The position numbers and the translations under genes were made by a program. Under the pieces are notes generated by a model. It was given only the letters and a program-made list of their open reading frames with translations. It was not told the DNA's origin and ran no database searches. DNA of 64,000 nucleotides, from the NCBI GenBank assembly GCA_022484565.1, contig JAKVKZ010000006.1:1-64000 (forward strand). The letters are read 5' to 3'. The DNA comes from Muribaculaceae bacterium. Lineage in GTDB: Bacteria; Bacteroidota; Bacteroidia; Bacteroidales; Muribaculaceae. Below, piece after piece: positions 1-64,000 of this stretch (the stretch's first letter is position 1; every line of letters begins with the position of its first letter).

Positions 1-550
1 CGAATGTCTCTTGTTTGCGCCTGTATTCTTCGGCTGTTGCGCACCGGTAGTGCAGCAGTTTGCCTCCAATCAGCTCCGGGTGCAGCGCTTTGGGGAACAC
101 CACTGCCTCATGCACATCCCGCAGGTTCCATGTGGCATATCTGCGGTCGAATAATCGGGTAGGGCAATCGTGGTTCCATCCGCTGTGCAGTATCGGCTGG
201 CCGCAGTAGTAGTTCAGCCTTTCAAAGCAGTAAACTCTGTGCTCAAACCCGTCTTCTTTCAGCTTCTTGATGTTCTTTCTCAATTCGCTGTCAAGAACTT
301 CGTCTGCGTCTATGCTGATTATGTGGCTGTTGGTCGCAAGCGACACCGCATATTGCTTTTGTGCACCGTAACCGTCAAATTTCCTTAGTGTTACCTTGCA
401 TCCGCGTTCTCGGCACATCTCTGCCGTTTTGTCCGTCGAGTATGAGTCAACTACTATGATTTCATCTGCCACTCCTTCGAGTGAATCAAGGCATGCGCCT
501 ATCTTCTCCTCTTCATTGAGCGTGATGATTGTTGCTGTGATTTTGCTCAT
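1..550 (-). CDS. Family 2 glycosyltransferase, WaaE/KdtX-like (3' end beyond window)
   Basis: The reading frame starts with ATG at 550 on the minus strand and is open to base 1, giving 183 codons of an incomplete protein. It begins MSKITATIITLNEEEKIGAC, the usual nucleotide-sugar binding start of GT2 enzymes, followed by IIVVDSYSTDKTAEM and the metal-binding DxD-like stretch ISIDADEVLD at about residue 75. The later segments NYYCGQPILHSGW and RLFDRR resemble the WaaE/KdtX type that adds a sugar to lipopolysaccharide core, but the acceptor cannot be read from sequence. A -7 box lies at 575-582 and a perfect palindrome sits between it and the start. It is divergent from two further glycosyltransferases, so the left edge is probably a surface-glycan locus. 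Confidence 0.85.
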   Translation of the reverse strand, partial: MSKITATIITLNEEEKIGACLDSLEGVADEIIVVDSYSTDKTAEMCRERGCKVTLRKFDGYGAQKQYAVSLATNSHIISIDADEVLDSELRKNIKKLKEDGFEHRVYCFERLNYYCGQPILHSGWNHDCPTRLFDRRYATWNLRDVHEAVVFPKALHPELIGGKLLHYRCATAEEYRRKQETF

Positions 551-558
551 TGCGCCTT

Positions 559-578
559 TTTGCAATAATTATTGCAAA
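559..578. promoter_or_regulatory. 20-bp perfect palindrome in the leader of the first glycosyltransferase
   Basis: TTTGCAATAATTATTGCAAA reads the same on both strands. It overlaps the downstream end of the -7 box at 575-582 and ends nine bases before the start codon at 550, the position expected for a dimeric repressor operator or a hairpin at the mRNA 5' end. Function is inferred only from position and symmetry. Confidence 0.4.
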
Positions 579-582
579 TTTA
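575..582 (-). promoter_or_regulatory. -7 box TAAATTTG for the glycosyltransferase starting at 550
   Basis: The minus strand reads TAAATTTG, a full match to the Bacteroidetes TAnnTTTG consensus, 24 bases upstream of the ATG. Confidence 0.55.
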
Positions 583-653
583 CTCTTTTCGTGTTTTATG
601 TGCAACCATTTTCTATTTTTACCCATTTTTTTTGCATTTTTGCTAATTATATG

Positions 654-661
654 TACTTTTG
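654..661 (+). promoter_or_regulatory. -7 box TACTTTTG for the gene at 686
   Basis: TACTTTTG matches TAnnTTTG. It overlaps the TTG codon at 659 that would otherwise give a longer reading frame, so the downstream ATG at 686 is the real start, with a leader of roughly 20 bases. Confidence 0.6.
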
Positions 662-685
662 CATCCGTATATTAAGACTTTATTT

Positions 686-1561
686 ATGTTTTCTATTATA
701 TGCTGTTCTATTAACAACTCTCTGTTATCGGCCCTTGAAAATAATATCGCTGAAACTATCGGATGCGAATATGAATTTATCCCGTTTGATAATTCAAAAC
801 AGAAAAAAGGAATTTGTGAGGTCTATAACATCTGCGCAGAGAACGCAAAAGGAGAGTATTTACTTTTCATCCATGAAGACGCGCATTTTGATTCTTCTGA
901 TTGGGGACAAGTTTTCTCGGCTAAGCTCGATGAGCCGCGTTGCGGTGCCATAGGTTTTGCAGGCAGCACTGTGCGTATTGATATGGTTGGCCCTTGGGGC
1001 TGTGGCCATTCCAATAAGCGTGCTAATTACACCGAAGTCTCAAGTGCTGGCGAAGTCGTGAATTATCGCAATCCCCACAACAAGGATTTTTCCCATGTGG
1101 TTGTTCTCGATGGCTTTTGCATAGCTGTTCGCCGTGATGTTTGGCAGGAAGTTCATTTTGATGAGGAAACTTTCAAGGGTTTCCATTGCTACGATATTGA
1201 TTATTCCCTTATGCTTGTCTATGCGCATAAGCATAATTATGTATGTAACACGGTCAAGATTCGCCATCTTTCATCTGGCAGTTATGGTGCTTCTTGGTAT
1301 CGTCAATCTCAGATTCTTCGCCATAAGTGGCAGCGCCGTATGCCTGTTTCCATTCATCATCTTACTCATTCGCAACTTAGTCATTTACGCAAAGTTACCC
1401 GTTATTCTGAAATAAAATTTGTCATTTCTCATCATCTCACTGGCTCTCCTTTCACTATGGCTGGTGAATATTTCCGCCATTATCCGTTCACATTCCGCTC
1501 TTTCAAATTGCTTGCAGAATGTTTTGCGCATCAGCGGTCGTATGAGAATGATGATAATTGA
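686..1561 (+). CDS. Glycosyltransferase-like protein (GT2 fold, short N-terminus)
   Basis: A protein of 291 residues starting MFSIICCSIN. Near residue 60 it has GEYLLFIHEDAHFDSSDW, where HEDAHF occupies the place of the DxD metal motif of family 2 transferases, and farther on FKGFHCYDIDYSLM and a VCNTVKIRHLSSGS stretch as in the glycosyltransferase-like family that modifies surface glycans. The start was set by the -7 box at 654-661, which excludes a longer TTG start. The gene is followed by another GT2 gene with its own promoter. The sugar donor and acceptor are unknown. Confidence 0.75.
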   Translation: MFSIICCSINNSLLSALENNIAETIGCEYEFIPFDNSKQKKGICEVYNICAENAKGEYLLFIHEDAHFDSSDWGQVFSAKLDEPRCGAIGFAGSTVRIDMVGPWGCGHSNKRANYTEVSSAGEVVNYRNPHNKDFSHVVVLDGFCIAVRRDVWQEVHFDEETFKGFHCYDIDYSLMLVYAHKHNYVCNTVKIRHLSSGSYGASWYRQSQILRHKWQRRMPVSIHHLTHSQLSHLRKVTRYSEIKFVISHHLTGSPFTMAGEYFRHYPFTFRSFKLLAECFAHQRSYENDDN

Positions 1562-1650
1562 TTGCTTCTTCAAGTACCTTTTTAATTTAATTGAATTGTA
1601 AATTTTGGCTCATTTTTTATCTTGATTGCTTGGAATTCACAATTTATTTT

Positions 1651-1658
1651 TAATTTTG
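1651..1658 (+). promoter_or_regulatory. -7 box TAATTTTG for the gene at 1682
   Basis: A full TAnnTTTG match, 23 bases before ATG 1682. It separates this gene's transcription from the upstream glycosyltransferase and supports the ATG at 1682 over a TTG at 1673. Confidence 0.55.
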
Positions 1659-1681
1659 CCTGACGCTGTCTTTTGGTAAAA

Positions 1682-2572
1682 ATGTCTACTGAACAATTCA
1701 AATTTTCAATCCTTATTCCTTCTTGGAACAATCTCGATTACTTGAAATTATGTATTGATAGTATTCGTCGTAATTCCTATTTTTCCCATCAGATTCTCGT
1801 TCATGTCAACGTTGGCTCCGACGGCACTCCCGAATGGCTTAAGGCTAACGGCATTCAGTTCACTCAAAGTGCTGAAAACATCGGCGTTTGTTGGGCTGTC
1901 AATTCACTTCGTCCTCTGGTCAATACTGATTACATCGTCTATATGAACGACGATATGTATGTCTGTCCTGATTGGGATTTGTATCTTTTTAAGGAGATTC
2001 GTTCTCTTCCCGATAACAAGTTTTTTCTTTCGTCAACTCTCCTTCAGCCTCGTCCGTTTTTCTGTTCGAGTGTCATTGCTCCCGCTGATTTCGGCACTTC
2101 AGTTTCGTCATTCCGCAAGCGTGATTTGCTTGATTCTTTCAAGTCGTTTAAGCATGCTGATTGGTGTGGCGCCACTTGGCCTCCCAATATTGTTCACCGC
2201 GACCTTTGGGATTTGGTTGGCGGTTATAGTGTGGAATTTTCTCCGGGCATGTATAGCGACCCTGATTTCGCCGCTAAGCTTTATAAGGCTGGTGTGCGTT
2301 ATTTTAAGGGCATTTCGGCAAGTAGGGTATATCATTTTGAACAGGTTTCCACTGGTCGTGTCAGCAAGAATAAGGGTTCGCTTCAGTTCCTTCGCAAGTG
2401 GGGCATAACTTCTGCGTCTTTCATGCGCGATGTTCTTCATCGTGGTGAGCCGTGGAATAAGAGTCTTATGCTCGAGGATAACCATTCTTTTGGTCGCGAT
2501 AAGCTCCGCAGCCGCTTTAAGATGTTTCTAACATCTTTCCGTCATCCGCTCGACCGCGACTTATGGGAGTAG
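1682..2572 (+). CDS. Family 2 glycosyltransferase
   Basis: 296 residues from ATG 1682. The N-terminus FKFSILIPSWNNLDYLKLCI is the canonical GT2 (GT-A) start; the metal-binding site is YIVYMNDDMYVCPDWD near residue 90, and GMYSDPDFAAKLYKAG near residue 195 carries the conserved acidic residue used as catalytic base in the family. No membrane segment is visible, so the protein is probably cytoplasmic and acts on a lipid-linked or LPS acceptor. It neighbours two other transferases on both sides, pointing to a glycan-assembly locus that continues left of the window. Confidence 0.82.
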   Translation: MSTEQFKFSILIPSWNNLDYLKLCIDSIRRNSYFSHQILVHVNVGSDGTPEWLKANGIQFTQSAENIGVCWAVNSLRPLVNTDYIVYMNDDMYVCPDWDLYLFKEIRSLPDNKFFLSSTLLQPRPFFCSSVIAPADFGTSVSSFRKRDLLDSFKSFKHADWCGATWPPNIVHRDLWDLVGGYSVEFSPGMYSDPDFAAKLYKAGVRYFKGISASRVYHFEQVSTGRVSKNKGSLQFLRKWGITSASFMRDVLHRGEPWNKSLMLEDNHSFGRDKLRSRFKMFLTSFRHPLDRDLWE

Positions 2573-2586
2573 GGTGGTTTTGCTGT

Positions 2587-3300
2587 TTATTTCCCTTTGT
2601 CCAACCACATTTTCCTTTCCTTTACGTCCATCTTTTCAATGGCGTATCTGAGCATTGTCCGTGGCATTTCGTGTGCGTGTTTTTCCAGAAATTCCCGCAG
2701 TGTTTCTCTGTCTTTTTTCCCTATTTCCCGCAGCATCCAGCCGCTTGCTTTATGTATAAGGTCGTGAGGATGTTGCAGATATTTTTCAGCGATTTTTAGG
2801 GTGGGGCGGTACTCGCCGTTTCTTATTAACTTCAGTGTTGACACTATTGCTATCCTTTGTTCCCACAAATTTTTGCTTTCACTCAGTTTTTCAATAGTTT
2901 CTGTCCCGTGCGTTCTGGTGTAGTCGCCTATTATTTGAGGGCAACTCAAATCCACCAAGTCCCAGTTGTTGATGTTTTCTGTGTTTTCAAGGTAGAATTT
3001 CACAATTTCTTCTTTCCTCCCTTCCTCTTTTTTCGCCTTTTCGTACTTCATTATAAGTGCTATCAGTGCTGCAAGTCTGAATTCGTGCTCCTTGCTTGCC
3101 AGCATTTCTTTTATTTCATCTAAATTCAGCTTGAATTTCTTTACTGATATTTTTCTGTTTTCCGGCACTGTTAATCCTATAAATATGTCGCCTTCTCCAT
3201 ATTCTCCTTTTCCGGTTTTGAAGAATCTCGATAATATTTCTATTTTTTCTGGTTTCGCTGCTTTTTTCAGTTCAGCTTTCCATTGTTCTATATTTTTCAT
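2587..3300 (-). CDS. DNA alkylation repair protein, AlkD-like
   Basis: 237 residues made of HEAT-like helical repeats. Landmarks of the AlkD DNA glycosylase family are present: FFKTGKGEYGEGDIFIGL with VPENRKI near the start, NNWDLVDLSCPQIIG (Trp and Asp of the DNA-facing cleft), NLWEQRIAIVST (the Arg of the active cleft) and HKASGWMLREIGKKD (second Trp). These correspond to the Trp109/Asp113, Arg148 and Trp187 positions described for Bacillus cereus AlkD. The family removes bulky cationic alkylated bases without base flipping. Its own -7 box lies at 3317-3324. Convergent with the upstream glycosyltransferase, 14 bases apart. Confidence 0.9.
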   Translation of the reverse strand: MKNIEQWKAELKKAAKPEKIEILSRFFKTGKGEYGEGDIFIGLTVPENRKISVKKFKLNLDEIKEMLASKEHEFRLAALIALIMKYEKAKKEEGRKEEIVKFYLENTENINNWDLVDLSCPQIIGDYTRTHGTETIEKLSESKNLWEQRIAIVSTLKLIRNGEYRPTLKIAEKYLQHPHDLIHKASGWMLREIGKKDRETLREFLEKHAHEMPRTMLRYAIEKMDVKERKMWLDKGK

Positions 3301-3316
3301 TCTTTTTCGGTTTTTG

Positions 3317-3324
3317 CAAAATTA
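3317..3324 (-). promoter_or_regulatory. -7 box TAATTTTG for the AlkD-like gene
   Basis: The minus strand reads TAATTTTG, 16 bases upstream of the ATG at 3300. Confidence 0.55.
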
Positions 3325-3738
3325 CTTTTTTTCTTCAATTCCCATCTCAAATTTTTTTGTAACTGTTTTCTTTTTCTTTGCGTCTTTTTTACGCCTGTTT
3401 TTCATTGTGTAATTTATACACATATATGTGCTACCATTCTTTGCGTCAATTTTACAATCTTGCCTTGTAGTTTTTTCCTCCCTTTCAATTTTTCTGATTT
3501 CATTGCGTAATATTTACGCTTTGAATTGCCTTTTTTGCCATTTTTCCTTTGAAAATTCCGTCCCCCTGCCCGCCTTTTTTGATTTTATTCGATTCTCATA
3601 CGCCCAAATTTTGCTTATTTTATTCAATTTCAAATCCATATCCCGCTTTTTTTGTGCTTTCATTTGTTTTCAAATAGCTTTTCTGCTTCTTATTTGCGAA
3701 TTGTTGTCAAAAAAAGTGGTGCTTTTTCTGAATTTTCG
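3325..3738. other. T-rich gene-free stretch between divergent genes
   Basis: About 410 bases with very high T on the plus strand and no convincing reading frame. Short imperfect palindromes such as the TGTGTAATTTATACACA region near 3410 and GTAATATTTAC near 3505 are present but not repeated. It contains upstream parts of two divergent promoters; nothing else is seen. Confidence 0.4.
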
Positions 3739-3746
3739 TACTTTTG
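3739..3746 (+). promoter_or_regulatory. -7 box TACTTTTG for the SpmAB-like gene
   Basis: A full TAnnTTTG match 28 bases before ATG 3775. It lies inside the longer open frame that begins at 3652 and so rules out that start. Confidence 0.6.
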
Positions 3747-3774
3747 CACATTCATTTTTTCAAAGCCGAATTTT

Positions 3775-5007
3775 ATGGTATTAAATTACATTTGGATTGC
3801 GTTCTTTCTCATTGCTTTTGTTGTTGCTTTGGGCGAAACAATCTTTATGGGTAATTATGGAATTTGGACTACCATAATGAATGCTACTTTTGCTTCGGCT
3901 GCTCAGGCGTTCCAGATTTCTATCGGCTTGACTGGTATCCTTTCTCTTTGGATGGGTTTGATGAAAATTGGTGAGCGTGGTGGCGTCATCCGTTTTTTCG
4001 GTCGTGTCATCAGTCCGCTTTTCACTCGTCTCTTTCCTGGTATTCCTAAGGATCACCCTGCCATGGGCGCTATTTTCATGAACATTTCCGCTAACATGCT
4101 TGGTCTCGACAATGCGGCTACTCCGCTCGGACTTAAAGCTATGAAGGAACTTCAAAGTCTCAACGACAAGAAGGACACTGCCACTAATGCGATGTTGATG
4201 TTCTTGATTTTGAATGCTTCAGGGCTTTGCTTGATTCCTATCGGTGTCATGATGTACCGTGCCCAGTGCGGTGCCGCAAATCCTACTGATGTATTCATTC
4301 CTATTTTGATTGCGACTTTTGTCGCGACTCTTGTAGGCATTATTATTCTTTGTTTAAAGCAACACATTAACCTTCTCGATAAGGTTCTTTTGTCATGGAT
4401 AGTCGGAATGGTCGTCGTCATCGGCGCCATTGTCTGGTATCTGTCATCCCTCCCTCAAGCCAAACTTCAGTCTTATTCAAGTTTTGCCGCCAATTTCCTC
4501 CTTTTCACTGTCATTATTGGATTCCTTGTGGCGGGCGTTCGTAAGCATGTGAATGTTTATGAAGCCTTCATTGAGGGTGCAAAGGATGGCTTTAAGACGG
4601 CTGTAATGATTATTCCTTATCTCGTTGCCATCTTGGTCGCTATCGCCATGTTCCGTGCTTCTGGCGCTATGACGATTCTCGTCAATTGGATTGCCGAAGG
4701 CGTTAATGCCATGGGCTTTAATTCCGATTGGGTAGGGGCGTTGCCTACGGCTCTTATGAAGCCGCTTAGCGGCAGCGGTTCGCGTGGTATGATGGTTGAC
4801 GTTATGAACACTTTCGGCGCTGATAGCTTTGTAGCACGCGTTTCCGCTTGTATGCAGGGCAGTACCGATACCACGTTCTACATTCTTGCTGTCTATTTCG
4901 GTAGTGTAGGTATCAAGAAAACTCGTTACGCAGTTCCTTACGCGCTTGTCTGCGATGTCGTGGGCAGCATCACTGCGGTTATTGTAGCATACTTCTTCTT
5001 TAAGTAG
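3775..5007 (+). CDS. Fused SpmA-SpmB nucleoside-recognition (Gate) membrane protein
   Basis: 410 residues with many hydrophobic segments. The first half matches spore maturation protein A: SLWMGLMKIGERGGVIRFF, DHPAMGAIFMNISANMLGL and NAATPLGLKAMKELQ. The second half matches SpmB: VYEAFIEGAKDGFKTAVMI, PTALMKPLSGSGSRGMM and ACMQGSTDTTFYILAVYFGS. In Bacillus these are two genes; here they are one chain. The Gate domain is proposed to recognise or move nucleosides or related small molecules across the inner membrane. The organism group does not sporulate, so the sporulation name says nothing about its role here. Start chosen by the -7 box at 3739-3746. Confidence 0.88.
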   Translation: MVLNYIWIAFFLIAFVVALGETIFMGNYGIWTTIMNATFASAAQAFQISIGLTGILSLWMGLMKIGERGGVIRFFGRVISPLFTRLFPGIPKDHPAMGAIFMNISANMLGLDNAATPLGLKAMKELQSLNDKKDTATNAMLMFLILNASGLCLIPIGVMMYRAQCGAANPTDVFIPILIATFVATLVGIIILCLKQHINLLDKVLLSWIVGMVVVIGAIVWYLSSLPQAKLQSYSSFAANFLLFTVIIGFLVAGVRKHVNVYEAFIEGAKDGFKTAVMIIPYLVAILVAIAMFRASGAMTILVNWIAEGVNAMGFNSDWVGALPTALMKPLSGSGSRGMMVDVMNTFGADSFVARVSACMQGSTDTTFYILAVYFGSVGIKKTRYAVPYALVCDVVGSITAVIVAYFFFK

Positions 5008-5201
5008 CTGCATGGGGACTGCTATGTCCTGACGTATTCCATTTATTCCATTTTCTAAAAAAAGCCATTTTCTTGGTTCTTTTTCCTCGCTGAACATTAA
5101 TTTCGTTCTGCGTTCTTTGATATGTTTTTCTGTATTTATTGCTCGGTAATAATGTGTGAAAAATCTTGGTTGTTGCTGTAGGCAACGTTGTGTGAAAATA
5201 G

Positions 5202-5290
5202 GGGGGCAACCATCGGGAAAAATAAATTGGACACCCATGTAAATTATGGCGGTTCAGTAGTGTACGATGTGTTTTGCCCGTCCAGACCCC
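5202..5290 (+). repeat. 90-bp element, intergenic copy 1
   Basis: Starts ATAGGGGGGCAACC, continues with AAATTGGACAC and ends GTTTTGCCCGTCCAGACCCC. The same framework recurs at 5432-5521 and inside both RepA-like genes (33558-33647, 33999-34088, and on the minus strand 62645-62734 and 63050-63139). The 3' end reads GACCCC rather than GCCCCC, so the outer inverted repeat is imperfect here, and stop codons show it is not coding. Confidence 0.75.
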
Positions 5291-5431
5291 TCTCTCGGAT
5301 TTTTATGATTTTCACCAGTCAAATTGGTTAATCTTTATCCATGCTCTTTGTTCTCTCTAGTTTGGAAATGCCGTTTTTTCTTCCTCTTTTTATTTAGGCG
5401 TTTCAGACTTGTGGCTATGTGGAGTGGAATA

Positions 5432-5521
5432 GGGGGCAACCACCGGGAAAAATAAATTGGACACCTTTGTAAATAGTGCTTGTTCAGTTATTTAAGTGGC
5501 GTTTTGCCTGTCCAGACCCCC
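5432..5521 (+). repeat. 90-bp element, intergenic copy 2
   Basis: Starts ATAGGGGGCAACC, has AAATTGGACACC in the same place and ends GTTTTGCCTGTCCAGACCCCC. It is a direct repeat of the copy at 5202-5290, with strong identity in the two ends and a divergent middle. It lies about 150 bases upstream of the ybeY -7 box. Confidence 0.75.
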
Positions 5522-5669
5522 TACCGCTTTTTATCTGATTTTTCCTGTTGCGGCTGCTTTTGATTCTGAGAGTTTTTTCCTTTTGCCGTTTCTGTACTTT
5601 TAATTGATTTCCTTTTTATTATGTCTGAATTCTTTTCTTATATTTTTTGGTTATCGTTTGTATTAATGT

Positions 5670-5677
5670 TAACTTTG
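5670..5677 (+). promoter_or_regulatory. -7 box TAACTTTG for ybeY (and probably mnmG)
   Basis: A full TAnnTTTG match 21 bases upstream of ATG 5699. It lies inside the longer open frame starting at 5621 and argues against that start. Confidence 0.55.
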
Positions 5678-5698
5678 TCGTTGCTAATTTGCAAAGTT

Positions 5699-6121
5699 AT
5701 GCCCGATTTGAATTTCATTGCCGATGGCGTTGATATGCCGGATGTGAATCGTGATTCTGTTGCAAAATGGATAGGCGATGTTGCTCGCAGTTTTGGTAAA
5801 TCTGTGGGGCCGTTGTCATATATCTTCTGTAACGATGCCAAAATCCTTGAAGTAAATATCAAGTATCTTGGACATGATTACTACACGGATATCATTACTT
5901 TTGACTATTCAAATAGTCGTCGCATCAGTGGTGATATGTTCATTTCTCTCGACACTGTCCGCAGTAATTCCGTTCTTTTTAAGCATGATTACCGTGAGGA
6001 ATTGTTGCGCGTCATCATTCATGGCGTTCTTCATCTTTGTGGTATCGACGACAAAGGGCCGGGGCAGCGCGAAATCATGGAAGCCCATGAAAACAAAGCT
6101 CTTGCAATTCTTTCCTGTTAG
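5699..6121 (+). CDS. ybeY: Endoribonuclease YbeY (16S rRNA 3'-end processing)
   Basis: 140 residues from ATG 5699, the normal length of the family; the open frame extends 26 codons farther upstream, but that part is hydrophobic and unlike YbeY. The core has CNDAKILEVNIKYLGHDYYTDIITF and the metal site HGVLHLCGIDD. The first two zinc-binding histidines are present; the third position of the usual H-x3-H-x5-H motif is Asp, a change I recall as common in Bacteroidetes. YbeY is a single-strand RNase for rRNA maturation and quality control. It begins the ybeY-mnmG-apt-uvrC-dtd run, with only 12 bases to mnmG. Confidence 0.92.
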   Translation: MPDLNFIADGVDMPDVNRDSVAKWIGDVARSFGKSVGPLSYIFCNDAKILEVNIKYLGHDYYTDIITFDYSNSRRISGDMFISLDTVRSNSVLFKHDYREELLRVIIHGVLHLCGIDDKGPGQREIMEAHENKALAILSC

Positions 6122-6133
6122 ATTTTTATTGTT

Positions 6134-8011
6134 ATGCGTTTTGATTACGATGTAATAGTGATTGGTGCCGGCCATGCCGGATGTGAAGCTGCTTGTGCTG
6201 CTGCCAACCTTGGCTCAAGCACTCTCCTCATCACGATTGATATGAATAAAATCGCGCAGATGAGTTGTAATCCTGCTGTTGGTGGTATAGCTAAAGGGCA
6301 GATAGTCAGAGAGATAGATGCTCTTGGCGGGCAGATGGGTATAGTTACTGATAAAACTGCTATTCAGTTCCGTATGCTCAACCGCTCCAAGGGTCCTGCC
6401 ATGTGGAGTCCACGTGCTCAGTCTGATCGTATGAAGTTCATGGCTGAGTGGCGGCATATCATCGAGAACACTCCTAACCTTTATATGTGGCAGGATTCTG
6501 TCACTGGATTTATAGTTGCTAACGGTTCTGTAGTTGGCGTTACCACTGCTATGCATGTGGCTTTTAAGGCCAAGGCTGTCGTTCTCACTGCGGGTACTTT
6601 CCTCAATGGATTGATGCATATCGGTCACGTTATGCTGCCGGGGGGACGTGTTTCTGAACCTGCTGCGCATGGTATCACTGAGCAGCTTGTTGAGCTTGGA
6701 TTTGCCACGAATCGTATGAAGACTGGCACTCCTGTTCGTTTGGATGGTCGTACCATTAACTTTGATTTGGCGCAGATTCAGGAGGGTGACACTGATTTTC
6801 ATCACTTCTCTTTCCTTCCAACTGTGCATCGCAGGTTGAAGCAGCGCCCTTGCTGGATAGTTTCTACCAATCCTGAAGTGCACGAAATCCTTCGTAAGGG
6901 ATTGCCTGATTCGCCTCTTTTCAATGGTGAAATCAAGAGTATCGGCCCGCGTTATTGCCCAAGTATCGAGACTAAAATTGTCACTTTTGCCGATAAGGAT
7001 GAGCATCAGCTTTTCATTGAGCCGGAAGGGGAGACCTCCCAAGAATTTTATCTTAATGGATTCTCTTCTTCGCTTCCGCTGAATGTGCAGTTTGCAGCTT
7101 TGCAGAAAATTCCTGCTCTTGCCAATGTCCAGATTTATCGTCCGGGCTATGCTATCGAATATGATTATTTCGACCCTACTCAGCTCCGTCATACTCTCGA
7201 AACGAAACTTATTCATAATTTGTTTTTCGCGGGTCAGGTTAATGGCACCACAGGTTATGAGGAGGCTGCAGGGCAGGGCTTGATTGCTGGCATAAATGCG
7301 CATCAAAATGCCATCGGCGGTGAGCCTTTTGTGCTTGCCCGCGACGAGGCTTATATAGGTGTCCTTATTGATGATTTGGTCACAAAAGGTGTGGATGAGC
7401 CTTATCGCATGTTCACTTCCCGTGCTGAATATAGGATTTTGCTTCGTCAGGATGATGCCGATATGCGTCTTACTGAGCGCTCGTATAATCTCGGACTTGC
7501 ATCAAAGCATCGTTATTCGCTTATGCTCGCTAAAAAGGAGCAGCGCGATTCTTTGATTGCCTTTTCTGAATCTTTCCTTGTCAAGGCTGATTTGATTAAT
7601 CCTGCGCTTGAAAATCTTTCTCTCCAGCCTTTGAAGCAGGGCACTCGTTTGCATGATTTGATTCTTCGTCCGCAACTTAATTTTAATCTTTTGTCAAAAT
7701 TGATTATGCCTCTTGCCGACGAAATTTTCAATCTCGATTCGGATCGCCGTGAGGAGATTGTTGAGGCTGCTGAAATTCTTATCAAATATAAAGGCTATAT
7801 TTCCCGCGAAAGGCTGATTGCTGATAAAATTAACCGTCTCGAGAATTTAAGCATAAAGGGCAAGTTCAATTATTCTGAAATTCTTTCGCTCTCTACTGAA
7901 GCCCGCCAGAAACTTTCACATATCGATCCTGACACTATCGCTCAGGCTTCCCGTATCCCTGGAATTTCTCCGAGCGACATCAATATATTACTTTTGCTTT
8001 TAGGCAGATAA
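6134..8011 (+). CDS. mnmG: tRNA uridine-34 carboxymethylaminomethyl enzyme, FAD subunit
   Basis: 625 residues, full length for MnmG/GidA. The FAD-binding GxGxxG is VIVIGAGHAGCEAACAA at residues 7-23, followed by QMSCNPAVGGIAKG and GGRVSEPAAHGI. The signature FFAGQVNGTTGYEEAAGQG is at about residue 365. The helical C-terminal part (KYKGYISRERLIADKI and RIPGISPSDINILLLLLGR) binds tRNA and MnmE. With MnmE it installs the cmnm5 group on the wobble uridine of several tRNAs. It follows ybeY by 12 bases, so the two are probably co-transcribed. A parS site lies in the gap to apt. Confidence 0.98.
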   Translation: MRFDYDVIVIGAGHAGCEAACAAANLGSSTLLITIDMNKIAQMSCNPAVGGIAKGQIVREIDALGGQMGIVTDKTAIQFRMLNRSKGPAMWSPRAQSDRMKFMAEWRHIIENTPNLYMWQDSVTGFIVANGSVVGVTTAMHVAFKAKAVVLTAGTFLNGLMHIGHVMLPGGRVSEPAAHGITEQLVELGFATNRMKTGTPVRLDGRTINFDLAQIQEGDTDFHHFSFLPTVHRRLKQRPCWIVSTNPEVHEILRKGLPDSPLFNGEIKSIGPRYCPSIETKIVTFADKDEHQLFIEPEGETSQEFYLNGFSSSLPLNVQFAALQKIPALANVQIYRPGYAIEYDYFDPTQLRHTLETKLIHNLFFAGQVNGTTGYEEAAGQGLIAGINAHQNAIGGEPFVLARDEAYIGVLIDDLVTKGVDEPYRMFTSRAEYRILLRQDDADMRLTERSYNLGLASKHRYSLMLAKKEQRDSLIAFSESFLVKADLINPALENLSLQPLKQGTRLHDLILRPQLNFNLLSKLIMPLADEIFNLDSDRREEIVEAAEILIKYKGYISRERLIADKINRLENLSIKGKFNYSEILSLSTEARQKLSHIDPDTIAQASRIPGISPSDINILLLLLGR

Positions 8012-8019
8012 CTCAAAAT

Positions 8020-8035
8020 TGTTTCACGTGGAACA
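8020..8035. promoter_or_regulatory. parS centromere-like site (ParB binding)
   Basis: TGTTTCACGTGGAACA is identical, on the opposite strand, to the classical 16-bp Bacillus parS TGTTCCACGTGAAACA. It lies 8 bases after the mnmG stop and 23 bases before the apt start. parS nucleates ParB spreading and SMC loading and is normally found near the replication origin, which suggests this window is origin-proximal (inference). parA and parB themselves are not in the window. Confidence 0.88.
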
Positions 8036-8058
8036 TTAAACTTATTAATTATATAAAT

Positions 8059-8592
8059 ATGGAAAAAGAAACTATCAACCGTCTCAAAAGTGTCATTCGC
8101 GACATTCCTGATTTCCCTACTAAGGGTATCCTCTTTCGTGATTTGACCACTCTCTTCAAGGATGCTGAAGCTTTACGCCTTGTTGCTGATGAAATGAAAA
8201 ATCTCTACTCTAATCTCGGCGTTACTAAAGTGGTGGGTATCGAAGCTCGCGGTTTTATCGGCGGCTCTATCCTTGCCCATGCTCTTAATGCTGGCTTCAT
8301 TCCTATCCGTAAGCCTGGAAAACTTCCCGCTGACACTGTCGCAAAAACTTATGAAAAGGAATATGGTACCGATACTATCGAGATTCACCGCGATTCCATC
8401 ACGCCGGACGACATTGTGATTCTTCACGATGACCTTCTCGCCACTGGTGGCACCATGGCTGCTGCTTATGAATTGGTGAATGCTATGCACCCTAAAAAGA
8501 TTTACATCAATTTTATCGTAGAGCTTAGCGACCTTAATGGACGTAAGGCTTTCCCGCCTGAAGCTGAAGTTACTTCTCTTTTGGTTTATTGA
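8059..8592 (+). CDS. apt: Adenine phosphoribosyltransferase
   Basis: 177 residues. The start KSVIRDIPDFPTKGILFRDLT is the conserved Apt N-terminus, GIEARGFIGGSILAHALNAGF is the adenine-site region and IVILHDDLLATGGTMAAA is the PRPP-binding loop. It converts adenine and PRPP to AMP in purine salvage. The protein ends in FPPEAEVTSLLVY, which fits the family length. It stands between mnmG (47 bases upstream, parS in between) and uvrC (18 bases downstream), likely one transcript. Confidence 0.97.
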   Translation: MEKETINRLKSVIRDIPDFPTKGILFRDLTTLFKDAEALRLVADEMKNLYSNLGVTKVVGIEARGFIGGSILAHALNAGFIPIRKPGKLPADTVAKTYEKEYGTDTIEIHRDSITPDDIVILHDDLLATGGTMAAAYELVNAMHPKKIYINFIVELSDLNGRKAFPPEAEVTSLLVY

Positions 8593-8610
8593 TTTGTCAT
8601 TTCTCTAAGT

Positions 8611-10473
8611 GTGAACACGCGTGAAGACCTTAAGGATAAAGTCAGCCTCTTGCCTGATTCCCCCGGCGTTTACATGTACTTTGATAAAAATGGTACTGTC
8701 ATCTACGTCGGCAAGGCTAAGAAACTGCACCGTCGCGTAAGTTCTTATTTTAATCGTGTTCATCCTGTTCTCCGCACTAATGTTCTTGTCCGCAATATTG
8801 CCGACCTGAAATATATTGTGGTTAATTCCGAGGAGGATGCTCTTCATCTTGAGAACAGCCTTATCAAGGAATATAAGCCTCGCTATAATGTCCTCTTGAA
8901 GGACGATAAGTCTTACCCGTGGATATGTGTCACTAATGAACTTTATCCACGGGTATTTCTTACGAGAAATCCGGTGAAAAAGGGGGATAAGTTGTTTGGC
9001 CCTTATTCTAATGTTTCTGTAGCCCGTGCCATCATCTCTCTTCTCCGCGAACTTTACCCTGTGCGCACCTGTGCTCTTGCCATCACAAAAGATGCGGTGG
9101 ACAGGCATAAATTTCACCTCTGTCTTCAGTATCACATTAAAAATTGTCTTGGCTGTTGCATCGGTGAAATTTCCCCTGAGGCGTATGGAAAATATTTCGA
9201 TGAAATTCGTCAGATATTAAGTGGCAACACTCAGCAACTTTTGGAGTATTTGCGCGATGAAATGGAGCAATTGTCCTCTAAGTTGCTTTTTGAGGAAGCT
9301 GAGCAGGTAAAAAAGAAGTATTTGCTCGTTGAAAAGTATCATGCAAAATCCGTAATTGTAAGTACGCTTATTCATAATGTTGACGTTTTTTCCGTTGTTC
9401 GCGATGATGATTGTGCTTACGTTAATTATATGCATGTCCGTTCTGGCTCAGTTGTGCGCTGCGTGACTTTTGAATATAAATGTCGCCTCGATGAGCCGGA
9501 TGCCGAAATTCTCTCTATTGCCATTGCCGAAGTTCATGAGCAGTTTCCTCACGATGTTAAGGAGATTATTGTCCCAGTTCTTCCTGATGCCGAGTTTGCG
9601 GATGTGGCTTTTACCATTCCGCAGCGTGGCGATAAGCGTAAATTGCTTGCTGTTTCCGCTAAGAATGCGCTTCAGTATAAGATTGACAAGATTAAGCGTG
9701 CTGAGAAACTTAATCCTGAGCAGCGCACCATGCGGGTGCTCACTGCTATTCAGAATGATTTTCATCTCGAGGTCTTGCCGCGCCATATTGAATGCTTTGA
9801 TAACTCGAACATTCAGGGCACAAATCCTGTCGCTTCTTGCGTGGTCTTTAAGAATGGCAAGCCTTCAAAAAGGGATTATCGCCATTTCAATATTCGCACG
9901 GTTGTCGGCCCTGATGATTTTGCTTCCATGAAGGAGGTTCTCACTCGCCGCTATTCGCGTCTTCTCACTGAGGGCGAGGAATTGCCTCAGCTGATAATTG
10001 TTGATGGTGGAAAAGGGCAGTTGAGTGCGGCTGTCGAGGCTCTTGAAGATATAGGTCTTCATGGCAAAATTCCTATTGTGGGCATTGCCAAGCGTCTTGA
10101 AGAGATTTATTTTCCAGGCGACACTGTTCCGCTTTATATCGACAAGAATAGTGAGTCGCTTCGGGTGGTTCAGCACCTTCGCGACGAGGCGCACCGCTTT
10201 GGAATCACACATCACCGCAATCGTCGAAGTAAGGCGCAGGTGCTTTCTACTCTCGATGAGATTAAGGGCGTTGGCGAGGCTACCCGCCAGTCGCTTATCC
10301 GTCATTTCAAAAGTCTCAAACGTGTGCGCGAGGCTTCGCTTTCCGACATTGCTGATGTTATCGGGCAGGCTAAGGCTGAATTGGTCTATAATTTCTTAAA
10401 TTTACCTGATAATCAAGAAGTTGAAGATATTCAAACATTAAATAATGAGAATAGTGGTTCAGAGGGTGCTTAA
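8611..10473 (+). CDS. uvrC: Excinuclease ABC subunit C
   Basis: 620 residues from a GTG start. Domains in order: GIY-YIG endonuclease (DSPGVYMYFDKNGTVIYVGK, residues 16-35) for the 3' incision; a cysteine cluster CLQYHIKNCLGCCIG near residue 170; UVR motif around 205-240 (LSSKLLFEEAEQVKKKY) for UvrB contact; RNase H-like domain (HIECFDNSNIQGTNPVASC and FASMKEVLTRRY) for the 5' incision; and a C-terminal helix-hairpin-helix (LDEIKGVGEATRQSL). It works in nucleotide excision repair with UvrA and UvrB. Its 3' end overlaps dtd by 29 bases, indicating coupled translation. Confidence 0.98.
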   Translation: MNTREDLKDKVSLLPDSPGVYMYFDKNGTVIYVGKAKKLHRRVSSYFNRVHPVLRTNVLVRNIADLKYIVVNSEEDALHLENSLIKEYKPRYNVLLKDDKSYPWICVTNELYPRVFLTRNPVKKGDKLFGPYSNVSVARAIISLLRELYPVRTCALAITKDAVDRHKFHLCLQYHIKNCLGCCIGEISPEAYGKYFDEIRQILSGNTQQLLEYLRDEMEQLSSKLLFEEAEQVKKKYLLVEKYHAKSVIVSTLIHNVDVFSVVRDDDCAYVNYMHVRSGSVVRCVTFEYKCRLDEPDAEILSIAIAEVHEQFPHDVKEIIVPVLPDAEFADVAFTIPQRGDKRKLLAVSAKNALQYKIDKIKRAEKLNPEQRTMRVLTAIQNDFHLEVLPRHIECFDNSNIQGTNPVASCVVFKNGKPSKRDYRHFNIRTVVGPDDFASMKEVLTRRYSRLLTEGEELPQLIIVDGGKGQLSAAVEALEDIGLHGKIPIVGIAKRLEEIYFPGDTVPLYIDKNSESLRVVQHLRDEAHRFGITHHRNRRSKAQVLSTLDEIKGVGEATRQSLIRHFKSLKRVREASLSDIADVIGQAKAELVYNFLNLPDNQEVEDIQTLNNENSGSEGA

Positions 10474-10897
10474 TGCATCTGTTTCTATTGATAATCAATT
10501 ATATAGCTCTATTGATAGGGGCTTTATGGTGCTCGTGGGCGTTGAGCGTGACGACACCATGCAGGATGTGGATTGGCTTGCTGCCAAAACTGTGAATATG
10601 CGCATTTTCGATGACGATCAAGGTGTTATGAATCGCAGTCTGCTTGATGTTGGCGGTGAAGTGCTGGCTGTCAGTCAGTTTACTCTCACTGCTTCCACAC
10701 GAAAGGGTAATCGTCCATCGTACATTCGTGCCGCTGGCCATGAACTTGCTGTGCCTCTTTATGATGCATATTGCCAAAAGGTTGGGCAATTGCTTGGTTC
10801 TGAAGTTAAGAAAGGAGTTTTTGGCGCTAATATGCAGGTCTCACTTGTCAACGATGGCCCTGTCACTATCATAATTGATTCTCGTTTGAAAGAATGA
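10445..10897 (+). CDS. dtd: D-aminoacyl-tRNA deacylase
   Basis: 150 residues, the standard length. The start MRIVVQRVLNASVSIDNQLY, the active-site motif AVSQFTLTAST near residue 78 and the Gly-cisPro motif NDGPVTIIIDSR near the C-terminus are all present. It hydrolyses D-amino acids mischarged on tRNA and also glycyl-tRNA(Ala). The ATG lies inside the last 29 bases of uvrC in another frame. Confidence 0.97.
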   Translation: MRIVVQRVLNASVSIDNQLYSSIDRGFMVLVGVERDDTMQDVDWLAAKTVNMRIFDDDQGVMNRSLLDVGGEVLAVSQFTLTASTRKGNRPSYIRAAGHELAVPLYDAYCQKVGQLLGSEVKKGVFGANMQVSLVNDGPVTIIIDSRLKE

Positions 10898-10933
10898 TTT
10901 TTTGTTCACTTATTGACATTTAAATTTATCGCA

Positions 10934-11266
10934 ATGACTATAGAAGAAGCGCAAAAGCGTGTTGATGAATGGATTCACACTTATGGTGTCCGTTATTTCA
11001 GCGAACTTACTAACATGGCTGTTCTCACCGAGGAGGTTGGCGAGGTGGCCCGCATTATTTCCCGTCGTTATGGCGATCAGTCGGAGAAGCCTTCCGATGC
11101 TGGACGTAGCCTTGCTGACGAGCTTGCCGATGTCCTTTGGGTCACTATTTGCCTTGCGAATCAGACCGGCATTGACCTCGATGCGGCGCTTGAAGAGAAT
11201 TTCCGCAAAAAGACTGAGCGTGATTCTCTCCGCCACATCAGCAATCCTAAGTTGAGGAATGATTAG
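10934..11266 (+). CDS. MazG-like nucleotide pyrophosphohydrolase
   Basis: 110 residues from ATG 10934; a TTG at 10913 gives a longer frame but the extra part lacks family character. The metal-binding pattern of MazG-type all-alpha NTP pyrophosphatases is clear: LTEEVGEVARIISRRYGD (ExxE) and SLADELADVLWVTICLAN (ExxD). Such short single-domain enzymes hydrolyse (d)NTPs to monophosphates, often as house-cleaning. It sits 36 bases after dtd. Confidence 0.9.
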   Translation: MTIEEAQKRVDEWIHTYGVRYFSELTNMAVLTEEVGEVARIISRRYGDQSEKPSDAGRSLADELADVLWVTICLANQTGIDLDAALEENFRKKTERDSLRHISNPKLRND

Positions 11267-11337
11267 CACTTATGAATTTTGTTTATTTCAAGAATATAAC
11301 TAATTTAGCATCCCCGTTTTTCCAACGTGTTTTTTAT

Positions 11338-12996
11338 ATGAAAAGAATTTTTTCTGCCTCTATTTTAATGGCTTTCGGTATCGCTTTGTGCTTCACGGCT
11401 TTTGCCGAAATTCCTGCTGGTTACTATTCGTCGCTCGACGGCAAGTCGGGCGAGGCTCTTAAAACTCAGCTTCACGATATTATTCGTCCTCACACTGTTC
11501 TTACCTATAGCAGTCTTTGGAAATATTTCCCTTCCACTGACGTGTATCCCGAGCTGGTGAATGGCAAGCATCGTGTTTGGGACATGTATTCCAGCAATTT
11601 CTATTATTATCCTGATGAAACTTACGGAATGAATCGTGAGCATTCTTTTCCTAAAAGTTGGTGGGGTGGCACACAGGTTGAGGCTTACACTGATATTAAT
11701 CATCTTTATCCAGCCGATGGTGATGCGAATCTTGCTAAAAGCTATTATCCGCTTGGCGAGGTGCAGCAATCTACTTTCGATAATGGTGTCACCAAGGTTG
11801 GCTATGCCAAATCAGGCGAGGGTGGTGGCAGTTCTTATGTCTTTGAGCCTGCTGATGAGTACAAGGGCGATTTTGCCCGCACTTACTTCTATATGACTAC
11901 TTGCTATCAGGATTACACATGGAAATATACTTTCATGGTTACTAATTCCTCTTACCTCACTCTCATTCCGTGGGCTTACAATATGTTGCTCACTTGGAGT
12001 CGCAATGACCCTGTCAGCCAAAAGGAAATCGACAGGAATGAGGCAGTTTATGGCATTCAGAACAATCGTAACCCGTTCATTGATCATCCTGAATTGGCTG
12101 AATATATTTGGGGCAATAAGGCTGGTAGTGTTTATTATATCGGCGACCAGCCCACTGGCGACCCTGTCCTTACTTCACCTGAAGCCGGTAGCTCTTTGAA
12201 TTTCGGTGATGTTGGTCTTGGCAAGACTCTTGCCATAGATTTATATGTGAAGGGCGAGAATCTCACTGGAAATCTCACCGTCACGCTTTATAAGGACGAT
12301 TACGCCATGTTCTCCTCTGCTGTGTCCTCTATTCCCGCAGCGAGTGTGAACGCTACTGACGGCTATAAATTGCGCCTTTTGTACAATCCTACTGCCATCG
12401 GTTCGCACACTGCTCATTTATTGCTTTCCGATGGTGGACTCACCGGCAGTGTGGGCATCACTCTTAATGCCCGTTGTCTGCCTGTGCCTTCATTGGCTGC
12501 TGTCAAGGCTCTTCCTGCCGATAACATTTCTTCCACTGGCTATCGTGCCAATTGGGAGGCTTCCACTGATTCTGTTGACTATTATGTTGTCACTCGCACT
12601 GCTTATTCCAGTGGTGACGCTGACCCCGAGGAATACACTACCGACGACAATTTCTATCAATTTGATGACGTGCCTGCTGGTTCAACGCAGACGTATTTTG
12701 TCCAGTCAAGCAGGCTTGGCTATCGCTCCGAGGCCTCTAACGTTGTCACCGTTACTACCTCTGGCATTTCTCCTGTTCCTACCGACAGGGCTTTGTCGAT
12801 TGCCTCTTACGAGGGTGGGGTGGTCCGTTTCATCTGCAATGAAGCGCACACTGGATGCCGCTTTTTCGACCTTTCCGGGCGGTTGATGTTCACCATCCCG
12901 TCGGTTGCTCCTGGTGCTGTCCTTACGTTGCCTCTTGGCGCTTACGTCGTCACTACCGACCAGTTGCATCGTCCGTTGAGACTCATCGTGAAATAA
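11338..12996 (+). CDS. Secreted endonuclease I (NucM/EndA family) with C-terminal Ig-like and T9SS-like domains
   Basis: 552 residues from ATG 11338, which gives a good signal peptide (MKRIFSASILMAFGIALCF ending near TAFAE); the longer GTG/ATG frame from 11272 does not. The nuclease domain covers about 25-270, with the His-metal motif MNREHSFPKSWWGG and DINHLYPADGDANLAKS. It is followed by an Ig-like domain (300-400), a fibronectin-III-like segment (405-480) and a tail CRFFDLSGRLMF ending GAYVVTTDQLHRPLRLIVK, which resembles type A type IX secretion sorting domains. It probably degrades extracellular DNA or RNA. Export by T9SS is inferred. Confidence 0.88.
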   Translation: MKRIFSASILMAFGIALCFTAFAEIPAGYYSSLDGKSGEALKTQLHDIIRPHTVLTYSSLWKYFPSTDVYPELVNGKHRVWDMYSSNFYYYPDETYGMNREHSFPKSWWGGTQVEAYTDINHLYPADGDANLAKSYYPLGEVQQSTFDNGVTKVGYAKSGEGGGSSYVFEPADEYKGDFARTYFYMTTCYQDYTWKYTFMVTNSSYLTLIPWAYNMLLTWSRNDPVSQKEIDRNEAVYGIQNNRNPFIDHPELAEYIWGNKAGSVYYIGDQPTGDPVLTSPEAGSSLNFGDVGLGKTLAIDLYVKGENLTGNLTVTLYKDDYAMFSSAVSSIPAASVNATDGYKLRLLYNPTAIGSHTAHLLLSDGGLTGSVGITLNARCLPVPSLAAVKALPADNISSTGYRANWEASTDSVDYYVVTRTAYSSGDADPEEYTTDDNFYQFDDVPAGSTQTYFVQSSRLGYRSEASNVVTVTTSGISPVPTDRALSIASYEGGVVRFICNEAHTGCRFFDLSGRLMFTIPSVAPGAVLTLPLGAYVVTTDQLHRPLRLIVK

Positions 12997-13023
12997 TAAT
13001 AACATTAAATAATTCATTTACTT

Positions 13024-13920
13024 ATGGAAGAGAAAATTCCTAACAAGTATCAGCAGGCTCTTGATTCCTGCCTTGTCGATACCGACGACGAATGTGTCCG
13101 CTCCGGTGTCGCAGAACTCCTCGACAAACATGTCGCTGAGAATCGCAATAAAGAGGTCTATCAGACCATTTTCAATTGTATTGACCTTACCACTCTGAAT
13201 AGCACTGATTCTGAACATAGCGTCGCTGATTTCACTAAACGTGTGAACGATTTTGAGACTAATTATCCTCAATTCGATAATGTCGCTGCCATTTGTGTCT
13301 ATTCAAATTTTGCTGAGGTTGTCCGTGCCAATCTTGAGGTCTCATCAGTCAATATCGCTGTTTGCTCTGCTAATTTCCCTTCATCGCAGGCTCATCTCGA
13401 GGTTAAGTGTGCCGAGACTGCTCTTGCTGTCGCTGATGGTGCCGATGAGGTTGACATCGTCTTGAATCTTGGTTATTTCCGTGATTCTGCTTATGAGGAA
13501 TTATGCGATGAGATTAGCGAAATCAAGACTTCCGCTGGCAAGGCCCGTCTGAAGGTGATTCTTGAAACTGCTGCCTTGAAATCGTACGAAAACATCCGTA
13601 AGGCTTCTGTTTTGGCCATGTATTCTGGTGCTGATTTCATCAAGACGAGCACTGGCAAAATGTTCGATGGTGCCACGGTTGAGGCTGCTTATGTGATGTG
13701 CCAGTGCATTAAGGATTACTACGACAAGCATGGCGTTATGATTGGCTTTAAGGCTGCTGGCGGTGTGCGCTCCACTGAAGATGCCGTGAAATATTACACT
13801 ATCGTAAAGGAAATTCTTGGCGACAAGTGGCTGAACAATACTTATTTCCGCATCGGGGCTTCCAGCTTGGCTAATAACCTTTTCAAGGATATTACAGGTC
13901 AGGATATCAAGCCTTTCTGA
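13024..13920 (+). CDS. deoC: Deoxyribose-phosphate aldolase
   Basis: 298 residues. The catalytic parts are clear: DEVDIVLNLG (Asp proton relay), RLKVILETAAL, ADFIKTSTGK (Schiff-base Lys) and MIGFKAAGGVRS (second Lys). It cleaves 2-deoxyribose 5-phosphate to glyceraldehyde 3-phosphate and acetaldehyde in deoxynucleoside catabolism. The N-terminal 60 residues are an extension compared with the short bacterial enzymes. A bidirectional terminator follows at 13939-13975. Confidence 0.96.
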   Translation: MEEKIPNKYQQALDSCLVDTDDECVRSGVAELLDKHVAENRNKEVYQTIFNCIDLTTLNSTDSEHSVADFTKRVNDFETNYPQFDNVAAICVYSNFAEVVRANLEVSSVNIAVCSANFPSSQAHLEVKCAETALAVADGADEVDIVLNLGYFRDSAYEELCDEISEIKTSAGKARLKVILETAALKSYENIRKASVLAMYSGADFIKTSTGKMFDGATVEAAYVMCQCIKDYYDKHGVMIGFKAAGGVRSTEDAVKYYTIVKEILGDKWLNNTYFRIGASSLANNLFKDITGQDIKPF

Positions 13921-13938
13921 TTGCCGCAATATATATCA

Positions 13939-13975
13939 AAAGGCGCACTGGAGGATTACCTTTGAGTGCGCCTTT
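13939..13975. terminator. Bidirectional intrinsic terminator between deoC and the outer-membrane gene
   Basis: Stem AAAGGCGCACT / AGTGCGCCTTT (11 bp, 15-base loop), with A and T runs at the outer ends, between two convergent genes. Confidence 0.75.
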
Positions 13976-13994
13976 AGTATCTATTAGCTTTTCT

Positions 13995-16970
13995 CTACAT
14001 TGGCGGTCCGCCGTGGAAACCTCCACCGCCGTGATGCCCGAATCCGTCGTAGTTGTTCTTCGGTATGTCCTTGTTGCTGCCGAATGTGTTGAACTTATAT
14101 GTGAACGTGAACATCACATAGCGTGTCAATGAGTTGTACGACACGTCTTCTATGTAGTTGGCTGTCACGTTTCTGCTGATATTCTTTTTCTGATGCAGAA
14201 TATCATAAACTTTTGCCGTCAGTGATGCTGATTTCCCTTTCAGGAATTGATACGATATTGATGCGTTCCACAGCCATTGGTTCACGTTGTAGCCTTCGCT
14301 GTATCCGCTTGTTCCGCTGAATGTAAGGTCGGAATTTAGCACAAGTCCGAATGGCGTGTAGTAGTTTCCGAATATCATTCCGCCGTAGGTGTGTATGGTC
14401 TGGTTGGCCGACGATTGCACTGTGTTGTGCGTCGTTTGGAAGGTGTAGCTTGGCCGTAATTCTATGTCAACGTAATCTGTGCGGTAGGCTATTCCGGGTG
14501 CTATGCTCATTGTCAGCGAGCCGCTTCGGTTGTATTGGTTGTTGTTGTAGCCCACTGTGCTTGAATACATGGCGTTTGCGTTCGATGAAAGGTAGAACGA
14601 CTTGTTCCTGAGCGGGAAACTTATCATTCCCATTCCGCTCACGTTCCACACTCCTCCCACGTTTGCGTATGTCGTTACTTGTCCGCCTGTCTGTTGGTTG
14701 TAGTTTGTTGTTGAAATTATGCTGTTCGATGCGAATTGCCCGTTTATCATTCCCATTATGCTGCGTTGTGCGTCTTGGTTGAAGTCGCTGTAGCGCAGGT
14801 TGAACCTTTGTGTGAATGTCGGCTTCAGGTCAGGATTTCCAACCACCACTCGCAGTGGATTCGACACGTCGGCCACTGGCTGCAATTGCGTCAGCGAAGG
14901 CTGTGAGCTGCGGGCGCGGTAATTGAATGCGAGGTTGCGTGTCTTGCTGAATTTATAGCGAAGTCTTGCGTATGGAGCCACGTTCCACACCCAATGCGAT
15001 GGAATTGTCCGTGCGTCATTCATCAGGTCGTCGCTTTTCGACATTGCTGAATTTACTGAGAATCCCACGTCAAGATTATATTGCTTGCGCACTTGTTTGA
15101 ATCCTATTTGCATTGATTCGTTGAAGTAGTCGTTGCGGAATTTGTCGCTTTGGTTTGTGTTCAGCACATCATTTGGCCCAATTTCCACTTTCAGAATCTG
15201 GCTTAAAAGTGTCGGGTTGGTGAACACGTCCGAAGAATATTCGTTTGTGATGTATTTCACTAAATCGTCCGAGAATAGTGATGACGTCACTTCGTAGGCT
15301 GCGGTTGATGTTATGCTTGAATTGTTCGTTCCGCCTGCTCCGTTTCCGTCGTCAGGGTTGTTGGTGCTGCCCGGCAGGTCATACACCAGTTTGTCTGCAT
15401 TGCTCCTCTCAAATTCTCCTGTGTACGAGAATGTGAGGAATCGTCCGTTCTTCACGTTTCCAAGCGGTTCTGTCCATGTCAGTCTTCCGCTGTAGTCGTC
15501 GCTCCATCGGTGGTTCTTATATACTTGGTTGATTAGCTCATTTTTGTCGGGCACGAAATAATATGCGTTTTTCGTATAAGTTGTCCCGTTTTCGTGCACG
15601 TTGCTCAGCTTATATCTTCCCTGTGCGCTGTAGCTTCGCCCTGGGTGGCTTTTGAAGTTGTGGTTGAACACGAGTTCACCTCCGAACTCATAACTGCTTC
15701 CATCGCTGCTGTAAGCGGTCTGGCTGCGGTTGATGATTGATTGCATTGGGTCGCCCGCTATTGTCACTGACGTGTCCATCTTGTCGGATTTGTTGAAATT
15801 CATCGAGAAATTAGGGCGGAATTCCAATGTGCTCAGTGAGTCGATTTGCCACCGCATACGGAAGTCACCGCGTACATTGTGGCCGCGGTCGCGTGCTATT
15901 GAATTGTCTTTGTACCACGATGTTGAGTCGGTGAATAGGTATTGTCGGTTGCTCAGTGTGCGGGTATCTCTGTCGGAATGTGAATACATCACTGAACCTC
16001 CCACGCGGAATATCTCACCGTTTCCTATGTTGAAGTTTATGCCGGCTGTTTGCGATTTGTTTATGCCGTTGGTCCCGCCGAATCTCTGGAATCGTTGCGC
16101 TCCGCCGTCGGTGAAGCCGAGATTGTTGGTGTTGTTGCCTCCGCCCAGTATTGTCAGCTGGTTGCCGTTCCAGAATCGGTTCAGCATAGCCGAAGCCTCG
16201 TAGCGGTTATCTGTGCCGTATCCTGTGCTTATGTTGCCAAGCCAGCCGTTGTCCATGCCCTTTTTCACTGAAAGGTTGATTACCGTTTCATCTTCGCCGT
16301 CATCAACTCCAGTTAATCTTGCAAGGTCGCTTTTGCGGTCCACCACTTGCACTTTGTCCACTATGTTCGATGGGAGGTTTTTGGTGGCTACTTTCGGGTC
16401 ATCTGCAAAGAATTCCTTGCCGTTCAGCAGAATTTTGCTTACTTCTTTGCCGTTGGCTGTGATTTTGCCGTCACTGCTCACCTGCACTCCAGGCAGGCGC
16501 TTCAGCAGGTCTTCCACCACTGCGTTTGGCTGTGTCTTGTAGGAGTCGGCATTGTATTCCACTGTGTCTTCCTTCACTTTGATTTCGGTTTTCACTCCCG
16601 TCACGGTCGTTTCCTTCAGCATGATGGAACTTGCCTTCAGTGCGATGTCTCCGAGTTTCACGTCTGCTCCGTCTTTGCCGATTGTAACTGTGCGTCGCCC
16701 GCTGTGATAGCCTACGTACGATAGCTGTATCACGTATTTTCCCGCATCCACGTCTGTTAGCCAGAAGTTTCCGTCTTCGTCAGTCGTGATTCCTTTCAGC
16801 ATTGTGCTGTCGCGCGTGGCCGTTACGAGTTTCACCGTTGCTTCAGGCAACGATGATTTGTCGCTTGCGTCTATTAGATGTCCTGATATGGTGGCTGCCT
16901 GTGAAAATATGGCAGGAATGATTGCAGAAATCGTTAATAACGCTTTAATATATTCCCTTGTGTGCATCAT
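13995..16970 (-). CDS. Large outer-membrane beta-barrel protein with carboxypeptidase-regulatory-like domain
   Basis: 991 residues from ATG 16970; an upstream GTG at 16988 adds six residues that weaken the signal peptide (MMHTREYIKALLTISAIIPA). After the signal comes a CarboxypepD_reg-like domain (ATISGHLIDASDKSSLPEA, about 25-115), a TonB-plug-like part (VVEDLLKRLPGVQVSSDGKI and ILLNGKEFFADDP, 155-260), then a long barrel with many alternating strands. This is the layout of Bacteroidetes OMP_b-brl_3/TonB-dependent receptor-like proteins. The very C-terminus is not an aromatic residue but a Gly/His tail (HHGGGGFHGGPPM). No SusD partner is adjacent, so substrate is unknown. It is divergent from the ABC exporter. 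Confidence 0.88.
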   Translation of the reverse strand: MMHTREYIKALLTISAIIPAIFSQAATISGHLIDASDKSSLPEATVKLVTATRDSTMLKGITTDEDGNFWLTDVDAGKYVIQLSYVGYHSGRRTVTIGKDGADVKLGDIALKASSIMLKETTVTGVKTEIKVKEDTVEYNADSYKTQPNAVVEDLLKRLPGVQVSSDGKITANGKEVSKILLNGKEFFADDPKVATKNLPSNIVDKVQVVDRKSDLARLTGVDDGEDETVINLSVKKGMDNGWLGNISTGYGTDNRYEASAMLNRFWNGNQLTILGGGNNTNNLGFTDGGAQRFQRFGGTNGINKSQTAGINFNIGNGEIFRVGGSVMYSHSDRDTRTLSNRQYLFTDSTSWYKDNSIARDRGHNVRGDFRMRWQIDSLSTLEFRPNFSMNFNKSDKMDTSVTIAGDPMQSIINRSQTAYSSDGSSYEFGGELVFNHNFKSHPGRSYSAQGRYKLSNVHENGTTYTKNAYYFVPDKNELINQVYKNHRWSDDYSGRLTWTEPLGNVKNGRFLTFSYTGEFERSNADKLVYDLPGSTNNPDDGNGAGGTNNSSITSTAAYEVTSSLFSDDLVKYITNEYSSDVFTNPTLLSQILKVEIGPNDVLNTNQSDKFRNDYFNESMQIGFKQVRKQYNLDVGFSVNSAMSKSDDLMNDARTIPSHWVWNVAPYARLRYKFSKTRNLAFNYRARSSQPSLTQLQPVADVSNPLRVVVGNPDLKPTFTQRFNLRYSDFNQDAQRSIMGMINGQFASNSIISTTNYNQQTGGQVTTYANVGGVWNVSGMGMISFPLRNKSFYLSSNANAMYSSTVGYNNNQYNRSGSLTMSIAPGIAYRTDYVDIELRPSYTFQTTHNTVQSSANQTIHTYGGMIFGNYYTPFGLVLNSDLTFSGTSGYSEGYNVNQWLWNASISYQFLKGKSASLTAKVYDILHQKKNISRNVTANYIEDVSYNSLTRYVMFTFTYKFNTFGSNKDIPKNNYDGFGHHGGGGFHGGPPM

Positions 16971-17049
16971 TTGTATATGTTTTAGCACTTTTTTCTTATA
17001 AAATACTCATATTTTAGATGCAAAGTAAAGGTTAAAGTTTAAATGTTTC

Positions 17050-17057
17050 TATCTTTG
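17050..17057 (+). promoter_or_regulatory. -7 box TATCTTTG for the ABC exporter
   Basis: A full TAnnTTTG match 28 bases before ATG 17086. The 115-base gap also has to hold the promoter of the divergent outer-membrane gene. Confidence 0.6.
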
Positions 17058-17085
17058 CATATTGAAAAATTAGCGATAATCGACA

Positions 17086-18912
17086 ATGAAAGATTTTTAT
17101 AAGATATTGAGGCGATTTGTGCCACCTTATAAAAAATATCTGTTTTTGAACATATTTTTTAACTTGTTAGCGGCGTTTTTAACGTTGTTTTCATTTGCTT
17201 TGATTATCCCTATCCTTCAAATGCTCTTTAAAATTAAGACTTTAACGTATAGTTTCATGCCTCTTGGCGCTGCTTCGTTGAAGGATGTCGTTGTGAACGA
17301 TTTTTACTATTACACTCAGGTTGTCATTCAGAATTGGGGGCAGATGGCTGCCTTGGCCATGATTGCGGCAATGCTTGTGCTGATGACCTTCTTCAAGACG
17401 GGTGCGGCTTATCTCAGTGCCTATTTCATGATTCCTATCCGTTCTGGCATTGTGCGTGATATCCGTAATTTCATCTACAATAAGATTATTGCTCTGCCTA
17501 TTTCATTCTTTACAGGTGAAAAGAAGGGCGATGTCATGGCGCGTATGAGCGGCGATGTCACTGAGATTGAAACTTCTGTAATGGCTTCTCTCGACATGAT
17601 TTTCAAGAACCCGATTATGATTATTGTCTGCCTCACCATGATGATTGTCGTAAGCTGGCAGCTTACGGTGTTTGTGCTTGTTCTGCTGCCGTTGGCGGGC
17701 TTGGTGATGGGAAAGGTTGGCAAGCGTCTGAAGCGTGTATCTCTTGAGGGGCAGAACCAGTGGGGAGTGCTTCTTTCCAACATTGAGGAGACTCTTGGCG
17801 GTCTCAGAATCATCAAGGCTTTCAATGCCGAGCATAAGGTGCGCAGCCGTTTTGAGAATGAGAACCAGAAATTCTATAAGATATCGAATCGCATGAACCG
17901 GCGCTATGAGCTTGCGCATCCTATGAGCGAATTTCTCGGCACTGTTACTATCGCTATAGTGCTTTGGTTTGGTGGCGCTCTCATTTTAGGTGGCAACAGC
18001 ACCATTGATGCTGCGTCGTTCATCTATTATATGGTTATTTTCTATAGCGTAATTAATCCTGCAAAGGATTTGACCAAGGCTACTTATTCCATTCAGCGCG
18101 GTCTTGCTTCCATGCAGCGTATTGATAAGATTCTTAATGCTGATAACCCAATAAAGAATCCTGAAAAACCTAAGGAAATTCTTACCCGAAATGTGAGCAT
18201 TTCCTATAATAATGTGCGCTTTAAGTACGTTAATGATTGGGTGGTTGACGGTGTCAGCATCGACATTCCTTTTGGACATACTGTGGCTCTCGTCGGTCAG
18301 TCTGGCTCTGGTAAATCCACTATTGCCGACCTTTTGCCACGCTTTTACGATGTCAACGAAGGTAGCATTACCATTGGTGGCATTGATATTCGTGACGTGA
18401 AAGTTGCCGATTTGCGTTCCTTGATGGGAAATGTCAATCAGGATGCTATATTGTTCAATGATTCTTTCTACAACAATATAACTTTCGGCGTTGAAAATGC
18501 AACTATGGATCAGGTTGTTGAAGCGTCGAAGGTGGCTAATGCTTATGAGTTTATTATGGCGAGTGAGCAGGGTTTCGACACCAATATCGGCGACCGCGGT
18601 TGCCGGTTGTCGGGCGGTCAGCGCCAGCGCATAAGCATTGCGAGGGCTATTCTTAAGAATCCGGCTATTTTGATTCTTGATGAGGCCACTTCTGCTCTCG
18701 ACACTGAAAGTGAGCGGTCGGTTCAGGAGGCTTTGGACAGGCTGATGCGCAATCGTACCACCTTGGTGATTGCTCACCGGCTTTCCACAATTAAAAATGC
18801 TGACCAGATTTGCGTCATGCATGAAGGTAAAATTGTGGAACGTGGCACCCACGATGAGCTTATTGCTCTCAACGGCTATTATAAGCATCTTGTGGATATG
18901 CAGAAATTTTAG
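17086..18912 (+). CDS. ABC exporter, fused permease and ATPase (MsbA-like)
   Basis: 608 residues. The N-terminal 330 residues form the six-helix exporter membrane domain. The ATPase domain has Walker A VGQSGSGKST (about 400), signature LSGGQRQRISIA, Walker B AILILDEATSALD and switch His in LVIAHRLST. This half-transporter works as a homodimer; the overall pattern is that of lipid A flippase MsbA and related multidrug exporters, and the essential MsbA function is likely but not certain. Followed by purN after 42 bases. Confidence 0.93.
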   Translation: MKDFYKILRRFVPPYKKYLFLNIFFNLLAAFLTLFSFALIIPILQMLFKIKTLTYSFMPLGAASLKDVVVNDFYYYTQVVIQNWGQMAALAMIAAMLVLMTFFKTGAAYLSAYFMIPIRSGIVRDIRNFIYNKIIALPISFFTGEKKGDVMARMSGDVTEIETSVMASLDMIFKNPIMIIVCLTMMIVVSWQLTVFVLVLLPLAGLVMGKVGKRLKRVSLEGQNQWGVLLSNIEETLGGLRIIKAFNAEHKVRSRFENENQKFYKISNRMNRRYELAHPMSEFLGTVTIAIVLWFGGALILGGNSTIDAASFIYYMVIFYSVINPAKDLTKATYSIQRGLASMQRIDKILNADNPIKNPEKPKEILTRNVSISYNNVRFKYVNDWVVDGVSIDIPFGHTVALVGQSGSGKSTIADLLPRFYDVNEGSITIGGIDIRDVKVADLRSLMGNVNQDAILFNDSFYNNITFGVENATMDQVVEASKVANAYEFIMASEQGFDTNIGDRGCRLSGGQRQRISIARAILKNPAILILDEATSALDTESERSVQEALDRLMRNRTTLVIAHRLSTIKNADQICVMHEGKIVERGTHDELIALNGYYKHLVDMQKF

Positions 18913-18954
18913 GAAAGTATTAATGACGAACCTACTAAATAAATAATTACAATT

Positions 18955-19563
18955 ATGAAGCACATTACGATTTTTGCTTCGGGAAACGGTACAAATGCCG
19001 AAAATATTACCCGCTTTTTTGCTACTGGCTATCTCGCCAGGGTGGATGTGGTGCTGTGCAACAACGCAACTGCCAAGGTTGTGGAGCGTATGCGCCCGTA
19101 TAAAGTGCCAGTTCGCATTTTCTCAAAAGAGGATTGGGAACGCGGTACGGAGATAATAAAGGATTTGAAGAGTTTGCGCACCGACCTTGTTGTCCTTGCA
19201 GGCTTCACTGGCTACGTTGTAAAGAAAATCATCGACGCTTATCCAGGCAGAATCATCAATATTCATCCTGCGCTGCTGCCTAAACATGGCGGTAAGGGCA
19301 TGTATGGCGACCATGTTCATCAGGCTGTTCTCGATGCTGGTGAAACTGAAAGTGGTGTAACTATTCATTACGTCACTGAGGAAGTTGATGGCGGAAGCAT
19401 TATCCGTCAGGAGAAGTGTCCTGTAATGCCCGATGATACGGTTGAGACGCTTGCAAAACGTGTTCATGCTCTTGAATACAAAATCTATCCTCGTGTCATT
19501 CAGCAGGTGCTGATGCGCTTGCCTGACCTGCCTGATTACGATTACAGCAACCAGTCGTATTAG
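18955..19563 (+). CDS. purN: Phosphoribosylglycinamide formyltransferase
   Basis: 202 residues. MKHITIFASGNGTNAENI is the phosphate-binding start. The catalytic Asn-His pair is in RIINIHPALLPKHGGKGMYG, and the Asp is in YVTEEVDGGSIIRQ. It transfers a formyl group from 10-formyl-tetrahydrofolate to GAR, the third step of purine synthesis. The 42-base gap after the exporter could allow co-transcription. Confidence 0.96.
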   Translation: MKHITIFASGNGTNAENITRFFATGYLARVDVVLCNNATAKVVERMRPYKVPVRIFSKEDWERGTEIIKDLKSLRTDLVVLAGFTGYVVKKIIDAYPGRIINIHPALLPKHGGKGMYGDHVHQAVLDAGETESGVTIHYVTEEVDGGSIIRQEKCPVMPDDTVETLAKRVHALEYKIYPRVIQQVLMRLPDLPDYDYSNQSY

Positions 19564-19674
19564 TATTCACTGCCTTTAGTATTAAGTGCCATTGTGAAAA
19601 GCGATGGTGCATGATGTGTGTTGCCTGTCGGAATCGTAGGATTTTGGTCTATTATTAGCTTAATCTGTTGGAAT

Positions 19675-19986
19675 ATGGGTAAAACTTTGGTTTTTGCTGC
19701 AATCGTCGTTGCGGCTGTAATTGCCACTTTTCTGTTCTTTAAGGTGCTTTCAGCTAAGCGCCTTGAGGCTCGTTTTCGTGCTATATGCGAATCGCATGGC
19801 GAGGAGGTTTTCAAGTATGTTTCAAGGAATAAATGCTTTGAGTATTCTGAAGGCAGTCTGCCGGGCCGATTTCATGTGCAGCACGGCGGAAAAACGTATA
19901 GTTTTGGTTTTCGCGACAATATAAGTTCAGCCCAGATGACCACTATTATGCAGTTGATGATTGTCCAGTGGCAGGACAGAAAATAG
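19675..19986 (+). CDS. Small membrane-anchored protein of unknown function
   Basis: 103 residues from ATG 19675. One N-terminal transmembrane helix (TLVFAAIVVAAVIATFLFF) is followed by a soluble part containing FRAICESHGEEVFKYVSRNKC and HVQHGGKTYSFGF. I do not recognise the family. The upstream extension of the frame to 19618 is ignored because ATG 19675 gives a clean signal-anchor. The neighbours purN and the GDP-mannose enzyme do not suggest a role. Confidence 0.55.
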   Translation: MGKTLVFAAIVVAAVIATFLFFKVLSAKRLEARFRAICESHGEEVFKYVSRNKCFEYSEGSLPGRFHVQHGGKTYSFGFRDNISSAQMTTIMQLMIVQWQDRK

Positions 19987-20119
19987 TCTCTGCTGCCTTT
20001 TATTGGAATTGTGGCTAATAAATGGACTTTGGACTAAAAAAAGGTGCTTTTGCATTGCACAATGATTAATTTATTGTTACCTTAGCAAACTATAAAATTT
20101 CTATAAACCAAGAAACACT

Positions 20120-21205
20120 ATGAATAATAATCGTTATTGCGTTATTATGGGTGGCGGAGTCGGAAGCCGATTCTGGCCGTATAGTCGCGAGGGTCTTCCC
20201 AAGCAGTTTATCGATTTTTTCGGTACTGGAAGGTCTTTGCTCCAAATGAGTTACGACCGCGTCAAGAATATAGTTCCTAAGGAAAATGTGATTATTGTTA
20301 CTAACGAGCGTTATGCGCCTATGGTGCGTGAGCAGTTGCCTGATTTGGGCGACAGCCAAATCCTTCTCGAACCTGCCCGCCGCAACACTGCCCCTTGCAT
20401 CGCCTGGGCTTCTTATCACATTGCTGCCATAAATCCTGATGCTTCAGTCATGGTTGCTCCAAGCGACCATCTTATCCTCAAAGAGGACGAGTTTGAGAGG
20501 TGCATGGAGCGTGGATTTGAATTCGTGGAGAAGGAGGATGCGCTGCTCACTCTTGGCATTAAGCCTTGCCGTCCCGAGACTGGATATGGCTATATTCAGG
20601 TCGATAAGCGCTGCGAAGAGGATGAAATGATTTCTACTGTAAAGACTTTCACTGAAAAGCCAAATGAGGAACTTGCAAAAGTGTTTATAGCCACAGGCGA
20701 ATTCTTCTGGAATTCAGGCATATTCCTTTGGTCGGTAAAATCAATATTGAAGGCTATCAATAGTTTCGCTCCCGAAATTGCCGTTCAGTTTGAAAAAGGC
20801 AAGGACGTGTTTGCAACTGAAAAGGAGAAAGAATATATCAATCAGAATTTCGAGGGTTGCCCTAACATTTCCATTGACTTTGCCGTTATGGAGAAGGCTC
20901 CGAACGTCTTCATGGAATGTGTTGATATTGGTTGGAGCGACCTCGGTACTTGGGGTTCGCTTTATGAAAATTCTCCCAAAAATCGTGAGGGGAATGTTAC
21001 CCAAAACTGCAAGGCCATGCTCTATAATTGCAAGAACAATGTTATTGCTGTGAAGGGTGATAAGTTGGTTGTAGCCTCTCATCTTGAAGGTTACATTGTT
21101 GCTGACACTGATAGTGTGCTGCTTATTTGCCCTGTAAATGAAGAGCAGACCATTAAGCAGTATGTTACTGATGTAAAGCTCACTTATGGCGATAAATTCC
21201 TATAG
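20120..21205 (+). CDS. manC: Mannose-1-phosphate guanylyltransferase
   Basis: 361 residues, the length of the single-domain type without the isomerase part. The nucleotide-binding signature is CVIMGGGVGSRFWPYSREGLPKQF (residues 7-30); VMVAPSDHLI and TVKTFTEKPNEEL follow, and FFWNSGIFLW with VDIGWSDLGTWGSL complete the sugar-phosphate site. It makes GDP-mannose from mannose 1-phosphate and GTP, feeding mannose or fucose into surface glycans, and may supply the fucosyltransferase at 36.7-37.6 kb. A terminator follows. Confidence 0.95.
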   Translation: MNNNRYCVIMGGGVGSRFWPYSREGLPKQFIDFFGTGRSLLQMSYDRVKNIVPKENVIIVTNERYAPMVREQLPDLGDSQILLEPARRNTAPCIAWASYHIAAINPDASVMVAPSDHLILKEDEFERCMERGFEFVEKEDALLTLGIKPCRPETGYGYIQVDKRCEEDEMISTVKTFTEKPNEELAKVFIATGEFFWNSGIFLWSVKSILKAINSFAPEIAVQFEKGKDVFATEKEKEYINQNFEGCPNISIDFAVMEKAPNVFMECVDIGWSDLGTWGSLYENSPKNREGNVTQNCKAMLYNCKNNVIAVKGDKLVVASHLEGYIVADTDSVLLICPVNEEQTIKQYVTDVKLTYGDKFL

Positions 21206-21232
21206 ATTAGGTTTGAAGATATAAAATTGAAA

Positions 21233-21270
21233 CTGTTGCATTTCCGCCTCAGGAGGTGCAACAGCTTTTA
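21233..21270 (+). terminator. Intrinsic terminator after the GDP-mannose enzyme
   Basis: Stem CTGTTGCA / TGCAACAG around a CCTC-GAGG inner region, followed by CTTTTATT. Confidence 0.7.
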
Positions 21271-21377
21271 TTAAAAATATCTTTTGCCTATTTGTAAAAT
21301 GGTAGGATGAAATCTTCCGAAACGCGCGTCAACAAGTGGTTTCATGTACGTTATTATTGATATTTACGCATAATGTT

Positions 21378-21650
21378 ATGACTATATTTCAGATTTTAAT
21401 AGTATATCTCGTTATCATCAATATCGTGGCTTTTGTCACCTATGCCGTCGATAAGTACAAGGCAAAGCATCATCTGTGGAGAGTGCCTGAAGCCACACTG
21501 ATATTGTTGGCTTTCGTCGGAGGTGCTTTAGGCGCATTTTTGGGCATGGAAATTCTTCGGCACAAGACTCAGCATTGGAAGTTCAAAATTCTTGTGCCTT
21601 TAGCCCTCGTTCTTTGGATTATAGGGCTATGCTACTTTTTTGCGATGTAG
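21378..21650 (+). CDS. DUF1294 small membrane protein
   Basis: 90 residues from ATG 21378, with two or three membrane helices. The family motif FVTYAVDKYKAKHHLWRVPE followed by LLAFVGGALGAFLGMEILRHKT is complete. Function is unknown; proteins of this family are inner-membrane proteins. The last 24 bases overlap the end of the convergent flippase gene on the other strand. Confidence 0.85.
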   Translation: MTIFQILIVYLVIINIVAFVTYAVDKYKAKHHLWRVPEATLILLAFVGGALGAFLGMEILRHKTQHWKFKILVPLALVLWIIGLCYFFAM

Positions 21651-23108
21651 GAATGAAAAATGCTCAAAGTGCAGAATTGCCGCAACGAAAATTGCGAGTA
21701 ATACTGTGCGGAAGGCTATTCGGATTGCGGCACTTGAGATTGGTACTAAAGAGCCTAATGCGAAAAGTATGCCTGCAAGGGCGATATAGCCGAGAATGCC
21801 TTTAAGCGGATAGTTGATTGGGAATTTCTTTTGACCTATGAAATAGGAGAGCAGCATTGCAGTTCCATATCCTGCAAAACCGCCCCAAGCACACGCAATG
21901 TAGCCAAAATGAGGTACAAATATGAAGTTGATGGCAATCAGTACGAAGCACCCGACTCCTGAAAAATAGGCTCCCCAAATTGTTTTGTCGATTAGCTTAT
22001 ACCAGAATGATAGATTGAAATATATTCCCATCATTATTTCGGCGGCCATCACGATCGGAACAACCTGTAAACCATCCCAATAGTCACGTGCTATAATGAA
22101 TTTCAGAATGTCCATGTAGGCCATCACCACAAGGAATGCAAGCAAAGTGAAAATCACGAAATACTTCATTGCTTTGGCGTAAGTGTCCTTGCTGTCCTTG
22201 TCGCGGCTCTTTCCGAACACAAAAGGCTCGTAGGCATAGCGGAATGCTTGCGTTATCATCGCCATGATCATTGCTATTTTGCTTGCTGCACCGTAAATTC
22301 CGAGCTGTTTATGCGCGTCGGCGGCAGTGTAGATGAACGGGAACAGAATCTTGTCGGCTGTCTGGTTTAGGATGCCTGCAATGCCGAGTATAAGGATTGG
22401 CCAGCTGTAGGAAAGCATGCGCCGCATCAGGGCCTTGTCGAAGCGGTAATGGAATCCCTTCAATTCAGGAATGAAGAAGAACGTGATGCTTGCCGTGCAC
22501 ACGAGGTTAAGCGAGAATGCGTAGCCAACGCCTGTGTTTGGGTTATAAATATGTCCGATTATGTCGGGATGTGTCTTGTAAAGTGCCGGTAAAACCACAA
22601 AATATATGATGTTGAGCGTGATGTTCATGAAAATGAACAGCAGCTTCAATGCGGCAAATTTTATTGGGCGTTTCTTGTAACGCAGATAAGCGAAAGGTAT
22701 GGCTTGAAATGCATCTAAAGCCACACAGCCTGCCATTATTCCGATATATTCAGGATGAGCCGCATATCCCATGCAGTTGGAGATGGGCGAGATGAATGCG
22801 AGAACAAGGCCTACAAAAAGGATTGATGTGAATCCCACTGAAATCAGCGTCGTGCTGTAAACGGTCTTTGGGTCTTCGTCCTGTTTGTTGGCGTAGCGGA
22901 AAAACGTGGTTTCCATGCCGTATGTCAGGATTACAAGCAGCAAAGCGGTGTAGGAATACATATTGGTGATGATTCCGTAGCCGCCTGATGCGGCCGATAA
23001 CTTTGCAGTGTAAAGCGGTACAAGCAGATAGTTCAGAAAACGTCCGATTATACTGCTCATTCCATAGATAGCGGTATCCTTTGCAAGTGATTTTAAATTT
23101 GCTGCCAT
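21627..23108 (-). CDS. Polysaccharide flippase (Wzx/MATE-like lipopolysaccharide biosynthesis protein)
   Basis: 493 residues with about 12-14 hydrophobic helices. The start LAKDTAIYGMSSIIGRFLNY LLVP is typical of Bacteroidetes oligosaccharide flippases, and helix pairs continue to the end. Such proteins turn lipid-linked sugars to the periplasmic side. It lies 9 bases after ruvB on the same strand and is likely co-transcribed. Its 3' end overlaps the DUF1294 gene by 24 bases, leaving no room for a terminator between the two. Confidence 0.88.
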   Translation of the reverse strand: MAANLKSLAKDTAIYGMSSIIGRFLNYLLVPLYTAKLSAASGGYGIITNMYSYTALLLVILTYGMETTFFRYANKQDEDPKTVYSTTLISVGFTSILFVGLVLAFISPISNCMGYAAHPEYIGIMAGCVALDAFQAIPFAYLRYKKRPIKFAALKLLFIFMNITLNIIYFVVLPALYKTHPDIIGHIYNPNTGVGYAFSLNLVCTASITFFFIPELKGFHYRFDKALMRRMLSYSWPILILGIAGILNQTADKILFPFIYTAADAHKQLGIYGAASKIAMIMAMITQAFRYAYEPFVFGKSRDKDSKDTYAKAMKYFVIFTLLAFLVVMAYMDILKFIIARDYWDGLQVVPIVMAAEIMMGIYFNLSFWYKLIDKTIWGAYFSGVGCFVLIAINFIFVPHFGYIACAWGGFAGYGTAMLLSYFIGQKKFPINYPLKGILGYIALAGILFALGSLVPISSAAIRIAFRTVLLAIFVAAILHFEHFSFLHRKKVA

Positions 23109-23117
23109 GTTGTTTGG

Positions 23118-24149
23118 TTAATTGTCACCGAAAAGTGTGCCTTGCTCATTGTATCGTGTGCGGTGGAGGTGCGTATAGGCAAGGTCAGTTACTTCCCGTC
23201 CGCGTGGAGTGCGTTTGATGAAGCCTTCCATTATCAGGTATGGCTCATACACTTCCTCAATTGTGCCGGAGTCTTCCCCGAGTGCCGTGGCAATGGTGGA
23301 GATGCCGACTGGTCCTCCTTTGAATTTGTCGATTATTGTAGTCAGAATTTTGTTGTCGATTTCATCAAGCCCGTATTTGTCAATGTTCAGGGCTTCAAGT
23401 GCGTAGCGGGCAATTGTAGTGTCGATTTTGCCGCTTCCCTTTACTTGTGCGAAATCCCTCACACGTCGCAGCAATGAATTGGCCACTCGTGGCGTGCCGC
23501 GGCTGCGAAGTGCTATTTCAAGCGCCGCCTCATCGGTTACGGGCACTTTCAGCAGGCGTGCGGAGCGTTTCACTATCTTTTCGAGCACGCTGTGGTCGTA
23601 GTATTCAAGATGGCAGTTGATTCCAAAACGGGCGCGTAGGGGAGAGGTCAGCAGTCCGCTGCGGGTTGTTGCACCTATAAGTGTGAACGGCGCAAGGGTA
23701 AGTTGTACTGATCTGGCACCAGGACCTTTATCAATCATGATGTCGATTCGGTAATCTTCCATTGCGGAATAAAGATATTCCTCAACAACTGGACTGAGAC
23801 GATGAATCTCGTCGATAAACAGTACATCATTCTCTTCGAGCGATGTAAGAATACCGGCTAAGTCTCCTGGCTTGTCAAGCACTGGACCTGAAGTGACTTT
23901 GAAGCCCACTCCAAGTTCATTTGCGATTATGCTTGAAAGTGTGGTTTTTCCGAGTCCGGGAGGCCCATGAAGCAAGATATGGTCGAGGGCTTCGCCGCGT
24001 AACCGCGCAGCTGCGACAAAAACGCGGAGATTTTCCACTATCTTGTCTTGGCCGCTGAAGTCACCGAAGTGTTCAGGACGCAGCGCGCGTTCAAAATCGC
24101 GGTCGCTTTCAGCTCCCTCTTTTCTTATATCAAATTCCTCTTCAGTCAT
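23118..24149 (-). CDS. ruvB: Holliday junction branch-migration helicase RuvB
   Basis: 343 residues from ATG 24149 ([12 protein letters not shown]). An upstream start at 24188 is excluded by the -7 box at 24158-24165, which lies inside that extension. Walker [13 protein letters not shown], Walker [11 protein letters not shown], sensor 1 [10 protein letters not shown] and Arg finger in SPLRARFGI are all seen, and the winged-helix C-terminus ends [11 protein letters not shown]-like ([16 protein letters not shown]). It drives branch migration with RuvA. The leader is only about 5 bases long. Confidence 0.98.
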
Positions 24150-24157
24150 TGTTGCTG

Positions 24158-24165
24158 CAAAGATA
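24158..24165 (-). promoter_or_regulatory. -7 box TATCTTTG for ruvB, almost touching the start codon
   Basis: The minus strand has TTTG, 20 bases, TATCTTTG, then only 8 bases to ATG 24149. The transcript should be leaderless or nearly so. Confidence 0.6.
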
Positions 24166-24228
24166 CTGCAAGGCGAGCTAAAAGCCAAAATTTTTGGAAT
24201 TTTCCCGAAAAAGTGTGCCGCTTATATT

Positions 24229-26079
24229 TTATTCCACAGTGACGCTTTTGGCCAAATTTCTCGGCTGGTCAACGTTCAAGTCCTTGCGTACGGCAATGTG
24301 GTAGGCGAGCAGTTGAAGTGGAATGGTTGATAATAGCGGTGTGAGGCAAGTGAGCGTTTCAGGCACCTCAATCACGTCGTCGGCGATTTTGTGTATTGTC
24401 ACGTCGCCTTCTGGAACTATGGCGATAATGTGGCCATGACGTGCTTTTATTTCCTGAATATTGCTAACCGTCTTTGGATATAATGTCTTGTCGGTAGCAA
24501 TGCACACCACTGGCATATCAGCGTCAATCAGGGCAATCGGGCCATGTTTCATCTCTGCGGCTGGATAGCCTTCAGCGTGTATGTACGAAATTTCCTTTAG
24601 TTTCAATGCTCCTTCAAGGGCTACGGGGTAGTTGTATCCACGGCCAAGATAGATGAAATTCTTTGCGTAGGTGAACATTTTGGAAATTTCTTCAATATGC
24701 TCGTTGCTTTTTAGCACTTTCCTGATTTTGTCGGGAATATTGGCAAGTTCGGTTACTATCTGCTGATAGGTTTCGGGGTCGATTGTGCCGCGTTCACGCC
24801 CAATGGCGAGTGAAAGCAATGTCAGCACTGTGACTTGTCCGGTGAACGCTTTAGTGGATGCTACGCCAATTTCCGGGCCTACGTGGATATATGTTCCCAT
24901 GCTTGCTGCGCGGGCTATCGACGAGCCTACGGCGTTTACAATGCCGAATATGTATGCTCCCTTCTCTTTGGCAAGTTGTATGGCTGCGAGTGTGTCGGCT
25001 GTCTCGCCCGATTGCGATATGGCTATCACCACATCTCCTTTGCCGATTACTGGATTGCTGTAGCGGAATTCGGAGGCATATTCCACATTTACGGGGATTC
25101 TGCAATACGATTCAAGCAGTTGCTTGCCGATTAATCCTGCGTGCCATGATGTACCGCATGAAATTATGGTGATGCGTTTGGCTTCCACCAGCTCTTTGTG
25201 GTGGAGTTGAAGTGCCGAAAGCACTATGCGCTTTTTTGATGTCAGCAGTCGTCCGCGCATGCAGTCCTCTATGCAATCCGGCTGGTCGAAGATTTCCTTT
25301 AGCATGAAGTGAGGAAAATCGCCTTTTTGCATTTTGCCGAAGTCCATTTCAACCTGTTCTATTTTAGGGTCGATGGTCTCATTGTTCAGGTTGATTACCT
25401 GAATTGGCTTTCCTCGGCGGATTGTTACGATTTCTCCGTCATCAAGGTACACCATTTGTGATGTGTAGTCGGCAATTGGACTTGCATCTGAAGCGATGAA
25501 GAATTCTTTGTTGTCCTCTCCGATGCCCACCACCAGCGGGCTGCTTTTTCTGGCTGCCACAATCATGTCAGGCTCTTCGCGGTCGATTACTGCGATTGCG
25601 TAGGCGCCCACTATCTTGTTCAATGAAATTCTCACTGCTGAAGGTAAATCTGTGGAATATTTCTGCTGAATGTATTCAATAAGTTGCACAAGCACTTCTG
25701 TGTCGGTGCTGCTGCGGAATGTGAATCCTTTTTCACGTAGGCTTTCACGCAATGCGGAATAATTCTCAATGATGCCGTTATGCACAAGTGCCAGCCGGCC
25801 GCTTTGTGAAAGATGTGGATGGGCGTTCACTTCCGACGGTTCTCCGTGGGTTGCCCAGCGTGTGTGCGCTATGCCGATTGTGCCGCTGAGGTCACGGCCT
25901 GCAACGAGCTGTTCCAGATTGGCTACTTTGCCTTTTTCTTTATACACGCGCAAATCTTTCCCCGACGACAGCAGAGCCACTCCAGCACTATCATATCCAC
26001 GATATTCAAGGCGTTTTAGGCCTGCAATGAGAATCGGAAAGGCTTCCCTTTTACCTAAATATCCAACTATTCCACACAT
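24229..26079 (-). CDS. glmS: Glutamine-fructose-6-phosphate aminotransferase
   Basis: 616 residues. The N-terminal nucleophile Cys is in MCGIVGYLGKREAF; the glutaminase site includes RLEYRGYDSAGVA and HTRWATHG. Two SIS sugar isomerase domains follow (CGTSWHAGLIGK, SQSGETADTL, and YPAAEMKHGPIALID), and the end LNVDQPRNLAKSVTVE is the family C-tail. It makes glucosamine 6-phosphate, the entry to peptidoglycan and LPS. The leader from its -7 box is about 90 bases. Confidence 0.98.
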   Translation of the reverse strand: MCGIVGYLGKREAFPILIAGLKRLEYRGYDSAGVALLSSGKDLRVYKEKGKVANLEQLVAGRDLSGTIGIAHTRWATHGEPSEVNAHPHLSQSGRLALVHNGIIENYSALRESLREKGFTFRSSTDTEVLVQLIEYIQQKYSTDLPSAVRISLNKIVGAYAIAVIDREEPDMIVAARKSSPLVVGIGEDNKEFFIASDASPIADYTSQMVYLDDGEIVTIRRGKPIQVINLNNETIDPKIEQVEMDFGKMQKGDFPHFMLKEIFDQPDCIEDCMRGRLLTSKKRIVLSALQLHHKELVEAKRITIISCGTSWHAGLIGKQLLESYCRIPVNVEYASEFRYSNPVIGKGDVVIAISQSGETADTLAAIQLAKEKGAYIFGIVNAVGSSIARAASMGTYIHVGPEIGVASTKAFTGQVTVLTLLSLAIGRERGTIDPETYQQIVTELANIPDKIRKVLKSNEHIEEISKMFTYAKNFIYLGRGYNYPVALEGALKLKEISYIHAEGYPAAEMKHGPIALIDADMPVVCIATDKTLYPKTVSNIQEIKARHGHIIAIVPEGDVTIHKIADDVIEVPETLTCLTPLLSTIPLQLLAYHIAVRKDLNVDQPRNLAKSVTVE

Positions 26080-26176
26080 TATTACTACAAATTTTGGTTA
26101 TATACTTTAACAACAAAAACAACAAATTGTGCTGCATAGGCGCAGCACTGCGCCATTGTCAGGCACTTTTCAGCTG

Positions 26177-26184
26177 CAAAGGTA
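26177..26184 (-). promoter_or_regulatory. -7 box TACCTTTG for glmS
   Basis: The minus strand reads TACCTTTG. This implies a leader of about 90 bases before ATG 26079; I see no glmS ribozyme in it. Confidence 0.5.
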
Positions 26185-26224
26185 TTCCGAGCGGTTGGAA
26201 TTTGCAACTTTAAGGCAAAAAAAA

Positions 26225-26261
26225 TCAGCCTCGCGGGGCAAAAAATGCTTGGCGAGGCTGA
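26225..26261 (-). terminator. Intrinsic terminator of the Lrp-type gene
   Basis: Stem TCAGCCTCGC / GCGAGGCTGA. On the minus strand it is followed by a run of eight T. Confidence 0.75.
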
Positions 26262-26288
26262 AACGATTGAAATATATTTGAAAAAAAC

Positions 26289-26756
26289 CTATTTTTCCAT
26301 GAATTGAATTGGAATCTCGCGGTTCATGCTTTGCTCCAGCGAGATAAGCGTTTCGGTCGATGTCACTCCAGGAATATGCTGTATTTTGTCGTTGAGCAGT
26401 TCCATCAGATGTTGATTGTCACGTGCATATAGCTTGATTAGCATTGTGTACGGACCTGTCGTGAAATGGCATTCCACCACTTCCGGAATCTTTTCCAGTT
26501 CTGGAACTACATCGCGATACATTGAGCCACGTTCAAGCACAACGCCTATGTATGTGCAGGTGGCGTAACCGAGGACTTTCGGGTTTACATGGTAACCAGA
26601 GCCGATGATGACGTTGAGGTCAATCATGCGCTGAATCCGCTGATGAATGGCTGCTCGCGACACGCCACATTCAGCTGCCACATCCTTCGATGGGATGCGT
26701 GCATTCCGCATAATTATCTCAAGAATTTTTCTGTCGAGATTGTCAATTTTTTCCAT
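26289..26756 (-). CDS. Lrp/AsnC family transcriptional regulator
   Basis: 155 residues. The N-terminal winged helix has LDRKILEIIMRNARIPSKDV and the recognition region CGVSRAAIHQRIQRM; the C-terminal RAM/AsnC ligand domain covers about 65-150 (TCTYIGVVLERGSMYRD, VECHFTTGPYTMLIKLYARD). These proteins sense amino acids and act as octamers. It is monocistronic: own -7 box at 26784-26791 and own terminator. The target genes cannot be deduced. Confidence 0.93.
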   Translation of the reverse strand: MEKIDNLDRKILEIIMRNARIPSKDVAAECGVSRAAIHQRIQRMIDLNVIIGSGYHVNPKVLGYATCTYIGVVLERGSMYRDVVPELEKIPEVVECHFTTGPYTMLIKLYARDNQHLMELLNDKIQHIPGVTSTETLISLEQSMNREIPIQFMEK

Positions 26757-26783
26757 TGATATAGAATATGATTACATTTGTTG

Positions 26784-26791
26784 CAAATATA
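26784..26791 (-). promoter_or_regulatory. -7 box TATATTTG for the Lrp-type gene
   Basis: A minus-strand TAnnTTTG match 27 bases upstream of ATG 26756. Confidence 0.55.
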
Positions 26792-26959
26792 TGGCAAATA
26801 TTTTAAAAATCAAGAATTTTACTGACAAAATGTGTGAAATATTTCATTATTCGATGTTTTTTTGTGAAAAATCGGTGTTTTATGTCAAGATTTAAGTGGT
26901 TGATGGAGCAAAAAGGTTTAAGGTGCTGTGGGTGCTGAATTGGTCAGCTGATGGCTGAA

Positions 26960-28732
26960 TTAGTCTAAGCCAAGATGGAAAGTCTGTATGAGTTTTTTGA
27001 TTTCTGGATTACGGTCAACCATGTCGGCAACTATGTCCTGTGGCGATAGAATCCGTGGTGCTCTTTCTCCTTCTGTTATTTTCACTTCAATTGCAAGCAT
27101 GTCGTTGTTCACTCTGTCGCGCAGATATCTGATGATTTCGCCCTTGTGCGCGTTGAAAAATTCAACTTGTGCTTCGCTGTCAACGCTTATTTCGTACAGT
27201 GTGTCGTTGATTTTTTTAGGTTGCGACACTTGCATCGTGCTTATTATCACGTGTTGGGTAGGGTGGTCGGCTATGAATTGGTTCCATGCCGATAGCAGAC
27301 TTTCTTGTGTGAATGGTTCGCGCCTCAGTGTTGTGCTCGATTTTTTTTCCGGCTTAGCCGGATTTGCCTCACTCGTGGCTTTAGGTTCGGCGTTGATGAG
27401 GATTCTAGGCATCGACACTGCGACGGTTTTCGCTGCTGTGTAGGATGGCGATGGTGCTTCCTGCGTCACCGTTGGCGTGGGTGTGTCAGTAGGCGCTGGA
27501 GCCGCAGCCGTTGGTGTTGGTGGAGTTGCAGCCGATGGCGTTGCCGTCGTTTGTGCTTGCTGTGTCGGTTGTGAGGCTTGCTGCGCTGGAGTTATCTTTT
27601 TTAGCGTTTCTTTTCCGCCGCCTTCGGGAGGAGTTGTGGTGTCGAGCAGCTGGCAAATCTTTATCAGCGTCAGCTCAACGAGGAACTGCTTGTTTGTTGC
27701 AATCCTGTAGTTGAGGTCGCACTTGTTGCAAAGTTCAAGGGCATGATAATAGAAGCGTGGTGAGAATTTGGTCGATTCCGTCACGTATCGGTTTGCCACG
27801 TCTTCCGATGTTTCAAGCAGCACTTTCGTCGCAGGTGTGCTGGCCACCATCAGGCTTCTTATATGCCCTGCAAGTCCGTTGATGAAGAATTGCGAGTCGA
27901 ATCCTTTGTCGCGTATTTCTTTATATATCAATAGCGTTTGCGGAATGTCGCAGGCGAGGAATGCCGCGTCAAGGCGGAAATAATAGTCGTAGTCGAGCAC
28001 ATTCAGGTTGTCCAGAGCGCTTTGATATGTGATGTTGCCTTCCGACGATGCTGCCACTTGGTCGAAAATCGACAGTGCGTCGCGCATTGCTCCGTCGGCT
28101 TTTTGTGCAATCACGTTCAGTGCCGCAGGTTCGTATGTGATGTGCTGGTCGGTGGCGATTGTTTCGAGTTGCTTTATGATGTCGTTTACTGTGATTCTTG
28201 AGAAATCGTAGATTTGGCAACGCGAAAGAATTGTTGGTATTATTTTCTGCTTTTCAGTGGTTGCGAGGATGAATATCGCATGCGCCGGCGGTTCCTCAAG
28301 CGTTTTCAGGAAAGCGTTGAATGCCGCTGTCGAAAGCATGTGCACCTCATCTATGATGAACACTCTGTACTTTCCTATTTGCGGCGGTATCCGCACTTGG
28401 TCGGTCAGGTTGCGGATGTCGTCAACCGAGTTGTTCGACGCTGCGTCAAGCTCTACTATATTGTATGATCTCTGCTCTTCAAATGCTTTGCACGATTCAC
28501 ATTCGCAGCATGCTTCGCCGTCAGGCCTTGGGTTAAGGCAGTTGATGGTCTTTGCGAAGATTCGTGCGCAGGTTGTCTTGCCCACGCCCCGAGGTCCGCA
28601 GAACAGATAGGCGTGTGCCAGTCTGCCGGAGTCGATTGCTGATTTCAGTGTATGTGTCAGCGCCTCTTGCCCCACCACCGAAGCAAAGTTCTTTGGACGG
28701 TATTTCCGCGCCGATACCACGTAATTTTCCAT
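26960..28732 (-). CDS. dnaX: DNA polymerase III subunits gamma and tau
   Basis: 590 residues. Walker A FCGPRGVGKTTCARI (about 46-60), zinc-binding cysteines in CLNPRPDGEACCECESC, Walker B VFIIDEVHML, sensor 1 FILATTEKQKI and the SRC motif TILSRCQIYDF are all typical. Domain III runs to about 370, followed by a Pro/Thr/Ala-rich linker (about 390-460) and a C-terminal domain for polymerase contact. At the end of the linker the codons GAA AAA AAA contain eight A in a row; loss of one A would lead to TGA five codons on, giving a gamma-like short form. It is the clamp-loader ATPase. Confidence 0.97.
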   Translation of the reverse strand: MENYVVSARKYRPKNFASVVGQEALTHTLKSAIDSGRLAHAYLFCGPRGVGKTTCARIFAKTINCLNPRPDGEACCECESCKAFEEQRSYNIVELDAASNNSVDDIRNLTDQVRIPPQIGKYRVFIIDEVHMLSTAAFNAFLKTLEEPPAHAIFILATTEKQKIIPTILSRCQIYDFSRITVNDIIKQLETIATDQHITYEPAALNVIAQKADGAMRDALSIFDQVAASSEGNITYQSALDNLNVLDYDYYFRLDAAFLACDIPQTLLIYKEIRDKGFDSQFFINGLAGHIRSLMVASTPATKVLLETSEDVANRYVTESTKFSPRFYYHALELCNKCDLNYRIATNKQFLVELTLIKICQLLDTTTPPEGGGKETLKKITPAQQASQPTQQAQTTATPSAATPPTPTAAAPAPTDTPTPTVTQEAPSPSYTAAKTVAVSMPRILINAEPKATSEANPAKPEKKSSTTLRREPFTQESLLSAWNQFIADHPTQHVIISTMQVSQPKKINDTLYEISVDSEAQVEFFNAHKGEIIRYLRDRVNNDMLAIEVKITEGERAPRILSPQDIVADMVDRNPEIKKLIQTFHLGLD

Positions 28733-28754
28733 TTTTCTTCTAAAATTTGTTTAG

Positions 28755-28762
28755 CAAAGGTA
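28755..28762 (-). promoter_or_regulatory. -7 box TACCTTTG for dnaX
   Basis: A minus-strand TAnnTTTG match 22 bases upstream of ATG 28732. Confidence 0.55.
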
Positions 28763-28916
28763 GTGAACTGCATCCGCATTCGCAAATATTGCCGTGGATT
28801 TATTAGTCCATAATTTGGTTGAAACCCGTTTTCCTTTCGGTGGTGGGCGTTGCTGGCCCATGCTGGCGATTGTTTCTTCAAAAAATATAATTGCAAGATA
28901 TATTACATTTTATTCG

Positions 28917-28924
28917 TATATTTG
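28917..28924 (+). promoter_or_regulatory. -7 box TATATTTG for the GH53 gene
   Basis: A full TAnnTTTG match, which implies a leader of about 80 bases before ATG 29011. Confidence 0.55.
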
Positions 28925-29010
28925 CACCGAAATGATGTGCCTGGCAAATGAATGAGAATGACGCATCAGGCTTCTCGACCAATAACAGATAACCATTAAA
29001 CTAAAAAATT

Positions 29011-30270
29011 ATGACCAAGAATTTTACGGTACTTATTATTGCGGCTTTGCTCTGCATGATTTCTGGCAGCATGTCTGCTCAAAAATACGTTGGAGGTGAC
29101 ATCTCTCTGCTCCCCAAATATGAGGCTAACGGCGCAAAATATCTCGACCACGACGGCAACTCTATCTCCGACATGATGACCTTCTTCAAGACTAATGGCC
29201 TTAATGCAATGCGTGTTAGGCTGTTTGTTAATCCAGACACTTCTATCGACCACGACCGTGCCGTTTGCCAAGACCTTGAAATGGTAAAGGCTCTCGGAAA
29301 AAGAATCAAGGATGCCGGCTTCGCCTTCATGCTCGATTTCCACTATTCCAACACGTGGGCTGACCCTGCCAAGCAATGGACTCCCGCTGAATGGGCAACT
29401 CAGAATGACGATTCGCTCTATAACACAATTTATAATTACACTAAAGATGTGCTGACCCAGCTTTCTGCTGCCGGTGCTACTCCTGATTTAATCCAGACTG
29501 GCAATGAAATCAGTTACGGAATGCTTTGGGGACAGCCAAATTCCACCTCTCTCAAGAAATATTATGCCGGACAATCTGCAAATTACACTCGGTTCGTGAA
29601 TCTGTTGAGGAATGCCAGCAAGGCGTGCCGTGAAGTTTGCCCTAACGCAAAAATCATCATCCACACTGAAAGGGTTCCGAACCAGACGTATTTGGTCAAT
29701 TTCTATAATGCTATTAACATGTCCGGACTGGATTACGACATAATCGGCCTGAGCTATTATCCTTATTTTCACGGAGCTGTGGCAGCGCTCAATAGTGCTT
29801 TGTCCAATCTTGAAAGTAATTTCCCTTCAAAGAAGATTATGATTGTCGAGACTGGCTATTACCACGTATATCAGCCGAAGACCGTGAATTACGACCTTTC
29901 CGCCACTTATCCTATCACTGAAGCTGGGCAGAAGTCGTTCACCGATGCCCTGATTACCATGCTCAACACTCACTCCAGTGTAACTGGTCTGTTCTGGTGG
30001 TGGATGGAAGCCAACGAACACGGGCTGAACTGGAACACTAAGCGTGTCACTGATGGTTGGAACAATTCAGGCCTTTGGGACAATTCCACTGGCAAAGTCC
30101 TTTCAGCCTTCTTCGAATTGCAGAATTTTGCTCCGTCATCAGGCCTCTCAACTCCAAAAGCCCTGCGTCCCTCCAGCAATGTATGGTACACAATCGATGG
30201 ACGTCGCATTTCCGAGCCTACCCAATCTGGAATCTACATCCACGATGGTCAAAAAGTATTCAAGCGCTAA
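29011..30270 (+). CDS. Secreted GH53 arabinogalactan endo-beta-1,4-galactanase
   Basis: 419 residues with a signal peptide (FTVLIIAALLCMISGSMSA). The family GH53 marks are GGDISLLPKYEANGAKYLD, LNAMRVRLFVNPDT, DFHYSNTWADPAKQW, the acid-base Glu in LIQTGNEISYGMLWG, IGLSYYPYFHG and the nucleophile Glu in IMIVETGYY. It cuts beta-1,4-galactan side chains of plant pectin. The C-terminal part after about 365 ends TIDGRRISEPTQSGIYIHDG then KVFKR, like a type IX sorting tail. No SusC/SusD pair is nearby, so it is not in a classical utilisation locus. A terminator follows at once. Confidence 0.93.
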   Translation: MTKNFTVLIIAALLCMISGSMSAQKYVGGDISLLPKYEANGAKYLDHDGNSISDMMTFFKTNGLNAMRVRLFVNPDTSIDHDRAVCQDLEMVKALGKRIKDAGFAFMLDFHYSNTWADPAKQWTPAEWATQNDDSLYNTIYNYTKDVLTQLSAAGATPDLIQTGNEISYGMLWGQPNSTSLKKYYAGQSANYTRFVNLLRNASKACREVCPNAKIIIHTERVPNQTYLVNFYNAINMSGLDYDIIGLSYYPYFHGAVAALNSALSNLESNFPSKKIMIVETGYYHVYQPKTVNYDLSATYPITEAGQKSFTDALITMLNTHSSVTGLFWWWMEANEHGLNWNTKRVTDGWNNSGLWDNSTGKVLSAFFELQNFAPSSGLSTPKALRPSSNVWYTIDGRRISEPTQSGIYIHDGQKVFKR

Positions 30271-30290
30271 TCCTGCGTAAGGTCAAGATA

Positions 30291-30335
30291 AAAAAGCAGA
30301 AAACGAATGATTAAGTCATAAGTTTTCTGCTTTTT
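30291..30335. terminator. Strong intrinsic terminator after GH53
   Basis: A perfect 14-bp stem AAAAAGCAGAAAAC / GTTTTCTGCTTTTT with a 17-base loop; it ends in T5 and abuts the next promoter. Confidence 0.85.
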
Positions 30336-30338
30336 CTT

Positions 30339-30346
30339 TATCTTTG
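30339..30346 (+). promoter_or_regulatory. -7 box TATCTTTG for the gene at 30367
   Basis: A full TAnnTTTG match three bases after the terminator stem and 20 bases before ATG 30367. Confidence 0.6.
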
Positions 30347-30366
30347 TACTATCAAAAGCACAAATT

Positions 30367-31104
30367 ATGACACAAACCGAGCAAGTGATAAATGTGATGC
30401 GCGAAAAGGGCGGTTATTCCACATTGCTGGAATTGAATCATTCAGTGGATGTGAGTTCATGGAAATCGAAAACGCCATTTGCATCCATACGAAGAATTGT
30501 GCAGGTAGGTCCTTTCTTCAAAATTCGTCCGGGGCTTTGGGCTTTGAATGAATGTCGCGACAAAGTGCTTGAAAAGCTGAACATTTCACCGGCTAAACCG
30601 AAAAATAATGAAATTTTCACTCATGGCTATTATCAGGGATTGCTGGTTCAAATAGGCAATTTTCACAAGCTCCAAACCTATGTTCCGGCACAGGATAAAA
30701 ACAGAAAATTTCTTGAAACTCCTCTTAGCGAAATGATTACGGTACACTCAATGTATCAATTCACTTATCCCAAAATAATAGGTAGAGCCAAAACCGTTGA
30801 CGTAATTTGGTTTAATTCTCGGAATATGCCCAATTCATTTTTTGAGGTGGAACACACCACTGACATTCAAAATTCATTGGATAAATTCTATGAATTGCAG
30901 GATTTCTGTGCTTCGTTCAATATTGTGGCTGATTCTGCACGTTACAATCAGTTCAAGGACGTTATTTCCCGCTCGATATATGATGATATAAGGAAAAGAG
31001 TCTCATTTCAGAGTTATGAGAAAGTTGTGGAAAATTACACAAAATTTTCGGCATTATCAGAATTCGACCCAAATCCCGCAGCCAATTACGGTTTGTTCCG
31101 TTGA
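30367..31104 (+). CDS. Uncharacterised protein, possible winged-helix plus PD-(D/E)xK nuclease-like domain
   Basis: 245 residues. The first 70 (TEQVINVMREKGGYSTLLEL to PFFKIRPGLWAL) look like a winged-helix HARE-type domain: an REKGG turn, a strand and then a GLW-type end. In the second half, TVDVIWFNSRNMPNSFFEVEHTTDIQNSLDKF places an Asp, then Glu-x-Glu on a strand, then a helix, as in PD-(D/E)xK nucleases with an EVE core. I do not recognise a named family; nuclease activity is an inference. It has its own promoter and sits at the start of an accessory patch with repeats and an orphan nucleotidyltransferase, which suits a defence or mobile-element role. Confidence 0.6.
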   Translation: MTQTEQVINVMREKGGYSTLLELNHSVDVSSWKSKTPFASIRRIVQVGPFFKIRPGLWALNECRDKVLEKLNISPAKPKNNEIFTHGYYQGLLVQIGNFHKLQTYVPAQDKNRKFLETPLSEMITVHSMYQFTYPKIIGRAKTVDVIWFNSRNMPNSFFEVEHTTDIQNSLDKFYELQDFCASFNIVADSARYNQFKDVISRSIYDDIRKRVSFQSYEKVVENYTKFSALSEFDPNPAANYGLFR

Positions 31105-31190
31105 AATGATCAAAATTGATCACAAAAGTTATAAATTGATCTTTCTCAAATAGTTACAAAGTTTTTATATTCCTTTGCATCGAAATTTAT

Positions 31191-31391
31191 ATGATGCAGA
31201 TGGAATGGAATATAGAAGTTGAGGAAACCCTTTGCCGTAAAGTTACAGTAGAGGCGGAAACTTTGGCCGAAGCGCTTGAAAAGGTGAATCGTGAATACAA
31301 AGCGGAGAGGGTAGTCCTTGACTGGTCTGATTTCATTTGCGTTGAAATCAAGCCGGCAGCAAATGGTTCATCCAAAATTTCCCCAAAGTAG
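31191..31391 (+). CDS. DpnD/PcfM-like small protein
   Basis: 66 residues. The segment RKVTVEAETLAEALEKVNRE followed by VVLDWSDFICVEIK is the DpnD-PcfM C-terminal domain pattern (a strand, a helix, and a VLD-x-DF end). The name comes from a conjugative plasmid gene and a gene beside the DpnII system; the function is unknown. Two ATGs in tandem (31191, 31194) are possible starts. Hairpin repeats begin two bases after the stop. Confidence 0.7.
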   Translation: MMQMEWNIEVEETLCRKVTVEAETLAEALEKVNREYKAERVVLDWSDFICVEIKPAANGSSKISPK

Positions 31392-31392
31392 T

Positions 31393-31456
31393 GGCGCATC
31401 CATGTATGCGCCCTCCCGCACAATGGGTGATTTATCAATAAAATGCGAAGCATTTT
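31393..31456 (+). repeat. Hairpin repeat module, copy 1
   Basis: GGCGCATCCATGTATGCGCC (7-bp arms) followed 27 bases later by AAAATGC-GAA-GCATTTT at 31440-31456. Both parts recur at 31584 onward and 32220 onward. Confidence 0.75.
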
Positions 31457-31583
31457 TCCTCTATTTAATTCATTGACTATGAATTAAATAGGTCTCACTC
31501 TTTGCTCCTAAAGAGGGAGTACGGCGAAGCCGGGAGGGAGTTGCCAAAAAAGGTAATTTCCACTCATCCCTATCACATTGTAT

Positions 31584-31688
31584 GGTCGCATCCATGTATG
31601 CGCCCTCACGCATCATGGTTGTTTCATCAAAAAATGCAAAGCATTTTAAATCCCATCGGGCTTATTGGCCTTATCGGCCTCATCAGCC
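31584..31688 (+). repeat. Hairpin repeat module, copy 2, with 9-base tandem repeat
   Basis: GGTCGCATCCATGTATGCGCC, then AAAATGCAAAGCATTTT at 31631-31647, then about four 9-base units of the form TATYGGCCT at 31655-31688. The left arm has one change (GGT for GGC). Confidence 0.75.
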
Positions 31689-31750
31689 CCAAATCCAAAA
31701 TGCCATTCCAAAAAGTCCTCCCATGTGGATTCGTGTGCCAAATTTTTTCA

Positions 31751-32044
31751 TTAGATATAGATTGCATCGTTTTCCAGTGATTTTTTAAATAATGGCCGCA
31801 TTATCGCGCCCAAGGAAATTACGTCAACTTTACTTTTCAGCAATTCTTCAAGCTCCGATTGTATGCCGTATATCTTAAAGAGACTTCCATGGCTTAACTT
31901 CACGAAAACATCAACATCACTTTTCTCGTTCTGCTGTCCGCGAGCAATGCTTCCAAAAAGGCCAATGCGCTCTATACCATAGTATTCGCCACGCTCCTTC
32001 TTGAAATATTTTAGCATTTTCACTGTTTCTGTTGTCGTAATCAT
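31751..32044 (-). CDS. Orphan nucleotidyltransferase (MNT domain)
   Basis: 97 residues. The polymerase-beta-like signature RIGLFGSIARGQQNEKSDVDV gives G-S-x(n)-D-x-D; a third acidic residue is in SKVDVISLG. Minimal nucleotidyltransferases of this kind usually pair with a HEPN (HepT) toxin and neutralise it by AMPylation, but no HEPN gene lies on either side: both flanks are repeat DNA. It may be the remnant of a HepT-MntA pair or act alone. Confidence 0.85.
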   Translation of the reverse strand: MITTTETVKMLKYFKKERGEYYGIERIGLFGSIARGQQNEKSDVDVFVKLSHGSLFKIYGIQSELEELLKSKVDVISLGAIMRPLFKKSLENDAIYI

Positions 32045-32441
32045 TTTTCAATTGTTTCTTTTGCAAAGGAAATGCATTTCCATCTAAATTCAAAATTTTT
32101 ATCTCTGTTTTTCCTGTTCGAGTTGCAAACCAATATAATTTCCTGCACAATAAAATGCAAAGCATTTTAAAGAATTTGGCGAATTAGGCTCATCGGGCCA
32201 ATTCCCAAATTTGCCCTAGCCCATTGTAGGGGCGCATCCATGTATGCGCCCCTACAATGGGTGCTTTATCAATAAAATGCAAAGCATTTTAAATCCCATC
32301 GGGCTTATTGGCCTTATCAGCCCCATCAGCCCCCAATCCACCCCCCCAAAAAAAAATCTCATTTTTTCCGTTTTCCTTGCATCCCCCTTTTCCCCTCCAT
32401 TAAATTCGTGCAATTAATCAAACTAAAGAGAGGAAATTATT
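32045..32441. other. Gene-free stretch with hairpin repeats upstream of the RepA-like gene
   Basis: About 400 bases: AAAATGCAAAGCATTTT twice (32152-32168, 32274-32290), the long perfect hairpin at 32220-32261, 9-base repeat units and a C/A-rich run before ATG 32442. No TAnnTTTG match was found in front of the RepA-like gene. Confidence 0.5.
32220..32333 (+). repeat. Hairpin repeat module, copy 3, perfect 18-bp inverted repeat
   Basis: CCCATTGTAGGGGCGCAT, six-base loop CCATGT, then the exact inverse (32220-32261); then AAAATGCAAAGCATTTT at 32274-32290 and 9-base GGCCTTATC-type units. This is the fullest copy of the module. Confidence 0.8.
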
Positions 32442-35207
32442 ATGTTACCACGTGGAAATGAACGTTGGCGCAACCATGGCGACGACATCGACTACCGTCT
32501 TGAGGAAAACCGCAAGCGCCGCCACAGGGCGTATCTGAAATTCCGTCTGATCGACAGCAACCGCGACGTGCGTCTCGGCGGTCTGCAGGGCGAACGAATC
32601 GACCTTTGGAAGGGAATCTGGTTTGACGGCGATATCAGCTGCCTCTTTTCCGACACCAACCTCGGCAAGAGCATCCTCGCCGTCCAGATTGGCGACGAGG
32701 TGGCGCACCGTTTCGGTCGCTGCGTGCTCTATTACGATTTTGAGCAGTCACACCGCCAGTTCCACATGCGCTATTCCACCCCCGAGGGTTCCTATCCGTT
32801 CTCGCCCGCCTTCAAGCGCGGCACTCCAATTTACGACGATGGCGTTTTCGACATCGAGGATGCCCTCTATTCCATCAAGAATTCCGTCAGAATCATGGAA
32901 GCCCCGTTCCTGATTATCGACAACCTTTCCTCCCTTTGTTCGTCAGCATACTCCTCAGCCGCCTTCGGTGAGTTCATGACCGAATTGTGGAAGATGCAGC
33001 ACCTCTACGACCTGTCGATTCTGCTGCTCGCCCACACTTCCAAGCACAGTCCCTACCGTCCGCTGGGCCTCAACAATCTTGCATTCTCCCGCTCTTTCAT
33101 CAATCACTGCGACTCCGCCTTCGCCATCGGCCAGTCGGTCTCCGACCCCGAGGTGCGCTACATCAAGCAGATTAAGGACCGCACCGGCCATCTGGTTTAC
33201 AACACCAACAATGTCATCCCATGCACCATCCAGCGTGTCAACAATGGCTTGCGCTTTGTCGAGGGCAAGTGCTGCACCGAGGATTCCCTCATCAACCGCA
33301 ACTGCCTTTCCAGCGCCAAGGTTGACTCCATCCGTCTGCTTGCCTCGCAGCCCAATCTTTCCTACCGTGTCATCGCCAAGGCGCTCGGCGTCTCGCCAAC
33401 CACGGTCTCAAATATAGTTGCCAAGTTCGGCGCTTCCTCTGGCAAAATCACTCCGGAATCAAATCCTGAAATCATCACGGAATCCAAGCCGGAAATCAAG
33501 CCCGAACCAGCATCAAATCCATCCTCTGAACCTGCCCCTGAGGTCATCGAAAATATAGGGGGCAAACCCGCAGAAAAACAAATTGGACACTCCGATAACA
33601 TATCAGTTGCCCAACAGGTTGCAATCGTTTTGCCCGTCCAAGCCCCCCTCCAGCTCCAAGCCGAAAATTCATCTGAAATTCCGTCGGAAATTCCATCACA
33701 AACCGCCACGGAAATCACAACGGAATCCATTCCCGAAATAATTCCCGAAGCAGTATCTGAAATCAATTCAAAAGATGAGCCAAAAGCGGAAATAAAAGCC
33801 GAATCCGAGCCAAATTCCGAAAAAAATGCTGAATCAGTTGCCGAAATTCCCGATGAATCCGCCAATGAATCAAATAATGAGCCAAAACCAGCTGCCGAGC
33901 CAGTTGCCGAAATAACCGAGGAAATCCCAGCCGAAATCCCCACTGAATCAGTTGCCGAAATCCCCGCTCAATCCGCCCAAAACATCCCCGCAGTCATAGG
34001 GGGCAAACCCGCAGAAAAACAAATTGGACAGTATGCTAACTCATCTCTGGCCGAGCATGTTGCAATCGTTTCGCCCGTCCAAGCCCCCCTTCTTTCAGCC
34101 TCCCAGAATCCCGACGACCCTTCACTCCCCGACGATTCTCTCATGGCTCCATCAAATAAAGATATTGCATCATTCAATGATTTCTTACTTAATAATAATT
34201 CTAAAAACATGAAACGTCAAAATCCATTGCTAATCTCCGTGCCGTCGGAACTTTCAGCGTTCTACGACGTCACCTATCACGAAACTGTCGAGCGCATCGA
34301 GCAGCGCGACTACATTTATGTCCGCACTTACCGCCCCACACCCAAGGAACTTGCCGCTTATCCCGACTTCTTCCTCCAGGCCCTGCCCATCGAGGTGATG
34401 TACATCTGGGACCGCAACTGCCTCAACGACCTTCTCGTCCAGAAGGCTCTCGCAAAGGGCATTCCCGTACCGCCACGTTTCGCCGACGTTTACGACGCCT
34501 CCGACGCTTTTGCGCACTTCCACTTCTATAATGACGACCTTCCCAAGCCCGTCTGGCAGATAACTCCGCAGGTCATCGCGCGCCGCAGTCTGTTCGACCG
34601 CCTCAACCGTGATTTCTGCGACCGCGACTTCAACGCCACCTGCATCCGCCTCAATTCATGCGACACCCACCGCGGCAGCGACTTCTGCACCACCCGCGAG
34701 CTTGCCCAGTTCCCCGACTTCTTTGCCCAGTATGTGCCGCCCGAAGTCCTCTACCGCTGGGACGAGGCTGCTCGCTTCGACCTCATGACGCAGCGTGCCC
34801 GCGCTGCCGGCATCCCAGTCCCCAAGCGCTTCGATTTCGTCTATCCGGCCGATTCATTCTACCATCCTTCCGATTACCGTTATTCCGCGCCCTCCAGCGA
34901 CTTCGATTCCAGCGACCCGAATGCCATCAAGACCTTCGTCCCAACTCCCGACGAAATTGAGAATTTCCCTATGTTCTTCAATGAGTTCGACCGCAAGTGC
35001 CGTCCCATGCGTGGCACTTCCAACGACATATACGACTATTGCGCCTATCAGTGCCATCTTCAGGAGTTCCCCATCCCTCCCCGCATCGCCGAGATTTTCC
35101 CGCCCGACACCTTCCGTCACCGCACATCCGATCTCACCATCTTAGCCGATTGTGTGGTTCCTCCCTACATCACCCCTCAGCCCGTAAAACCCGATGATAG
35201 GAATTGA
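32442..35207 (+). CDS. RepA-like AAA ATPase with HTH, low-complexity linker and triple C-terminal module (copy 1)
   Basis: 921 residues. The RecA-fold domain (about 50-270) has a P-loop variant LFSDTNLGKSIL (Ser in place of the first Gly) and Walker B PFLIIDNLSSLC, as in AAA_25/RepA-type ATPases. A helix-turn-helix follows at about 300-340 (NLSYRVIAKALGVSPTTVSN). Residues 335-585 are a Glu/Pro/Ser linker with two 30-residue blocks IGGKPAEKQIG...VQAPL encoded by the 90-bp element. The C-terminus holds three related modules (about 629-690, 750-810, 833-895) of the form TPxEL..FPxFF...PxEVxYxWD...IPVPxRF. GC is high in the C-terminal half (a sampled 60-base line is 60% against 42% in manC). A near-identical inverted copy lies at 61529-64000. 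The function is unknown. Confidence 0.85.
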   Translation: MLPRGNERWRNHGDDIDYRLEENRKRRHRAYLKFRLIDSNRDVRLGGLQGERIDLWKGIWFDGDISCLFSDTNLGKSILAVQIGDEVAHRFGRCVLYYDFEQSHRQFHMRYSTPEGSYPFSPAFKRGTPIYDDGVFDIEDALYSIKNSVRIMEAPFLIIDNLSSLCSSAYSSAAFGEFMTELWKMQHLYDLSILLLAHTSKHSPYRPLGLNNLAFSRSFINHCDSAFAIGQSVSDPEVRYIKQIKDRTGHLVYNTNNVIPCTIQRVNNGLRFVEGKCCTEDSLINRNCLSSAKVDSIRLLASQPNLSYRVIAKALGVSPTTVSNIVAKFGASSGKITPESNPEIITESKPEIKPEPASNPSSEPAPEVIENIGGKPAEKQIGHSDNISVAQQVAIVLPVQAPLQLQAENSSEIPSEIPSQTATEITTESIPEIIPEAVSEINSKDEPKAEIKAESEPNSEKNAESVAEIPDESANESNNEPKPAAEPVAEITEEIPAEIPTESVAEIPAQSAQNIPAVIGGKPAEKQIGQYANSSLAEHVAIVSPVQAPLLSASQNPDDPSLPDDSLMAPSNKDIASFNDFLLNNNSKNMKRQNPLLISVPSELSAFYDVTYHETVERIEQRDYIYVRTYRPTPKELAAYPDFFLQALPIEVMYIWDRNCLNDLLVQKALAKGIPVPPRFADVYDASDAFAHFHFYNDDLPKPVWQITPQVIARRSLFDRLNRDFCDRDFNATCIRLNSCDTHRGSDFCTTRELAQFPDFFAQYVPPEVLYRWDEAARFDLMTQRARAAGIPVPKRFDFVYPADSFYHPSDYRYSAPSSDFDSSDPNAIKTFVPTPDEIENFPMFFNEFDRKCRPMRGTSNDIYDYCAYQCHLQEFPIPPRIAEIFPPDTFRHRTSDLTILADCVVPPYITPQPVKPDDRN
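33558..33647 (+). repeat. 90-bp element, in-frame copy A in RepA-like gene 1
   Basis: It runs from GGGGGC to GCCCCC, encodes IGGKPAEKQIGHSDNISV onward to PVQAPL and keeps the reading frame (30 codons). It shares AAATTGGACA and GTTTTGCCCGTCCA with the intergenic copies. Confidence 0.85.
33999..34088 (+). repeat. 90-bp element, in-frame copy B in RepA-like gene 1
   Basis: The same ends as copy A, 441 bases (147 codons) downstream. Encodes IGGKPAEKQIGQYANSSL onward to PVQAPL. The middle differs from copy A while the ends are almost unchanged. Confidence 0.85.
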
Positions 35208-35240
35208 CCACAAATTAAATCTACCGATGAAATTCTCTGA

Positions 35241-35588
35241 TTATCGTGTCCCGGTCGCAATTGGCGTGCTATATGCCGCGAACATCACAAGCAGTTGTAG
35301 TTCCCGCAATGCGGCCGGTGCAAATCTCCGCTCTCCGCCTTCTATTGCTCGTCTGTACCAGTATGCTGCCCGTCTTATGTCGCGCGTTACTCGCAATCCT
35401 TGGTCGTATATCTCACCAATTATGAACATTTCATGACCGCTTAGCGGTGTTGCGATTTCGGGCCTGTTCAGAAGTGCGGCTTCCTTGAGCAGCAGTATGT
35501 TTACTTCCGGCAGTGTCAGTGTTATCTTTGTTGATGCTCCTAAAATATCATCGCAGAAGAATGTGAATGTGTTGTCCTTATTTTTCAT
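35241..35588 (-). CDS. Small protein with one Sel1-like repeat
   Basis: 115 residues. The section FIIGEIYDQGLRVTRDIRRA followed by AYWYRRAIEGGERRFAPAAL has the spacing of one Sel1/TPR-like repeat (G-x-Y..G..V..D..A..WY.+A...G). The N-terminus has an acidic strand FFCDDILGASTKITLTLPEV. It has its own -7 box at 35610-35617. The family is not recognised; a protein-interaction role is the most that can be said. It lies convergent to the RepA-like gene. Confidence 0.6.
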   Translation of the reverse strand: MKNKDNTFTFFCDDILGASTKITLTLPEVNILLLKEAALLNRPEIATPLSGHEMFIIGEIYDQGLRVTRDIRRAAYWYRRAIEGGERRFAPAALRELQLLVMFAAYSTPIATGTR

Positions 35589-35609
35589 CTTTTGTTATTA
35601 TTGTTTCCG

Positions 35610-35617
35610 CAAAGTTA
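35610..35617 (-). promoter_or_regulatory. -7 box TAACTTTG for the Sel1-like gene
   Basis: A minus-strand TAnnTTTG match 21 bases upstream of ATG 35588. Confidence 0.5.
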
Positions 35618-35737
35618 TCAAGTCAGCGGGCAAAAGTTATTCACACTATGTATAAATATTGTAAAGTAAAGTCACAATGCTTCTTCTCTCCGCTCCTTAT
35701 GGTGCGGAAAGCTGAATTTCTTTCAGCATGTTTATGC

Positions 35738-36637
35738 TTATTTGTAGTGTGCGAGGGAGTCTTCCAGTTCAGTTATCACGGCAGCCTTCAGTTCTGGTGG
35801 CGACACTACCTCCACGGAGCTTCCGTACGACAGTATCTGCTGAATCAGGTCGGTGGTGATGAACATTTTAAAGTGGAACACCGAGTATTCATCGTGGATT
35901 TCTTCTCTTTGCGAGGCATGCAGAGGCAAGGCGCGGAAATATTTTGCTTGGTTGGCGGTGGCCCTGACTGTTATGTTTTTCGGTGTTCCATTGTGCCACA
36001 CTATTCCGTAGCAGTCACGGAAATATGCCGATGGATCAAAATCTTCAGGCATTTTGAATGTGTCGGCGTTCAGATGCAGCTCTTTCATTCTGTCGAGCGC
36101 ATAGGTCTTTATCTTCTTTTCTGCCGGCACATATCCTATCACGTACCACAATTGTTTGAAAATCTTCACAAAATATGGCTGTAACGTTACATCGTGCGAC
36201 ATTCCCACATTATATGTCCTGTACACAAAACTCACACTTTGGTTGCCTTTCAGCGCTTTCAGTATTTCGGACAGGAATTTCCTTGCCGATGGCACATCTT
36301 CAAGGAATATCCGTCCTGCAAGTCCTTGATAGTCGCTCAAAAGGTCGTTCAGCGACAGCGAGTCAAGCAGCCATGAGTGCATTTTCGCGTCTTGGGAGTT
36401 TTCGTCAAGGTCGAGGAAGTATTCAAAAGTTGCTGCGTCGTAACCTATATTTATATGTAGTGCCTCTTTTATCGCTATCCTGTAGTTGTAGAATGTGCGC
36501 CGTGGCATGGTTCTGCCTCCGCTGTATGGCGATTCCAGCCAAAGTTCGTCAAGCTGCTCGCGTGTTATCCGTCCGTAGCGCCTTATCGTGTTCACTATCC
36601 ATAAAAACTTGTTCAGTTGCGGTGATGTCTGTGCCAT
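35738..36637 (-). CDS. WYL-domain transcriptional regulator
   Basis: 299 residues. The N-terminal HTH region (FLWIVNTIRRYGRITREQLD, MPRRTFYNYRIAIKEAL) is followed by the WYL domain at about 140-215 (NQSVSFVYRTYN, LQPYFVKIFKQLWYVIGYVP, KTYALDRMKEL) and a WCX-like C-terminus. WYL proteins bind nucleotide or nucleic-acid ligands and often control defence, DNA damage or metabolic genes. It is the last gene of a probable four-gene operon (NamZ, symporter, fucosyltransferase, WYL), 23 bases after the fucosyltransferase. Confidence 0.9.
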   Translation of the reverse strand: MAQTSPQLNKFLWIVNTIRRYGRITREQLDELWLESPYSGGRTMPRRTFYNYRIAIKEALHINIGYDAATFEYFLDLDENSQDAKMHSWLLDSLSLNDLLSDYQGLAGRIFLEDVPSARKFLSEILKALKGNQSVSFVYRTYNVGMSHDVTLQPYFVKIFKQLWYVIGYVPAEKKIKTYALDRMKELHLNADTFKMPEDFDPSAYFRDCYGIVWHNGTPKNITVRATANQAKYFRALPLHASQREEIHDEYSVFHFKMFITTDLIQQILSYGSSVEVVSPPELKAAVITELEDSLAHYK

Positions 36638-36660
36638 ATCTTTCTGTATTTTTTGGATTC

Positions 36661-37620
36661 TTACTTTATGTGATGCATGCGCCTCGTTATTCCTCTCAGG
36701 ATTTTAACGCTGTAGAGGTATTCCTTTATCAGTTGCCGACGGTTGTGGGTGTAGATTTGCCCGTGGCACTCAAGTGGCCGCTTTTTTGCCTCAATGGCTT
36801 TCACAAGAAATTCGCCTGCTATGCTGTCCCAGTCTTTTGCCTCATTCGGCAGTTTCGGCGCGTTCAGCATGTCAATATACATAGCTCGGTCGGCATCAAC
36901 CTCGTCTATTCGGCGTATTGCCGCGTTGATGCTCGCAAAATCTGTCATGTTTATGAATGATGCCGCATTGAAGTCGTCTGCCGCATCGGGATTTCCCCAA
37001 TATATCGGCACTGTGCCTGAAAGTAGTGGCTCACTGAGCTTTTCAGTCGTGTATCCTTCTACGCTGCTGTTCTCGGGTGCGAGATTGAACTTGTATTTTG
37101 CTATGAATTCCTTTTTGTCGGCTACTTTTCCGCCCACATTGTTGCGGTAGCTTCCGCCGAATGCCATTTCATGGTTCTTGCTTAATGTGTCGATTATCAC
37201 GTTTCTCCGCGGGTCGCATGATTCTCTGCTGTTGCTCACCACCACACTGCAAAACGGCCTTGACAGTGCTTCCGCTTCTCCTATTTTCAGCACTTTTCCT
37301 TCTCGCAGTTTTGCGTAGTCGCCGTTCACTACGTATAGCGGTAGCCGGCAACTTCGTCCGTGGAAGTCAAGGTAATGCGCTGAAAAGGCGTAGTCGCATT
37401 CATTGAAATCTGGCACATCGTTCTCGCCCGTGAAGTATATCTTCCGGCACTCGTATCTCAAATGCTTGAAACCGAATGCCGAAAAAAACAGCAGGTCAGG
37501 TTCTGCATTGTCCGACGACGGTATCACGCTGACCTCATACTTCTGGCGCAGCAGCCTGATGAAGTAGTTGTCTTCGGGATTGAACCCGTTCCAGAAATCT
37601 ATGAATTTTACTGAAAGCAT
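36661..37620 (-). CDS. Family GT10 alpha-1,3/4-fucosyltransferase
   Basis: 319 residues. The donor-binding core is complete: KYKFNLAPENSSVEGYTTEK followed by LSEPLLSGTVPIYWGNPDA, as in Helicobacter and Bacteroides FucT. Upstream, KIYFTGENDVPDFNECDYAF is the acceptor-side Glu region. It transfers fucose from GDP-fucose to GlcNAc-type acceptors. It is 10 bases downstream of the symporter gene on the same strand. GDP-fucose derives from GDP-mannose, which manC at 20.1 kb can supply; the other two enzymes are not in the window. Confidence 0.92.
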   Translation of the reverse strand: MLSVKFIDFWNGFNPEDNYFIRLLRQKYEVSVIPSSDNAEPDLLFFSAFGFKHLRYECRKIYFTGENDVPDFNECDYAFSAHYLDFHGRSCRLPLYVVNGDYAKLREGKVLKIGEAEALSRPFCSVVVSNSRESCDPRRNVIIDTLSKNHEMAFGGSYRNNVGGKVADKKEFIAKYKFNLAPENSSVEGYTTEKLSEPLLSGTVPIYWGNPDAADDFNAASFINMTDFASINAAIRRIDEVDADRAMYIDMLNAPKLPNEAKDWDSIAGEFLVKAIEAKKRPLECHGQIYTHNRRQLIKEYLYSVKILRGITRRMHHIK

Positions 37621-37630
37621 TTTCGCGTTT

Positions 37631-39091
37631 TTATAGTTTCTCTTCTTTTGGCCGAATCAGTATTGCCAGCCCTAAGCATGTCACAAGGGCATTGAGCAGA
37701 AGAAGTTCAAAGCTCATCTGATAGGAGGTGTAGTTGTCGAGCAGCCATTTCACTCCGAAGCAGATTATCGGTGCTGCCACGCACACAATCGGCACGAGTT
37801 TGTCGCGCACCGGTTTCTTGCAGGCAAGTCCGAAGCAGAATAGTCCGAGTATCGGGCCGTAGGTGTAGCTTGCTATCGCGTAAACCATCGTTATTGCGCT
37901 GTCGCTGCTGAGCAGGTAGAACACTATGATTACAAGCCCCATTATCACCGACATTATCACGTGTACTTTCTTGCGCGTCTTGGTCAAATGGGCATCGTCC
38001 TGTTTCTCGTTTGCTTTCAGAATGTCCACGGTGAACGAGGTTGTGAGCGAGGTGAGTGCTGAACCGGCTGCCGAATATGCTGCCGAAATCAGTCCGAGTA
38101 TGAATAGTATTCCCACTATTATCGGCATTGTCTTGTCGGCGGCCACCAGGCCGAACAGGTCATCAGGCTTTTTCGGAAATGTAGTTCCGATATTTTTGGT
38201 GTAGTAGAGCATCAGCAGTGTTCCGAGCACAAGGAAAAGAGTTATCACAAACACTTGCGAAATTGATGCCACTATCATGTTTTTCTGTGACTCTTTTGAA
38301 TTTTTGCAGGCGAGATTTCTCTGCATCATGTCTTGGTCAAGTCCAGTCATGGCCACCACCATGAATATTCCGGCTATGAACTGCTTCCAGAAGTACAGGC
38401 CTGAATTGGGGTCATCAAAGAAGAATATCCGTGAATGGCTGTCGCTTGTCACTGCCTTGCAAAGTCCGCTGAAGTCGTATCCGAGGCCTTTTGCTATGAA
38501 GTAGATGCAGAGCACCACTGAAGCTATAAGGCAGAATGTCTTCAGGGTGTCGGTCCAAATCACGGTCTTCACACCGCCCTGCATGGTGTAGAGCCAAATC
38601 AGCGCGATTGTCACAATCACGTTGAATACGAACGGAATTCCCAGTGGTGAGAATACCAATGTTTGAAGTACCACGCACACAACGAAGAATCTCACAGCTG
38701 CGCCGAGCATCTTGGAAATGAAGAAGAACCATGCGCCTGTCACGTATGTGCTTCCGCCAAACCGCTGCTCAAGGTAACCGTAAATGGATATCAGATTCCG
38801 TTTATAGAAAAGCGGCACCAGCACAAAGGCTATTACCAGATAGCCAACTACGAAGCCCAAAACCATTTGCAGGTAGGAGTAGCTCTTGGCCACCACCATT
38901 CCAGGCACTGATATGAACGTTACTCCCGAAATCGCTGCTCCGATTGTGGCGAATGCCACTATCGGCCACGGCGCTTGCCGGTTGCCTGTAAAGAAACTTG
39001 CGTTGTCGCTTTTGCGTGACGCCATCAGCGAAACGAGAAATAGAAGTACAAAGTAGCCAACTATTGTGGCCATTACTATCCAAGGTGTCAT
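37631..39091 (-). CDS. Sodium:solute symporter family transporter
   Basis: 486 residues with about 13 membrane helices. AAISGVTFISVPGMVVAKSY, MTGLDQDMMQRNLACKNSKE and SAAYSAAGSALTSLTTSF (the SSS Na+-site helix) are family marks. It lies 66 bases after the NamZ gene. In Tannerella forsythia a symporter of this family (MurT) imports MurNAc near a NamZ-type enzyme, so MurNAc or a related sugar is a reasonable substrate here; this is inference from context. Confidence 0.9.
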   Translation of the reverse strand: MTPWIVMATIVGYFVLLFLVSLMASRKSDNASFFTGNRQAPWPIVAFATIGAAISGVTFISVPGMVVAKSYSYLQMVLGFVVGYLVIAFVLVPLFYKRNLISIYGYLEQRFGGSTYVTGAWFFFISKMLGAAVRFFVVCVVLQTLVFSPLGIPFVFNVIVTIALIWLYTMQGGVKTVIWTDTLKTFCLIASVVLCIYFIAKGLGYDFSGLCKAVTSDSHSRIFFFDDPNSGLYFWKQFIAGIFMVVAMTGLDQDMMQRNLACKNSKESQKNMIVASISQVFVITLFLVLGTLLMLYYTKNIGTTFPKKPDDLFGLVAADKTMPIIVGILFILGLISAAYSAAGSALTSLTTSFTVDILKANEKQDDAHLTKTRKKVHVIMSVIMGLVIIVFYLLSSDSAITMVYAIASYTYGPILGLFCFGLACKKPVRDKLVPIVCVAAPIICFGVKWLLDNYTSYQMSFELLLLNALVTCLGLAILIRPKEEKL

Positions 39092-39157
39092 AATTGTTTT
39101 ATTGTTGTGTAGCTGTTTATGATGTTTTTATTTGTTCTAATCATGATTATATTGTTC

Positions 39158-40390
39158 TCATTCTGGATACAGAAGATATGGCTTGCGTTGGGCCTTGAAC
39201 TTTGCCACGTCGCCAGCCCACGTTGCCTTGATTTGCTTGGCTGTCTTGCCTTGCTCTATCATTCCGCGTATATCTCCGTTGCCTATCAGTTTCTCAAAAA
39301 ACGAGGTAAAGAACTTGTCGCCGATATTCACGCGCTTGTATGCGTCTATCAGATAAGTCAGGTTGATTCCGCCGGCTATTATCTTCTCATCGGGCACATT
39401 TGTCAAGTCAACGCCATAGCACTCATTGCCCAATTGTGGCGGATTCTTCGCACCTTTCATGCTTTGCGGCGTAAAGTGGAACTTGTATTGTCCCTTCATT
39501 GCCGGGTGTCCGTAAATCTGGAATGGCTTTGTGGTGCCGCGGCCAAGACTTACTGGAGTTGCCTCGAAATAGCACATCGACGGGTAAAGGTACACCGAAT
39601 GCATGTTCGGCAGGTTTGGGGATGGAGCAGTCGGCAACTTGTAGCGGCTGTGATGCGTATAGTTCTTGCAGGTTATGACGGTCAGTTTGCTAAGGTGCTT
39701 TCCACCAGTCAGCCAGCCTTCACCGTCAGCCATCTTGCCGAGTTCACCGAGTGTCAGCCCGTACACTACTGGTATCGGCAGCCTGCCAACGCCCGATTTG
39801 TATTTCATGTCGAGTATCGGTCCGTCAACGGTCATCCCGTTTGGATTCGGTCGGTCAAGTATCATGAATTCCTTATTGTAGGTCACGGCAGCGTCCATAA
39901 GGTTCACCATTGTGATGTAGTAGGTGTAGAACCGCAATCCCACATCTTGAATATCCACCACAATCACATCGAACTTATCCATGGTTTCCTTTGATGGCAT
40001 TGGCGAATGTCCTTCGTATAGCGACGCTATCGGAATGCCTGTCTTTTCGTCAACTCCGCTCGCCACTTTCTCTCCTGCGTCAGCATTGCCTCTGAATCCG
40101 TGCTCAGGCGAGAATATCGTCACCACATTTATCCCATGTTCCAGCATTATGTCGAGTACATGGCGGTTGCCCACCATTCCGGTGTTGTTGCTCAATAGAG
40201 CCACGCGTTTTCCCGTAAGCAACGGCACATAATCGTTCACCCGTGATGCTCCCACTTCTATTGTAGCTGTTTTCACCTTGGGTTTCGCCGTCGTTTTATG
40301 TCCTCCGGCTGCAGCACATGCCGGAAACAGCATCATTGCGGACACAGCCACAATCGCTGCTGATAATTTTAAGATAAGTTTGTGCATCAT
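39158..40390 (-). CDS. NamZ/DUF1343 exo-beta-N-acetylmuramidase, exported
   Basis: 410 residues. The N-terminus has a signal ending LFPAC, a likely lipobox. DUF1343 marks are GKRVALLSNNTGMVGNRHVL, IFSPEHGFRGNADAGEKV, ASLYEGHSPMPSKETM, VDIQDVGLRFYTYYITM and LDRPNPNGMTVDGP. The family releases terminal MurNAc from peptidoglycan fragments (shown for Bacillus subtilis NamZ). It is the first gene of the operon with the symporter. Its -7 box is at 40417-40424. Two tandem ATGs (40390, 40387) are possible starts. Confidence 0.92.
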   Translation of the reverse strand: MMHKLILKLSAAIVAVSAMMLFPACAAAGGHKTTAKPKVKTATIEVGASRVNDYVPLLTGKRVALLSNNTGMVGNRHVLDIMLEHGINVVTIFSPEHGFRGNADAGEKVASGVDEKTGIPIASLYEGHSPMPSKETMDKFDVIVVDIQDVGLRFYTYYITMVNLMDAAVTYNKEFMILDRPNPNGMTVDGPILDMKYKSGVGRLPIPVVYGLTLGELGKMADGEGWLTGGKHLSKLTVITCKNYTHHSRYKLPTAPSPNLPNMHSVYLYPSMCYFEATPVSLGRGTTKPFQIYGHPAMKGQYKFHFTPQSMKGAKNPPQLGNECYGVDLTNVPDEKIIAGGINLTYLIDAYKRVNIGDKFFTSFFEKLIGNGDIRGMIEQGKTAKQIKATWAGDVAKFKAQRKPYLLYPE

Positions 40391-40416
40391 TTGTAAGTTG
40401 AGGAAAAGTATTCATA

Positions 40417-40424
40417 CAAAATTA
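40417..40424 (-). promoter_or_regulatory. -7 box TAATTTTG for the NamZ operon
   Basis: The minus strand has TTTG, 18 bases, TAATTTTG, then 26 bases to ATG 40390. Confidence 0.6.
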
Positions 40425-40518
40425 CTCATTATACTTGAATCACAAAACAGATTATTGAATAAAGAGCCGAAAAAATCAATGAAAATCAAAGAAATCATGC
40501 TTTTACGTCATTAAAACC

Positions 40519-40549
40519 TTTGCCTTCTCCCAAATTTATATTATTTTTG
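40519..40549 (+). promoter_or_regulatory. Complete Bacteroidetes promoter for the glycerate kinase
   Basis: TTTG (40519-40522), 19-base spacer, TATTTTTG (40542-40549): a full match to the -33/-7 consensus. Confidence 0.75.
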
Positions 40550-40597
40550 CCATTACATGATTATTTATAACAAAATAGATTTTTAGGAAAAAATTTG

Positions 40598-41743
40598 ATG
40601 CAAAAGAAAATCATAGTAGCTATCGACTCTTTGAAAGGATGTCTTTCTTCTGAAGAAGCTAATGAAGCAGCTTGCAAGGGTATAAAAGCTGTTTTACCTG
40701 ATTGTCATGTAACTGCAATTCCAGTCAGCGACGGCGGTGAGGGAATGATGGAAGCGTTTTTGGCTGCAAAGGGCGGCGAAAAGGTGTCAATAAGAAGCTA
40801 TGATCCTCTGTTGCGCCCAATTGATGCCGAATACGTTATTAGCGATAAAGGCAAAACCGCAATTATCGAAATGGCCAAATGTGCAGGCCTTACTTTGCTG
40901 AAGAAATGGGAGCAGAATCCTATGGAGACTTCCTCCTATGGTTTTGGCATCATGTTGAAGGATGCGCTTGAGCGTGATTGCAGGAACATAATCATCGGTA
41001 TTGGGGGCAGTGCCACCAACGATGGCGGTATGGGAATGCTCACCGCCCTCGGCTTTTCCTTTTTCGACAAAAACGGCGATGAAATCGATTATGGTTACGG
41101 CAAGGATATGCTAAAGGCCGAAAGAATCGCAAGTTTCACAGTCCCGACAAACGCCATCAACCGTTGCCGTATCACCGTGGCCTGCGACGTGGACAATCCA
41201 TTCTATGGCGAAAATGGCTCAGCACGCATCTTTGCCCGTCAAAAGGGTGCTGACGAGGACATGATGGATGAACTCGACAAAGGCATGCGCAACATTGCTA
41301 CTATATATTTCCGTTTCACAGGCAAGGATATTTCCTACATGGCTGGTGCAGGTGCTGCCGGCGGTATGGGTGGCGCTCTTATGGCAATGCTCAATGCAAA
41401 GTTGAAAACCGGAATCGACATGCTTCTCGATTATGTGGATTTCAACCGCAAAATCAAGGGAGCCGACTTGGTAATTACCGGCGAAGGTCAAATCGACCGC
41501 CAGACGCTTATGGGCAAAGTCCCTTATGGCATCATGCTTCGTGCTCAGAAGAAGGGCGTTCCTACTATTGCCATTGCCGGAATGGTCAATGATGAGCCGA
41601 TGCTACTAAATGCAGGATTTAATGGGATTTTCTCGATTAATCCGCCCAAAACCACACTTTGCGAAGCAATTAAGCCTGAAACGGCTAAAGCCAATATCGA
41701 ATCAACTATTAAAACCATTCTAACGAATAAATTCGACTTATGA
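40598..41743 (+). CDS. Glycerate kinase
   Basis: 381 residues from ATG 40598. The type II (GarK/GlxK) marks are IIVAIDSLKGCLSSEEANEA, PVSDGGEGMMEAFLA, AIIEMAKCAGLTLL, IIIGIGGSATNDGGMGMLTA, MAGAGAAGGMGGALMAM and LVITGEGQIDRQTLMGK. It phosphorylates glycerate to 2- or 3-phosphoglycerate. Its stop overlaps the next gene's start by four bases (ATGA), so the pair is translationally coupled. Confidence 0.95.
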   Translation: MQKKIIVAIDSLKGCLSSEEANEAACKGIKAVLPDCHVTAIPVSDGGEGMMEAFLAAKGGEKVSIRSYDPLLRPIDAEYVISDKGKTAIIEMAKCAGLTLLKKWEQNPMETSSYGFGIMLKDALERDCRNIIIGIGGSATNDGGMGMLTALGFSFFDKNGDEIDYGYGKDMLKAERIASFTVPTNAINRCRITVACDVDNPFYGENGSARIFARQKGADEDMMDELDKGMRNIATIYFRFTGKDISYMAGAGAAGGMGGALMAMLNAKLKTGIDMLLDYVDFNRKIKGADLVITGEGQIDRQTLMGKVPYGIMLRAQKKGVPTIAIAGMVNDEPMLLNAGFNGIFSINPPKTTLCEAIKPETAKANIESTIKTILTNKFDL

Positions 41744-43110
41744 AGAACATTGCAGCTGCCTTAATGCTCGTTTTGTCGATTCTAACGATGAAATCGGCAG
41801 AAATCGTCTGCGGTGACTGGTCAGGAAAGCTGAATGTCGGGCCACAAAGTCTGACTATAGTTCTGCACATCACCCAACATGGCGATTCGCTGGTCTCCTT
41901 ACTCGATAGCCCTGACCAGGGTGCAAGCGGAATTCCGACTTCATCCACGAGTTTCTCAAGTGACTCCACTTTGAAAGTTGCCATTGATATGCTTCATGCG
42001 TCTTACACCGCCAAGTTGCAACCCGACGGCAAATCGCTTGTCGGAATTTTCAATCAAATGATGAATTTCGATTTGACGCTTACCAAAATAAGCAAAGAAG
42101 ATGAGGCAAACTTGACGAAACGCCCACAGGACCCAGTTCCTCCGCTCCCTTACAAAAGCGATGAAGTGAAATTCGTTGATAAGATTGATGGCGACACTCT
42201 CGCTGGAACCCTCACTTATCCTGCGTCAGGCAATAAATTCCATGCAGTAGTGCTGGTGAATGGCAGCGGAGCACAAAATCGCAATGAGGAAATCTTTGGG
42301 CATAGGCCATTTCTCGTTTTGAGCGACTATCTCACCCGCCATGGAATTGCCGTGCTGCGATATGACGACCGTGGAATTGGACAATCATCAGGAACGACAA
42401 AAGGCACAACGACCGTCAACATGTCGCACGATGCCGAAGCTGCGCTTGATTTTCTTGCTGCACAGAAATGTGTTGATAAAAATAGAATCGGAATTATCGG
42501 CCACAGTGAAGGGGGCATGATTGCCCTGATAGAGGCGGCCAACAATCCTAAAGTGAAATTTATAGCGACTCTTGCAGCCCCTGGAGTGAAAGGCGACAGC
42601 CTAATGAAAAAGCAAAATGAAATGATAATTAAGGCCAACGGCCTTAATCCCGATGCCGCTACGCTCTCCATAATTGGTAGGCTGTATTCTATCCTTGCCA
42701 ACTCTTCCAGCTTGGAAAAGAAGAAGGAAGAACTTAAGAGCTTTCTCCAAATAACGCCTCAATTAATCGGCAATAACATAGATATCAACGAGGCTGTTGA
42801 AGCTTATTGCAGCCCTTGGATGCTTTATTTCGTGAATTATGACCCGACCGAGAATATAAGGCGTGTGAAATGCCCTGTCCTTGCCATGAATGGGACTCTC
42901 GACGGACAAGTTGACTGCGAGACAAATCTTGGAGCGATAATTAACGGCATTAAAGGCGGGAACCTTACCGCCAAACGCTATGAAGGCCTCAACCATCTCT
43001 TCCAGCACTGCAATGGCTGGGTTGGCAGTATGAATTATGGTTCATTCAAGGAAACCATGAGTGAAGAGGTCATGAGCGATATTGCCACTTGGATTCTGAA
43101 TCTGAAATAA
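41740..43110 (+). CDS. Exported alpha/beta hydrolase
   Basis: 456 residues with a signal peptide (MKNIAAALMLVLSILTMKSA). The N-terminal 130 residues form a beta-rich domain (ICGDWSGKL-like VCGDWSGKLNVGPQSL), then an alpha/beta hydrolase domain: oxyanion region VLVNGSGAQNRNE, LRYDDRGIGQSSG, nucleophile elbow IGIIGHSEGGMIAL (Ser), Asp in AMNGTLDGQV and His in GLNHLFQ. It resembles Bacteroidetes serine aminopeptidase-like hydrolases; the substrate is unknown. It is coupled to the glycerate kinase by a 4-base overlap. Confidence 0.88.
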   Translation: MKNIAAALMLVLSILTMKSAEIVCGDWSGKLNVGPQSLTIVLHITQHGDSLVSLLDSPDQGASGIPTSSTSFSSDSTLKVAIDMLHASYTAKLQPDGKSLVGIFNQMMNFDLTLTKISKEDEANLTKRPQDPVPPLPYKSDEVKFVDKIDGDTLAGTLTYPASGNKFHAVVLVNGSGAQNRNEEIFGHRPFLVLSDYLTRHGIAVLRYDDRGIGQSSGTTKGTTTVNMSHDAEAALDFLAAQKCVDKNRIGIIGHSEGGMIALIEAANNPKVKFIATLAAPGVKGDSLMKKQNEMIIKANGLNPDAATLSIIGRLYSILANSSSLEKKKEELKSFLQITPQLIGNNIDINEAVEAYCSPWMLYFVNYDPTENIRRVKCPVLAMNGTLDGQVDCETNLGAIINGIKGGNLTAKRYEGLNHLFQHCNGWVGSMNYGSFKETMSEEVMSDIATWILNLK

Positions 43111-43178
43111 TTTTCTCGGATTTCCTTTTTTCTTGAACAACTACTTTTCCGTTTCGCTATCTTGCCTGACGTAACCGA

Positions 43179-43652
43179 TTAAAATTCGGCGAAACAAAGC
43201 GGAAGAAGGTCTTTTATGCCTCCACGGAACACATAGATTTCATTTGAGCCATAAAGCAGCACTTCGATTGGCTTTCCTGCAAGATGCTCGTATTCGAGTA
43301 AGGCCTGACGGCATGCGCCACATGGTGCTACGGGATTTGCCTGAAATTCACCGCGTGTGAACGAAGCTATCGCAAGTTTCTTGAATGGCACACCGGGGAA
43401 TTTTGCCGACGCATAAAAGGCTGCGGTCCGCTCAGCGCACGTTCCCGACGGAAATGCGGCATTTTCCTGATTGGCTCCAGTGATGATTTCGCCATTGTCA
43501 AGAAGTATGGCGGCGCCTACATTGAATTTGCTGTAAGGAGCATACGAGCGCTTCGTGGCATCTTTTGCAAGGTCAATTAATTTTTTATCCTCTTCAGTTA
43601 ACTCATTATATGAGTAAACTATTATCTTTGCAGTGATATTTTTCTCTTTCAT
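43179..43652 (-). CDS. cdd: Cytidine deaminase
   Basis: 157 residues from ATG 43652. KRSYAPYSKFNVGAAILLDN, the zinc site and proton donor in PSGTCAERTAAF, and APCGACRQALLE are all canonical. The longer open frame to 43736 is excluded by the -7 box at 43675-43682. It deaminates cytidine and deoxycytidine to uridine in pyrimidine salvage. Its start codon lies 11 bases from the start of the divergent glucosaminidase gene, whose promoter is inside cdd. Confidence 0.96.
   Translation of the reverse strand: MKEKNITAKIIVYSYNELTEEDKKLIDLAKDATKRSYAPYSKFNVGAAILLDNGEIITGANQENAAFPSGTCAERTAAFYASAKFPGVPFKKLAIASFTRGEFQANPVAPCGACRQALLEYEHLAGKPIEVLLYGSNEIYVFRGGIKDLLPLCFAEF
43623..43630 (+). promoter_or_regulatory. 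-7 box TATCTTTG for the glucosaminidase, inside cdd
   Basis: A full TAnnTTTG match within the first codons of cdd, 33 bases upstream of ATG 43664. Confidence 0.5.
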
Positions 43653-43663
43653 ATAAATTGGTA

Positions 43664-44641
43664 ATGATTTTACGCAAATATATTCAATATTTTTCATTCC
43701 ACAATAATAAATGCCGATTTTCACTGTTTTTGGCATTATTCATGGCATTCTCCACTTATGCACAAAAACAGCAGACAGCCGCTTTCCTCAACTATATTGA
43801 CCAGTTCAAGGCCATTGCAATCGCCCAGCAGCAGGAATATGGAATCCCGGCAAGTATCACTCTCGCCCAGGGCTTACTTGAAAGCCAGGCGGGGTCAAGC
43901 CCACTTGCAACTGAAGGGAACAACCATTTCGGCATAAAGTGCCACAAGGAATGGACGGGCGATGTAATTTACCACGATGACGATGCCATGCAGGAATGTT
44001 TCCGAAAATACGACAATCCCGCACAATCCTACGAAGACCACGCAAAATTTCTGAAACGTAAACGCTACGCACCTCTTTATAGCCTCAATGTCACTGATTA
44101 CAAAAGTTGGGCGCAAACCCTAAAATCGTGCGGTTATGCCACCGACCCATCATATCCGGACAAATTAATCGACATTATTGAGCGATATGAGCTTTACCGT
44201 TTCGACAGTAATCAACCGATAGTTGCTGAAAAGCAGAGTGTAACTGGAGATGAATCGCTCGAACATGAGGAAGAAGCTCCAATTCTCGATGAAACCTCAA
44301 TGATTCATATTGTACGGCAGAAATGGGGATTGCGTTACATCGTCACACACGATGGTGATACATTCGATAAAATTTGCGATGAATTCGGACTTAAGAAAGA
44401 AAAATTACTCGAATTCAATGACCTCGGAGACAAACCATCAATAAAATCAGGTTGTGTGTTGTATTTACAGGAAAAGGAGAAATGTGCAGCCATCGGTAAC
44501 GACTCTTATACAGTAAAAACAGGCGACACTCTTAGAAGCATCTCTCAAGAATATGGAATCCGGCTCAAAAATCTCTGCAAGTTGAACAGCATTGCCGAAA
44601 ACCACAAAATAAAAGTTGGACAAACGTTGCTCCTGCGTTGA
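43664..44641 (+). CDS. Exported glucosaminidase-domain protein with two LysM repeats
   Basis: 325 residues from ATG 43664, with an N-terminal signal region (CRFSLFLALFMAFSTYAQ). The glucosaminidase (endo-beta-N-acetylglucosaminidase) domain at about 40-185 has IPASITLAQGLLESQAGSS with the catalytic Glu, NHFGIKCHKEWTG, and FRKYDNPAQSYEDHAKFL. Two C-terminal LysM domains (about 225-275: RYIVTHDGDTFDKICDEFGL; 282-325: SYTVKTGDTLRSISQEYGI) bind peptidoglycan. It is probably a periplasmic cell-wall hydrolase. It is divergent from cdd with interlocked promoters. Confidence 0.93.
   Translation: MILRKYIQYFSFHNNKCRFSLFLALFMAFSTYAQKQQTAAFLNYIDQFKAIAIAQQQEYGIPASITLAQGLLESQAGSSPLATEGNNHFGIKCHKEWTGDVIYHDDDAMQECFRKYDNPAQSYEDHAKFLKRKRYAPLYSLNVTDYKSWAQTLKSCGYATDPSYPDKLIDIIERYELYRFDSNQPIVAEKQSVTGDESLEHEEEAPILDETSMIHIVRQKWGLRYIVTHDGDTFDKICDEFGLKKEKLLEFNDLGDKPSIKSGCVLYLQEKEKCAAIGNDSYTVKTGDTLRSISQEYGIRLKNLCKLNSIAENHKIKVGQTLLLR
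43675..43682 (-). promoter_or_regulatory. -7 box TATATTTG for cdd, inside the glucosaminidase gene
   Basis: A minus-strand TAnnTTTG match 22 bases upstream of ATG 43652, located in the first codons of the divergent gene. Confidence 0.55.
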
Positions 44642-44860
44642 AAAGACACGTAAAACAGGAAAAAATCAAAAAAATCGGCAAAAAAATTTTCAACACTTTT
44701 AATAGAAAAGATATAAGCCCAATTTTTTGCGTTTTACTGCCGAATTCATCGACTTTTTTTGAATTATTTGTTTTGTGGAACGTTATCGGACAAATCGTAA
44801 AAATTGCCACTTTTCGTGCTGAAATACACGCATTTAGCATCAAAAAAAGTTTCATTTTTT
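44642..44860. other. A/T-rich gene-free stretch
   Basis: Between the LysM gene and the promoter of the polysaccharide operon; low complexity, no gene, no repeat and no clear terminator. Confidence 0.4.
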
Positions 44861-44891
44861 TTTGTTTATAAGAAAAGAATATCTACTTTTG
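44861..44891 (+). promoter_or_regulatory. Complete Bacteroidetes promoter for the HEAT-synthase-exporter operon
   Basis: TTTG (44861-44864), 19-base spacer, TACTTTTG (44884-44891). It gives a leader of about 185 bases before ATG 45084. Confidence 0.75.
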
Positions 44892-44897
44892 CGTTGT

Positions 44898-45083
44898 CGT
44901 ATGGCCGAAATAGGATTTCGACAGAGCTATTTTTGACGCAAACGATGCGTTGCTTGAAGACTATTAATAATTAACAAATATACTACTAATACTTGAAAAT
45001 TCACAGAGACAATAAAGCCTCTCCGCTTTGGAGAAGGTGGACATTGTTATCTATGGGCTTTCAAGCGCGAAGAAACAAAACAA
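44898..45083 (+). promoter_or_regulatory. Structured 5' leader, possible pseudoknot
   Basis: It holds a perfect hairpin CGAAAT-AGG-ATTTCG (44906-44920) and, farther on, TCTCC-GCTTT-GGAGA (45020-45034). GACAAT (45008-45013) can pair with ATTGTT (45043-45048), and AAAGCC (45014-45019) with GGCTTT (45056-45061); the two pairings cross, forming an H-type pseudoknot around the second hairpin about 20 bases before the start codon. No known riboswitch class was recognised. Confidence 0.4.
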
Positions 45084-46277
45084 ATGGATAATACTTTGGA
45101 ATATGGAATAGGGTATTTATCGTACTATTATTTATATCTTTACGATATTTTTATAGGTTTTTCGCTGATTATACGCATTTGTGTTCTTGTAATACTGGCG
45201 TCGACTGCGATGGGCCTGTATCTTCTTTTTCAGACGATATACCTCTACCTCCGCAAGCACAAAGACCTGAAAATTTATAACAAATTCAAGGCAGATTACC
45301 GCGACACTATCAATCGGTTGGGTAATCTTTCCAGTATCTACACTCCTGAAGAAATTGCGGAAATGATGAATTACGACCGCCGCAAGCCTTTCTCCGACCG
45401 TGAACGCCGTCTGTTCATCCAACTTCTTGTGGAAATGAAAGTAGAAATAGGTGAGGGACTCAACCGCACCAATTTCCACAACATAATTGTGGCATTCGAC
45501 CTGCCTCACTTTTTCGAGCGTGAGTTGCAGTATGCGAAAGTGAAATATCGCGTACGTCTTCTCACTTGGCTCCGATTCCTTGAAGAGAGCGTTCCGGGTG
45601 CCGTAATCATTCCTTTATTATATCATAAGAACGGTATGCTCCGTAAGGCTGCACAGGCAGCGTTCATGTGGAACAGTAAATCTGATCCTTTCCGTTTCTT
45701 CGACAACGAGGATTTTGATAAACGTTACCGTCCTTGGGATAAAATCGACATTCACTCCATTTTCGATAATCGTCAATGTCTTGGCCTTAACATCCCTGAC
45801 CTTGCCCACTGGTTGAAATCTCCGCAAAACAACACCGTGAAGCCGATGTTCGCCAGCGAAATCCGTTATCTGGGTAAGAATGACGAATGTCAATATATGG
45901 TTGAGCCTTTCAGAACGACTGAAAACCAAGAACTGAAGAGCGAAATTGCTCACACTTTCGGTTCTCTGCGCTACCGTGAGAGCGAAAAGCTGATGATCGA
46001 TAGCTACCGCACTCAACCGGAATCAGTGAAGAAATCGATAATTGAATCTGTGGCAGAAATGAACACAGGAAAATCCTTACAATTCCTTTACGACAGCTAC
46101 AATGAGGCAAGTGACTTTGATGTCCGCTTCGCTGCTGCTAAAGGAATGTACAATTACGGCCAGAACGGCCGTCAGATGTTCGAACAGCTGGAACGCCTTG
46201 CAAGTCCTGCCGACTCACGCATTTTCCAGCATATTAAAGACCCTATTATTAATCACAAATACAACGAAGTAATATGA
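45084..46277 (+). CDS. HEAT-repeat membrane protein, first gene of a polysaccharide-synthase operon
   Basis: 397 residues. One or two membrane helices at about 22-55 (FIGFSLIIRICVLVILASTA) are followed by a soluble helical domain with HEAT-like units, best seen in HKNGMLRKAAQAAFMWNS, VKKSIIESVAEMNTGKSLQF and DFDVRFAAAKGMYNYGQNG. It probably faces the cytoplasm and could scaffold or regulate the synthase encoded next. It overlaps that gene by four bases (ATGA). The first gene behind the promoter at 44861-44891. The exact family name is not known to me. Confidence 0.8.
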   Translation: MDNTLEYGIGYLSYYYLYLYDIFIGFSLIIRICVLVILASTAMGLYLLFQTIYLYLRKHKDLKIYNKFKADYRDTINRLGNLSSIYTPEEIAEMMNYDRRKPFSDRERRLFIQLLVEMKVEIGEGLNRTNFHNIIVAFDLPHFFERELQYAKVKYRVRLLTWLRFLEESVPGAVIIPLLYHKNGMLRKAAQAAFMWNSKSDPFRFFDNEDFDKRYRPWDKIDIHSIFDNRQCLGLNIPDLAHWLKSPQNNTVKPMFASEIRYLGKNDECQYMVEPFRTTENQELKSEIAHTFGSLRYRESEKLMIDSYRTQPESVKKSIIESVAEMNTGKSLQFLYDSYNEASDFDVRFAAAKGMYNYGQNGRQMFEQLERLASPADSRIFQHIKDPIINHKYNEVI

Positions 46278-47788
46278 AAGAGTTCATACTTGATTTCTAC
46301 GGATACTTCGTATTCTTTTATAGCTTAGCGCTGATTCTTTCTTACATCACGCTGATGGTCTTGAGCTTTTCCTCACAGAAAAGGCAGAAGACATTCTTCA
46401 GCTTGCCGTATGTGAAGAAGATGCTGACTGACTCACCATACACCCCAGGTATTTCAATTATCGCCCCTGCCTACAACGAGGAGAAAACAATTCTTGATAA
46501 CGTGCACTCTCTTTTGAGTGTGGATTATCCGAAATTCGAGGTTGTCATTGTCAACGATGGTAGTACTGACAGCACGCTTGAAAAGCTTATAGATGAATTC
46601 GAACTTGTGCAGGTTCCTTTCGCTTACCGCGAACGCGTTAAGAGTGAGCCGGTTCGTAGAGTGTTCCAATCGAAGAACAAGAACTACGATAAGCTCACCG
46701 TTGTCGATAAGAAGAATGGTGGTACAAAGGCCGATGCCTCCAACGCAGGTGTCAACGTTGCCAAATATCCCTACTTCATCGATACCGATGTGGACTGCAT
46801 CATTGATGTAAACGCGCTCTACCGACTGATTTGGCCGGTACTTACCTCCCACAAGCGTGTAATTGCAGTCAGCTCTACCATGCTTATGAGTAATGGTTGC
46901 CGCATCGAAAATGGTGTCTTGATTAAGGAAAAAGTTCCTCACACACCAGTGCCATTGTTCCAGCAGCTTGAATATATGCGCTCATTCCTTGTCAGCAAGA
47001 TGGGATGGGCAACTTTGAACGCTATTCCTAACGTGTCTGGTGGTTTCGGCTTCTTCGACCGTGAGATTGTTGTCGCTGTCGGCGGTTACGACTCCCAGAG
47101 TTTCGCCGAGGATATGGACTTACTGGTACGTATGGTAATGTACATGTGCGACTTGAACAAACCTTACAAAGTCGATCAGGTGCCTGAGACTTGCTGCTGG
47201 ACTGAAGGACCGCCTACTGTCGGCGTCCTCAACCGTCAGCGTACACGTTGGGCCCGTGGTCTGCTCCAGTACATGAGTGTACACCGTAAGGTGCTCTTGA
47301 ACCCGCACTATAAACAAATGGGTATGTTGACTGTACCTTATCTGTTCTTCTTCGAGTTCATGGCCCCTATCGTGGAAGCCACTGGTTTCGTAGTGTTTAT
47401 TTGGCTTCTTCTCACCAATGGTATCAACTGGACAACCATGTGGATTATATTCCTTATGGTGTATGTGTTCAATATTTTCCTTACCGGTGTGGTTTGCTTC
47501 TTCAGTTACTACGTTGGAGCGAGCTATTGGCGCTCAATTAAGAGCGGATATCTTTTGATTTTTCTTGCTTCACTTTTTGAACCGTTCTTCTATCACCCGA
47601 TGATTACTTTCTTCTCTGTCAAGGGTTATTTAAGCTACTTCACTAAGCGTAACTTCAAGTGGGAAGCAATGAAACGTCAAGGATTCGGAAATCGAGAAGA
47701 GGAATCGAAAGAAAAAGAGAAAACTGCAAGTGGAATGTCTATCTCTGCAGTTCCATTACAACAAAAAAAGGAGGATGAGGCTCAATGA
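46274..47788 (+). CDS. Processive family 2 glycosyltransferase (polysaccharide synthase)
   Basis: 504 residues. An N-terminal helix (YFVFFYSLALILSYITLMVL) is followed by the GT domain: SIIAPAYNEEKTILDN, VVIVNDGSTDST (first D), FIDTDVDCIIDV (DxD), SFAEDMDLLVRM (catalytic D) and VGVLNRQRTRWARGLLQ (QxxRW). All four marks of BcsA/PgaC/NodC-type processive synthases are there. Three or four helices follow at 350-460, forming the translocation pore region, and a charged tail. The product sugar cannot be told. It overlaps both neighbours by four bases. Confidence 0.92.
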   Translation: MKEFILDFYGYFVFFYSLALILSYITLMVLSFSSQKRQKTFFSLPYVKKMLTDSPYTPGISIIAPAYNEEKTILDNVHSLLSVDYPKFEVVIVNDGSTDSTLEKLIDEFELVQVPFAYRERVKSEPVRRVFQSKNKNYDKLTVVDKKNGGTKADASNAGVNVAKYPYFIDTDVDCIIDVNALYRLIWPVLTSHKRVIAVSSTMLMSNGCRIENGVLIKEKVPHTPVPLFQQLEYMRSFLVSKMGWATLNAIPNVSGGFGFFDREIVVAVGGYDSQSFAEDMDLLVRMVMYMCDLNKPYKVDQVPETCCWTEGPPTVGVLNRQRTRWARGLLQYMSVHRKVLLNPHYKQMGMLTVPYLFFFEFMAPIVEATGFVVFIWLLLTNGINWTTMWIIFLMVYVFNIFLTGVVCFFSYYVGASYWRSIKSGYLLIFLASLFEPFFYHPMITFFSVKGYLSYFTKRNFKWEAMKRQGFGNREEESKEKEKTASGMSISAVPLQQKKEDEAQ

Positions 47789-50634
47789 AAATTAAAGTAT
47801 TATATACGTGTCTGATGATGATTTGCTGCTCTCTTTGCCTTGTTTCGGCAACGGGCGATAACGAGGAGCATCTACCGCATTACTACGTGGAGCAGGCTAA
47901 ACAGGATTTCAATAAGAACCAGCTCGACGCTGCAAAGAAGATTTTGGACGAAGGTCTGAAGACCTATCCGAATGACCCTGATATGCGGTGGCTCATGGGA
48001 CGCTATTATTATGCTCGACACGATTACGACAAATCGCGTTACAACCTCATCAAATCAATAGAAAGCGATTACAACCACGTAGAAGCAAAGCAATTGCTCG
48101 TCAACGTTGAAGAAGAAACGAAGCATTATTCAAGCGCAATTTGCTACGTCAACGAACTTTTGGAGGTAAATCCATATTGGCGTGGACTTTGGCGCAGAAA
48201 AATCGAACTCTACCGCAAGCAGGGTAACGATATCGAAGCCGACCGTCTTCTTCACCGTATCAACCAGATTTATCCAAACGACAGCATAATCCAAAGGGAC
48301 TTGAATTATGCTATGGAAATGAATTATATCAAGCAGAAAAAGCAGGGCAACCTTAAGGAAGCTACTGCCGCATTGGAGGATTTGGTCAAGAAGAATCCTA
48401 AAAACGAGCAATACTACCTCGACCTTACAAACTTGTATCTGCAACAGGGCTACACAGAAAAGGCCCTTGAAACAGCTACAATGGGTGCTGAGGAACTTCA
48501 AGGCAGTATCGAACTTGTAAAGAAGAAAGTTGGAATTCTGTCCGACCAATGCCGCTACCCTGAGGCTATGGCTTACCTTCGCCAAAGGATGAAGCGAAAC
48601 AACTCGCCGGCATTCGCCGCTCTTTACAACGGACTCATGGAAGATGCAGCTGCAGCCGCACGCGACAACGACCCGTATGTACTTTATGGAAAGATTTATG
48701 AAAAAGGCAAGAGCAGCGAAGCTCTCGATTACCTTCTTTCAACATCTCTTTCAAGAGGCTACGATGAAGATGCTTTGTTCTATCTTCAGGAGGCACGCAA
48801 ACGTTACGGCAACCGTAAGGACATTCTTTATAAGCAGTATTCTCTCTACAAGCGTATGGGCTATGAGCGTGAGGCTAACAATCTGCTCAAGCGGCTCTTC
48901 GCTATCGAGCCTAACAATTACGACATTGCCAACGCAATGTGCCAATATGAACTCCGTGAAGCTGAAAGGTTGATGGCCAACGGCGATTGGAGCGGTGCAC
49001 TTCCTTACGCACAGTTCGTGGCTTATCACGAAAAGCAGGATGAGGAAACACTGATTTCCGCCCGTGAAAAGATTGTCACCTGCTACACCCAGATGCGTCG
49101 TTACAACGAAGCTTTGGCTGCACTCGACACTCTTCACCAGAAGATGCCTGCTTATGCCAGCTACATTGATAAAAAGTGCTATTTATTCGATAAAATGGGC
49201 AAAACTCAGGAAGCTCTTGATATGTATTATGATGCTTTCCTGAATTCTACCGACGGCAACAAAGTAATGTATGCAAGTGCCTACGAAGAAATGGCTATTC
49301 CTTACATAAAGAAACTTAACGAGGAAGGTGCAGCACAAAAAGCATTCGATGCTTCCAAACGTCTGCTTTCGGTTAACCCGAAGAGTGACCTTGGTCTGCA
49401 TTACGCCATCAACACAGCCGACAAGCTGGGCAACTACGATGCATTTGAGCACTACACCTCCGATGGACTTGCCTATTATCCGAATGATTTGTTCTATAAG
49501 ATTAAGCAGTCAACTGTTTACGACAGGAAGAAAACTTTCGATAAATCCGTCAAATTATTGCGCCCTGAATTTGAGGACTACCCTGATAGCCCAGAGCTTA
49601 TCGGAGCATTCTCTCAGAGCAGCGAATATTACGCATTGGCATTGCTTAAGACGAATTCCACTGATTCAGCAATGAATGTCGTTGACAATGCTCTTGCATT
49701 CGATGGAACCAACAAGGAATTGAAATATGTAAAAGGCTTGATATTCGAAAAGCAGAAACTTTACGATTCCGCCTACGTTTATCAAAAGTTCTATGAGCCT
49801 GGCGCAGCCGAGGCTGGTGAGTACAATCAGCACCTCCGTGGACTTATGAACAAGAATTACAAGAATGAGATTAACCTTGCATACCTGCAGGCTCGTCCAG
49901 CCGGTGAAGATGTGATAACATCAATTGCCACCGCTGAATATACGCACCGCAGCGCCAATGACGAGATAACCGGTACCATCAACTATAAAGGTATGGATGG
50001 TAACCATAACGCCGACGATGTAGGCACCGACACCATCAATGGTGGCACGGGCATTCAGATTGGCGGCCAATGGATGCACAGGTTCACCAAGACTCTTAGA
50101 GGTTCGGCCAACTTTGCCGTTGCCAATAAATACTTCCCTAAAGTCCTTGTCAATGTTGGATTGACTAAAGAACTTAATAATGACCTGGAGGTTGGGCTGA
50201 AGGCCGGTTTCCGCCGTCTGCCTGAAAAGAAGAACTTGTTTACGCTGACTCCAAACATCAGCAAGACATGGTATCCTTTCTGGACAAATGCCAAACTTGA
50301 CCTGATTACGATGAGTTCAAAACTCTACTACAACGTCAGCGCTGAAGGTAGATATTACCTGAACGACGACGGACGCACCCACATTTCTGCCATGGCAGGT
50401 ATCGGTTCGTTCCCTGAGTTGACCGTTGTGGACCAGTATTTGATAAGCAATTCTTATTCGCATACCAACACTATGGTTGGCCTGGGCGGACAAGTTCTGC
50501 TGACACGTCACCTGTCATTAGGTCTTCTCGGAACATGGTACACATATTATAACCCATATAGTTCTGTTTACAAGAACGCCTCGCAATATAAGAATTTGTA
50601 CAATGTGTACGTGCAGCTCTTCATCAATTTCTAA
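47785..50634 (+). CDS. TPR plus outer-membrane beta-barrel protein (PgaA/YaiO-like exporter)
   Basis: 949 residues with a signal peptide (ending near LCLVSATGD). About 35-640 is a superhelix of TPR-like repeats (AKKILDEGLKTYPNDPDMRW, ALETATMGAEEL, ALAALDTLHQKMPAYA). From about 700 onward, alternating strands (GGTGIQIGGQWMHRF, LEVGLKAGFRRL, KLYYNVSAEGRYYL) end in YVQLFINF with a terminal Phe, the signature of outer-membrane barrels, like the YaiO family. The layout TPR-then-barrel is that of PgaA, the PNAG export pore, and it follows a processive synthase. It overlaps that gene by four bases and the next by 32. Confidence 0.9.
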   Translation: MKIKVLYTCLMMICCSLCLVSATGDNEEHLPHYYVEQAKQDFNKNQLDAAKKILDEGLKTYPNDPDMRWLMGRYYYARHDYDKSRYNLIKSIESDYNHVEAKQLLVNVEEETKHYSSAICYVNELLEVNPYWRGLWRRKIELYRKQGNDIEADRLLHRINQIYPNDSIIQRDLNYAMEMNYIKQKKQGNLKEATAALEDLVKKNPKNEQYYLDLTNLYLQQGYTEKALETATMGAEELQGSIELVKKKVGILSDQCRYPEAMAYLRQRMKRNNSPAFAALYNGLMEDAAAAARDNDPYVLYGKIYEKGKSSEALDYLLSTSLSRGYDEDALFYLQEARKRYGNRKDILYKQYSLYKRMGYEREANNLLKRLFAIEPNNYDIANAMCQYELREAERLMANGDWSGALPYAQFVAYHEKQDEETLISAREKIVTCYTQMRRYNEALAALDTLHQKMPAYASYIDKKCYLFDKMGKTQEALDMYYDAFLNSTDGNKVMYASAYEEMAIPYIKKLNEEGAAQKAFDASKRLLSVNPKSDLGLHYAINTADKLGNYDAFEHYTSDGLAYYPNDLFYKIKQSTVYDRKKTFDKSVKLLRPEFEDYPDSPELIGAFSQSSEYYALALLKTNSTDSAMNVVDNALAFDGTNKELKYVKGLIFEKQKLYDSAYVYQKFYEPGAAEAGEYNQHLRGLMNKNYKNEINLAYLQARPAGEDVITSIATAEYTHRSANDEITGTINYKGMDGNHNADDVGTDTINGGTGIQIGGQWMHRFTKTLRGSANFAVANKYFPKVLVNVGLTKELNNDLEVGLKAGFRRLPEKKNLFTLTPNISKTWYPFWTNAKLDLITMSSKLYYNVSAEGRYYLNDDGRTHISAMAGIGSFPELTVVDQYLISNSYSHTNTMVGLGGQVLLTRHLSLGLLGTWYTYYNPYSSVYKNASQYKNLYNVYVQLFINF

Positions 50635-52771
50635 GCAGATTAAAGTTCTTATAGCTATATGCTTTGTGTTTATTGTGGGCACGGGCTGTGCCAACAATGT
50701 TCACGATTCATTCGCTATGTGGCAGGGTTATGTAATCACACTGCCTGAGAACGCAACTCCTGCTGACCAGAAATGGGGCAAGTACCTCTATAACCATCTG
50801 CTTAAGCGTGCATCCGAGGCTAAATATGTCGCTTATGCTTCTGGGCCTGCCGACTACTACAAACTTCAAATAGTGATAGATTCTTCGATGAAATCGGACT
50901 ATAAAGTGATTTGTGGTAAAGGTTCGGTCACTATGAAGGTTAAGAATGAAAAGGATGTCGTGTGGATGCTTTATCAAGTGATGAAGAAAATTGGCGATGA
51001 AGACGCAAGAATTTCTTCTGATGATCTGCCTCCAGCGATGCTTACGATGAACGACACAACAGCAATGTTGCCGTTTGAATATCGTGAGGCATATTTTGAA
51101 CCGAACACCGTCGTTGATGATTCTCCAATATTCGGTATGAACAATGTAAGCAGCGATTGGGGCTTGTGGGGACATCATTTACCCACAGCAATCGGTAAAG
51201 ATGCTCCAAACTCGGTTTACGCCACTGTAGATGGCGAGAAATATGAGGACCAATATTGCTTTTCATCGGAGGACACATATAAAAGAATCGAAAGCTACAT
51301 TATAGATAACTTCGGTGATGGGCATAAGCAATCCTACAGATTCTCCATCTTCCCGAACGATGATGACTGTGTGTGCATGTGTGCTCAGTGCAAGGCTGCC
51401 GGAAACACGCCCAAGAACGCTACTCCAGCAGTCACAAAACTGATTTTAAGGCTTGCCAAGCGCTTCCCGCTACACAGGTTCTACACATCATGCTATTTAA
51501 GCACAAAGACGCCTCCAACGACAGAATTTCCCGACAACGTAGGCGTTGTTATCAGCGCCATGGATTTCCCCCTGAAAGAGGGAGGAACAAAAAATGCCGG
51601 TAAATTCACTGATTTGGTGGAACAATGGCAAAAAGTCACGCCTCACATCTATGTGTGGGACTATGTGAACAATTTCGACGATTATTTCACTCCGTTCCCT
51701 TCATTATATGTTATGCAGGAACGATTGAAATATTACTGCGACTTAGGAGTTAAGGGAGTTTTCCTGAATGGCAGCGGTTACAGCTATTCGAGTTTTGGAG
51801 ATATGCAGAATTACGTGCTTGCAGCTCTCATGATTAATCCTTATTGGAACGTCGACGAACTGGTTGCTCGCTATTTCAACCAATATTTCCCGACTACAGC
51901 CGAAATGCTTACAGATTATTGTCTGAAGTTGGAAAAAGCTGCCCAGACCAACAAAGCGTCACTCAATCTCTATGGTGGTGTGTATGATGCTATTGGAGAA
52001 TATCTCGACACTGATGAATTTGCCAATTTTTACGATGAAATCGGCAAATCCCTAAAATCAGCCAAAGGTGATGAGCATACACGTCTGAGCAAGTTTTATC
52101 TTGCACTGACTTACACTCGACTGGAATTGGCAAGAATAGCCGCCACAGGCGATGATGGGTGCGCTGTAAAGAATGGCATATCTGTCAAAATCAAGCCTGA
52201 AGTGAGCGAAATGGTGAATCACCTTATGGACTATAAAGGCTTTGAGGATATGTCAAGTTTCTGTGAAAAGGAAGATGACCTTATGGGTGACTATATTAAT
52301 GGTTGGAAAACAATCATCGACACTCCACAACTTCCCAACCTTATTTTATCGCAAAAAGTGACAGCTCTGTCAAAACTTGATGAAGGTTATGAAAATCTTG
52401 AAATGCTCACCGACGGCATTCATGGAATTGCGGCAAATTATCACTCAGGATGGATAATTTCTTCGTTGAATCCGCAACTTATTTTGTCCGTTCCTGTTGC
52501 GTCTGCTCAAAATGCGCATTCCATAACTCTTTCATTCCTTCATAGCCCTCATTTCCATATCTTCGCGCCTAAAAGTGTGGAAGTGATAAAGAACAATTCT
52601 GAAAGTGTTGTTTTGAAAGTGCCTGAACCGATTGGCGACAAGCCACAGGAATTGGTTACAGTAAGCGGCAACATCAATTTGAGCGGAGCAAAATCGCTTA
52701 CAGTTAAAATAACACGTCAGGATGGTAAACGCAAGAACATAGCATGTGACGAAATCCAGTTGAATCCATAA
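50603..52771 (+). CDS. DUF4838 glycoside-hydrolase-like lipoprotein
   Basis: 722 residues starting inside the end of the exporter gene (32-base overlap). The hydrophobic start LIAICFVFIVGTGC looks like a lipoprotein signal with Cys at 28, though the residue at -3 is Gly. DUF4838 marks are YRFSIFPNDDDCVCMCAQCK, HRFYTSCYLSTKTPP, IYVWDYVNNFDDYFTPFPS and GVKGVFLNGSGYSYSS. The family is related in fold to glycosidases of the GH20/GH67 type. In position it is the counterpart of the PgaB lipoprotein in PNAG systems, so it may trim or process the polymer. Activity is unproven. Confidence 0.82.
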   Translation: MCTCSSSSISKQIKVLIAICFVFIVGTGCANNVHDSFAMWQGYVITLPENATPADQKWGKYLYNHLLKRASEAKYVAYASGPADYYKLQIVIDSSMKSDYKVICGKGSVTMKVKNEKDVVWMLYQVMKKIGDEDARISSDDLPPAMLTMNDTTAMLPFEYREAYFEPNTVVDDSPIFGMNNVSSDWGLWGHHLPTAIGKDAPNSVYATVDGEKYEDQYCFSSEDTYKRIESYIIDNFGDGHKQSYRFSIFPNDDDCVCMCAQCKAAGNTPKNATPAVTKLILRLAKRFPLHRFYTSCYLSTKTPPTTEFPDNVGVVISAMDFPLKEGGTKNAGKFTDLVEQWQKVTPHIYVWDYVNNFDDYFTPFPSLYVMQERLKYYCDLGVKGVFLNGSGYSYSSFGDMQNYVLAALMINPYWNVDELVARYFNQYFPTTAEMLTDYCLKLEKAAQTNKASLNLYGGVYDAIGEYLDTDEFANFYDEIGKSLKSAKGDEHTRLSKFYLALTYTRLELARIAATGDDGCAVKNGISVKIKPEVSEMVNHLMDYKGFEDMSSFCEKEDDLMGDYINGWKTIIDTPQLPNLILSQKVTALSKLDEGYENLEMLTDGIHGIAANYHSGWIISSLNPQLILSVPVASAQNAHSITLSFLHSPHFHIFAPKSVEVIKNNSESVVLKVPEPIGDKPQELVTVSGNINLSGAKSLTVKITRQDGKRKNIACDEIQLNP

Positions 52772-52776
52772 TAATT

Positions 52777-53298
52777 ATGATTATGACAAGAAAATACACT
52801 CTTATATTATTGATATTGATTTGCGGAGCAGTCGTTTTTAGCTCTTGCAAAAGGAAAGTTGAGCCTACTACGGTTCAAGTCATAGATCCTAACCGCCACT
52901 ATTATCCAATCCTGCAAGGCCAGGAAATGGACATGAAATATGAAATCGTCAATGTAGGCAATAATCCATTGTTTATCACCGAAATCCAGCCTTCATGCGG
53001 CTGCATGGTGGTTGACGATGATTATCCAATCACAGTATTGCCTCACAAGAACGGCTTCATCCACATTAAGTACAACAGCACAAAGAATGTAGGGCTTGTT
53101 GACCATTACATTCGCTGCTACGGTAATTTTGCCAAAACAGGCATGTTGGAACTCAGGTTCGATGTTCATGTTGTACCTGACGCTGACTACACCCGTGATT
53201 ATGAGGAACTCTATCGCGATTATGAGGCAAAGAACGGAAAAGTGAAAGAGGCAGTTGATGGAAAGGAATCCAACCAATATTATGTTGGCCAACCATAA
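52777..53298 (+). CDS. DUF1573 lipoprotein
   Basis: 173 residues. The lipobox FSSC is at residues 21-24 after a clear hydrophobic stretch. The DUF1573 beta-sandwich (about 50-140) has FITEIQPSCGCMVVDDDYP and GFIHIKYNSTKNVG. Such Ig-like domains are common in Bacteroidetes surface or periplasmic lipoproteins; the role is unknown. It is the fifth gene of the operon, 5 bases after DUF4838. Starts at 52777 or 52783 are both possible. Confidence 0.85.
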   Translation: MIMTRKYTLILLILICGAVVFSSCKRKVEPTTVQVIDPNRHYYPILQGQEMDMKYEIVNVGNNPLFITEIQPSCGCMVVDDDYPITVLPHKNGFIHIKYNSTKNVGLVDHYIRCYGNFAKTGMLELRFDVHVVPDADYTRDYEELYRDYEAKNGKVKEAVDGKESNQYYVGQP

Positions 53299-53384
53299 TT
53301 TCAGAAATAAATGTTTATATCACATCGTATATTTCGGCAATTGCTACTCTGTTGCTCAGTGCAGATAAGTAAATTTAAATAATT

Positions 53385-53415
53385 GGGTCGCGGGTTCAAG
53401 CCCCACCGGGGTCAC
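53385..53415 (+). pseudogene. tRNA 3'-end fragment (Arg-like), possible old attachment site
   Basis: GGGTCGCGGGTTCAAGCCCC then ACCGGGGTCA looks like the T-arm (GGG-TTCAAGC-CCC) and acceptor end of a tRNA, but no matching 5' half (expected start GACCCCG) lies upstream. A GCTCAG 31 bases upstream recalls a D-arm but does not fold with it. The similarity to Bacteroidales tRNA-Arg(CCT) is from memory. Such 3' fragments are left by integrating elements. Confidence 0.4.
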
Positions 53416-53466
53416 AAATGGATGTTTGAATATTAGTTCGCAGGTTAAGTAACTTATTCAAAATTA

Positions 53467-53510
53467 TATAATTAAGGCAGCATCACTTTCGCAATGCTGC
53501 CTTAATTATA
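53467..53510. terminator. Bidirectional terminator between the polysaccharide operon and pgi
   Basis: A perfect 17-bp stem TATAATTAAGGCAGCAT / ATGCTGCCTTAATTATA with a 10-base loop between convergent genes. Confidence 0.85.
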
Positions 53511-53526
53511 TTTACAGAATCTGACT

Positions 53527-54864
53527 TTATTTCAGCTTACTCTGGATTGCTTTGCTCTCTGCCTCGTATCCTGGCTTATTGAGCAACGCAAACATATTTT
53601 TCTTGTAGGCCTCTACGCCCGGCTGGTTGAATGGATTTACTCCGAGGATGTATCCACTTACGCCACAGGCTTTTTCGAAGAAATAAATAAGTTCGCCTAA
53701 GTTGAATTCAGTCAACGCTGGCAGAATGATGTGGATATTTGGCACTCCTCCATCCACATGAGCAAGTTGCGTGCCGAGTTCGGCCATTTTGTTGACCTCG
53801 TCAACGTGCTTTCCGGCTATATAGTTAAGTCCGTCAAGGTTCTCAGCGTCACTTGGGATGACCATTGAATGTTGCTGGTCGGCAACTGAAATAACTGTCT
53901 CGTAGATTGTGCGCTCGCCTTCCTGAATCCATTGGCCCATGCTGTGCAGGTCGGTTGTGTCGTCAACTGATGCCGGGAAAATTCCTTTGTGTTCTTTACC
54001 TTCGCTTTCGCCGTAAAGTTGTTTCCACCATTCTCCGAGGAAGTGCAACTTCGGGTTGAAATTAACGAGTATCTCAATCTTTTTACCACTGGTGTACAAT
54101 GCATTGCGGGTCATGGCATATATTTCTGCGATGTTGTCGTCAGCATCCTTTGCGGTAGCCTTTTCCATTGCTTGTGCGCCTGCAACGAGTTTTTTGATAT
54201 CGAATCCAGCGACTGCAATCGGCAGAAGTCCAACTGGAGTGAGTACTGAGAAGCGCCCACCAACGTTATCGGGAATGACAAATGTCTTGTAGCCCTCAGC
54301 AGTAGCCAAAGTGCGCAATGCGCCTTTCTTTGCGTCGGTAACTGCCACTATTCGCTTAGCTGCCTCAGCCTTGCCCACCTGAGCCTCAAGCATCTCCTTC
54401 AATAGACGGAATGCAATGGCTGGCTCTGTGGTTGTGCCTGATTTTGATATTACAATAATGCCGAATTGCTTGCCTTCCAGCAAACTTTTCAATTCGCTCA
54501 GATAATCCTCGCCGATGTTTTGGCCGGCAAACAGGATTTTCGGGAATTTAGATGGCTTGTAGGCGGCAAATGTGTCGCTCAACGCCTCTATAACGGCTTT
54601 TGCACCAAGGTAGCTTCCGCCTATTCCCACTGCAACGACATACTCACAACGTTCCTGAAGGGTTTTGGCTGTAGCCTCGACGTCTTCCATGAATTCATCG
54701 GTTATTGAACTTGGCAGATGCAGCCAGCCGAGGAAGTCATTTCCCGCGCCGGTACCTTTACTCAATTTTTCCATTGCCTCGGCAGCTTTCGCGCGAAAAG
54801 CCTTGATTTCGGCCTCACTCACGCTTCCGAGAACCTTTTGGTTGTTTACTTGAATTGTTTTCAT
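53527..54864 (-). CDS. pgi: Glucose-6-phosphate isomerase
   Basis: 445 residues from ATG 54864 ([13 protein letters not shown]); the frame extends 11 codons farther but the gpsA gap fits the shorter form. [70 protein letters not shown] and [19 protein letters not shown] are the family signatures. It interconverts glucose 6-phosphate and fructose 6-phosphate and is the last gene of the lysS-gpsA-pgi group. Confidence 0.97.
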
Positions 54865-54904
54865 CTTCGACACATTATTAGTTTGACAAAAATTCATTTT
54901 TTTC

Positions 54905-55906
54905 TCACACGAATTCGTCAGCCATTACTGTTATGGCTTTCATTGCTTTCTCATTCTTGTACAGCACGTTGTACATCTCTTCAAGAATAGGCATGCTCAC
55001 CTTGTATTTCTCGTTGATTTCGTGTATGCACTTGGTTCCGTAGTAGCCTTCAGCCACCATTTCCATCTCCATCATTGCAGCCTTCACCGAATAACCACGG
55101 CCAAGCATTGCTCCGAAGTTGTGATTGCGGCTGAATCGGGAATATCCTGTCACAAGCAAATCGCCAAGGTACACTGAATCGCAGATGTTCCTGTCGCGCG
55201 GAATGACGATGCTCATGAAGCGCTCCATCTCACGTATTGCGTTCGACATCAGCATTGCCAGGAAATTGTCGCCCCACTGAATGCCGTGCACCATGCCTGC
55301 GGCAATGGCATACACGTTTTTCAGCACTGCGGCATATTCTATTCCATCCACATCGGTCGATATCACCGTCTTCATCGTTTTGCAGGTCAATCTTTTAGCA
55401 AATGCCCTGCTGATTTCTTCGCTTTGCGAGCCAACAGTAAGGTACGAGAGCCTTTCGAGGGCCACTTCCTCAGCATGACATGGTCCGCTCACCACCAACA
55501 GATGGTCGGTGGCCACGTGAAACACGTCGTGCATATATTTAGTAATGACCACATTGTCCTCAGGTACCATACCCTTAACCGCACTTACGAGGTATTTCCC
55601 GCTTATGTCGGCAGTCAGTTTCTTAAGATGGTCCTTGATGTATGGCGACGGCATCGCAAGCATTATCGTATCGGCCTCTTCGCTTATGGCATTGATGTCC
55701 GACGAGAATTTTATTCTGTCGATGTCAAAAGTCACGTCGCTTAAATAAGTGGGATTATGGCCGAGCCGCTTGAAATCTTCAATGCGGTCGTCGCGGCGCA
55801 TGTACCACAGTATGTTCTTGTTGTCGTTAAGCAGGAGTTTCGACAGCGCGGTTGCCCAACTGCCCCCGCCCATTACGGCTATTTTTCCCGGAAAATTCTC
55901 TGTCAT
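54905..55906 (-). CDS. gpsA: Glycerol-3-phosphate dehydrogenase [NAD(P)+]
   Basis: 333 residues. Nucleotide-binding [68 protein letters not shown] and the catalytic [21 protein letters not shown] are present. It makes sn-glycerol 3-phosphate for phospholipids. The start overlaps the lysS stop by one base (TAATG), so the two are coupled. Confidence 0.97.
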
Positions 55907-57645
55907 TATTCTTTTGCGGTTTTTGCTTTCTCTACCCAGTCCTTTACATCATCGATGCTTGGATTTGCAAGTTCCATCTTGAATTTCTTGTTGATTCCAC
56001 AGATGTCCTGATGCAGTTTCCCGGCTCCGGCTTCACCAAGGGCTTCAACTGTCAACACACCGGCTTTCTGAATCAGTGCCACAAGTTCCTTAGGTACTCC
56101 GAGCGCCATGAATTTATCATCACTGTCATGCATAACAGTCTTTTCAGGGCGCATTTGCGGGAAGAGAATCACTTCCTGAATCGAGGCCTGACCAGTCATA
56201 AGCATTGTCAAACGGTCCATGCCGATGCCAATGCCCGATGTAGGCGGCATTCCATATTCCAATGCACGCAGGAAATCCTGATCGATGAACATTGCCTCAT
56301 CGTCGCCTTTTTCCGACAGCCTCAATTGTTCCTGGAAGCGTTCGCGCTGGTCAATAGGGTCGTTAAGCTCTGAATATGCGTTGGCGAGTTCGTGGCCGTT
56401 AACCATCAACTCGAATCTTTCAGTCAATTCCTTATGCTCACGATGGCGTTTGGTAAGTGGCGACATTTCAATCGGGTAATCAATGATGAATGTCGGCTGA
56501 ATGTAGTTGCCTTCGCATTTTGCTCCGAAAAGCTCATCAATCAGCTTACCTTTGCCCATAGTTTCGTCAACTTCCACCCCAAGTTTCTTGCAGGCTTCGC
56601 GAATTTCATCCTCGCTCTTGCCTGTGATGTCGAATCCAGTGAATTCCTTTATTGAATCCGTCATGGTAACGCGCTTATAAGGCGCTTTGAAGCTGACCAT
56701 ATTTTCGCCAATCTTCACTTCACCGGTGCCGTTGGCGTCGATACAGATTTTCTCAAGCATTTTCTCAGTGAAGCTCATCATCCAGTTATAGTCCTTGTAG
56801 GCGATGTACATTTCCATCACCGTGAATTCCGGGTTATGCGTGCGGTCCATGCCTTCGTTGCGGAAGTCGCGCGAAAACTCGTACACGCCTTCAAAACCGC
56901 CCACCAGCAGACGCTTCAGGTAAAGTTCATCGGCAATTCTCAAATATAGCGGAATGTCAAGCGCATTATGGTGAGTGACGAAAGGACGTGCAGCCGCTCC
57001 GCCTGGAATAGGCTGAAGCACTGGAGTGTCCACTTCAAGACAACCTTCCGCGTTGATGCTTTCGCGCATCGAATTGAATATCTTTGTGCGTTTCAGGAAT
57101 ATCTCCTTCACGCTGTCGTTCACTGCAAGGTCCACATAGCGTTGGCGATAGCGCATTTCAGGGTCGGAAAACGCATCGTAAGTCACTCCGTCTTTTTCCT
57201 TAACCACTGGCAGCGGCCTCAACGATTTGCTCAGCAAAGTAAGTTTCTTAGCATGGACGGTGATTTCGCCCATCTGCGTGCGGAACACAAAGCCTTCGAT
57301 GCCCACAAAGTCGCCTATATCAAGCAACTTCTTGAACACCGTGTTGTACATCGTCTTGTCCTCATCAGGGCAAAGGTCATCGCGGCTAACATAAACCTGA
57401 ATTTTACCTTTCGAATCCTTCAGCTCCATGAATGAGGCCTTTCCCATTATTCTGCGACTCATCACGCGGCCTGCTATGCACACCTGCCTTGCCTCTGCTT
57501 CATCCTTGAACGTCGCTTTTATCTCGTCGCTGTATCCGTTGACCTTATACTCTGCTGCAGGATAAGGTTCAATGCCTATCTTGCGCAATTCTTCCAAACT
57601 TTTTCTGCGTACAATTTCTTGTTCGCTCAAATCTAATATGCCCAT
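55906..57645 (-). CDS. lysS: Lysyl-tRNA synthetase, class II
   Basis: 579 residues, slightly longer than the E. coli enzyme by a C-terminal extension of about 75 residues. The anticodon-binding OB fold covers about 60-165 (VCIAGRVMSRRIMGKASFME). Motif 2 is FEGVYEFSRDFRNEGMDRTHNPEFT and motif 3 GMPPTSGIGIGMDRLTML. The C-terminal extra segment (LIQKAGVLTVEALGEAGAGK) looks helical. It is the first gene of the lysS-gpsA-pgi operon; its -7 box lies at 57740-57747. Confidence 0.97.
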   Translation of the reverse strand: MGILDLSEQEIVRRKSLEELRKIGIEPYPAAEYKVNGYSDEIKATFKDEAEARQVCIAGRVMSRRIMGKASFMELKDSKGKIQVYVSRDDLCPDEDKTMYNTVFKKLLDIGDFVGIEGFVFRTQMGEITVHAKKLTLLSKSLRPLPVVKEKDGVTYDAFSDPEMRYRQRYVDLAVNDSVKEIFLKRTKIFNSMRESINAEGCLEVDTPVLQPIPGGAAARPFVTHHNALDIPLYLRIADELYLKRLLVGGFEGVYEFSRDFRNEGMDRTHNPEFTVMEMYIAYKDYNWMMSFTEKMLEKICIDANGTGEVKIGENMVSFKAPYKRVTMTDSIKEFTGFDITGKSEDEIREACKKLGVEVDETMGKGKLIDELFGAKCEGNYIQPTFIIDYPIEMSPLTKRHREHKELTERFELMVNGHELANAYSELNDPIDQRERFQEQLRLSEKGDDEAMFIDQDFLRALEYGMPPTSGIGIGMDRLTMLMTGQASIQEVILFPQMRPEKTVMHDSDDKFMALGVPKELVALIQKAGVLTVEALGEAGAGKLHQDICGINKKFKMELANPSIDDVKDWVEKAKTAKE

Positions 57646-57739
57646 ATTTTTCAGCTATATGTATTTGTTTCTTTGCTGGTGCATGTCGATTTTTGGCTTG
57701 TTTCTTCTACCACTTTTGAGCCTGCACCCTAATTTTTTG

Positions 57740-57747
57740 CAAAATTA
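57740..57747 (-). promoter_or_regulatory. -7 box TAATTTTG for the lysS operon
   Basis: A minus-strand TAnnTTTG match, implying a leader of about 90 bases. Confidence 0.5.
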
Positions 57748-57822
57748 CAAAAAAGTTACGACCTCCACTCCCTATTTACCATTTATTACGCTTTTTATTT
57801 CTGTGCCGCTTAGCTGCAGTCA

Positions 57823-59199
57823 TTACAATCCCGATTCCTCGGCCAACTTTTTTCCAAGTTCTTCCATGTTGTCAATCACTATCGGCAATTCTCCAACAAG
57901 ATAAAATGGCAAGTTTATAAGGGTGAATTCCTTTTTGCCGATGGGGGTAGTCACTTTTTGTATTGACAATGACTGTGACCAAACTCTTATCGCTACATCA
58001 TACGGACTTCGGTCGATGAAACTGTGCAGTGACCTCAGATGTGAATTGTGTCCGGATTTCACCTCAATTGGCAACAAATGCGAATTATGAACATAGACAA
58101 AATCAACTTCTGCTTTTGCGCCATCTTTGCTCCGAACCCAGAAATTTCGCCTGTCACTCATTCTGTCACTTAACGTAAGCAATTCCTGTGCCACCACTTG
58201 TTCCGCAATTTTTCCTCTCCACGCATCAAGTATGTCCATAGCTCCCAATATCTCTTTTTGCACCTTTGCAGCATAATTCACTATTCCGCAATCAAGCCAT
58301 ATAAGCTTTGGCGAACGTTTTAAGTCGGATATTGGTGGCACTTCTGTACTCGTCGTAGGATACACAAGTTCAAGCAGCATGGCTTTTCCCAAGGTGCTGA
58401 ATGCTTCGCTTGTCTCTCTCGACTTATAGTTCGAATCGGCAAATCCGCTCAATGTTATTGCTTCACCTGCTTTTGCCCACCCATCGTGCAATATGTGCCT
58501 TATCACTTCTGTCTGTGTCTTTCCTTTTGAATATTTCTCCACATCATCATGATAACTTTGCAGCAACGACTCATAGGAAGCACTCAACGAAAGTATGTCG
58601 TGATTTTCGGCATATATTTGTACCACCTCTGGCATTCCGCCTATCAATGTATATGTATTGAAAAGCTGTATCAACTTATCATGGAAACTGATGGTCCTTT
58701 CGGGGAAATCCAATGCTGCAAGGTAAATTCCGTTACCCGTTGCATTGACGAATTCTCTGAATGAGCAGGGTCTTACTGGTAGATATTGCACCCTTCCTAC
58801 GGGAAATGAGATGTGGTAATCTATCATACTTTCAAGTAGTGACCCAGCAGCAATAACGTATATTTCAGGCTTATCCTCGTAGAAATAGCGCAGGCATGAC
58901 ACTGCTTTCGGAGAGTTTTGTATCTCATCGATAAATAGCAATGTGCGCCCTTTTTTCTTTATTTTATTGTTAAGCATAAATGCCCGGGTCAGTAGTTCAT
59001 CAAGACTTAAGTTCATTTCAAACAATTTCTTTTCATCGTCTTTTTCAAGATTAAGATACAAGTAATTGTCAAATTTATCTCCGAATTGACGAACAACTGT
59101 TGTCTTTCCGACTTGCCGCGCTCCTCGCAGTATTAATGGCTTTCTGTGGCTGTCGTTGGCCCAATTATCCAGTTTTCGTAATATTGTTCTTTCAAACAT
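57823..59199 (-). CDS. AAA ATPase with DUF4143 C-terminus
   Basis: 458 residues. Walker A ILRGARQVGKTTVVRQFG (about 23-40), Walker B RTLLFIDEIQNSP and an AAA_14 core to about 200 are followed by DUF4143 (about 215-390), a PD-(D/E)xK-like part seen in KDGAKAEVDFVYVHNSHLLP with IEVKSG. These proteins are abundant and variable in Bacteroidetes; the role is unknown and possibly linked to stress or mobile DNA. It is preceded by a -7 box and four 33-bp repeats. Confidence 0.92.
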   Translation of the reverse strand: MFERTILRKLDNWANDSHRKPLILRGARQVGKTTVVRQFGDKFDNYLYLNLEKDDEKKLFEMNLSLDELLTRAFMLNNKIKKKGRTLLFIDEIQNSPKAVSCLRYFYEDKPEIYVIAAGSLLESMIDYHISFPVGRVQYLPVRPCSFREFVNATGNGIYLAALDFPERTISFHDKLIQLFNTYTLIGGMPEVVQIYAENHDILSLSASYESLLQSYHDDVEKYSKGKTQTEVIRHILHDGWAKAGEAITLSGFADSNYKSRETSEAFSTLGKAMLLELVYPTTSTEVPPISDLKRSPKLIWLDCGIVNYAAKVQKEILGAMDILDAWRGKIAEQVVAQELLTLSDRMSDRRNFWVRSKDGAKAEVDFVYVHNSHLLPIEVKSGHNSHLRSLHSFIDRSPYDVAIRVWSQSLSIQKVTTPIGKKEFTLINLPFYLVGELPIVIDNMEELGKKLAEESGL

Positions 59200-59225
59200 A
59201 TCGCTTATTCATTAATTATCAGTTG

Positions 59226-59233
59226 CAAAGATA
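59226..59233 (-). promoter_or_regulatory. -7 box TATCTTTG for the AAA/DUF4143 gene
   Basis: A minus-strand TAnnTTTG match 26 bases upstream of ATG 59199. The repeat block starts seven bases farther upstream, where the -33 region should be. Confidence 0.55.
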
Positions 59234-59239
59234 CTAAAT

Positions 59240-59354
59240 TGTTTCAAACAATAACCATCTTTAATGTATTTTTGTTCTAAACGATAACCATGTTTGCTTT
59301 ATTTTTGTTCTAAACGATAACCATCTTCTTATATTTTTGTTGCAAACGATAACC
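59240..59354. repeat. Four direct repeats with 33-base period, candidate operators
   Basis: The core (G/A)ATAACC preceded by AAAC occurs with ATAACC at 59251, 59284, 59317 and 59349, that is at 33, 33 and 32 bases. Units 2 and 3 share TTTTTGTTCTAAACGATAACC+AT. The block lies between divergent genes. Confidence 0.75.
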
Positions 59355-59415
59355 TACTTTTCATGTTACATCGTTTTATATATTACTTTTAGTTATAATC
59401 CATACAAAAATATGA

Positions 59416-59447
59416 TTTGCCTGCAACCTTTATTAGCCATACTTTTG
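59416..59447 (+). promoter_or_regulatory. Promoter for the YeiH-type transporter
   Basis: TTTG (59416-59419), 20-base spacer, TACTTTTG (59440-59447); 36 bases before ATG 59484. Confidence 0.65.
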
Positions 59448-59483
59448 CACCATCAAAACGAAATTAAATCATTCATAAAAGTT

Positions 59484-60554
59484 ATGGGTAAAATCAAAAT
59501 CAGCGAGAAAAAGGGCAACGTGATTCATGGCGTGCTGCTTATCGCATTGTTTTCCATGTCGGCTTTCTACATCGCTCAATTTCAGTGGGTAAAGAATCTT
59601 TCTCTAAGTCCACTTATCGTCGGAATTATTTTAGGCATGATTTATGCCAACAGTCTCCGCAATTTCATTCCTGACACTTGGGTGCCGGGAATCAAGTTCT
59701 GCACCAAGCGCATTCTGCGTGTAGGAATCATCCTCTATGGCTTCAGGCTCACTCTCCAGCAGGTTTTTGATGTCGGCATGTCGGCTTTTGTGGTTGATTG
59801 CATTATCATTTGCGGCACTATCTTCCTCGGCATTCTTTTCGGCAAGCTCTATAAAATGGATTCCGACACCGCCCTCATGACCTCCACCGGCAGTGCCATC
59901 TGCGGTGCAGCAGCCGTGCTTGGAGCTGAACCCGTGGTGAAATGCGAGGCTCACACTACTGCCGTTGCAGTCTCCACTGTCGTAATATTCGGCACACTTT
60001 CCATGTTCCTTTATCCTATAGCTTACCGCAGCGGTATTCTCTCACTTTCGCCCGAACAAATGGCCATCTACACTGGTTCAACCCTGCATGAGGTGGCTCA
60101 CGTGGTGGGTGCAGGCAACGCCATGGATGCCACTGGTGCGCTTCACATTGCCGACCAAGCTACCATCACCAAAATGATTAGAGTGATGCTTCTTGCTCCG
60201 GTACTTGTCATCATGAGCATTGCGCTTGCACGTGTCCGTTCACGCAAAAACGCCAATGGAAAGTCGAAGGGCAAAATCACAGTCCCTTGGTTCGCTTTCG
60301 GTTTTCTTGGCATCATCATTCTCAATTCTCTTCTCGGTGCTTGCAGCTTCATTCCTGCCGACGGCCTGAAAGTCTGCACCGATGCCATCAACAGCTTCGA
60401 TACTTTTCTCCTCACAATGGCCATGACCGCCCTAGGCACCGAAACGAGTTTCGACAAGTTCCGTCAGGCTGGCGCAAAGCCGTTCTATCTTGCAGGCACG
60501 CTATATGTGTGGCTGATTGTCGGCGGATATTTCCTTGTGAAAATTCTTGCCTAA
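59484..60554 (+). CDS. YeiH/UPF0324 family membrane protein (putative sulfate exporter family)
   Basis: 356 residues from ATG 59484, which is set by the promoter at 59416-59447; the frame is open for 49 more codons upstream. About ten helices. Family marks are LSPLIVGIILGMIYANSL, PGIKFCTKRILRVGIILYGF, TALMTSTGSAICGAAAVLGA and GSTLHEVAHVVGAGNAM. In E. coli the homologue yeiH lies beside the LysR regulator yeiE; here a LysR gene is also adjacent, convergent, with 13 bases between the stops. The transported compound is not established. Confidence 0.9.
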   Translation: MGKIKISEKKGNVIHGVLLIALFSMSAFYIAQFQWVKNLSLSPLIVGIILGMIYANSLRNFIPDTWVPGIKFCTKRILRVGIILYGFRLTLQQVFDVGMSAFVVDCIIICGTIFLGILFGKLYKMDSDTALMTSTGSAICGAAAVLGAEPVVKCEAHTTAVAVSTVVIFGTLSMFLYPIAYRSGILSLSPEQMAIYTGSTLHEVAHVVGAGNAMDATGALHIADQATITKMIRVMLLAPVLVIMSIALARVRSRKNANGKSKGKITVPWFAFGFLGIIILNSLLGACSFIPADGLKVCTDAINSFDTFLLTMAMTALGTETSFDKFRQAGAKPFYLAGTLYVWLIVGGYFLVKILA

Positions 60555-60567
60555 CGCTTCAAACTCA

Positions 60568-61461
60568 CTATATCCTACATTCATGCAGGGCAAATTGCAT
60601 CAACAGCGTGGCGGGGCCTTCTTCCTCGCCTTGCTGTTGCATAAAGCACAGTTCCCGCTTCATCTCCAACTCCGGCAATTCCGTGATTTTCATAGCTCCG
60701 CTCACCAGTTCACGGGTCACGCATCGGAACGATATTATCGACATCGCTTCCGAATTTTCCAAGAACAGCTTTATGCTTTCCGAACTTCCAAGCTGCATCA
60801 GCACGTTCAAGTCAGTGAACTTAATTCCATGCTTCTCCAGAGCAGTGGTCAACACGCTCAGCGTCCCCGACCCATTCTCACGAAGCACAAGCGGCACTTT
60901 CCGCAGCTCATCGAGCGTCATCTCGTCGATTTTTGCCCATTTCGATTTTGCAGATTATATGGCCACAAGTTCATCATCCATCAGATGTGTGTACTTCATG
61001 CTCGGTAGCCGTTTATCGCCCTCAATCAGTCCCAAGTCAATATGATGGTTCACCATCGCCGTTTCAATGTCGTTTGAGTTCCCGCTCGTCAGCGTCATGT
61101 GAATTTCCGGAAATTTGCTCGCGAACTTAGCCAAAATCGGCGGAAGCACATATTGCGCAATCGTGGTGCTAGCCCCGATTCGCAGATTTCCGCTGTGCTC
61201 TCCGTGCATCATGTTCATCACGAAATCGAGCCGTGAATATTCCCGCAGAATCTCGTTACTGTGCTCCAGCAGCACCTCGCCGGCATGGGTCAGCACAATT
61301 TTGTTGCCTTGCCGCTCGATTAGCCGTTCCTTATATTGTGCTTCAAGTTCATGCACGTGTTTCGTCACGGCGGGCTGCGTTATGTGCATCTCCTGCGCTG
61401 CCTTGGTGTAGCTCATATACTTCGCCACACAGCAAAATGTTTTAAGTCTGAAATCGCTCAT
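60568..61461 (-). pseudogene. LysR family regulator interrupted by an in-frame TAA
   Basis: From ATG 61461 the frame codes MSDFRLKTFCCVAKYMSYTK with a full LysR helix-turn-helix (AAQEMHITQPAVTKHVHELE) and the first half of the ligand domain to DDELVAI, then TAA at 60955-60957. Without a frame change the sequence continues SAKSKWAKIDEMTLDELRKV, the normal second half, to a stop at 60568. So one nonsense codon splits an otherwise intact gene of about 297 codons. Either it is a recent pseudogene, a readthrough case or a sequencing error. Its neighbour is the YeiH gene it would be expected to control. Confidence 0.85.
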
Positions 61462-61484
61462 CTCCTTCAGTTTTTTATTCTCTA

Positions 61485-61492
61485 CAAAAGTA
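61485..61492 (-). promoter_or_regulatory. -7 box TACTTTTG for the LysR gene
   Basis: A minus-strand TAnnTTTG match 23 bases upstream of ATG 61461. It excludes the longer frame from 61503. Confidence 0.55.
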
Positions 61493-61528
61493 ATCTTTTT
61501 CATGACAATATCATTATTTTTTCATGAA

Positions 61529-64000
61529 CTACAAATGCTCAGGTTTTGCGGGCTGAGGGGTGATGTAGGGAGGAACCACACAATCGGCTAAGATGGTGAG
61601 ATCGGATGTGCGGTGACGGAAGGTGTCGGGCGGGAAAATCTCGGCGATGCGGGGAGGGATGGGAAACTCCTGAAGATGGCACTGATAGGCGCAATAATCG
61701 TAGATGTCGTTGGAAGTGCCACGCATGGGACGGCACTTGCGGTCGAACTCATTGAAGAACATAGGGAAATTCTCAATCTCGTCGGGAGTGGGGACGAAGG
61801 TCTTGATGGCGTTCGGGTCGCAGGAATCGAAGTCGCTGGAGGGCGCGGAATAACGGTAATCGGAAGGATGGTAGAATGAATCGGCGGGATAGACGAAATC
61901 GAAGCGCTTGGGGACTGGGATGCCGGCAGCGCGGGCACGCTGCGTCATGAGGTCGAAGCGTGCGGCCTCGTCCCAGCGGTAAAAGACTTCGGGCGGCACA
62001 TACTGGGCGAAGAAGTCGGGGAACTGGGCAAGCTCGCGGGTTGTGCAGAAGTCGCTGCCGCGGTGGGTGTCGCATGAATTGAGGCGGATGCAGGTGGCGT
62101 TGAAGTCGCGGTCGCAGAAATCACGGTTGAGGCGGTCGATCAGACTGCGGCGCGCGATGACCTGCGGAGTTATCTGCCAGACGGGCTTGGGAAGGTCGTC
62201 ATTATAGAAGTGGAAGTGCGCAAAGGCGTCGGAGGCGTCGTAAACGTCGGCGAAACGGGGCGGGACGGGAATGCCCTTGGCGAGAGCCTTCTGGACGAGA
62301 AGGTCGTTGAGGCAGTTGCGGTCCCAAATGTACATCACCTCGATTGGCAGGGCCTGGAGGAAGAAGTCGGGATAAGCGGCAAGTTCCTTGGGTGTAGGGC
62401 GGTAAGTGCGGACGTAAATGTAGTCGCGCTGCTCGATGCGCTCGACAGTTTCGTGATAGGTGTCGTCGTAGAACGCTGAAAGTTCCGACGGCACGGAGAG
62501 CAGCAATGGATTTTGACGTTTCATGTTTTTAGAATTATTATTAAGTAAGAAATCGTTGAATGATGCAATATCTTTATTTGATGGAGCCATGAGAGAATCG
62601 TCGGGGAGTGAAGGATCATCGGGATTTTGGGAGGCCGAAGGGAGGGGGGCTTGGACGGGCGAAACGATTGCAACATGCTCGGCCAGAGATGAGTTAGCAT
62701 ACTGTCCAATTTGTTTTTCCGCGGGTTTGCCCCCTATGACTGCGGGAAGATTTTGGGCGGATTGAGCGGAAATTTCGGTTGGGATTTCCTCGGCTATTTC
62801 GGCAACTGGCTCGGCAACGGGTTCAGGCTCACTATTTGATTCATGGGCGGATTCATCGGGAATTTCGGTGACTGACTCAGCATTTTCTTCGGAATTTGGC
62901 TTGGATTCGGTTTTTATTTCCGCTTTTAGCTCATCTTTTGGCCTGATTTCAGATACTGCTTCGGGAATTATTTCGGGAATGGATTCCGTTGTGAATTCCG
63001 TGGAGGTTTGTGATGGAATTTCCGATGAATTTCCGGCTTGGAGCTGGAGGGGGGCTTGGACGGGCAAAACGATTGCAACTTGTTGGGCCACTGATATGTT
63101 ATCGGAGTGTCCAATTTGTTTTTCTGCGGGTTTGCCCCCTATATTTTCGACGACCTCAGGGGCAGGTTCGGAGGATGGATTTGATGCTGGTTCGGGATTG
63201 ATTTCCGGCTTGGATTCAGTGATGATTTCCAGATTTGATTCCGGAGTGATTTTGCCAGAGGAAGCGCCGAACTTGGCAACTATATTTGAGACCGTGGTTG
63301 GCGAGACGCCGAGCGCCTTGGCAATGACACGGTAGGAAAGATTGGGCTGCGAGGCAAGCAGACGGATGGAGTCGACCTTGGCGCTGGAAAGGCAGTTGCG
63401 GTTGATGAGGGAATCCTCGGTGCAGCACTTGCCCTCGACAAAGCGCAAGCCATTGTTGACACGCTGGATGGTGCATGGGATGACATTGTTGGTGTTGTAA
63501 ACCAGATGGCCGGTTCGGTCCTTAATCTGCTTGATGTAGCGCACCTCGGGGTCGGAGACCGACTGGCCGATGGCGAATGCGGAGTCGCAGTGATTGATGA
63601 AAGAGCGGGAAAATGCAAGATTGTTGAGGCCCAGCGGACGGTAGGGACTGTGCTTTGAAGTGTGGGCGAGCAGCAGAATCGACAAGTCGTAGAGGTGCTG
63701 CATCTTCCACAGTTCGGTCATGAACTCGCCGAAGGCGGCTGAGGAGTATGCTGACGAACAAAGAGAGGAAAGGTTGTCGATAATCAGGAACGGGGCTTCC
63801 ATGATGCGGACGGAATTCTTGATGGAATAGAGGGCATCCTCGATGTCGAAAACGCCATCGTCGTAAATTGGAGTGCCGCGCTTGAAGGCGGGCGAGAACG
63901 GATAGGAACCCTCGGGTGTGGAATAGCGCATGTGGAACTGGCGGTGCGACTGCTCGAAATCGTAATAGAGCACGCAGCGGCCAAAACGGTGCGCCACCTC
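61529..64000 (-). CDS. RepA-like AAA ATPase, inverted copy 2 (5' end beyond window)
   Basis: The frame is open to the window end; it lacks the first ~85 residues including the P-loop, which lie outside. From EVAHRFGRC onward it is almost identical to copy 1: Walker B PFLIIDNLSSLC, the HTH, both in-frame 90-bp blocks and the three C-terminal modules. Differences cluster in the Glu/Pro linker: copy 2 lacks one EIPSE-type unit after NSSEIPS and about ten residues before SAQNLPAV, and has several substitutions (for example HESNSEPEPVAEP for NESNNEPKPAAEP). The C-terminus reads PQPAKPEHL instead of PQPVKPDDRN. It ends 25 bases from the LysR promoter. Confidence 0.88.
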   Translation of the reverse strand, partial: EVAHRFGRCVLYYDFEQSHRQFHMRYSTPEGSYPFSPAFKRGTPIYDDGVFDIEDALYSIKNSVRIMEAPFLIIDNLSSLCSSAYSSAAFGEFMTELWKMQHLYDLSILLLAHTSKHSPYRPLGLNNLAFSRSFINHCDSAFAIGQSVSDPEVRYIKQIKDRTGHLVYNTNNVIPCTIQRVNNGLRFVEGKCCTEDSLINRNCLSSAKVDSIRLLASQPNLSYRVIAKALGVSPTTVSNIVAKFGASSGKITPESNLEIITESKPEINPEPASNPSSEPAPEVVENIGGKPAEKQIGHSDNISVAQQVAIVLPVQAPLQLQAGNSSEIPSQTSTEFTTESIPEIIPEAVSEIRPKDELKAEIKTESKPNSEENAESVTEIPDESAHESNSEPEPVAEPVAEIAEEIPTEISAQSAQNLPAVIGGKPAEKQIGQYANSSLAEHVAIVSPVQAPLPSASQNPDDPSLPDDSLMAPSNKDIASFNDFLLNNNSKNMKRQNPLLLSVPSELSAFYDDTYHETVERIEQRDYIYVRTYRPTPKELAAYPDFFLQALPIEVMYIWDRNCLNDLLVQKALAKGIPVPPRFADVYDASDAFAHFHFYNDDLPKPVWQITPQVIARRSLIDRLNRDFCDRDFNATCIRLNSCDTHRGSDFCTTRELAQFPDFFAQYVPPEVFYRWDEAARFDLMTQRARAAGIPVPKRFDFVYPADSFYHPSDYRYSAPSSDFDSCDPNAIKTFVPTPDEIENFPMFFNEFDRKCRPMRGTSNDIYDYCAYQCHLQEFPIPPRIAEIFPPDTFRHRTSDLTILADCVVPPYITPQPAKPEHL
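62645..62734 (-). repeat. 90-bp element, in-frame copy B in RepA-like gene 2
   Basis: GGGGGC to GCCCCC as read on the plus strand; the minus strand encodes IGGKPAEKQIGQYANSSL onward to PVQAPL, matching copy B of gene 1. Confidence 0.85.
63050..63139 (-). repeat. 90-bp element, in-frame copy A in RepA-like gene 2
   Basis: The minus strand encodes IGGKPAEKQIGHSDNISV onward to PVQAPL, matching copy A of gene 1. The spacing to copy B is 405 bases, 36 fewer than in gene 1, because of the linker deletions, a multiple of three. Confidence 0.85.

Follow-up and report, generated by a model that had tools for sequence, protein, structure and literature searches.

A putatively lineage-specific, dispersed palindromic element of about 90 bp and its in-frame copies in RepA-like helicase genes of a Muribaculaceae bacterium

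A palindromic element of about 90 bp with nested arms occurs in 99 copies at 55 loci of the draft genome studied here, and we put at roughly two in three the probability that it is a lineage-specific, non-autonomous dispersed element of the kind of REPs, Rickettsia palindromic elements (RPEs) or MITEs. We favour this reading because the copies are dispersed and mostly intergenic, because their arms are paired, and because the genic copies are in frame. The result supports the preliminary description of the 64,000-nucleotide stretch of DNA analysed (the window), which had taken the repeat for a mobile or structured element rather than a protein motif. The window is part of contig 6 of the genome, a 2.95-Mb draft of 82.5% completeness with ORF-based gene calls.

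Both direct copies that had been described before ybeY and the four described inside two RepA-like genes were recovered, the latter all in frame and on the coding strand (Table 1), and the two intergenic copies lie head-to-tail with a period of 230 bp. A length of about 90 bases holds for the copies, but the exact 90 that had been given does not, as the first copy upstream of ybeY has 89 bases and copies elsewhere in the genome vary by a few. The pattern GGGGGCAAN{5,20}AAATTGGACA matched the window exactly six times and was absent from each of 100 dinucleotide shuffles, the pattern AAATTGGACAN{28,50}GTCCA recovered the identical six copies (0.01 expected), and a reversed-pattern control gave no match. 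Because the two host genes are nearly identical recent paralogs, the four genic copies of the window represent one shared insertion history and not four. Other palindromic repeats (GCGCATCCATGTATGCGC, AAAATGCAAAGCATTTTA, GGGCTTATTGGCC...) are located upstream of the RepA-like gene at positions 31388-31442, 31580-31634 and 32226-32280, and similar stretches are also present upstream of the second window paralog, C18 and C56.

Table 1. Element copies and RepA-like host genes in the window (CM, covariance model)
Feature	Position	Strand	Remarks
Type A element, intergenic copy 1	5202-5290	+	Upstream of ybeY; CM match, E 7.1e-21; pattern match
Type A element, intergenic copy 2	5432-5521	+	Upstream of ybeY; CM match, E 2.4e-21; pattern match
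RepA-like protein gene, 921 aa	32442-35207	+	AAA_25 ATPase, HTH, long two-element linker, C-terminal repeated domain
Type A element, in frame in RepA-like ORF 32442-35207	33558-33647	+	Encodes GGKPAEKQIGHSDN...VQAP; CM match
Type A element, second in-frame copy in ORF 32442-35207	33999-34088	+	Spacing 441; CM match
Second RepA-like paralog	61529-64000	-	95% identical; ends beyond the window, near contig position 64255
Type A element, in frame in second RepA-like paralog	62645-62734	-	CM match
Type A element, in frame in second RepA-like paralog	63050-63139	-	Spacing 405; CM match

The genome search with covariance models, proposed earlier as a way of telling an element from a protein repeat, returned far more than the six copies of the window. 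A type A model built from 16 exact-pattern copies detected 25 strong copies in the whole draft genome (E<1e-13) plus a weak tail, which on reading by eye disclosed two further types sharing the general plan. Type B (GTGTGTGC...GTGAACACC...GGTGTTCAC...CCCAC) differs from type A in its arm sequences and has the core in common with it, and its own covariance model yielded 66 strong copies (E<1e-10). Type C (GTGGGACA...TGTCCCAC) was picked up via weak model scores and accepted by eye on near-perfect inner arms, so its 8 copies are a lower bound. Judged by ORFs and Pfam, 48 of the loci are intergenic and seven genic, corresponding to 87 and 12 copies, respectively. The copies form arrays of one to six, always head-to-tail and with a single orientation within every array, with periods of 148-441 bp. 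Flank and spacer are duplicated together with the element, as in the six 231-bp units on contig C63, showing that multiplication within a locus proceeds by head-to-tail duplication of element plus flank. In L058 (1577-2851 and 3412 onward), this six-copy type B array precedes a 16S rRNA gene by a few hundred bases. In another locus, an abiF RNA (RF03085; L063 2162-2198, G000:C17:11161-11197) adjoins two type C elements.

The element has two nested pairs of arms, outer and inner, an asymmetric spacer on the left side and a weaker inverted repeat at its centre. In type A, the terminal inverted repeats GGGGGC/GCCCCC and the inner arms TTGGAC/GTCCAA were seen as previously described, and the conserved ends and variable middle were likewise confirmed, the arms remaining paired across copies. 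Across the types, the inner arms change jointly (TTGGAC/GTCCAA, GTGAAC/GTTCAC, TGGGAC/GTCCCA) with complementarity kept. In an alignment of 28 sequences, 81.3% of the cells were paired, compared with 74.5% after shuffling and at most 38% in slid controls, and the covariation score was 0.253 versus 0.142 for shuffled alignments (0/500) and at most 0.118 for slid controls; as the sequences were chosen by hand and trimmed by type, this test is supportive and not independent. Covariation support comes from two-sided changes at three well-paired inner-stem positions, and the central helix is weak. The paired arms may indicate either a single strand that folds on itself or, in double-stranded DNA, a symmetric site for a protein. 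No GTAG-type tetranucleotide is present at the hairpin foot, the flank before GGGGGC being mostly ATA or CAT, and no target-site duplication is visible beside the window copies.

All 12 genic copies are on the same strand as the gene and in frame. Stop-free frames around every copy contain recognised genes at no more than seven loci, and these are all paralogs of one RepA-like helicase and HTH family (contigs C6 (two), C56, C64, C8, C86 and C15). These proteins comprise an AAA_25/DnaB-like ATPase, an HTH and, directly after it, the element-bearing linker, with a C-terminal repeated domain in the longest forms. No nuclease domain was found in the RepA-like protein, a close-relative search of GTDB gave no relative of the C-terminal domain, and AlphaFold models of the N- and C-terminal parts were unusable (pLDDT about 35). 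The family occupies 0.45% of the genome and holds 7 of the 55 loci (P 6e-9); counting independent cases, three or more of 51 loci still gives P about 0.0016, and the restriction of genic copies to one gene family exceeds the expectation from random tolerance, which counts against the reading that we favour. In-frame copies in unrelated genes were not found in this genome. Other long ORFs over the arrays, whose occurrence is promoted by tandem periods that are multiples of three, had no credible Pfam match, and the small scattered matches of the C63 ORF to unrelated families were taken as artefacts of its repeats. Of 57 intergenic type B copies, 44 have no stop in forward frame 0, and the reverse frames are rarely open, which accounts for the strand and frame of the genic copies. 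The genic copies of three paralog groups form clades (supports 0.98, 0.94 and 0.98) that lie within separate subfamilies of the element, namely type A, the type B subfamily of C40/C62/C4/C2/C14 and the type B subfamily of C87/C42/C18/C38/C76/C89. These subfamilies are mostly made of intergenic copies, and neither the largest type B subfamily nor type C has a genic copy in the draft.

RepA-like homologs in other genomes mostly stop directly after the HTH, with neither linker nor element, and, lacking the 30-residue block, they do not bear out the protein-repeat reading. At the five short-homolog loci examined, the helicase gene is followed by one for a DUF6371 protein, which in most cases also has a zinc ribbon, and the same pair is found on a Bacteroides fragilis circular element with an integrase, an excisionase, a mobilization protein and cfxA. 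Because the short homologs are paired with DUF6371, including on this mobilizable cfxA element, an origin of the RepA-like family in the replication modules of mobile elements is most likely. The N-terminal helicase and HTH of the window genes are 37% identical to the AAA ATPase of the cfxA element (CP103138); whereas proteins of this module have nothing beyond the HTH, retain DUF6371 as a partner and carry no element, the long forms of the window continue into a linker and an additional C-terminal domain, and no DUF6371 partner adjoins them.

Searches of 198 other genomes of the family, among which no other genome of the same genus is listed, with the type A or type B model revealed no comparable copy, the two weak matches having E 6e-4 and 0.009, and the exact pattern had no match in GTDB species genomes or viral contigs. 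We infer a mobile origin for the element because its copies are dispersed and restricted to this lineage.

Long-form RepA-like paralogs are also encoded in a second genus of the family (g18), in which unrelated palindromic repeats likewise lie in frame in some of the linkers. In genome G179, one linker (L144) contains two short repeats that recur tens of times in the genome, and another (L153) contains an element of about 120 bp (CTCCCCC...CAATGG...GTTGAGC/GCTCAAC...CCATTG...GGGGGAG), of which five nearly complete copies, 84-93% identical, occur elsewhere. A linker in G145 (L146) carries an element of about 103 bp with at least six copies. No dispersed element was found in linkers L156 and L157, and all these counts rest on a post hoc choice of RepA-like linkers. 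Three 300-bp AAA-domain controls matched paralogs plus a few weak sequences at chance level. These nearly complete dispersed copies do not fall within long ORFs of their own strand, with one exception near the end of a 137-codon frame. A 40-bp palindromic repeat of L144 is moreover present in frame in the G179 genes for chorismate synthase (aroC), MiaB, the gyrase/topoisomerase IV A subunit (gyrA/parC) and PdxB, whose identities were confirmed by NCBIfam. At loci L170, L173, L179, L182 and L221, which cover miaB, aroC, gyrA/parC, pdxB and an unnamed gene, this repeat encodes SPSKIEGxGGSM or close variants. It is located in the N-terminal tail of the gyrase/topoisomerase IV A subunit; PdxB is matched by two models of its family that flank a stretch of about 60 residues where the profile has about 10 positions, and MiaB exceeds the length of its model by about 30 residues. 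The extra residues in PdxB and MiaB look like tolerated insertions. Genic copies are thus not exclusive to RepA-like genes in general, and in-frame presence alone does not imply partnership with the host protein.

Among the other explanations, we regard it as highly improbable that the repeat belongs to the RepA-like proteins as such and that the intergenic copies are gene debris. Every genic copy in this genome does fall within one gene family, but intergenic copies prevail and dominate the element subfamilies, the arms stay paired where the middle varies, and no other RepA-like coding sequence was seen in the ORFs around the intergenic arrays. A structured RNA or 3' UTR element under regulatory selection, such as a terminator or mRNA stabiliser, would agree with the covarying arms, with the one-sided changes in type A, most of which allow G-U pairing on the + strand (17 GU versus 4 AC), and with a bias of the loci to convergent gene pairs in rough ORF calls. 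We nevertheless consider it quite unlikely, given that in the folding suggested by the preliminary description most RNA or DNA folds of single copies were no better than shuffles, that A-C mismatches occur on the + strand in the type B subtype whose right arms read GTGTCCAG, that RNAalifold on the mixed types returned no structure and Rfam no match over the elements, and that arrays of up to six and copies in coding linkers are ill-suited to a terminator. Mobilization as classical REPs by a RAYT (TnpA-REP, a Y1 HUH enzyme) is unlikely as well. The elements are palindromic, dispersed and intergenic, and g18 genomes with similar repeats do encode divergent Y1_Tnp proteins, but in the window's genome (82.5% complete) neither Pfam PF01797 nor a custom profile of the divergent g18 proteins detected Y1_Tnp beyond a spurious match (E=0.24), the elements measure about 90 bp compared with 20-40 bp for REPs (PMC3733652), and the examined g18 RAYT-like genes are not flanked by RepA-linker repeats, bar one 21-bp partial match. 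The divergent RAYT-like proteins of g18 (L229, L230, L231, L235 and L236) are about 330 aa in length and have a long conserved C-terminal part. Integron attC sites and CRISPR were dropped on sequence inspection, as no core site was seen and the spacers belong to the tandem unit.

The lambda O gene carries its own origin, and a comparable arrangement may be envisaged in which each RepA-like helicase with its HTH is the cognate partner that binds or replicates its own element subfamily, the site being carried in its own linker and the intergenic copies being dispersed solo sites. We hold this idea tentatively. It would fit the confinement of all 12 genic copies to seven RepA-like paralogs, the three paralog groups, whose clades fall within separate element subfamilies, the absence of a detectable Y1 transposase from this genome and the identity of the homologs as replication helicases of mobile elements, paired with DUF6371. 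It would also fit two further g18 genomes that have their own unrelated dispersed repeats of about 100-120 bp in RepA-like linkers, where the AAA-domain controls matched almost only paralogs, and it has a published precedent in the REPs inserted in subclass 2.4 tnpAREP genes (PMC6006769). Against it stand the linkers that lack a dispersed element, the want of any genic copy in the draft for type C and for the largest of the type B subfamilies, and the lack of a recognisable nuclease domain, and we downgraded it because aroC, miaB, gyrA/parC and pdxB carry the G179 repeat in frame as well. As a partner of the element, the RepA-like family is the best candidate, attractive but unproven. Orphan RepA-like helicases might possibly drive or use the copies as partners of dispersed palindromic sites, which would amount to a RAYT-REP-like system built on a helicase and not on a transposase.

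For the dispersed, non-autonomous element that we favour, we surmise that new loci would arise by transposition in trans, through an enzyme recognising the folded or palindromic arms. Copies inside genes would persist only if they use the stop-poor strand and frame, and only in a linker or loop that can absorb about 30 additional residues, and the linker behind the HTH of the orphan RepA-like helicases would be the main tolerant site in the window's genome.

RPEs are palindromic repeats of about 90-150 bp that form several families and occur both between genes and in frame inside functional genes (PMC10969869; PMC3733652). The likeness to them that was pointed out earlier, compared here by described features, extends to size, palindromy, the existence of several families, the coexistence of intergenic copies with in-frame copies in otherwise intact genes, and the use of one strand and one frame. 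Unlike RPEs, the present element resides in a host of another phylum (Bacteroidales), forms strong head-to-tail arrays and has genic copies confined to RepA-like genes; the spread of RPEs over unrelated genes of one genome has a counterpart only in G179, with a different repeat. REP/RAYT systems, especially subclass 2.4, share dispersed palindromes, copies inside a DNA-processing gene and a subfamily matched to a gene group, whereas the host gene here encodes a RecA-fold helicase with an HTH, no Y1/HUH enzyme was found in this genome, and the length of the element is 2-4 times that of REPs. Dispersed inverted-repeat elements are also known in Bacteroidales from Porphyromonas gingivalis, as BrickBuilt and other MITEs, but BrickBuilt was reported to be strictly intergenic (PMC10969869), in contrast to the partly genic element of the window. 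High-frequency in-frame palindromic inserts have been described as a peculiarity of Rickettsia, with a similar process elsewhere merely conceivable (2024 review, PMC10969869). Two Bacteroidales genera now show in-frame palindromic inserts with unrelated repeats, core enzymes included, and the recurrent link to one helicase family would offer a concrete candidate protein as the missing agent behind such repeats.
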